Source of the DNA: Saprospiraceae bacterium
GTDB lineage: Bacteria > Bacteroidota > Bacteroidia > Bacteroidales > JAIPBB01
Length of the DNA stretch: 13,300 nt
Direction of reading: 5' to 3'
NCBI GenBank assembly: GCA_021739805.1
Contig: JAIPBB010000132.1
Coordinates: forward strand, 1 to 13,300
Each line of letters begins with the position of its first letter. Within the stretch, counting starts at the first letter, position 1. Positions 1 through 13,300 of the stretch are shown here, one piece after another. Under the pieces are notes generated by a model. That model did not search any database. It was not told the origin of the DNA and was given only the letters and a program-made list of their open reading frames with translations. The position numbers and the translations under genes were made by a program.

Positions 1-3000
1 GAACTGATTTGTTTCAAACACATTAGCAGTATTTTCAACTATTAAACCACTTCGCATTAGAATATTTATTTTTTTAATTAATTGGTCTTTTTCTAAAAGT
101 GTTATTCTTAGCAATCTTTCTATCGAAAGTCGCTTATCAAGAACAAATTGTACCAGAAGATTTAGCCATTCTGTTTCCAAATTCTCCAGGGCTTCAATAT
201 CCGGGATTTTAGGATAATTCATTTCTAGGACTTTTCCATTAAAATCTGTGATATTCGCAATCCAGCTTTGCAATGCCACGCCAACATTTCCCTTTGAATA
301 ATTAAAATATTTATTGAAAAGCTTCGCATAATTCCAGCTAAGATATAAATCTTCGTGTCGTTTTCTTATCTTAAATTTCAAACCACTTGATTTATGACGG
401 AAGTAAATGATTTCCTTAATTTGCTCGGCATTAAATGGTGCACACTCGATTATATTTATAAAACTGCTTTCAAGTTTTTTAATCTTATTCATCAAGCTAA
501 AACTATGAGTATTAACAGTCACAACAAATAAACATTTATTACTGTATTTTTCTATTAAATCGAGAATGACATTTAGAACATCAAATCCCTTCTCTGACTT
601 TTCCCACCATAATTCAATATTCTCAAAAACCACAATGCTATTTTCAGGAATATTATTAAAGATTGTTTTATAATCGCCTTTTAATTCAAATGCGTTTTGC
701 AGCGTATTTTTAAAATCAGTTTTAAGTATTGAACCTGAATTTGGTGGATTGATAAAATAAGAAGTTGAATTTTCGTATAATTTATATGCGATATACTGTG
801 AAAAAAAAGTTTTCCCTGAATTTCTATCACCATGAATCAATATTCCACCATAATATCCGGATTTATATCTTTTTATTGAATTTCTTGCCTGGTTTAGTTC
901 TCTTTCTCTTCCAAACCAGAATTCATTTAAGTAATGCTGCTTACGTAAGAATAACTGCTTATAATAAAATGGAATCTTATTAATTACCTCAGCTTTGAAT
1001 GAGATTTTATCTACAATATTTAATAAATCATTAACCTTTGCTTGTTTGTTTGTTTCAATTTGCTTTAATCGTTTTGCAAGAAGAACTCCCCTACTTTGGC
1101 GATACCAAACCTGGCTTAAAAGATTTCCAAGCTTTTTGTTTGATGTTTTTAGAGTTTTCCTGGTTTTTGCAAATAATTTCTTTCCTTCGTGAGTTTTTAT
1201 ATATTGCTTAAGATCCTTTGCCGAATTAACAAATGAGTAATATGAAAGCTTATCATTTATTGCATGCAATCGTTCGTTTAACTGCAACTCTGATTGCTCT
1301 TTAATTTCTTTGGATTCTTCAAGATTGGATTTCAGTTTATTTATTTGCTCATCAACAAAGTCAATAATATTAGTATGGAAACTTTCATCTGCGTGGAATT
1401 CACCGTCCATATTTTGATTTATACTGAAAGTCACCAATCTTATGGTATCTAAAATGCTATTATTAACCGCTTCAAGCTTTTCAGGCAGTTCGTCTGTGAT
1501 TTTCTGTAATGGCTCAATAAACTCCATCTGAACAAGATAATCAAGGAAACGACTTACTGAAATATGTGCTGACTCAATCTTAGAATATTGTTGCTTATTA
1601 AAATTATTATAGGATTCATCCGACATTAAATCAATAGTATCGGGAAAAAACATCGTGGCAGACTTAATCTTTTTAAGAGTGGTATCAATTATATTTTTAC
1701 ATGTGATTTTTACAATCTGGATGTTCTCATTATTATAGATATAATTAAAATCAGCCTTTTCATTTTTCTTAAGTTTCGTTTGATGCTTTTTTAAGCTTTT
1801 AATAATTTTGTATTGTTCACTTATAATAACATCATCAATTTTAGTGGATAGCTCGTATAAAATATCGATATAAATTGTTCTTAATCTTGAGCTAAACGCT
1901 AAAAGTACGAATTCAAGATATGATGCATTTAAAATTAGTTCTTGATTTCTTTTCCATTTATCAGGAATTTCATTTAATTTTAAAATTAATTTTTTAGTTG
2001 CTTTAGCTGATTCACCATCATCTTCAGGAATAAAACTATTTGGGTTAATCTGATTTAAATCATTACTTATCGATTGAATTATTCTCGAAAGTTTATTCAG
2101 AAATAGCATTTTCAAAGACTTATAAGAAGCTTTATTTAAATCTTCAACGTCTTTAATCATTAATGAAATCTTCTGCATTTCAGTATTGACAATCTCATCA
2201 AGGTTTTCAGCAGCAGCACTATTTGCGATTAAACGAAAGCTCTCATCAATCTTTCTTGTTAGTTTTTGTATTTCAACAATAAACTGTGCGCTTATCAAAC
2301 CCCATTTGTCAAATGTTTTATAAAGTGCAGCATAGCCTTTTAATGGCAAATAAGATGATACGAGTTTTTTATACTGAATTTTGTATTTAACAGCTTTGCC
2401 GGTAGTTTTCAACCTAAGCCTTTTATTAAATTTAAACCATTTAAGAGAGCTTGAATCTGACTTTTCTGGTACTAAATCTTCTTTTTGAAGCTTATTGATA
2501 ATTGATTTTGGCAGCTTACTAAGTTTGTCATTAATAGAGTCTAGAAATTGTTTAAGAGTTCCATCAAGTATTTCCTTTTGATTAATTAAGTTTTGAATCG
2601 TAACTTCCTCAATCAACTTATTAGAACTTATAAATAATTTGTTCTGAACTTTGTTGACTATTTTTTTTCTTTCAAACTGGTTTTCTTCATTAACCCGAGT
2701 GGTTAATGTTGAAAAACTTTGTTGAAACAATTCCTTAAAAGATTTGATAAAGTTTTCATGATGGATAAACAGCTTTGAAATATGGTCTTGGTCAAGTTCA
2801 TCAACTATTCCATATAAATCATCCTGCAAGCTTTTTAGCTGATTTGCTAAAATATTCTTATCAGGGAATTTAATTTCCGGAATATCAATAGTTTCATTAA
2901 TTACTAAATCAATGCCTCTTCCTTTTTCGAGTTTAATTTCTTTGGATTCGGGTCGAACTCCAATTTTTAAGTCTTTAAAATAAGTTGAAGCTTTAATTAA

Positions 3001-5151
3001 AACAACAGTTCCAATATCTTTACAAAGGGCATTGGTTTCTTTAACAAATTCTCTTTCAGTACCAATTTCAATTTCAGGAACTCCTATAAAAATTAAATCT
3101 GAATTAACAGATTCGACCCTGATTATTTGATAGAATGTTTTACGTTCAATTTGGTTATTGATAATTTTAACATCAGCCTTTATCCTTAAATTATCTAAAG
3201 CTTGAATTGCATCATTTAGAATAACATCCTTTTCATCATTATTAGGATTTACAATCATCAGCCTAACCTTTGCTTCACGCCAATCATCTGAAAGCCATAA
3301 GAATTTAGCTAATGTGAGTGCAAGATTTCCATTATTTCCTGCTCCTCTCCACCAAATATCAATTAGTTTTCTTTGTCCAAACCCATACCTTTTATCATAG
3401 TCCATCATTAAAATATTCAGGTCAAGATTTGAAAGAGTCTGAATTGTTTGAGCAAAACGTTCAGAATCTTCACTTCTTCGTCCCCATCCTAAGAATACTG
3501 TATTTGGTTCAATTCCTGAAAACCCATAAGTTTGAGCAATTGCCTCAATTCCGTCATAAATATTATTGCATGTTTGCCTTCTTGTAAAAATCCCTTTATA
3601 CTGTTCACTTTCATCAGAGCTAAATGCTTGTTTGTGTTTTGGAAAGAATATTTTCTCATCCTTGTTTTCAATAAGATCGAAATTTGATAGAAACCCATGT
3701 TTTCCAACTAAATTTTTTCCGAAATTCATTAGGTGAGAGCGTGTTTCATTTCCTCCGCTAAATAAAATAATATTAGGTCGCCAGTTTCTTTCTTCAATTT
3801 CTTTCTTATCCATTCTATGAAGAGATGTTCTAACTATTGATGAAAAGACACTTTGCCACACATCTCCAAAATCAAGTTGCAATTCTCTTTTCCTAAGTAT
3901 GAAATAAATAAGCCACATTATTACAAAAGCTCCAATCATAGCAAGTGGATTGAGTTGAAACATAATCCCAAAACAAGCTATAAAACCAACAATCCCAATC
4001 CATCTGGAAATTTTAAAAGTTGGCCTAAAATCAGAACTAGCCCAACTTTCAAGTGCATAAGCAAGATTAATAAAACCATAAGCGGCAATATAAAACATGG
4101 AAACTACTTCGGCTATTGAATCAAGTTTCCCAATTAAAATTCCGATTTCTGCAATAACAAAAGTCAATATTAAAGCATTTCGCGGTTCATTACTTTCACC
4201 ATGACCTTTCCCTAAGAATTTTGGTGCAATTTTATCATTAGAAATAGCCTGGAGTATTCTAGGTCCACCTAATATTCCACCTAATGCAGAAGATAGTGTG
4301 GCTCCCCAAATACCTGCAATAACAAGAGGAGAAAACCAGGCAATTTTCATTAAGAAATTTTTATCATTAATTAATAAATCTCTATCGACAAAAACTGCAA
4401 AAGCAATAGCAAGACTTAGGTAAATAACCAGTCCGATTACAATTGCACTCATAGTACCCACAGGAATTGATTTTTTTGGGTCTTTCAAATCTCCTGACAT
4501 AGCAACACCGGCTGTAAAGCCCGTTACAGCAGGAAAAAATATAGCGAAAATAACAATCAGGGGTATTTCATTTGCACTTTGTGACATTGCAATTTCTATA
4601 GGTTTAGTATCTCCTCCTGTAAAAAATCCAACAAAAATTGAAATTAACGAAAGTGCTATTGCACCAAGTATGAAGAATTGTGTTTTAAGTGCAAATGAAG
4701 TACTTATGAATGCAATAATTACCAATGCAATTATTACAATTGTACCGACAATCCTAATGCTATTGATTGAAGGCTCCATGCCAAGAAATGTGCTGATAGC
4801 ATTAATTCCCAGAAAGTTTTCACAGAAACCAACTATATAAAGTGAAATGCTCAGAGCAGTTCCTATAAACAATGAAATCCCAATGGAACCACCCATTGGC
4901 AGTCCCAAACTTCGCGAAAGCATATAGTAAATACCGCCTGTTTTTATCTTTTTATCAGTAGCGATTGATGAAATACTTAAACCTGTTGAGATTGAAATAA
5001 CATGAGCTAATAAAATTATCCCAATAGTGGCAATTAAACCTGCTTCACCAACAACCCATCCTAAACGCATATACATTATCACGCCAAGGATAGTTAGAAT
5101 AGAGGGAGTGAAAACACCTGCAAAAGCACCAAATTTTTTAGCTTGTGACAT
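1..5151 (-). CDS. Giant fusion: CCC/SLC12-like cotransporter + helical region + AAA+/STAND-type ATPase + winged helix (3' end outside window)
   Basis: The reading frame is open for 1717 codons from ATG at 5151 to the window edge with no stop. Residues 1-420 are a multi-spanning permease of the cation-chloride cotransporter type: GVFTPSILTILGV and MRLGWVVGEAG near the N terminus, FFPAVTGFTAGVAMSGD from 205, SALGGILGGPRIL at 288-300. Residues 457 to about 745 resemble the SLC12 soluble C-terminal domain, with IDIWWRGAGNNGNLALTLA from 597. Residues about 750-1400 are charged and mostly helical, without a family I recognise. FGRERE (1413-1418) opens a P-loop ATPase: Walker A GDRNSGKT 1441-1448, Walker B-like VVFEN 1507-1511, sensor-1-like N1547, lid arginine around R1587. 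A winged-helix-like segment (1653-1717) runs off the edge. The start is supported because conserved TM1 follows at once. Known CCC proteins move Na/K with Cl in the membrane; ATPase control of transport is inference. Ion specificity is unknown. Confidence 0.88.
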   Translation of the reverse strand, partial: MSQAKKFGAFAGVFTPSILTILGVIMYMRLGWVVGEAGLIATIGIILLAHVISISTGLSISSIATDKKIKTGGIYYMLSRSLGLPMGGSIGISLFIGTALSISLYIVGFCENFLGINAISTFLGMEPSINSIRIVGTIVIIALVIIAFISTSFALKTQFFILGAIALSLISIFVGFFTGGDTKPIEIAMSQSANEIPLIVIFAIFFPAVTGFTAGVAMSGDLKDPKKSIPVGTMSAIVIGLVIYLSLAIAFAVFVDRDLLINDKNFLMKIAWFSPLVIAGIWGATLSSALGGILGGPRILQAISNDKIAPKFLGKGHGESNEPRNALILTFVIAEIGILIGKLDSIAEVVSMFYIAAYGFINLAYALESWASSDFRPTFKISRWIGIVGFIACFGIMFQLNPLAMIGAFVIMWLIYFILRKRELQLDFGDVWQSVFSSIVRTSLHRMDKKEIEERNWRPNIILFSGGNETRSHLMNFGKNLVGKHGFLSNFDLIENKDEKIFFPKHKQAFSSDESEQYKGIFTRRQTCNNIYDGIEAIAQTYGFSGIEPNTVFLGWGRRSEDSERFAQTIQTLSNLDLNILMMDYDKRYGFGQRKLIDIWWRGAGNNGNLALTLAKFLWLSDDWREAKVRLMIVNPNNDEKDVILNDAIQALDNLRIKADVKIINNQIERKTFYQIIRVESVNSDLIFIGVPEIEIGTEREFVKETNALCKDIGTVVLIKASTYFKDLKIGVRPESKEIKLEKGRGIDLVINETIDIPEIKFPDKNILANQLKSLQDDLYGIVDELDQDHISKLFIHHENFIKSFKELFQQSFSTLTTRVNEENQFERKKIVNKVQNKLFISSNKLIEEVTIQNLINQKEILDGTLKQFLDSINDKLSKLPKSIINKLQKEDLVPEKSDSSSLKWFKFNKRLRLKTTGKAVKYKIQYKKLVSSYLPLKGYAALYKTFDKWGLISAQFIVEIQKLTRKIDESFRLIANSAAAENLDEIVNTEMQKISLMIKDVEDLNKASYKSLKMLFLNKLSRIIQSISNDLNQINPNSFIPEDDGESAKATKKLILKLNEIPDKWKRNQELILNASYLEFVLLAFSSRLRTIYIDILYELSTKIDDVIISEQYKIIKSLKKHQTKLKKNEKADFNYIYNNENIQIVKITCKNIIDTTLKKIKSATMFFPDTIDLMSDESYNNFNKQQYSKIESAHISVSRFLDYLVQMEFIEPLQKITDELPEKLEAVNNSILDTIRLVTFSINQNMDGEFHADESFHTNIIDFVDEQINKLKSNLEESKEIKEQSELQLNERLHAINDKLSYYSFVNSAKDLKQYIKTHEGKKLFAKTRKTLKTSNKKLGNLLSQVWYRQSRGVLLAKRLKQIETNKQAKVNDLLNIVDKISFKAEVINKIPFYYKQLFLRKQHYLNEFWFGRERELNQARNSIKRYKSGYYGGILIHGDRNSGKTFFSQYIAYKLYENSTSYFINPPNSGSILKTDFKNTLQNAFELKGDYKTIFNNIPENSIVVFENIELWWEKSEKGFDVLNVILDLIEKYSNKCLFVVTVNTHSFSLMNKIKKLESSFINIIECAPFNAEQIKEIIYFRHKSSGLKFKIRKRHEDLYLSWNYAKLFNKYFNYSKGNVGVALQSWIANITDFNGKVLEMNYPKIPDIEALENLETEWLNLLVQFVLDKRLSIERLLRITLLEKDQLIKKINILMRSGLIVENTANVFETNQF

Positions 5152-5174
5152 ATATTAATTTATAAATTTCTATA

Positions 5175-5206
5175 TAGTAAAATTACTAAATAAATTCTTA
5201 CGTAAG
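5175..5206. promoter_or_regulatory. Two small palindromes upstream of the transporter gene
   Basis: TAGTAA (5175-5180) and TTACTA (5183-5188) form an inverted repeat with a 2-base spacer. A perfect 10-base palindrome CTTACGTAAG lies at 5197-5206. Both are 24-55 bases upstream of the transporter start, where a promoter or operator is expected. On the minus strand TAATTTTA (5185 to 5178) is one base off the Bacteroidota -7 consensus TAnnTTTG, but no TTTG lies at the proper upstream distance. AT-rich DNA yields such palindromes by chance, so the regulatory role is a guess. Confidence 0.25.
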
Positions 5207-5259
5207 TAAAAATAAGTTGTTACAGGCTAAAAATAAAAGACCGAAATCGGAGGCTTTAT

Positions 5260-5399
5260 CTACTTCCAACTTCGATCTTAGTACTTCAAACTTTTTGCTT
5301 TTTACTTTTTACTTTTGCCTTTTTACTTTTGCCTTTTTACTTCGGTCTTCCGACTTCCGACTTTTTCCTTGCCTTTTGCCTTCCAACTTCTATCTTCCC
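5260..5399. repeat. Low-complexity pyrimidine tract with short direct repeats
   Basis: The plus strand is almost purely pyrimidine with recurring ACTTC, CTTCC and CTTTTTACTTTTGC-like words. A 14-base unit TTTTTACTTTTGCC occurs exactly at 5306-5319 and 5320-5333, followed by a half copy. The minus strand, which is the transcribed sense for both flanking genes, therefore carries a long purine-rich run. The tract overlaps the last codons of the exported protein (5390-5399), whose C-terminal KKEGR may derive from it. The rest of the 238-base gap holds no gene. It is probably a degenerate intergenic repeat. Confidence 0.7.
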
Positions 5400-6508
5400 T
5401 CTTTTTTATAATTTGGCATTCGGGCAACATTAAATCCAAATGATAATCCAACAACAGTTCCTTCTTTACGTGGTGAAACATATAAGTTTAAGGGGATGTT
5501 TAAATAGCCTGACCTAATTGTTTTTCCAACGGCTATAATTAATCCTGTTGAAAGTTTGGTAACGCCTCTATAATCAATTTCTTCTTCAATCTGATAAGCT
5601 GCACCTTCGGGCATTTGAGATTCCAAATTCCATTCTCCGTTTTCATCATAATATCCATTGGCTTTTTTTATTCCCCTAAAAACAGGTCCAATGCCAATTT
5701 CCCATCCTGTTTTATTAAATCTGAATCCATTTAAAAAAGTTAAAGATGGAGCAAAAGTTCCTGATTCCAATCCATTTACAGCTCCAACAAATTCAATTAA
5801 AGCTTGAAAATCACCTGAACTCAAATATTGAACTTCATATTGATATCCAAACATTGATGTCACCGGATACATATTATATCCACCAATTTCTTTTCTGGCT
5901 TCCATTCTTGTTGCAGTTGAGCCAAATGTATATGCCGCTCCCATTCTGGGTCCATTAAGCTTAACTGTTGTTTTCGGACTAGTAATTGGTCTATCATAAT
6001 TTACAAGTAAATCAACTAAAATTTGTTCATTTGGAATTCCTAATAAGTTATTAATAGAAATTGAAATCATAGTTTGAAGTTCAACTTGTTGATTCAAATA
6101 TTCCATTACATCTGTTTTTTCAATTTTTCCGGCTTTAACATCTATAAGTCTTAATATCAAAATAATTTTATCACCAAACTTCTCAGCACTTCCTGATAAC
6201 ATTTTATCAGTTTTAAGAATATTGCCAACTTTAATAAGCTGGGTTTTTCCAAAACAATTACTTACGTCAACTCCATTCTTTTTTATAATGTCGGCAACAT
6301 CATATTTATCAAGAACTTCATAAACATTAGTTTTTTCAAGTTCAAGACGAACCATATTACATACAGCTATGTTGTCCATGTCCAAATCTTTGGTATCCAT
6401 ACTGATAATAGCGATGCTTGGTTTGTTTTGAGCATAAATGTTTAAACTCAATAACATCATTACAACATAAATGCTAATTTGCTTTTTTGAAATCATTTGT
6501 GTTTTCAT
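5390..6508 (-). CDS. Exported protein with CsgG/TolB-N-like N-terminal domain and beta-rich C-terminal domain
   Basis: The protein has 372 residues. Residues 1-26 form a signal peptide (hydrophobic core ISIYVVMMLLSL, likely cleavage after NIYAQ) without a lipobox cysteine, so it should be periplasmic or outer-membrane associated rather than a lipoprotein. Residues 30-160 resemble the CsgG / TolB-N-like fold: a SIAIISMD strand, LELEKTNVYEVLDKYDVADI, a CF...IGN-type element, then DKMLSGSAEKFGDKIILILR and LIDVKAGKI. In that superfamily such domains sit in periplasmic or outer-membrane assemblies. Residues about 185-372 are rich in alternating strands (GPRMGAAYTFGS, GWEIGIGPVFRG, GTVVGLSFGFNVAR) and may form a small barrel or sandwich. 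The chain lacks the usual terminal aromatic residue of outer-membrane barrels. It lies 238 bases upstream of the transporter on the same strand, so co-transcription is possible. The exact role is unknown. Confidence 0.8.
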   Translation of the reverse strand: MKTQMISKKQISIYVVMMLLSLNIYAQNKPSIAIISMDTKDLDMDNIAVCNMVRLELEKTNVYEVLDKYDVADIIKKNGVDVSNCFGKTQLIKVGNILKTDKMLSGSAEKFGDKIILILRLIDVKAGKIEKTDVMEYLNQQVELQTMISISINNLLGIPNEQILVDLLVNYDRPITSPKTTVKLNGPRMGAAYTFGSTATRMEARKEIGGYNMYPVTSMFGYQYEVQYLSSGDFQALIEFVGAVNGLESGTFAPSLTFLNGFRFNKTGWEIGIGPVFRGIKKANGYYDENGEWNLESQMPEGAAYQIEEEIDYRGVTKLSTGLIIAVGKTIRSGYLNIPLNLYVSPRKEGTVVGLSFGFNVARMPNYKKEGR

Positions 6509-6548
6509 TTTTTTATTTTTTTAGTTAATAAATATTTTTTTTAAAATC

Positions 6549-6585
6549 TTGAAGCAAAATTATATCGACTTGTTGACTGAAAAAA
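6549..6585 (-). promoter_or_regulatory. Bacteroidota-type housekeeping promoter for the exported protein gene
   Basis: Read on the minus strand, TAATTTTG (6562 to 6555) matches the TAnnTTTG -7 consensus exactly. TTTT at 6585-6582, exactly 19 bases upstream, matches three of four positions of the -33 TTTG. Transcription would begin near 6549, giving a leader of about 40 bases before the ATG at 6508. Confidence 0.5.
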
Positions 6586-6663
6586 ACTACTATCTGCACT
6601 CCAATTTTGATTTTTTGGAAAATTCATTAAATGGTAAAAAATAAATATTGGATAGTGAACTTT

Positions 6664-6726
6664 TTTGCGATTTTTGCAAATTAATTCACAGAATTATTAT
6701 AATTTGCAAAAAATTATGTAAGTTTA
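6664..6726 (+). promoter_or_regulatory. Paired TTTGCAAA palindromes in the divergent intergenic region; candidate operator/promoter
   Basis: The exact palindrome TTTGCAAA occurs at 6673-6680 and 6703-6710, 30 bases apart (about three helical turns). A half-like TTTGC lies at 6664-6668. These are the only TTTGCAAA copies I noticed outside one coding occurrence near 1166. The first TTTG could double as a -33 element and TATAATTTG (6698-6706) as a slightly stretched -7 element for the HTH gene starting at 6751. TAAGTTTA at 6719-6726 is another near match. The remainder of the 242-base divergent gap (6509-6750) shows no gene. Autoregulation by the adjacent HTH protein is plausible but unproven. 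Confidence 0.4.
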
Positions 6727-6750
6727 TAATGATGTTTAATAAAAAAAATT

Positions 6751-7764
6751 ATGCAAACCACTAATAAAGATTCTATACAATTACAGTTTCTAAAAAAAAT
6801 TGAAGATATTATTCCTTCTAACAGCTCATTAGTCTATGAATTAAGCGATATATTAGAAATCAGTATTGACAGTGCTTATCGAAGAATTCGCAGTGAAACA
6901 GCACTTTCAATCGGAGATATTATTAAGCTTTGCGACCACTTCAAAATTTCATTCGACTCATTTAGTCATTCTGAATCCGGCAATGTTACTTTCAATTATA
7001 CAATAATGAATAAGGAAGAACACAGCTTTGAAGAATTTCTCAGCAACCTGATTAATGATTTGAAAATAATCAATTCAGCAAAAGAAAGTAGGATTATTTA
7101 TGCGGCTGAGGATATTCCTGTTTTTCATAATTACAAATACCCTGTATTATCTGCATATAAAATGTTCTACTGGATGAAGTCAATAATGAACATTCCCTCA
7201 TTAGAAGACAAAAAATTTGATGCATCAAAGATTTCAGATAAATTTAAAGAAATGGCTAATCAAATCTTTGAGTTATACACATCAATACCATCAGTCGAAA
7301 TTTGGACTGACACAACTGTTGCCAGCACAGTGAAACAAATTGGTTTTTATTGGGATTCAGGCATGTTTGCATCAATTGATGATGCATTGATGGTTTGTGA
7401 TGATTTAAAGCAAGAAATAACAGATATCCAAAAACAAGCCGAATTGGGAAAGAAATTTATTTCAGAAGAATTTAAGAATGTCAATCAAGAAAACTATTCG
7501 GTTTACTTCAGCGAAATTGAAATAACTAATAATTGCGTTCTTGTCAGCATTGGCAACACTAAACAAGTTTATCTTGGACATCAAACATTTAACACAATGT
7601 CAACTTCCAATATAAATTATTGCAACGAAACAGAACAATGGCTTAATAATATCATCAGAAAATCAATATTAATTAGTGGTGTTTCAGAAACACAACGATA
7701 CCAGTTTTTCAGGAAAGCCTTTAAATCAATTGATGGATTAATTACTAAAATAAAAGAATCCTAG
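6751..7764 (+). CDS. Helix-turn-helix domain protein, putative transcriptional regulator
   Basis: The protein has 337 residues. Residues about 25-70 form a plausible Xre/BetR-like helix-turn-helix: SLVYELSDILEIS, then SIDSAYRRIRSE as recognition helix, then LSIGDIIKLCDHFKIS. This arrangement is typical of a family of long Bacteroidota HTH proteins. The remaining 265 residues are soluble and mainly helical, with no metal-binding or catalytic motif that I can see. They include aromatic-rich stretches (YPVLSAYKMFYWMKS, IGFYWDSGMFAS) that could bind a ligand or mediate dimerisation. There is no signal peptide or membrane segment, so it should be cytoplasmic. It is divergent from the exported protein gene and 293 bases upstream of the carboxyltransferase gene on the same strand; either could be its target. 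The ATG at 6751 is chosen because it opens the frame just ahead of the HTH. The effector is unknown. Confidence 0.75.
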   Translation: MQTTNKDSIQLQFLKKIEDIIPSNSSLVYELSDILEISIDSAYRRIRSETALSIGDIIKLCDHFKISFDSFSHSESGNVTFNYTIMNKEEHSFEEFLSNLINDLKIINSAKESRIIYAAEDIPVFHNYKYPVLSAYKMFYWMKSIMNIPSLEDKKFDASKISDKFKEMANQIFELYTSIPSVEIWTDTTVASTVKQIGFYWDSGMFASIDDALMVCDDLKQEITDIQKQAELGKKFISEEFKNVNQENYSVYFSEIEITNNCVLVSIGNTKQVYLGHQTFNTMSTSNINYCNETEQWLNNIIRKSILISGVSETQRYQFFRKAFKSIDGLITKIKES

Positions 7765-7943
7765 ACTTTTATTTGAAAAATCTAAAATGGCTTTTAAGCA
7801 ATCTAAAAAAAACTTGAAAGCCTGCAAATTTCTTTGAAATTATTTTAAGTGTAATTGTAAAGAATATCAAAGTATTGCTTAATTTATCCATGGATTGTTA
7901 ACAAATTAAAACAAAGTTTTTCTCCATTTATTAAAATAATTAT

Positions 7944-7988
7944 TACCTTTCCGCTTCATTTCAATTTGTTCGTGCAAGTACAAATTGA
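7944..7988 (+). promoter_or_regulatory. Leader of the carboxyltransferase gene: weak -7 box and perfect 9-bp inverted repeat
   Basis: TACCTTTC (7944-7951) is one base off the TAnnTTTG consensus, but its -33 partner is poor (TTTT at 7917-7920, 23 bases away). Ten bases downstream is a perfect inverted repeat, TCAATTTGT (7961-7969) and ACAAATTGA (7980-7988), with a 10-base spacer. It lies 70-97 bases before the carboxyltransferase ATG. It could be an operator for a dimeric repressor or a small leader hairpin; there is no U-run, so it is not an obvious terminator. The rest of the 293-base gap (7765-8057) holds nothing gene-like. Confidence 0.4.
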
Positions 7989-8057
7989 CATTAAAACCCT
8001 AACAATTACTGGGTTAAGTGCATATTAACTAGTATTTATTAACCAAAAAACTAGAGT

Positions 8058-9968
8058 ATGGATAAGAAAGTGAATCTACCTTTGCGTAGCTTGAAAGAGT
8101 GTTATGACCTAACCCGACACCCCGAACGAATCAGAAGTTCAGATGTAATTGAAGGAGTATTTGAAGACATAGAATATTTTGAAAGTCCTGACCCATCACT
8201 TATTGTTGCCAGAGGAAAAATCAACGGCACTTTATGCATGATTTTAGGGCAAGAAAAAAGAAGAAGTGGAAAAGAAAGCCTTGCAACAGGAATGATGAAT
8301 TCCAAAGGTTATGGTTTTACACTTGATATGCTTGATAAAGCTGAGAAAAACACTTTACCTGTTATTTCATTTATCGACACATTTGGCGGCGACACATCTA
8401 TTGAATCGGAATTAGGAGGACAGTCATTTCTAATTTCTGATTGCATCTCAAGATATTGTGAAATTAAAACTCCAACTATTTCAATTGTTATTGGTGAAGG
8501 TGGAAGCGGTGGTGCTTTAGGTTTACAAATTGCTGACAAAGCCTATATGTTAGAAAATTCACTTTACTCAGTTATCGCACCTGAAAGTTGTAGTAGAATT
8601 ATTTTCCAAAAACGATTAGCTGAAGGTGAAAATCTTGAAGACACCATAAGTGATTCCTTAGAAGTACTTCAACCCGGAGCCAACCACATCCAATTGATTG
8701 GAATGATTGACGAAATATTACCAGAACCTGTTGACGGTGCCCACACAAATTATGATTTCACTATAAACATTATTAAAAAAACTTTAATAAAGGATTTGAC
8801 CAAATGGACAGTAGCCAAAAAAGACGGCACAAAAATAGTCCGGTCTAAAATCATTGACAAACTGGTTGAAGAGAGAAGAGATAAGGTTTTGCATTATGGT
8901 GAATTTCTTGACCTTTTAGGAAAAATCACTAAAAGAGTTACCAAAAGAAGTATTCCCGATAATGTTAAAATTATTGATATTGAAAGAGAAGACTTCTACA
9001 CACAACGAATGATTAAAGCTCATCTCGAATCTGAAGGTATTGATGAAACCCAACTCTATAAATGCGAAAAAGAGTGGGATAAAGACAAAGGAAAATTTAG
9101 AGTTAAAGGAGGTTGTGGTTTTGTGCCTTTAAAAGATTATGTTGCTAACTTTTATGCTTGTCCAAAATGCGGAAAAGGAGAATACTTAAACATTGACGAA
9201 CAAATTGAGAAAATTTGCGACAAAAATACTTTCACCGAAACTGAGTGCAATCTTACAATAAATGATTTGTCTAGCAGCGAAAGGTACAATTTAGGCAGAT
9301 ACAAAGCTTTGCTTGAAAAAATGCAGAAAAAAAGCTTTTCTAAAGAAGGATTAGTGACAGGAACAGCAAAAATTCATGGTAAAGACGTTGTGTTGGTGAT
9401 ATCAGATATTCATTTCATTGGTGGATCATTTGGTGCTGCATTTGGTGAAAAGTTTAAGCGAGCTGTTGACCTTGCGATTAAGAAAAAATTCCCAATGATT
9501 TCTTTGTGTTCATCGGGTGGAGCAAGAATGAATGAAGGTCCGATGGCACTTGCCCAAATGGCAAAAATGAATATGTCAATATTGGATTTGAAAAAAGCCG
9601 GAATATTATATCTTTCAGTTATTGCAGAACCAACAACCGGTGGAGCCTATGCCAGTTATGCTAGCCAGGGTGATGTTATGATTGGCGAAAAAGGCAGTTT
9701 AGTTGAATTTGCCGGACCAAGAGTTGTTTTAGGAGCCGGATTTGAAGTTGATCGCGAAGTTGTTTGTACAGATAATTTATATGAAACTAAAAAAATCCAG
9801 CATCTTGTTGACAGAAAAGATTTAAAAAATATTTTATCCTACTATGTTGATATTTTCTATGGTTTAAAATATCCAAATAAAAGACAAAACTCCGGTAGAA
9901 TCAGAGATTTCAGAAAGCTAAGTGCATTGATTTTAGCACTTGCAAATTTGAATATGCCGAGTATATAA
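8058..9968 (+). CDS. Single-chain acetyl-CoA carboxylase carboxyltransferase, alpha-like then beta-like domain
   Basis: The protein has 636 residues. Residues 1-290 match the AccA-type (alpha) half: DLTRHPERIRSSDVIEG near 17-33, FIDTFGGDTSIESELGGQ at 105-122, and the glycine-rich oxyanion segment GEGGSGGAL at 146-154 followed by YSVIAPES. Residues 400-610 match the AccD-type (beta) half: GGSFGAAFGEKF from 455, SSGGARMNEG at 485-494, EPTTGGAYAS from 524, FAGPRVV from 551. Between them, C336, C353, C368 and C371 (CPKC) look like a zinc ribbon whose first CxxC pair is split. The enzyme half transfers the carboxyl from carboxybiotin to an acyl-CoA, normally acetyl-CoA to malonyl-CoA for fatty-acid synthesis. 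Single-chain propionyl-CoA-type enzymes are ordered beta then alpha; this one is reversed. In the alpha half, PGAYPG is replaced by FGGDTS. No biotin carboxylase or carrier gene is adjacent. Substrate could be another acyl-CoA. Confidence 0.9.
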   Translation: MDKKVNLPLRSLKECYDLTRHPERIRSSDVIEGVFEDIEYFESPDPSLIVARGKINGTLCMILGQEKRRSGKESLATGMMNSKGYGFTLDMLDKAEKNTLPVISFIDTFGGDTSIESELGGQSFLISDCISRYCEIKTPTISIVIGEGGSGGALGLQIADKAYMLENSLYSVIAPESCSRIIFQKRLAEGENLEDTISDSLEVLQPGANHIQLIGMIDEILPEPVDGAHTNYDFTINIIKKTLIKDLTKWTVAKKDGTKIVRSKIIDKLVEERRDKVLHYGEFLDLLGKITKRVTKRSIPDNVKIIDIEREDFYTQRMIKAHLESEGIDETQLYKCEKEWDKDKGKFRVKGGCGFVPLKDYVANFYACPKCGKGEYLNIDEQIEKICDKNTFTETECNLTINDLSSSERYNLGRYKALLEKMQKKSFSKEGLVTGTAKIHGKDVVLVISDIHFIGGSFGAAFGEKFKRAVDLAIKKKFPMISLCSSGGARMNEGPMALAQMAKMNMSILDLKKAGILYLSVIAEPTTGGAYASYASQGDVMIGEKGSLVEFAGPRVVLGAGFEVDREVVCTDNLYETKKIQHLVDRKDLKNILSYYVDIFYGLKYPNKRQNSGRIRDFRKLSALILALANLNMPSI

Positions 9969-9992
9969 TAATTAATCCTTACATAAAAGCTC

Positions 9993-10020
9993 CAAATATC
10001 AAATAACAAATCACAAAACT
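9993..10020 (+). repeat. Heptamer tandem repeat CAAATNN
   Basis: Four consecutive 7-base units occur: CAAATAT, CAAATAA, CAAATCA and CAAAACT. A further CAAATATCCAAA lies near 10055-10067. It is a short, degenerate repeat just downstream of a stop codon, with no visible function. Confidence 0.6.
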
Positions 10021-10099
10021 TGTCCGTATGGATAAATTCCAAAAAGGAAAAATTCAAATATCCAAACCGTCTGTAAACTAAAAATTTGAAGTTTAGAAT

Positions 10100-10301
10100 C
10101 TGTTTAGTGTATGCAATAAAACTACACTGAATTGAAAATCAGCCTTTCCCCGTCTAAAGGGTGTGCTGATTTTCAGTGAGTTCACTCTTTAGGGTTGGGG
10201 AAAAACTCACTGAAAATCAAAATTAGTCGGGTTTTCTTGCTGACACTATTTAATTTAAGCAGATTTCAAAAATAAAAATTAGTTTGCATACACTAAAACA
10301 G
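10100..10301. repeat. 202-bp element with terminal inverted repeats and nested, mutually exclusive hairpins (MITE-like or structured RNA)
   Basis: The ends are inverted copies: CTGTTTAGTGTATGCAA (10100-10116) against TTGCATACACTAAAACAG (10284-10301), identical apart from one extra T. Inside, TGAAAATCAGC (10133-10143) pairs perfectly with GCTGATTTTCA (10165-10175). The sequence TGATTTTCAGTGAGTT (10167-10182), which overlaps that right arm, pairs perfectly with AACTCACTGAAAATCA (10204-10219). Both loops are 21 bases and are themselves imperfect inverted copies (TTTCCCC 10145-10151 with GGGGAAA 10197-10203; CTAAAG 10154-10159 with CTTTAG 10187-10192). No transposase frame fits inside and I see no clear target-site duplication. 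A non-autonomous mobile element is my first guess, a structured RNA the second. Confidence 0.65.
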
Positions 10302-10342
10302 CTTGATTTACCCAATTCACTTAAATTGGATTTTGCTTCTAA

Positions 10343-10456
10343 TACCAATTGTTAATTCAAAATAGTCCAAAGGACATTTTGAATTTTACAATGGTTAATG
10401 CCGTGTGAAACAATATTTAATATTAGATTTGGACTGTTAATTAATTCACATCGGTA
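10343..10456. repeat. 114-bp inverted-repeat element with 21-bp interrupted hairpin
   Basis: A long hairpin spans 10345-10394 around a 3-base AAA loop: GTCC (10365-10368) with GGAC (10372-10375), a 10-bp block AATTCAAAAT/ATTTTGAATT, TTGT/ACAA and CCA/TGG, separated by one- or two-base bulges. A third segment, from GGAC at about 10431 to GGTA at 10453-10456, is a weaker inverted copy of the left arm, so the left arm has two possible partners. The outer ends TACC (10343-10346) and GGTA match. It begins 41 bases after the preceding element. A REP- or MITE-like sequence is likely. Confidence 0.55.
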
Positions 10457-10502
10457 TAAATCAACATTTATAATTTTCTTCATTTGATTTTCTTAAGGCT
10501 AA

Positions 10503-10537
10503 TTTGTAACTTTTTTACAAGTATTGCATTATATTAG
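10503..10537 (+). promoter_or_regulatory. ECF-sigma-type promoter upstream of the LRR gene
   Basis: TTTGTAACTTTTT (10503-10515) is identical to the block before the sigma factor gene, and TTGCATTATATTAG (10524-10537) matches that promoter's second block at 13 of 14 bases. The spacing differs by one base. GTAAC is a typical ECF-sigma -35 core. Transcription would start near 10543, leaving a leader of about 100 bases before the ATG at 10642. Confidence 0.55.
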
Positions 10538-10641
10538 AAAAAAAAGTTATTAAAAAAAGGCAAATAATCAATTTATTCAAATAAAAGTTTTATTTTGCAT
10601 TGTAATTGTCATTTCAATAAAATATAATTAACGACCTAAGT

Positions 10642-12690
10642 ATGAAATATCTTCTGTATGTTTTTATATTAATAATCCTAGATGTTTCATTAGTGCAAAG
10701 TCAGGAGAGTAACTATATTTATTTTTCTGACATAAAAAATCCTGAAAAAGCGACCGAGCTAACAATTGATTGCTATAGCGATGATTTTAATGAATTTGTA
10801 ACAAACATAAAGGATTTTAAGAATCTTGACGCGATTCATATTAAAAATTATGACAACAAATATGTTCCTGAAGAGATTAAAAAATTAAATATTTCTAAAC
10901 TTATAATCTCATATAGTCCTGAAATTGACTATTCATTATTATTTAAGCTTCTATCTTCAACAAATTCGCTTGAAATTCTTGTGCTTGAGAATAATGAATT
11001 AATTGAAGTTCCTAAAGAAATAAGCTTGATAAAGTCTTTAAAAAGCCTGGAAATTAATTATAATGAAGATTTGGATACGGAGAAATTAATCGAATCAATC
11101 AAAGAATTAGACTCACTAAAAGAACTAAATTTATCTGTTAATTCAATTTATGATCTACCAAAAAATATTGGAGCATTAAAACAACTCGAATCATTGAATA
11201 TTAGTTCTAATAATCTTAATGATCTGCCAAAAGAAATAAGGAATCTTAAGAATTTGGATACTTTAAGAATGGAAGAAAATATTTTCACAGATCAAATAAA
11301 ATCACTTAATCGTTTAAATAATGTTGATTTAAAATTTATTTCTATTGATAATGGTATTTCTAGTGAAAACAGGGAAATACTTCAAAAATTATTTCCAAAT
11401 GCAACGATTGAAGAAAGTAAACTATTATTTAATGGGAAATTTATCGAAAGCGATACTCTCATAGAAAACTTTGATACTACAGAAAGTGAAAGCATAAAGT
11501 ATGGAATGATTAAAGTTGAAGGAGTTCAATTCAAAGCCCTTTCAAGTGCTTATTATCAATATGCCAGGTTATTTAACAACCGTAGATTTGACTACACATT
11601 TGACACTCTAATGTTTAGCGAAAGATATTTTGACACAACATATGTTCGGACATCAAAAGTTCAAAGTAATGTTTTCTACAATGAGTTTATTATTTATAAA
11701 AGGTTTTGGTTTCTAAAAAGAAAAATAGAATTCGATATAATACCTGAGAGAAGACCAAAATGGTTACTCAAAACTGAGAATGCATGGTTTTTCAGAATAT
11801 TTCCTGAGTTAAGACCATATAATGGAATGCGTTGGGTTTACAAAGGAAATCTTTCAAAAAAAGAATTTAAACAAAAATATATTAAAGATAAAGAATGGAC
11901 TGACGTTAGGATTTATTTTAATGAAGAAAATACTGATTTCACACTTGAACTTAAATCAAGATCCGGCTTCGAAAGTTTTAATACTTACCCCCAAATTAAT
12001 AAAACAAAATATAATAAAAAATCCAGATTAGAAGACTCCCAAAAGAAGTTCATTCAATTGAACATCAAGTATTCAAAAACTTTAGATTCTAAGAAAAGGA
12101 GATTTCACACTGTATTAGCAAGAAACAAAAGATATTATGAAAAAGCCAGAGAAAAAGCTATTGAAAGAACCTGGAGAGATTTCCAAAATCTTTATATGTG
12201 TGATGCCGAAAAGAAAATGTCGAAAGAAGAATGGTTGAAATATTATGATGATATTATTAAAAATGAAAGAAAAGCTCTTTTTTCATCAACAACCACTTGC
12301 GATATAATGGCACGCAGCCTGGATTTAGAAAAATACCTCCTTATTGGAATTAATCAATTATTGATTAGTAACTATCGAACCTACAATGTCTCATTCAATA
12401 ATGAACTAAACGAAAGAGTGCCTGTTAAAAGTTTTATTGTTGCAAATCTAAACGACAGGTCATATTATGAACTTAATGGTAACTTAGGAATCGACTTACA
12501 ATCAATATATTTATTAAACTCAAACATTGTGATTATTGCTGAGTTAAGAAATGGAGATATTGGATATATTACAAAAGAAAATTTCGAAAAGCTTAATTTA
12601 CAAGCAGGGGTTGAAAATAGCATAAATTTAACAATCATAGAAAAAAGCCTTTGTACGATTGGTCAGCTTTACGAATTATTAGGTCTATAA
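10642..12690 (+). CDS. Exported leucine-rich-repeat protein with large unrecognised C-terminal region
   Basis: The protein has 682 residues. Residues 1-20 are a signal peptide (hydrophobic core LLYVFILIILDVSL, probable cleavage after VQS) with no lipobox. Residues about 60-230 carry leucine-rich repeats of the LxxLxLxxNxLxxLPxxI type: LEILVLENNELIEVPKEI from 110, LKELNLSVNSIYDLPKNI from 159, LESLNISSNNLNDLPKEI from 182, with degenerate units on both sides. LRR domains normally bind proteins. Residues 260-682 match no family I recognise: a strand-rich part with many aromatics, a basic helical segment (ARNKRYYEKAREKAIERTW), then a mixed alpha/beta tail without terminal barrel or sorting signature. 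I see no catalytic motif. The gene has the same type of promoter as the sigma factor gene downstream, so it may belong to that regulon. Cell-envelope interaction is inferred from export plus LRRs only. Confidence 0.8.
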   Translation: MKYLLYVFILIILDVSLVQSQESNYIYFSDIKNPEKATELTIDCYSDDFNEFVTNIKDFKNLDAIHIKNYDNKYVPEEIKKLNISKLIISYSPEIDYSLLFKLLSSTNSLEILVLENNELIEVPKEISLIKSLKSLEINYNEDLDTEKLIESIKELDSLKELNLSVNSIYDLPKNIGALKQLESLNISSNNLNDLPKEIRNLKNLDTLRMEENIFTDQIKSLNRLNNVDLKFISIDNGISSENREILQKLFPNATIEESKLLFNGKFIESDTLIENFDTTESESIKYGMIKVEGVQFKALSSAYYQYARLFNNRRFDYTFDTLMFSERYFDTTYVRTSKVQSNVFYNEFIIYKRFWFLKRKIEFDIIPERRPKWLLKTENAWFFRIFPELRPYNGMRWVYKGNLSKKEFKQKYIKDKEWTDVRIYFNEENTDFTLELKSRSGFESFNTYPQINKTKYNKKSRLEDSQKKFIQLNIKYSKTLDSKKRRFHTVLARNKRYYEKAREKAIERTWRDFQNLYMCDAEKKMSKEEWLKYYDDIIKNERKALFSSTTTCDIMARSLDLEKYLLIGINQLLISNYRTYNVSFNNELNERVPVKSFIVANLNDRSYYELNGNLGIDLQSIYLLNSNIVIIAELRNGDIGYITKENFEKLNLQAGVENSINLTIIEKSLCTIGQLYELLGL

Positions 12691-12718
12691 ATCCTTCATT
12701 AATAATCCCAACTCACTC

Positions 12719-12736
12719 TATATTAGCACTAATATA
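12719..12736. promoter_or_regulatory. Perfect 8-bp inverted repeat between the LRR and sigma factor genes
   Basis: TATATTAG (12719-12726) and CTAATATA (12729-12736) are perfect inverted copies with a 2-base spacer. That is too tight for a hairpin but suits a dimeric DNA-binding protein. It lies 29 bases after the LRR stop and about 60 bases upstream of the sigma factor promoter. TATATTAG also occurs at 10530-10537 within the LRR promoter. The composition is AT-rich, so chance is possible. Confidence 0.35.
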
Positions 12737-12796
12737 CTATCTACACGAATACTAATAATTTGAATTTAATGATGACAATCAAATATTGATAGATTA

Positions 12797-12831
12797 TTTT
12801 GTAACTTTTTAATTTTTTTGCATTATATAAG
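12797..12831 (+). promoter_or_regulatory. Probable autoregulated ECF-sigma promoter
   Basis: TTTTGTAACTTTTT (12797-12810) contains a GTAAC -35-like core, and TTGCATTATATAAG (12818-12831) supplies the -10 region. The transcript would begin about 10 bases before the sigma factor ATG at 12847, a nearly leaderless arrangement. ECF sigma factors commonly transcribe their own gene, and the same two blocks precede the LRR gene. Confidence 0.55.
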
Positions 12832-12846
12832 CGAAACCCATTCAAA

Positions 12847-13300
12847 ATGAATTATTCAACAAACATATTTAACGAAACGCAAGCTGACATAAAAAGCGAA
12901 TCAGTACTAATTAATGAAGCAAAAAAGGACATAAATGCTTTTATTCCAATATATGATAAATACTATATAAAAATTTTCAGATTTGTTTACAATAGAGTTG
13001 AATCAGAAAGCATAGCAGCAGACATAACTTCACAAGTTTTCTACAAAGCTATTAAAGCTCTTAAAAATTATGAAAATCGTGGGCTACCTTATTCTTCTTA
13101 TCTATATCGAATTGCCAGAAATGAGATTAATATGGAAGCACGCCAAAATAAGATAGAACTAATTTCCAGTGCAAAAATAACAGATATAGAAAACATCGCT
13201 TATGAAATTGACAGTTCAAATGAAGAACTGTTTGCACAACTTATTATACTGCTTGAATCTTTAAATGATAATGATCTTGAATTAATCGAAATCAAATATT
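12847..13300 (+). CDS. ECF-type RNA polymerase sigma-70 family factor (3' end outside window)
   Basis: The first 151 codons are visible. Residues about 30-100 show sigma region 2: FIPIYDKYYIKIFRFVYNRV, then AADITSQVFYKAIKALKNY (core-binding and -10 recognition helices), then LPYSSYLYRIARNEINMEAR. After a short linker, LLESLNDNDLELIEIKY begins region 4, the -35-recognising HTH, which is cut by the window edge. Region order and size indicate a group 4 (ECF-like) factor of roughly 180-200 residues. It would bind core RNA polymerase and direct it to GTAAC-type promoters such as those at 12797 and 10503. An anti-sigma or membrane sensor gene may follow outside the window; none is visible upstream unless the exported LRR protein plays some such part. 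The ATG at 12847 follows the promoter directly. Confidence 0.85.
   Translation, partial: MNYSTNIFNETQADIKSESVLINEAKKDINAFIPIYDKYYIKIFRFVYNRVESESIAADITSQVFYKAIKALKNYENRGLPYSSYLYRIARNEINMEARQNKIELISSAKITDIENIAYEIDSSNEELFAQLIILLESLNDNDLELIEIKY

Follow-up and report, generated by a model that had tools for sequence, protein, structure and literature searches.

The stretch of DNA analyzed here (the window) comprises 13,300 nt of contig JAIPBB010000132.1 from a Saprospiraceae bacterium (GCA_021739805.1). Its minus strand carries a frame of 1717 open codons (5151..1), which starts with ATG and has an in-frame stop just upstream; a sequence-only reading of the window had already described this frame as unbroken, and we confirmed it. 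The window end cuts the frame, leaving the stop codon and about 15 final residues outside, and P0002, the closest homolog among the matches listed, runs 15 residues past the cut end. The chain contains, in this order, a whole cation-chloride cotransporter (CCC) with an NKCC-like Na+ site, a helical domain of about 640 residues, and an AAA+/winged-helix domain (Table 1; residues are numbered in the fusion protein).

The minus strand also carries, upstream of the fusion, a gene for a 372-aa protein (5390-6508) that matched nothing in Pfam or NCBIfam. The plus strand contains a 636-aa frame (8058-9968) with an AccA-like half (16-256) and an AccD-like half (353-598), placing the alpha and beta parts of acetyl-CoA carboxylase carboxyltransferase in one chain. 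It also contains a 682-aa leucine-rich-repeat (LRR) protein (10642-12690), for which NCBIfam plant-pathogen LRR effector matches were far under cutoff and covered the LRR region only, and an ECF-type sigma factor (12847-13299, Pfam/NCBIfam), cut at the window end.

Table 1. Features of the fusion protein and their positions in the window.
Feature	Residues	Position	Strand	Basis
CCC transmembrane domain	1-440	3832..5151	-	PF00324 7.7e-55, TIGR00930 4.2e-126, SLC12 PDB chains
Thr20, TM1; Asn in aligned NKCC1 and KCC chains	20	5092..5094	-	Alignments, 120 homologs
Tyr105, TM3	105	4837..4839	-	Tyr in 114/120 homologs
ATLSS, TM8	284-288	4288..4302	-	NKCC1 letters identical, KCC different
CCC cytosolic C-terminal domain	450-745	2917..3804	-	KCC chains align to residue 711
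Long-helical middle domain (MID), two alike-built halves	750-1385	997..2904	-	AlphaFold2 model
AAA+ domain	1391-1652	196..981	-	Model and fold comparison
Walker A GDRNSGKT	1441-1448	808..831	-	Alignment of homologs
Degenerate Walker B SIVVFENIELWWE	1505-1517	601..639	-	Alignment of homologs
RHKSSG motif, common to diverged modules	1585-1590	382..399	-	Alignment
Winged-helix domain, cut at window end	1653-1717	1..195	-	Model secondary structure, ORC/Cdc6 matches

Profile and PDB sequence matches show residues 1-745 to be a complete cation-chloride cotransporter. The 32 best sequences of a PDB search were all SLC12, with SLC12A5 at the top (8.6e-86), and the SLC12 chains cover residues 3-711 in two aligned stretches. 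The K-Cl cotransporter subfamily profile TIGR00930 covers residues 3-671 with 422.4 bits, under its curated cutoff of 953.4. The sequence-only reading, which had placed CCC segments at residues 1-300 and 597-615, was thus right about the family but gave it too small an extent.

The TM8 stretch ATLSSAL matches the letters of NKCC1 and departs from the KCC stretch, and its ATLSS part is what we take to be the NKCC-type Na+ site. Conservation of A284 and S287 in 120 of 120 homologs, and of S288 in 118 (window included), counts for NKCC-like transport. Tyr105 is presumably the K+-site tyrosine. Position 20 in TM1 is Thr in 108, Ser in 9 and a gap in 3 of the 120 (window included), which counts against the NKCC-like transport assumed in the two-gene proposal set out below. 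Na+-coupled, NKCC-like transport is predicted for the CCC part from its sequence.

The middle domain was modeled by AlphaFold2 with a pLDDT of 85.1 and a pTM of 0.76, and its sequence conservation is low. Pfam gave a weak AAA_16 match for the ATPase end (7.2e-05; 23.8 bits, cutoff 32.6), and the predicted structure of this end combines an AAA+ fold and a winged helix, matching folds of the ORC/Cdc6, RuvB and NSF type. The P-loop domain and winged helix that had been read after residue 1400 are therefore borne out by the model. As to the earlier "AAA+/STAND-type" label, the fold matches are of the AAA+ types just named, and among STAND-type profiles AAA_16 in the window and nSTAND in two diverged copies gave matches under the cutoff. 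The Walker A motif lies where it had been read, preceded by FGRERE, which starts at residue 1413. Its Lys is present in 114 of 120 homologs and in all 77 CCC-type sequences; the next residue is Thr or Ser in all 120 of the former and in 75 of the latter. By its predicted fold and its Walker A, the domain belongs to the P-loop AAA+ proteins. The Walker B glutamate position, by which a catalytically active AAA+ ATPase would be recognized, holds Asn in the window, and Glu appears there in just 5 of 120 homologs. As regards an arginine finger and a sensor 2 arginine, GNxG apparently stands, by sequence alignment, at the place where ORC and RuvB have GDxR. In copies from Myxococcota, a regular expression suggested loss of Walker A; this was rejected, since the alignment keeps the Lys in 17 of 20, and in 10 of 20 the Lys is followed by Arg.

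The CCC and AAA+ parts in one chain are a genuine fusion. A chance frame or chimera was rejected, as a protein search found at least 1353 homologous proteins at E ≤ 1e-3, a lower bound because 7992 candidates were scored. Among the matches listed, the 119 other homologs cover 92-100% of the query at 43-77% identity.

To survey the occurrence of the fusion, a GTDB scan was run with the AAA+ end, giving 172 relatives, of which 80 were kept. All four parts lie in one frame in 65 of the 80 kept loci, spread over several phyla, so the co-occurrence of both domains in one frame, for which the earlier reading had called for a search, recurs across genomes. In the remaining 15, the locus is cut by the contig start (11), the CCC parts are in an overlapping separate frame (2), or the module is intact and stands alone (2). 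By title, the kept loci include Bacteroidales, other Bacteroidota and Chlorobiota, and further Desulfobacteraceae, other deltaproteobacteria, Myxococcota groups, Gemmatimonadetes, Neomarinimicrobiota and Delongbacteria. Desulfoluna limicola (L061) and Paraliomyxa miuraensis are isolates among them. Five Flavobacteriales genomes (G001-G005) contain a module close to the CCC type and no CCC match, which counts against the two-gene proposal. In two Flavobacteriales loci (L054 and L067), the module comes after a gene that we take to be miaA-like.

The new result is the MscS partner of the fusion. A small MscS-like gene lies directly downstream in 50 of 62 fusion loci, counted from stop-to-stop ORFs where 700 or more bases can be seen after the fusion; a greedy ORF caller had given 47 of 63, dropping L058, L062 and L072 and mis-calling some GC-rich loci. 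The spacing mostly ranges from a 10-base overlap to a 56-base gap. The small MscS has about 245 codons, and three TM segments are predicted for it; in 9 of 9 small partners tested, the PF00924 beta-domain scored over the curated cutoff. The 52 small MscS proteins were related to the ordinary MscS beside stand-alone modules (described below) with an HHalign probability of 98.6 over 226 columns. As our MscS profiles were built from genes of these same loci, they match the loci by construction, and independent support comes from Pfam and from leave-one-out profile scoring, in which all 52 small proteins scored 1.2e-47 or better.

Twelve of the 62 fusions have no adjoining small MscS, which counts against the two-gene proposal; 11 of these genomes contain a copy elsewhere, which counts for it. 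In 2 of the 11 (L007 and L010), the distant match contains an in-frame stop, a further point against the two-gene proposal, and the genome of L035 gave no strong small-MscS match. In-frame stops, one each, also occur in the genome-wide matches of G405, G407 and G488 (small MscS) and of G485 (CCC-AAA+). The window shows no MscS gene, and the downstream side of the fusion lies outside it. L001 and L009 (51-52% identical), its nearest relatives whose flanks can be seen, have the small MscS elsewhere in the genome, so a next-door copy is not to be assumed here. Both observations count against the two-gene proposal.

The small partner also differs from ordinary MscS in its TM3a. We take a Gly/Ala-rich pore helix TM3a to be the canonical MscS hallmark, and the small partner does not show it: Gly plus Ala over 28 columns is 0.18 in small versus 0.27 in ordinary partners, and aromatics per 16 columns number 3.6 in the 52 small versus 0.9 in 50 ordinary partners. 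Because TM3a is aromatic-rich, channel function is not assured. This composition could fit a partner-controlled channel, or a changed or lost channel function.

To investigate co-occurrence, the modules and small MscS genes were counted across whole genomes; the p-values below serve as a guide only, because some alignment rows were taken from sampled genomes and related genomes are not independent. In the order of L002 (198 genomes), the small MscS is present in 32 of 34 genomes with a CCC-type AAA+ and in 0 of 164 without (p = 7e-35). Here, CCC-type AAA+ was called at ≥279 bits or from two partial matches at contig ends (G468 and G429, taken as CCC-type after their MscS neighbor was seen); when the partial matches were not counted, the numbers were 30 of 32 versus 2 of 166 (p = 8e-31). 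In Myxococcota (188 genomes; CCC-type AAA+ ≥219 bits), the small MscS is present in 7 of 8 genomes with a CCC-type AAA+ and in 0 of 180 without (p = 5e-12). The small-MscS limits in the two groups (≥98 and ≥103 bits, respectively) were chosen after the gaps were seen. The best score outside the 34 genomes was 61 bits, and in the eighth Myxococcota genome (G651) the adjacent match has 75 bits, under one outside match of 82.

Diverged modules without the CCC were also found. Among 395 Bacteroidota genomes searched, 93 had module matches, of which the stronger mostly fall in frames about 1000, 450 or 1500 codons long, and 60 of the listed places were taken for locus analysis. An MscS gene lies ≤400 bases away on the same strand in 51 of 53 loci with stand-alone modules, and beside the module in 6 of 6 loci where it is fused to a CPA2 antiporter and in the one with another membrane part; these counts rest on the greedy ORF caller, and the loci are not independent because many share gene order and one clade. 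As background, 6 of 1244 other ORFs in these loci score as MscS. Pfam confirmed seven ordinary MscS partners (5 of 5 of one tested set over the PF00924 cutoff), the CPA2 part, and TrkH K+ transporter genes adjoining in two loci. The CCC-type modules are homologous to the stand-alone modules over 878 columns (E = 5e-52) and to the CPA2 modules over 925 columns (2e-41).

Of 20 Myxococcota places, picked mainly for long frames and counted with the same greedy caller, 17 are CPA2-fused and 13 have MscS next; the 7 loci with no MscS downstream count against the two-gene proposal. One MscS partner (L187) is under the Pfam cutoff. Most CPA2-AAA+ genes (L099-L102, L157, L158, L179-L198) touch or overlap the gene upstream of them, which is about 410-510 codons long and encodes 7-12 TM segments. 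Of those scanned, the one in L180 passes PF00999, so the upstream gene may encode a second antiporter-like subunit. Two further arrangements were observed. In L103, TrkH and MscS flank a fusion of AAA+ to an 11-TM membrane part that has no name in Pfam, and a gene for an ammonium transporter follows downstream. In L197, an AAA+ module, an MscS and a 10-TM protein form an operon-like run with a CPA2-AAA+ chain that the locus end truncates.

Eight diverged modules (L105-L108, L123, L135, L139, L140) are short: most of the helical domain is missing, only about 300-430 residues remain around the AAA+ domain, and yet all eight adjoin MscS. Their persistence there argues against a passive scaffold, in which the helical domain and AAA+ fold would be a tether or spacer between membrane proteins and the nucleotide structural or absent. 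Such a role would suit the long helices, the degenerate Walker B and the Arg that replaces Ser/Thr after the Myxococcota Walker A Lys, but the P-loop Lys and the following Thr/Ser are otherwise kept as described above, and we consider the scaffold very improbable.

The AAA+ module and MscS form the constant unit, with the transporter as the variable part. This constancy supports the osmotic role suggested in the sequence-only reading, which the MscS pairing bears out, together with the diverged copies associated with CPA2 and, in two loci, TrkH; it also makes an ATPase serving the transporter alone less likely. In that alternative, the AAA+ domain would sense the cytosol and set CCC activity, and the MscS would be a functional neighbor in the same osmotic regulon, with no direct coupling. 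It accommodates the fusion of the module to two transporter families and the 12 fusions with no MscS next door, but is difficult to reconcile with the MscS genes adjoining modules that carry no fused transporter, with the co-occurrence with one MscS subfamily, or with the CCC-less Flavobacteriales, of which 4 of 5 genomes keep the module and a small MscS elsewhere (none was found in the genome of L067, a point against the two-gene proposal as well). We therefore regard it as quite unlikely.

An assembly or quality-control factor, aiding the folding, insertion or co-localization of the MscS heptamer and the attached transporter with no gating, is also unlikely. AAA+ folds often remodel proteins, the fold matches include NSF and RuvB, and the module can stand alone beside MscS, but the degenerate Walker B speaks against a strong remodeling motor and a permanent transporter fusion would be unusual for a chaperone.

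We propose instead, as a moderately probable explanation, that the fusion is the transporter half of a two-gene system for osmotic or ionic homeostasis. The proposal builds on the fusion itself, the NKCC-like Na+-site residues, the predicted AAA+ fold, the operon pairing and the co-occurrence with one MscS subfamily, as read from the sequences. The symporter would take up K+ and Cl- on the Na+ gradient, and the cytosolic arm (helical domain and AAA+/winged helix) would dock on the cognate MscS-type channel and control it, whether the channel gene adjoins the fusion or lies elsewhere; the loading of ions and their release would thereby be set against each other. Related operons contain a diverged arm, either on its own next to MscS or as part of a CPA2 antiporter chain. 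Because Walker B is degenerate, the nucleotide would serve as a slow or non-hydrolyzing switch; that it gates or assembles the transporter, as suggested in the sequence-only reading, is conjectural. More tentatively, and with rather less confidence, we suggest that some bacteria have a controller dedicated to cell volume: AAA+ arms (on the NKCC-like cotransporter, on CPA2, or free) would grip the cytosolic vestibule of the cognate MscS and set uptake and release reciprocally by nucleotide state or strain. Such a controller would share its logic, though not its ancestry, with the animal WNK-NKCC/KCC and volume-channel circuit.

Research usually treats secondary transporters and tension-gated channels as separate osmotic devices. 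If the proposal is true, one module is a common controller of transporter and channel, and membrane tension is not the sole control of some MscS-like channels, which also answer to a protein partner. The fusion also offers a bacterial setting for the study of NKCC-type transport and its control. Our search of the open-access literature, which leaves most subscription papers and all bioRxiv preprints outside, found no description of such a system.

Comparison of the fusion with SLC12 proteins (NKCC1, KCC, and the prokaryotic PDB entry 3g40) shows that it shares the whole transmembrane and cytosolic C-terminal domains and the Na+-site residues of NKCC1, but adds about 970 residues (helical and AAA+), has Thr for the TM1 Asn, and is accompanied by a cognate MscS gene. 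The small partner resembles MscS-type channels in its three predicted TM segments and PF00924 beta-domain, and differs in its length of about 245 residues, its aromatic-rich TM3a and its occurrence with the CCC-type AAA+. Unlike the AAA+ proteins ORC/Cdc6, RuvB and NSF, the module is membrane-tethered, rarely has the Walker B Glu and contains an RHxxSG motif. Regulated transporters include those with the RCK of Trk/Ktr/Kef, and NKCC/KCC under WNK-SPAK control; Pfam revealed no RCK or kinase family match in the fused chains scanned. As in these systems, ion transport is tied to a cytosolic control element, and CPA2 and TrkH genes occur in the related loci, but the element here is an AAA+ module that CCC chains have in common with CPA2 chains and that is paired with MscS.
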